From NCBI GenBank assembly GCA_021129445.1, contig JAJOLG010000065.1:1-8416 (forward strand): a DNA stretch of 8,416 nt. Reading direction: 5' to 3'. Shown here one piece after another: positions 1 through 8,416 of the stretch. Position numbers and translations under genes: made by a program. The notes beneath the pieces were generated by a model. That model searched no databases. It worked only from the letters and a program-made list of their open reading frames with translations, and was not told the DNA's origin. Numbering within the stretch: the first letter of the stretch is position 1; the number at the start of each line of letters is the position of its first letter. This stretch comes from Candidatus Altimarinota bacterium (GTDB taxonomy: Bacteria > Patescibacteriota > Gracilibacteria > GCA-2401425 > JAJOLG01).

Positions 1-75
1 TTAGACAAAAAATAAATTAAAAAATAAATTTCTTGAAAAAAGAAAATAAAATTTTAAGATTTAAATATTGAAAAA

Positions 76-92
76 TGAAGCGTTAAACTTCA
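76..92. repeat. Small hairpin near the left edge
   Basis: A 5-bp stem (TGAAG/CTTCA) encloses a 7-base loop, followed by CTAGACCC. The 5+7+5 geometry resembles a tRNA arm, but the loop lacks the conserved T-loop or anticodon-loop bases and no matching acceptor strand lies upstream, so I do not call a tRNA. It lies beyond the rpsB terminator and could belong to the leader of a gene outside the window. The rest of positions 1-115 is A/T-rich with nothing else recognisable. Confidence 0.3.
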
Positions 93-116
93 CTAGACCC
101 AAAATATTTAAAATAT

Positions 117-148
117 AAAAAAAACCTGAAAAAATTTTCAGGTTTTTT
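117..148. terminator. Bidirectional intrinsic terminator after rpsB
   Basis: The inverted repeat CCTGAA...TTCAGG is flanked by an A8 run on the left and a T6 run on the right, which extend the stem. Read on the minus strand it is a hairpin followed by T8, about 77 bases past the rpsB stop, which fits the end of that transcript. Read on the plus strand it is followed by T6, so it could also stop a transcript entering from the left. Confidence 0.8.
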
Positions 149-224
149 AATTTTTAAATAAAAAATTATTTTTACTTAAAATAATTTCTAACAATTATTT
201 TTCTTCAAAGGCTAATTCAAAAAA

Positions 225-971
225 CTATTTAAGTTTTCTAACTCATCAAGCATCTTTTGAAGAAGATTTTAATTCAGTAGATTTTTTATTTGCTAAAATC
301 GCAGCTTCAACATGTCATAAAATAAATGACAAAGATTTAATCGCATCATCATTTGCAGGAACTCAGTTTTGGTACAATTCAGAATTTACATTTGAATCCA
401 TAATTCATAAAACTGGAATTCATAATTTATTTGCTTCTGTTAAAGCAATTTCATCTCTTTTTCAATCAACAACGAAAATTGCATCTGGAACTTTATTCAT
501 TTTTTCAATTCATCAAAGAACTTTTGTCAATTTTTCTAAATCTTTTGCAAATTGAGATTGTTCTTTTTTTGTATATTTTGAAATTTCTCAAGTTTCAAAT
601 TGATCTTTTAATTTTCTCATTAAAGCAACTCTTTGTTTGATTGTTTGAAAATTTGTCAATAATCATCACATCCATTTTTGAGAAATAATTGGCATTCAAG
701 TTGTTTCAGCAATGTTTGACAAAAGTGTTTTAGTTTGAGGCTTTGTAGAAACAAAAAGAATTGTTTTTCAAGAAGAAGCTAGATCAGCAACTTGATTTAA
801 AACATTTACAAACATTTCAGCTGATTGTTCAAGGTCAAAAATATGAACTCAGTTTTTTACTCAGTATAAATACTGTCTCATTTTTGGGTTCCATTTTGAA
901 GTTTTGTGTCAAATATGACAGTAGTTTACAAACATTTCTCTTGGAGAAATAGCAGTGTTTTGTGTAGACAT
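225..971 (-). CDS. rpsB: 30S ribosomal protein S2
   Basis: Translated with TGA = Gly, this is a full-length 248-residue S2, a structural protein of the small ribosomal subunit. Family landmarks are seen in order: an N-terminal IGHKTSKWNPKM (residues 20-31), the GVHIFDLE segment (41-48), ILFVSTK (71-77), the highly conserved KWMGGLLTN (99-107), and VVDGKRDEIALTEANKLGIP (167-186), with the usual length. All 17 glycines are TGA codons and none is GGN, so the standard code would break the gene into pieces. The ATG start is the only plausible one. AAGGA lies about 18 bases upstream, too far for a normal ribosome-binding site. It is the only gene here that ends in TAG. An in-frame TAA follows ten codons later at 195-197. 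It appears to be monocistronic, between its own terminator and that of rpsG. Confidence 0.97.
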
Positions 972-1027
972 AAAAAATTTTAATTATTTTCCTTAATATT
1001 AATCTTACTTCATAATAATTTTCTTAG

Positions 1028-1050
1028 CTCAAAAAAATTTTGAGAGGGCG
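1028..1050 (-). promoter_or_regulatory. Candidate structured leader of rpsB
   Basis: CTCAAAA/TTTTGAG forms a 7-bp stem with a 3-base loop. On the mRNA sense (minus) strand it is preceded by CCGCCCT, the only G/C-rich patch in this intergenic stretch. It lies about 57-80 bases upstream of the rpsB start, where autoregulatory leaders of ribosomal protein operons often sit. No T-run follows on the minus strand, so it is not an obvious terminator. The regulatory role is inference. The rest of 972-1125 is A/T-rich with no convincing -35/-10 pair. Confidence 0.25.
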
Positions 1051-1125
1051 GAAAACTAGAAATAAAATATTTTTTTATAAAATAAATTTTTTTATTTGAA
1101 GAAAAAAAATTTTAAAAAAACTTTT

Positions 1126-1153
1126 TAATTTCAGAAAAATTTTTCTGAAATTA
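1126..1153 (-). terminator. Probable terminator of the rplA-rpsL-rpsG transcript
   Basis: This is a perfect 28-base palindrome with arms reading TAATTTCAGAAAAA. It begins about 20 bases past the rpsG stop. On the minus strand the T-run (T7) starts only after a short AAAAAG spacer, so the form is less classical than the other terminators in the window. On the plus strand it is followed by TTTTATTT. Confidence 0.6.
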
Positions 1154-1173
1154 TTTTATTTCACAAAAATAAT

Positions 1174-1617
1174 TTAGTATCTTGCGAAATGAGCAAATGC
1201 TTTATTTGCATGAGCCATTTTAAGAACTTCTTCTTTCTTTTTGAAAGCTCATCAAGTATCAGATAATGCATCATTTAATTCAATTGCCAATCTTTTATGC
1301 ATTGGCAATCATTTTTTTCATCTTGCTGAATTTAAAATCCATCAAATTGCCAAGAAAACTTGTCTTTTATCAGAAACTTCAACAGGAATTTGATAAACAG
1401 CTCATCAAACTCTTTTTGCTCTAACTTCAACATGAGGCATAACATTGTTTAAAGCTTTTTCAAAAGCTTCAACAGGATTTTTATGTCACATTGTTTTTAA
1501 TTCTTCAAAACATGAAGATAAAATTTTTCTTGCAACAGTTTTTTTTCAATCTTTCATTAAACAATTAATGAATTTTTCTTGTAATGGAGTTGATCCAGTT
1601 GGTATAAATTTAAACAT
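1174..1617 (-). CDS. rpsG: 30S ribosomal protein S7
   Basis: With TGA = Gly this gives a 147-residue S7, which nucleates assembly of the 30S head by binding 16S rRNA. The sequence shows NPVEAFEKALNNVMPHVEVR (49-68), RVGGAVYQIPVEV (70-82), the LAIGWILNSAR region, TGGAFKKKEEVLKMAHANKAFAHF (from about 121) and a family-typical C-terminal end. Nine glycines are TGA and one is GGA. Compared with the usual 156 residues, the shortfall is at the N-terminus: the basic MPRR-type arm is missing. The frame stays open for 18 codons upstream to a TAG at 1672-1674 but contains no ATG, GTG or TTG, so either the arm is absent or a rare start such as ATT is used. It is third in the rplA-rpsL-rpsG cluster, 69 bases after rpsL. 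No Shine-Dalgarno sequence is visible. Confidence 0.96.
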
Positions 1618-1637
1618 AGTATTTTTTTTAATTAATG

Positions 1638-1681
1638 ATTTTATAAAATAATTTTTATAAAATGATGTTCTCTAAAAGAGA
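1638..1681. repeat. Inverted repeats in the rpsL-rpsG spacer
   Basis: The 69-base spacer holds the palindrome ATTTTATAAAAT (1638-1649), a near copy TTTTTATAAAAT (1652-1663), and a small hairpin TCTCT-AAA-AGAGA (1669-1681). On the plus strand the hairpin is followed by T7, but there is no plus-strand gene for it to terminate. On the mRNA strand it lies just after the rpsL stop, where it could affect processing or coupling between rpsL and rpsG. That role is speculative. Confidence 0.35.
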
Positions 1682-1686
1682 TTTTT

Positions 1687-2106
1687 TTAAGATTTAGGTT
1701 TTTTAGTTCAATATTTTGATCTTCATCTTTTTCTTCATTCTACTCATTGAGTATCTAAATATCATCTTAAAATATGATATCTACATCAAGGAAGATCTTT
1801 TACTCTTCATCATCTAATTGCAACAACCGAATGTTCTTGCAAATTGTGTCACTCTCAAGGAATGTATGCAGTAACCTCTGTTCAGTTTGTTAATCTAACT
1901 CTGGCAATTTTTCTCAATGCCGAGTTTGGTTTTTTTGGTGTAGCAGTTGTAACTTTTACACAAACTCATTTTTTAAATGGTGCTCATTTTTTTAAATAAA
2001 CTCTTTGTCATTTAATTGAGTTGTAAGTATATTGTAAATCTTGTGATTTACTTTTTTTCTTAGGAGTTTTCCTAGGTTTTCTAATAAGTTGGTTTATAGT
2101 TGGCAT
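1687..2106 (-). CDS. rpsL: 30S ribosomal protein S12
   Basis: With TGA = Gly this is a complete 139-residue S12, the decoding-centre protein that monitors codon-anticodon pairing in the A site. The landmarks are an N-terminal MPTINQLIRKPRK, TPKKPNSALRK (56-66, the first decoding loop), RVRLTNG (69-75), IPGEGHNLQEHSVV (82-95), IRGGRVKDLPG (97-107) and a basic C-terminus SKYGTKKPKS. All 14 glycines are TGA. It is longer than the 124-residue E. coli form because of about 14 extra residues (around 20-45), a variation known in other bacteria. A Cys replaces the usual Val at residue 108 in the PG-V-RYH motif. The lysines classically linked to streptomycin resistance (PKKPNS and GRVKDLPG) are present. 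It starts only 9 bases after the rplA stop, which suggests cotranscription and coupled translation. Confidence 0.97.
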
Positions 2107-2115
2107 AATAATAAA

Positions 2116-2820
2116 TTATTTATTTACTGAATAAGCTTCATTAACATCAATTGACACTCAAGGTCACATTGTTGTTGCAAGTGAAACTGAATTTACATAA
2201 GTATTTTTAATAGAAGCTGGTTTTTTATCTAAAATTGAAGACATAATTGTTTTCAAATTTTCTAAAATTTTTGCTCATCAAAAAGATACTTTTCAAATTG
2301 AAACATGAATAATTCATGTTTTATCTGTTTTAAATTCAACTCTTCATTTTTTTAATTCTCAAATTGCTTTTTCAAAATCTTGAGTCACAGTTCATGCTTT
2401 TGGATTTGGCATTAAACCTTTTTGTCAAAGAGTTCTTGCAATTTTTCAAAGAGATTTCATCGCATCAGGAGTAGCAACAGCAATATCAAAATCAATTTTT
2501 CATTTTGAAACTTGCTCAACTAAATCATCAATTCAAACTAAATCAGCTCAAGCTTTTTTCGCAGCATCTTTATTTTCATCAGAAACAAATGCAGCAACTC
2601 TAACTGTTTTTCAAGTTCAGTGCGGTAAAACAACAACTCATCTAACAATTTGATCAGCATGTTTTGGATCAACACCAAGATTCATATGTAATTCAACAGA
2701 TGAATCGAACTTCGTAGTAGAAGTTTGTACAACTAAATCAGCAGCTTCATTTAAAGATAGATTTTCCTTACCAGAAATCTTTTCCAAAGCAGCTTTGTAC
2801 TTTTTTCAATATTTTTTCAT
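2116..2820 (-). CDS. rplA: 50S ribosomal protein L1
   Basis: With TGA = Gly this is a 234-residue L1, which binds 23S rRNA and forms the mobile L1 stalk at the E site. It begins MKKYGKKYKAALEKI, a normal start for the family. It then shows VELHMNLGVDPKHADQIVRG (from about 42), the VVLPHGTGKTVRVAAF segment, and the L1 signature LMPNPKAGTVT. Eighteen glycines are TGA and three are GGT. In most bacteria L1 follows L11 (rplK), and rpsL-rpsG follow rpoBC. Here rplA leads directly into rpsL with 9 bases between them, and no rplK precedes it. L1 is a known translational repressor in other bacteria, so it may regulate this unit, but I see no clear L1-binding leader. No Shine-Dalgarno sequence precedes the start. 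Confidence 0.96.
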
Positions 2821-2845
2821 AATATCGTTTTTCTTTTTTGGTCAA
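2819..2845 (-). promoter_or_regulatory. Weak candidate promoter for rplA
   Basis: On the minus strand TTGACC (2840-2845) is followed after 15 bases by TATTAT (2819-2824). The unit must start near here because a strong terminator closes the upstream pyk transcript. However, the spacer is short and the -10 overlaps the rplA ATG, which would place transcription start inside the coding region. Either the real -10 differs, or this is a chance match in A/T-rich sequence. Confidence 0.22.
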
Positions 2846-2859
2846 GCGTTTTTTCGACT

Positions 2860-2890
2860 AAAAAACTCCCAAATTTATAAATTTGGGAGT
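2860..2890 (-). terminator. Intrinsic terminator of pyk
   Basis: A perfect 26-base palindrome (arms ACTCCCAAATTTA, 2865-2890) is followed on the minus strand by T6 (2860-2865), 35 bases after the pyk stop. This is the clearest one-directional terminator in the window. It separates pyk from the ribosomal protein cluster. Confidence 0.88.
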
Positions 2891-2925
2891 AAAATAGTTG
2901 TTAAAAAAGAAAATGCAAGTTTTTT

Positions 2926-3933
2926 TTAATCAATTTCAAGAAAAAAATCCTCACTTTTCTCAGCAAATTCACAAATTTTTCTCATAACATTCACCGCTTT
3001 TTCAGGATGCCTTCAAGAAGCTGTTTCATCAGATAGCATTACCGTATTTGCTCACATCGAAACCGCACTTGAAACATCAAAAACTTCTGCTCTCGTTGGA
3101 GTTGTATTTTCGGTCATTGACATCAACATTTGTGTTGCAATAATTACAGGAGTCAATGTTCTATTACATTTTTTAACAATACTTTTTTGAACCAATGGCA
3201 ATTGATAAAAATGGACTTTAATTCACAAGTCACCTCTTGCAACCATTATTTCATCAGAGAATCCAATAATTTCATCAATATTTTGCAATCATTCAAGATT
3301 TTCAATCTTTGCAATAATTTTGATATTTTGTCAAACGATTTTTCTAACTTCCAAAATATCCTCTTTATTTCTCACAAAAGAAACTGCAACTGCATCAATT
3401 CATTCAGAAATTCACATTTTCAAAATTTCTTCATCTGACTTCGTCAAAATAGGTAAATCAATATGTTTTCAAGGTAAATTTATGTGACGACGAGAAGTTA
3501 TTGTTCAAGAATTTTTTGCAATTGCTTTTAAATTTTCTCATTTCTCAGAAACAGTTAAAACAATTTTTCAATCATCAATAATAATTTTGTCTCAAATTTC
3601 AACAGTTTCAGAAAATTTTTTAAATCAATGAAAAATTTTTTTATCATCAGAAAAAATTTTTTCTTTTTTATCAGAAAAAATCAAAAAATATTCTTCTCAT
3701 TTTAAAATTTTTATTTCTCAATCAGTATCCCCCGTGCGAATATCTGGTCATTTTGTATCCAAAACAACTTCATTTGGATTTCAAATTTCTTTTATTTTAC
3801 GAATTGCATTTTTATGAAAATCAACATCTCAATGAGATAAATTTAATCTAAATCTACTTGCTCATTTTTCTTGCAATTTTTTAATTTTTTCTAAACTCGC
3901 TGGTCAAACTGTGGCTAGAATTTTTGTGTTCAT
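2926..3933 (-). CDS. pyk: Pyruvate kinase, short form without the C-terminal domain
   Basis: Pyruvate kinase transfers phosphate from phosphoenolpyruvate to ADP in the last glycolytic step. With TGA = Gly the product is 335 residues and shows the catalytic core in order: ATVGPAS (7-13), RLNLSHGD (29-36), LDTKGPDIRTG (58-68), a B domain from about 69 to 155, [21 protein letters not shown] with the catalytic Lys209 and metal-binding Glu211, MVARGDLGI with Asp235, IATQMLMSM with Thr267, [13 protein letters not shown] (279-291) and [12 protein letters not shown] (299-310). The protein stops shortly after the barrel, so the roughly 120-140-residue C-terminal domain, which carries the allosteric site and tetramer contacts in most homologs, is absent. 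Downstream there is only a terminator, so this is not a recent frameshift. Twenty glycines are TGA and three are GGN. It is flanked by terminators and probably transcribed alone. Confidence 0.95.
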
Positions 3934-4014
3934 TTAATTTTTATTATTTTTAAAGACTAAATAAAAATAAAAAAATTTTTTATAAATATCAAAAGTTTTT
4001 TATAAAATCACAAT

Positions 4015-4043
4015 AAAAAACCATATTTTTCAATATGGTTTTT
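4015..4043. terminator. Bidirectional terminator downstream of the wecA-like gene
   Basis: CCATATT/AATATGG forms a 7-bp stem with the loop TTTC, extended by A6 on the left and T5 on the right. On the minus strand it ends in T6 about 108 bases after the stop of the transferase gene, before pyk. The plus-strand form also has a T-run but no gene to serve. Confidence 0.75.
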
Positions 4044-4065
4044 AAATTTTTCTCAAATCCAAAAT

Positions 4066-4142
4066 CTGTTTTTAGACAGGATTAAATTTAACACCTAAAT
4101 TTATCTATTACTAAATAATATATTTTTAAATTTAAAAATATA
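4066..4142. repeat. Inverted repeats in the 3' region of the transferase gene
   Basis: Two inverted repeats lie between the transferase stop and its terminator. One is a hairpin AATCTGT...ACAGGATT with one bulged base (about 4065-4085). The other is a perfect 24-base all-A/T palindrome (4119-4142) centred on AAATTT. Such palindromes arise easily in A/T-rich DNA, so function is uncertain. Nothing else is recognisable in 3934-4150. Confidence 0.35.
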
Positions 4143-4150
4143 AATTTTTT

Positions 4151-5230
4151 TTATTTTCTCCTTAAAAAAATTTCCAAAAATATCATAAAAACACACAAAA
4201 TAATCAATAAAATAAATTTTCACTCTGTTTCTAAAAAAATTGTTGGAATTCAAAATGAAGCAGAAAGTAAAATGTAAATTAAAACTGAATTTTTACGAGA
4301 AAATCATTTATCAAGCAAAATATGATGAAAATGCTCCATATCTCATTTCATCGGATTTTGTCAATTTTTTATGCGACGAAAAATCGTATAAAATGCATCA
4401 AAAATTGGAATTCACATCACAATCATCGCCGTTGCCATTTTTCATCAAGCAAAAACTGCAAAAACCGCAATTGCAAATCATAAAAACATCGAACCACTAT
4501 CCCCTATCAAAACCGATGGCTTTTCAAGATCAAAAAAGAAAAAAATCGTCGTAATCACAGCAAAAACTAAAAACATTTTTGCAATATCTGGCTGTCAAAC
4601 AAACGGAGAAATCGCCAAAAAAAACAAAAACCATCAAGATAAAGCGGCCAATCACGAAGTATTTCACGAAACTCAATCTGCCCAATTCATCGAATTTATC
4701 ATTCAAATTATCCAAAAAAATACCAGAAAATCCGCAATCGGATAGAAATAATGCCCAAAAATTTCAATTCATCAAATATTTAAGTTTAAAACTCATCAAA
4801 TCGGACTCAAAACCTCAGAAATTCAAATACCAGAAGCAATAATTATTCAGGCCGATAAAGCCTGAATTCAAAGTCTGAAAATCGGTGAAAGTCAATACCT
4901 ATCATCAAAAAATGATGTTGCAACTAAAATAACCGATGCAAAAAAAAATCCTAAAATCTGTTTTGAAACTGGAAAAATTGCAAAAATAATTATAAAAAAA
5001 ATTATTGGAATAATTATTCAAGCCGGATAAGGAACAGGGTTTCGCGAATATCAAAATTTTTTTGGATTATCAAGAAATCAAATTTTTGGAAAAATTTTTT
5101 TCACCAAAAAAATCCCGAACAATGTCAAAAAAATTGTTCAAAGTATTAAAAAAAAATTTTCATAAAGATTGAAAAAAACTCTTGATGAAAGAAAAAAATT
5201 TTGAAGCGATGATAAAAAATTTTCTGACAT
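4151..5230 (-). CDS. WecA/TagO/MraY-family undecaprenyl-phosphate sugar-1-phosphate transferase
   Basis: With TGA = Gly this is a 359-residue polytopic membrane protein. The family moves a sugar-1-phosphate (in WecA and TagO, GlcNAc-1-P from UDP-GlcNAc) onto undecaprenyl phosphate at the cytoplasmic face, starting a lipid-linked glycan. Motifs in order: FFDDRYGLSP with the Asp109-Asp110 pair, NWADGVSGNTSGLAAL (182-197, the N-x-x-DG loop), IGDSGSMFLGF (242-252), and HFHH at 300-303, which matches the HIHH-type motif of the WecA/TagO branch and argues against MraY. About ten hydrophobic segments surround them. The final segment ends in the basic sequence LRRK. The exact sugar cannot be told. 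An in-frame TAA directly abuts the ATG, which fixes the start. Twenty-seven glycines are TGA and six are GGN. It uses more TCG, CCG, ACG and GCG codons than its neighbours. It lies 127 bases after the Nudix gene. The standard code breaks it up completely, so it would normally be missed. Confidence 0.93.
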
Positions 5231-5357
5231 TTATTTTTTTAAATTTTCAATATCATTAATAATATTTTTTATTTTTTTTACAATTTTTTTCAATCTATTA
5301 AAAAAACTTTTTAAAATAATAACCTCTATAAAAACTATTTTAAAAATATCAAATTTT

Positions 5358-5804
5358 TTAATAAGAATAAAAATTATCTTTAATTTTTTCCAATCACTCC
5401 AATAATTTTTCCTTCAAAAAAGCTGGTTTTAAACCTCAAATTTCAGAAATTGTAAACCATTTTATATCATCTAATTCAATTTCTGCAAAATCTCAGACTC
5501 ATCAAATAAAATCTTTTCAATTTTTTACCTCGAAAAAAAATTCAATATTATTTTTCTCTCAAGTTTCTCAAAATCTATTTTTTTCGTAAGAAAATTCGTG
5601 AACAAAAAGCATTTTTCAAATTTCTGCCTCAACTCATAATTCTTCAAAAAGTTCTCTTTTTATTGCAGTTTTTGACCTTTCTCACGGGTCAACTTTTCAT
5701 CACGGAAGTGCATAAAAATCATTTCATTTATGTTTTACAAGCAAAATTTTATCTCAATCCAAAATTATCGCACGAACTCTAAAAATTGTTTCATTTCAAT
5801 TCAT
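5358..5804 (-). CDS. Nudix hydrolase
   Basis: With TGA = Gly the product is 148 residues, a typical size for a stand-alone Nudix domain. The full Nudix box is present from Gly36 to Val58 (G-x5-E-x7-REU-x-EE-x-GU), with Glu42, Arg50, Glu51, Glu54 and Glu55 as the Mg-binding and catalytic set. The N-terminal part FRVRAIILDGDKILLVKHK is the usual first strand pair, and the C-terminal KWFTISEI strand-helix also fits. Such enzymes hydrolyse nucleoside diphosphates linked to another moiety, but the substrate (oxidised dNTP, ADP-ribose, sugar nucleotide) cannot be read from the sequence. Sixteen glycines are TGA and one is GGT. It begins 21 bases after the glutamate dehydrogenase stop, so the two are probably cotranscribed. 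No Shine-Dalgarno sequence is visible. Confidence 0.94.
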
Positions 5805-5825
5805 TTTTTTGTTAATTTTATTTTT

Positions 5826-7088
5826 TTAAACTTCACCTCTGTCCTTCATCGCATCAAGTATTCTTTTCATAGAAACTATATAAGCTGCTGATCTCAAATG
5901 TGTTTTGTATTCTTTTGCAGTTTCAAAAACATTTTTAGCTGCATTTGTAATTTTTTTGTATAATTTATCAGAAACTTCTTTTTCTTCCCAATAAAAATTC
6001 ATATTATTTTGCACTTGTTCAAAATAAGAAACCATTACTCATCAAGAATTTGCTAAAATATCTGGAATAATTATTATTCATTTTTTAAATAAAATTTCAT
6101 CTCACTCTGGTGTTATTGGTCAATTTGCAAGTTCTAAAATATATTTTGCTTGAATTTTATCCGCATTTTCATCTGTAATCTGATTTTCTAGCGCTGCTGG
6201 AATAAGAATATCGCACTCTTTTTCTAAAATTTCTTTTGCTCATAATTTTTCTGCATCTAAATATTCTAAAACAGATTTTTTTTGAGATTTTATTTTTTCA
6301 ATTTCTGAAATTTTTATTCAATTTTCATTAAAAATTCATCATTTTGAATCAGAAATTCATAAAATTTTTGCTCATTTTTCTTCTAAAATTTTTCAAGCTA
6401 TCAATCAAGCATTTCATGCTCATTGAATAATTATTTTTTTTCATTCAATTTTATCATTTGATAATTCTAGAATTTTTTGTAAAACATAAACTCATCATTG
6501 AGCAGTTGCTGTTCATCTTCATTTAGATCATCAGCAAGTAAGAGGTTTTCAAGTGAAAGATCAAGGAGAATATTTTCATACTAATTTTGAATATTCATCC
6601 ATCATCCAAGCCATAATTTGAGGATTTGTGTTTACATCAGGAGCTGGCACATCTTGTTCTGGTCAAATATATTTGTATAATTCTCTAACATATCATCTTG
6701 ACAACCTTTCAATTTCTCATTGAGATAATTCTTTTGGATTTACAATAATTCATCATTTTCATCATCAAAGAGGAATATCAATAACAGCGCATTTAAAACT
6801 CATCCACATACTCAAAGCTTTTACTTCTGATTGACTTACATCTTGATGAAAACGAATTCATCATTTAAAAGGTCATCTTGCATTGTTATGCTGAGATCTG
6901 TACCCTGTGAAAAATCTAATTTTTCAATTATCCATTTTTACTGGTATATTAATCTCGATAATTCTTCTTGGATGAGAAATCATCTCGTATTTGTTATCAT
7001 CTAATTTACATTCATCATATAAATTACAAGCTTCTCTAATTTGTCTTCTTGCATTTAAAAATGCATCGTTAATATTTTTTTCTAACAT
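5826..7088 (-). CDS. gdhA: Glutamate dehydrogenase (Glu/Leu/Phe/Val dehydrogenase family)
   Basis: The enzyme interconverts glutamate with 2-oxoglutarate and ammonia using NAD(P). With TGA = Gly the product is 420 residues, the normal length for the hexameric short family. Active-site lysines are Lys75 in GPFKGGIRFH, Lys99 in [13 protein letters not shown] and Lys111 in GGGKGG, with Asp151 in PAPDVNT. Their spacing (24, 12, 40) equals that of the classic clostridial enzyme. The nucleotide-binding domain begins near FTGKPL (178-183), with QGAGNAG (222-228) as its Rossmann glycine motif. The C-terminal part LANGPITPEGD and PDILANSGGV is typical. Related amino-acid dehydrogenases share the fold, but the lysine-region motifs favour glutamate. 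Thirty-seven glycines are TGA, one GGG and one GGT. It heads the gdhA-nudix unit and possibly the transferase gene, behind the candidate promoter at 7170-7197. Confidence 0.95.
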
Positions 7089-7122
7089 AATTTTTTATTT
7101 TTTATATTTTTATAAATGCTGG

Positions 7123-7136
7123 GTATTTAAAAATAC
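7123..7136. repeat. Short hairpin in the gdhA leader
   Basis: GTATTT-AA-AAATAC forms a 6-bp inverted repeat about 35-48 bases upstream of the gdhA ATG. If transcription begins at the promoter proposed at 7170-7197, it would lie in the untranslated leader. No function can be assigned. Confidence 0.3.
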
Positions 7137-7169
7137 TAGTCATAATTTATGGATATTTTTTATATTAAA

Positions 7170-7197
7170 ATTATATAACCCTAGGGTTTAGAGTAAA
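7170..7197 (-). promoter_or_regulatory. Candidate gdhA promoter with a palindromic operator
   Basis: On the minus strand there is a perfect -10 TATAAT (7170-7175) and a -35-like TTTACT (7192-7197), 16 bases apart. Transcription would begin near 7163, leaving a leader of about 75 bases. The spacer contains the perfect 12-base palindrome AACCCTAGGGTT (7177-7188), a G/C-rich island in A/T-rich DNA and well placed for a dimeric repressor. The -10 match is strong. The -35 matches four of six consensus bases, and the operator role is inferred from position alone. Confidence 0.45.
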
Positions 7198-7222
7198 ATA
7201 GATTTTTTCCTACTCTAAATCC
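7184..7222. repeat. Long inverted repeat between maf and gdhA
   Basis: GGGTTTAGAGTA (7184-7195) pairs with TACTCTAAATCC (7211-7222), giving a 12-bp stem with one G-T wobble and a 15-base loop. It starts 5 bases beyond the maf stop. The T6 run (7223-7228) is on the plus-strand side, so as a terminator it would face the wrong way for maf. On the mRNA strand it may stabilise the maf 3' end. Its left arm shares GGGTT with the palindrome at 7177-7188, so the two structures exclude each other. Confidence 0.5.
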
Positions 7223-7226
7223 TTTT

Positions 7227-7799
7227 TTAAAACCCTTCCAACATATTTTTCAAAATATTTACCGGAAGTCAAACAATATTTAAAAAACACCCATCAATTT
7301 TTTTTACAAATTGCAAAGAAAATCACTCAATAGAAAAACCTCAACTTCTCCCCTGCCATTCATTTTTTTCAAGCCATTTTTCAACATCATTTTCCGTAAT
7401 TTTTCACCAAAAAATTTTTGTTTCAACAATTTTTGAAATTTTTTTCACTTCTCAATTTTCCAAAATTTTTACAAGAGAAATTCAAGAAAATACAGATAAA
7501 ACCTCATTGGAATAAGACAAAAGCATTTTTTTCGCATCATCTAAATCTTTCGGTTTAAAATAATTTCCATTTTTCGAATGAACTGGAAAAGTATCGCATC
7601 AAATAACAATTTTTCAAATATTATTTTTTGCAACATAAAACGCTTTTCACTCAGAAAAATCCAAAATATTCTCTTCCAAATTTTTATTTTCGTCCCAAAT
7701 TTCATCAAAATTTGATGGAATTACTTCAAAATTTTCTGTGATATTTTTTAGCAAAATTTTTCTTCTTGGGCTCTGGGAAGCTAAAATTATTTTTTCCAT
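7227..7799 (-). CDS. maf: Maf-family nucleotide pyrophosphatase
   Basis: Maf proteins hydrolyse nucleoside triphosphates, including modified ones, to the monophosphate and pyrophosphate and help to clean the nucleotide pool. With TGA = Gly the product is 190 residues, the usual length. The opening MEKIILASQSPRRKILL carries the S-x-S-P-R-R phosphate-binding motif (8-13). IGCDTFPV (66-73) holds the catalytic Asp69, where Cys replaces the commoner Ala. KPKD (82-85), VFSGISLV (103-110), WQGRSGGFSIEG (148-159) and GCFLNIVGLP (170-179) follow in family order. The GRSGGFSIEG segment is a variant of the usual KAGAYGIQG, so the dTTP/UTP- versus m7GTP-type specificity is uncertain. Nine glycines are TGA and five are GGN, the highest GGN share here. 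It starts 17 bases after the tilS stop with no Shine-Dalgarno sequence, so a tilS-maf unit is likely. Confidence 0.93.
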
Positions 7800-7816
7800 A
7801 GCTTATTTTTTATTTT

Positions 7817-8416
7817 TTAAAACTTTACAACTCACTTCTCCAAAAAAAATCAATGCTTTTCCTTTTTCCCTTCTCACTTTTCAATCATTTGAATCACCTC
7901 AAAAATATTCTCCGAAGTAGTTCATTTTTTTAAATTTTTTTTATTCTCAAAAATTTTTTTAATCAAAATTTTTTTCAGAGAAATATCCAATTCATTAAAA
8001 AATTTTTTAGAAAATTTTTTTTGCTCAAAAAATTTTTGAAAAACCTGATTTTTATCAGAAAAATTTTCTTCAAAATCTAAAAATTTTTTTAACTTTTCAA
8101 ATAAATTTTTTTCCAAATAAAAAAAATTTTCCTGAGAAATTTTTGCCATTTTTATCAAATTTTCTCAAAAATTTTTGTTTATTTTTTCCAATTCTGGAAA
8201 AATTTTATTGCGAATTTTATTTCTTGTAAAAAAATTTTCTGAATTTGTAGAGTCTTCTCGCCGTTTTAAATTATTTTTTTTCGCAAAATCCAAAATTTCC
8301 TGTTTTGAAAAATCCAAAATTGGTCGCCAAATTTTCATTCAAAAATTTTCTGAAAACTCCTTCATCGGCGAAAAATTCGCAGTTCACCTCAACATTTGCA
8401 AAAACAAAGTTTCAAC
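7817..8416 (-). CDS. tilS: tRNA(Ile)-lysidine synthase, 5' end beyond the window
   Basis: TilS converts C34 of the tRNA-Ile CAU anticodon to lysidine, so that the tRNA reads AUA instead of AUG. Only the last 199 residues are present. The N-terminal PP-loop ATPase (SGGxDS) would lie outside. The visible part begins VETLFLQMLRGT, the end of the ATPase domain (family E-T-x-L-x-x-L-x-RG). It continues with IWRPILDFSKQEILDFAKKN (29-48), EDSTNSENFFTRNKIRNKIF (54-73) and the PELEKINKNF segment, which together are diagnostic. A Lys/Phe/Asn-rich helical region and a C-terminal domain follow. Seven glycines are TGA, including one at 7919-7921 where a standard-code call would stop about 34 codons early. 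One CGG and two CGA codons occur. It ends 17 bases before maf. Confidence 0.92.

What the first reader, a model, noticed from the sequence alone, without database searches (positions are those of the whole stretch)
225..8416. UGA is decoded as glycine throughout (genetic code 25)
Ten conserved genes become full-length only when in-frame TGA is read as Gly, and the TGA codons sit at invariant glycines: the Nudix box, GGGKGG and GAGNAG in GDH, GDSGS in the WecA-like enzyme, KWMGGL in S2 and GEGHN in S12. My hand count is about 174 TGA versus about 22 GGN for glycine. UGG remains Trp, and no gene uses TGA as a stop. Code 25 is established for Absconditabacteria and Gracilibacteria. A standard-code annotation of this window would yield only fragments, with 4151-5230 seeming non-coding.
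Basis: partly seen in the sequence, partly recalled or inferred. Interest (0 to 1): 0.8.

Follow-up and report, generated by a model that had tools for sequence, protein, structure and literature searches.

The report
UGA-as-glycine bacterium outside known lineages
This stretch comes from a tiny uncultured bacterium that reads the usual stop signal UGA as the amino acid glycine, and its genes place it among relatives that still use UGA as a stop, so this rare rewriting of the genetic code probably evolved a second time.

Summary
Ten conserved genes on the minus strand are full length only when TGA is read as a residue. The codon counts are exactly 174 TGA against 22 GGN, with stops of 9 TAA and 1 TAG. 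The residue is Gly: in alignments to standard-code relatives, 259 of 293 conserved columns at TGA are Gly, while TGG is Trp in 19 of 21. One cited motif is wrong: the glycines of GDSGS are GGG/GGT, not TGA.

The window is contig C37 of a 673-kb MAG. RpoB, RpoC, S7 and S12 trees put it with G001, a standard-code, RF2-bearing genome of the same order (100/99), inside a standard-code clade. The two code-25 families lie on the other side of a 100/99 branch. A single code-25 clade is rejected (p-AU 0.011). An independent UGA-to-Gly reassignment is therefore most likely. A 2022 Methods note on one MAG of GTDB order GCA-2401425 probably records the same lineage without drawing this conclusion.

tRNA-Gly(UCA) and RF2 could not be settled: RF1 and several indispensable tRNAs are also missing from the assembly.

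The parts
225..971 (-). rpsB, 30S ribosomal protein S2, 248 aa under table 25; 17 TGA, 0 GGN; stop TAG
   Evidence: PF00318 3.6e-72, TIGR01011 over cut-off, codons
1174..1617 (-). rpsG, ribosomal protein S7, 147 aa; 9 TGA, 1 GGN; stop TAA
   Evidence: PF00177 1.3e-47, TIGR01029 over cut-off; used in the trees
1687..2106 (-). rpsL, ribosomal protein S12, 139 aa; 14 TGA, 0 GGN; stop TAA
   Evidence: PF00164 7.4e-37, TIGR00981 over cut-off; used in the trees
2116..2820 (-). rplA, ribosomal protein L1, 234 aa; 18 TGA, 3 GGN; stop TAA
   Evidence: PF00687 1.3e-63, TIGR01169 over cut-off
2926..3933 (-). pyk, pyruvate kinase barrel domain, 335 aa without the C-terminal domain; 20 TGA, 3 GGN; stop TAA
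   Evidence: PF00224 4.7e-95; TIGR01064 matches only positions 2-337 of 476
4151..5230 (-). WecA/MraY-type polyprenyl-phosphate sugar phosphotransferase, 359 aa; 27 TGA, 6 GGN; stop TAA; the GDSGS glycines are GGG/GGT
   Evidence: PF00953 9.1e-21; best NCBIfam match TIGR02380 below cut-off; motif codons
5358..5804 (-). Nudix hydrolase, 148 aa; 16 TGA, 1 GGN; all four glycines of the Nudix box stretch are TGA; stop TAA
   Evidence: PF00293 8.5e-19; motif codons
5826..7088 (-). gdhA, glutamate dehydrogenase, 420 aa; 37 TGA, 2 GGN; stop TAA
   Evidence: PF00208 4.8e-78 and PF02812 4.4e-61; best with TGA = Gly among ten residues tried
7227..7799 (-). maf, Maf-family nucleotide pyrophosphatase, 190 aa; 9 TGA, 5 GGN; stop TAA
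   Evidence: PF02545 8e-41, TIGR00172 over cut-off
7817..8416 (-). tilS, tRNA lysidine(34) synthetase, 3' part (199 aa), cut by the contig end; 7 TGA, 1 GGN; stop TAA
   Evidence: PF01171 2.8e-16, TIGR02432 below cut-off because partial

Best explanation
The window is a contig of a reduced, AT-rich candidate-phyla-radiation bacterium in which UGA is a sense codon for glycine genome-wide, UGG stays Trp, CGA stays Arg, and only UAA and UAG end genes. The genome lies in an order-level lineage beside a standard-code relative with RF2, inside the standard-code (Peregrinibacteria-like) part of its class. UGA to Gly therefore most likely arose here independently of the Absconditabacteria/Gracilibacteria event. 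Likely route, inferred: AT mutation pressure made UGA rare as a stop, RF2 was lost, a duplicated tRNA-Gly gained a UCA anticodon, and AT pressure then converted GGA and other GGN codons to UGA until it supplied 83-97% of glycine codons. Shown: the meaning of the codon, its genome-wide use and the placement. Inferred: the tRNA, the loss of RF2 and the order of steps.
For: TGA aligns with Gly in 259 of 293 conserved columns and gives the best GDH profile score as Gly. Use is genome-wide: 4819 TGA to 1012 GGN, and 77 of 79 Gly codons in the rpoB fragment. Placement: G000+G001 100/99, a 10-row standard-code clade 100/99, and code-25 families on the other side of a 100/99 branch in the RpoB+RpoC+S7+S12 tree. 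The single-clade AU p is 0.011, and 0.0325 and 0.0131 on smaller data sets. The window's own S7+S12 give G000+G001 at 94/97. G001, G015, G024 and G034 have RF2, and their rpoB fragments have no in-frame TGA. G000's amino-acid make-up resembles the code-25 rows, so compositional pull would act against this placement. UGA share rises as GC falls among the code-25 genomes (Spearman -0.75, n=12).
Against: The AU p-values are 0.011-0.043, not overwhelming, and G000 and G001 both have long end branches. Holding code-25 rows + G000 + G001 together is only narrowly rejected (p 0.043), which would leave a single origin with reversion in G001. Only one genome of this lineage is held. The decoding tRNA and RF1/RF2 were not found, so the machinery is inferred.
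Confidence: 0.82

Rival explanations
1. The genome is an early branch of the known code-25 group (Absconditabacteria + Gracilibacteria) and shares their single reassignment; the trees misplace it because its branch is long.
For: Same class as the code-25 families; long end branch (0.55); AU rejection is moderate.
Against: Four data sets agree on a standard-code neighbourhood, although its composition would pull it towards the code-25 rows. The forced clade costs 36-55 log-likelihood units. It lacks the CGA = Trp change reported for Absconditabacteria: CGA aligns with Arg in 4 of 4 columns (PMC8629427).
Confidence: 0.12
2. UGA to Gly arose once before the code-25 families and this order split, and G001 reverted to the standard code.
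For: Holding code-25 rows + G000 + G001 together is rejected only at p 0.043.
Against: Reversion would need hundreds of in-frame UGA codons removed and RF2 regained. G001 has a normal RF2 and no TGA in 734 rpoB codons. The best tree does not join these groups.
Confidence: 0.04
3. UGA means another residue (Trp as in code 4, or Ser/Ala/Cys), or the TGA codons reflect sequencing errors or pseudogenes.
For: None found.
Against: Gly in 259 of 293 conserved columns, Gly the best of ten residues tried, full-length conserved ribosomal proteins with TGA at invariant glycines, and the same pattern over about 310 kb read.
Confidence: 0.01

Closest known systems
NCBI genetic code 25 (Absconditabacteria/SR1 and Gracilibacteria/BD1-5; GTDB JAEDAM01)
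   Same: UGA = Gly, UGG = Trp, stops UAA and UAG only; AT-rich candidate-phyla-radiation bacteria.
   Different: Tree position is among standard-code Peregrinibacteria-like genomes; 97% of Gly codons in the rpoB fragment are UGA against 6-85% in twelve code-25 genomes; CGA stays Arg, whereas Absconditabacteria are reported to read CGA and CGG as Trp (PMC8629427).
MAG 4559-240_metabat1_scaf2bin.085 of GTDB order GCA-2401425 (PMC9793634, Methods)
   Same: A vent-deposit MAG in an order of two genomes, the other deposited with code 11 genes; its genes averaged 85 aa under code 11 and 277 aa under code 25. Our order also holds two genomes, one code 25 and one standard.
   Different: The paper's main text gives ORF lengths only, with no test of the residue and no remark on an independent origin. 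Identity with G000 is likely but could not be checked.
UGA = Trp codes (Mycoplasmatales and insect endosymbionts, code 4)
   Same: UGA stop captured as a sense codon in AT-rich reduced genomes.
   Different: The residue here is Gly, not Trp.

Membership tests
Genetic code 25 (UGA = Gly) | In-frame UGA at positions that are Gly in relatives | tested here: met
   259 of 293 conserved columns are Gly; best GDH score with Gly
Genetic code 25 (UGA = Gly) | UGG remains Trp | tested here: met
   19 of 21 conserved columns
Genetic code 25 (UGA = Gly) | Only UAA and UAG end genes | tested here: met
   9 TAA, 1 TAG, 0 TGA among ten genes
Genetic code 25 (UGA = Gly) | tRNA-Gly with UCA anticodon (G1:C72, C2:G71, G3:C70, U73) | tested here: inconclusive
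   None among 26 tRNAs, but at least six indispensable isoacceptors are also missing. The same kind of pattern search finds it in code-25 family f12, not in f15.
Genetic code 25 (UGA = Gly) | RF2 (prfB) absent, RF1 present | tested here: inconclusive
   No RF-1 or PCRF domain at all; RF1 must exist, so its gene lies outside the readable assembly. Read-through search works for other genes.
Absconditabacteria/Gracilibacteria lineage | Groups with code-25 genomes in protein trees | tested here: not met
   Groups with standard-code G001; AU p 0.011
Absconditabacteria | CGA and CGG read as Trp (PMC8629427) | tested here: not met
   CGA at Arg in 4 of 4 columns; one CGG column only, aligned to Phe, so CGG is untested

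The most novel reading that the evidence does not exclude
UGA to Gly evolved independently here and is read by a different decoder from the tRNA-Gly(UCA) of the known groups, for example a tRNA with a modified wobble base. The genome has two unusual CCA-anticodon tRNAs and no detected UCA tRNA. Against this, neither CCA tRNA has the bacterial glycine identity bases.
Probability: 0.05. Interest if true: 0.88.

Novelty: new member of a known kind. Interest (0 to 1): 0.62.

Why it matters
UGA to Gly is described as restricted to one lineage with one origin (PMC13293708). A second origin nearby, with a standard-code genome in the same order, would make it possible to ask why this part of the tree repeatedly chooses glycine, and to compare the tRNA and release-factor changes of two parallel events. 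It also affects practice: gene callers that assign code 25 by taxonomy would break every gene of this genome.

Tried and rejected
1) UGA = Trp, Ala, Ser, Cys, Arg, Glu, Asn, Lys or Gln: all score below Gly in GDH.
2) The two CCA-anticodon tRNAs (L011, L023) as UGA readers for Gly: L011 has C1:G72 and A73, L023 has G1:U72 and G73. The organism's tRNA-Gly(UCC) has the usual G1:C72, C2:G71, G3:C70, U73, so neither fits glycine identity as listed in PMC8629427.
3) A UCA-anticodon pattern in the own genome: one chance hit in C19, which ARAGORN and the Rfam tRNA model do not support.
5) Counting stop codons in sister genomes from mechanical ORFs is blurred by antisense ORFs and was not used; RF2 presence and absence of in-frame TGA were used instead.
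6) An S7+S12 tree with distant outgroups does not resolve the backbone; only the G000+G001 pair is taken from it.

Full report
OBSERVATION. Table 25 gives ten long minus-strand ORFs. Pfam and NCBIfam name them rpsB, rpsG, rpsL, rplA, pyk, a WecA/MraY-type transferase, a Nudix hydrolase, gdhA, maf and the end of tilS. Table 11 gives only fragments. The counts are 174 TGA, 22 GGN and 15 TGG, with 9 TAA and 1 TAG stops. No tRNA or Rfam family lies in the window. The motif claims hold, except that the GDSGS glycines are GGG and GGT.

RESIDUE. ORFs from the window and 34 other stretches of the same MAG, with TGA masked as X, were aligned to proteins from standard-code loci. TGA columns are mostly Gly (301 of 416), and 259 of 293 conserved ones. 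TGG is Trp in 19 of 21, AGA is Arg in 137 of 160 and CGA is Arg in 4 of 4. GDH with ten residues tried at TGA scores best with Gly. The pattern is genome-wide: 4819 TGA to 1012 GGN over about 310 kb. It is strongest in rpoB, where 77 of 79 glycines are TGA.

WHOSE GENOME. The window is the whole of contig C37 in a MAG of 672,893 bases in 77 contigs, 94.8% complete. Named S7 relatives are Peribacteria and Peregrinibacteria at about 60% identity. Among 60 genomes of the class, rpoB carries in-frame TGA only in families f12 and f15 and in G000. The only other genome of G000's order, G001, has no TGA in rpoB and has both RF1 and RF2.

TREES. RpoB alone: G000 lies in a starred six-row standard-code set, and the code-25 rows lie on the other side of a 97/92 branch. 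RpoB+S7+S12: G000+G001 96/97. S7+S12 alone, both genes in the window: G000+G001 94/97. RpoB+RpoC+S7+S12, 2360 columns and 33 genomes: G000+G001 100/99, a ten-row standard-code clade 100/99, and code-25 rows cut off by a 100/99 branch. AU tests against one code-25 clade that includes G000 give p 0.0325, 0.0131 and 0.0111. Adding G001 to that clade gives p 0.043. At least two changes of code are needed on the best tree. Amino-acid composition of G000 resembles the code-25 rows, so bias would favour the rejected grouping.

MACHINERY. 26 tRNAs were found by covariance model and confirmed by ARAGORN on the contigs read. None has UCA. Met, Glu, Arg-UCU, Leu-UAA, Ser-GCU and Thr-UGU are also missing, and eleven contigs under 3 kb read as N. 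No RF-1-domain protein was found, although RF1 is indispensable and the read-through search works (GDH was found with 20 internal TGA). These absences are therefore not evidence. As a positive control, family f12 carries a tRNA(UCA) with G1:C72, C2:G71, G3:C70 and U73. Code-25 genomes G033, G014, G031, G011 and G023 show RF1 and no RF2 at the loci examined, three of them scored against NCBIfam. Standard-code neighbours G001, G015, G024 and G034 have RF2.

MECHANISM. The likely route is codon capture under AT pressure: UGA becomes rare as a stop, RF2 is lost, a tRNA-Gly acquires UCA, and UGA then spreads at glycine sites. Supporting this, the UGA share of Gly codons rises as locus GC falls among twelve code-25 genomes (Spearman -0.75), and G000 fits at the extreme. 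The steps themselves are inference.

KNOWN AND NEW. Code 25 is established. A 2026 review calls it restricted to the JAEDAM01 lineage with one origin (PMC13293708). A 2021 screen lists only Absconditabacteria and Gracilibacteria (PMC8629427), and a 2026 tRNA survey again only JAEDAM01 (PMC13092985). The one hint elsewhere is a Methods note that a MAG of GTDB order GCA-2401425 needed code 25 while the only other genome of that order was annotated with code 11 (PMC9793634). This matches G000 and G001 in outline, but identity could not be checked. The code is therefore known, the lineage has probably been seen once in passing, and the independent origin appears unremarked in the papers held.

Noticed in passing
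L011 (G000:C8:1944-2019) and L023 (G000:C4:12830-12904): Two CCA-anticodon tRNAs. L023 has G1:U72 and G73 (Trp-like ends) with a Glu-like D-arm. L011 has C1:G72, A73 and G37 and fits neither Trp nor Gly identity. An extra UGG reader could guard against misreading by a UCA tRNA.
   Followed up: partly
G000 contigs C60, C62, C64, C66 (L249, L314, L316, L318): Four small contigs with GC 0.30-0.34 (three measured) use GGN and almost no TGA, unlike the rest; probably foreign contigs binned into the MAG.
   Followed up: partly
G000 assembly: No tRNA for Met, Glu, Arg-UCU, Leu-UAA, Ser-GCU or Thr-UGU and no RF1 despite 94.8% estimated completeness.
   Followed up: partly
window 2926-3933: Pyruvate kinase ends after the barrel domain (335 aa; profile matched to 337 of 476), so the C-terminal regulatory domain is missing.
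   Followed up: no
families f12 and f15: The UCA-tRNA pattern is found in nearly all code-25 f12 genomes but in none of the f15 genomes examined, so the f15 tRNA-Gly(UCA) must differ in its anticodon or T loop.
   Followed up: no
rpoB of code-25 genomes: UGA share of glycine codons ranges from 6% to 85% in the known code-25 families and tracks GC content.
   Followed up: yes
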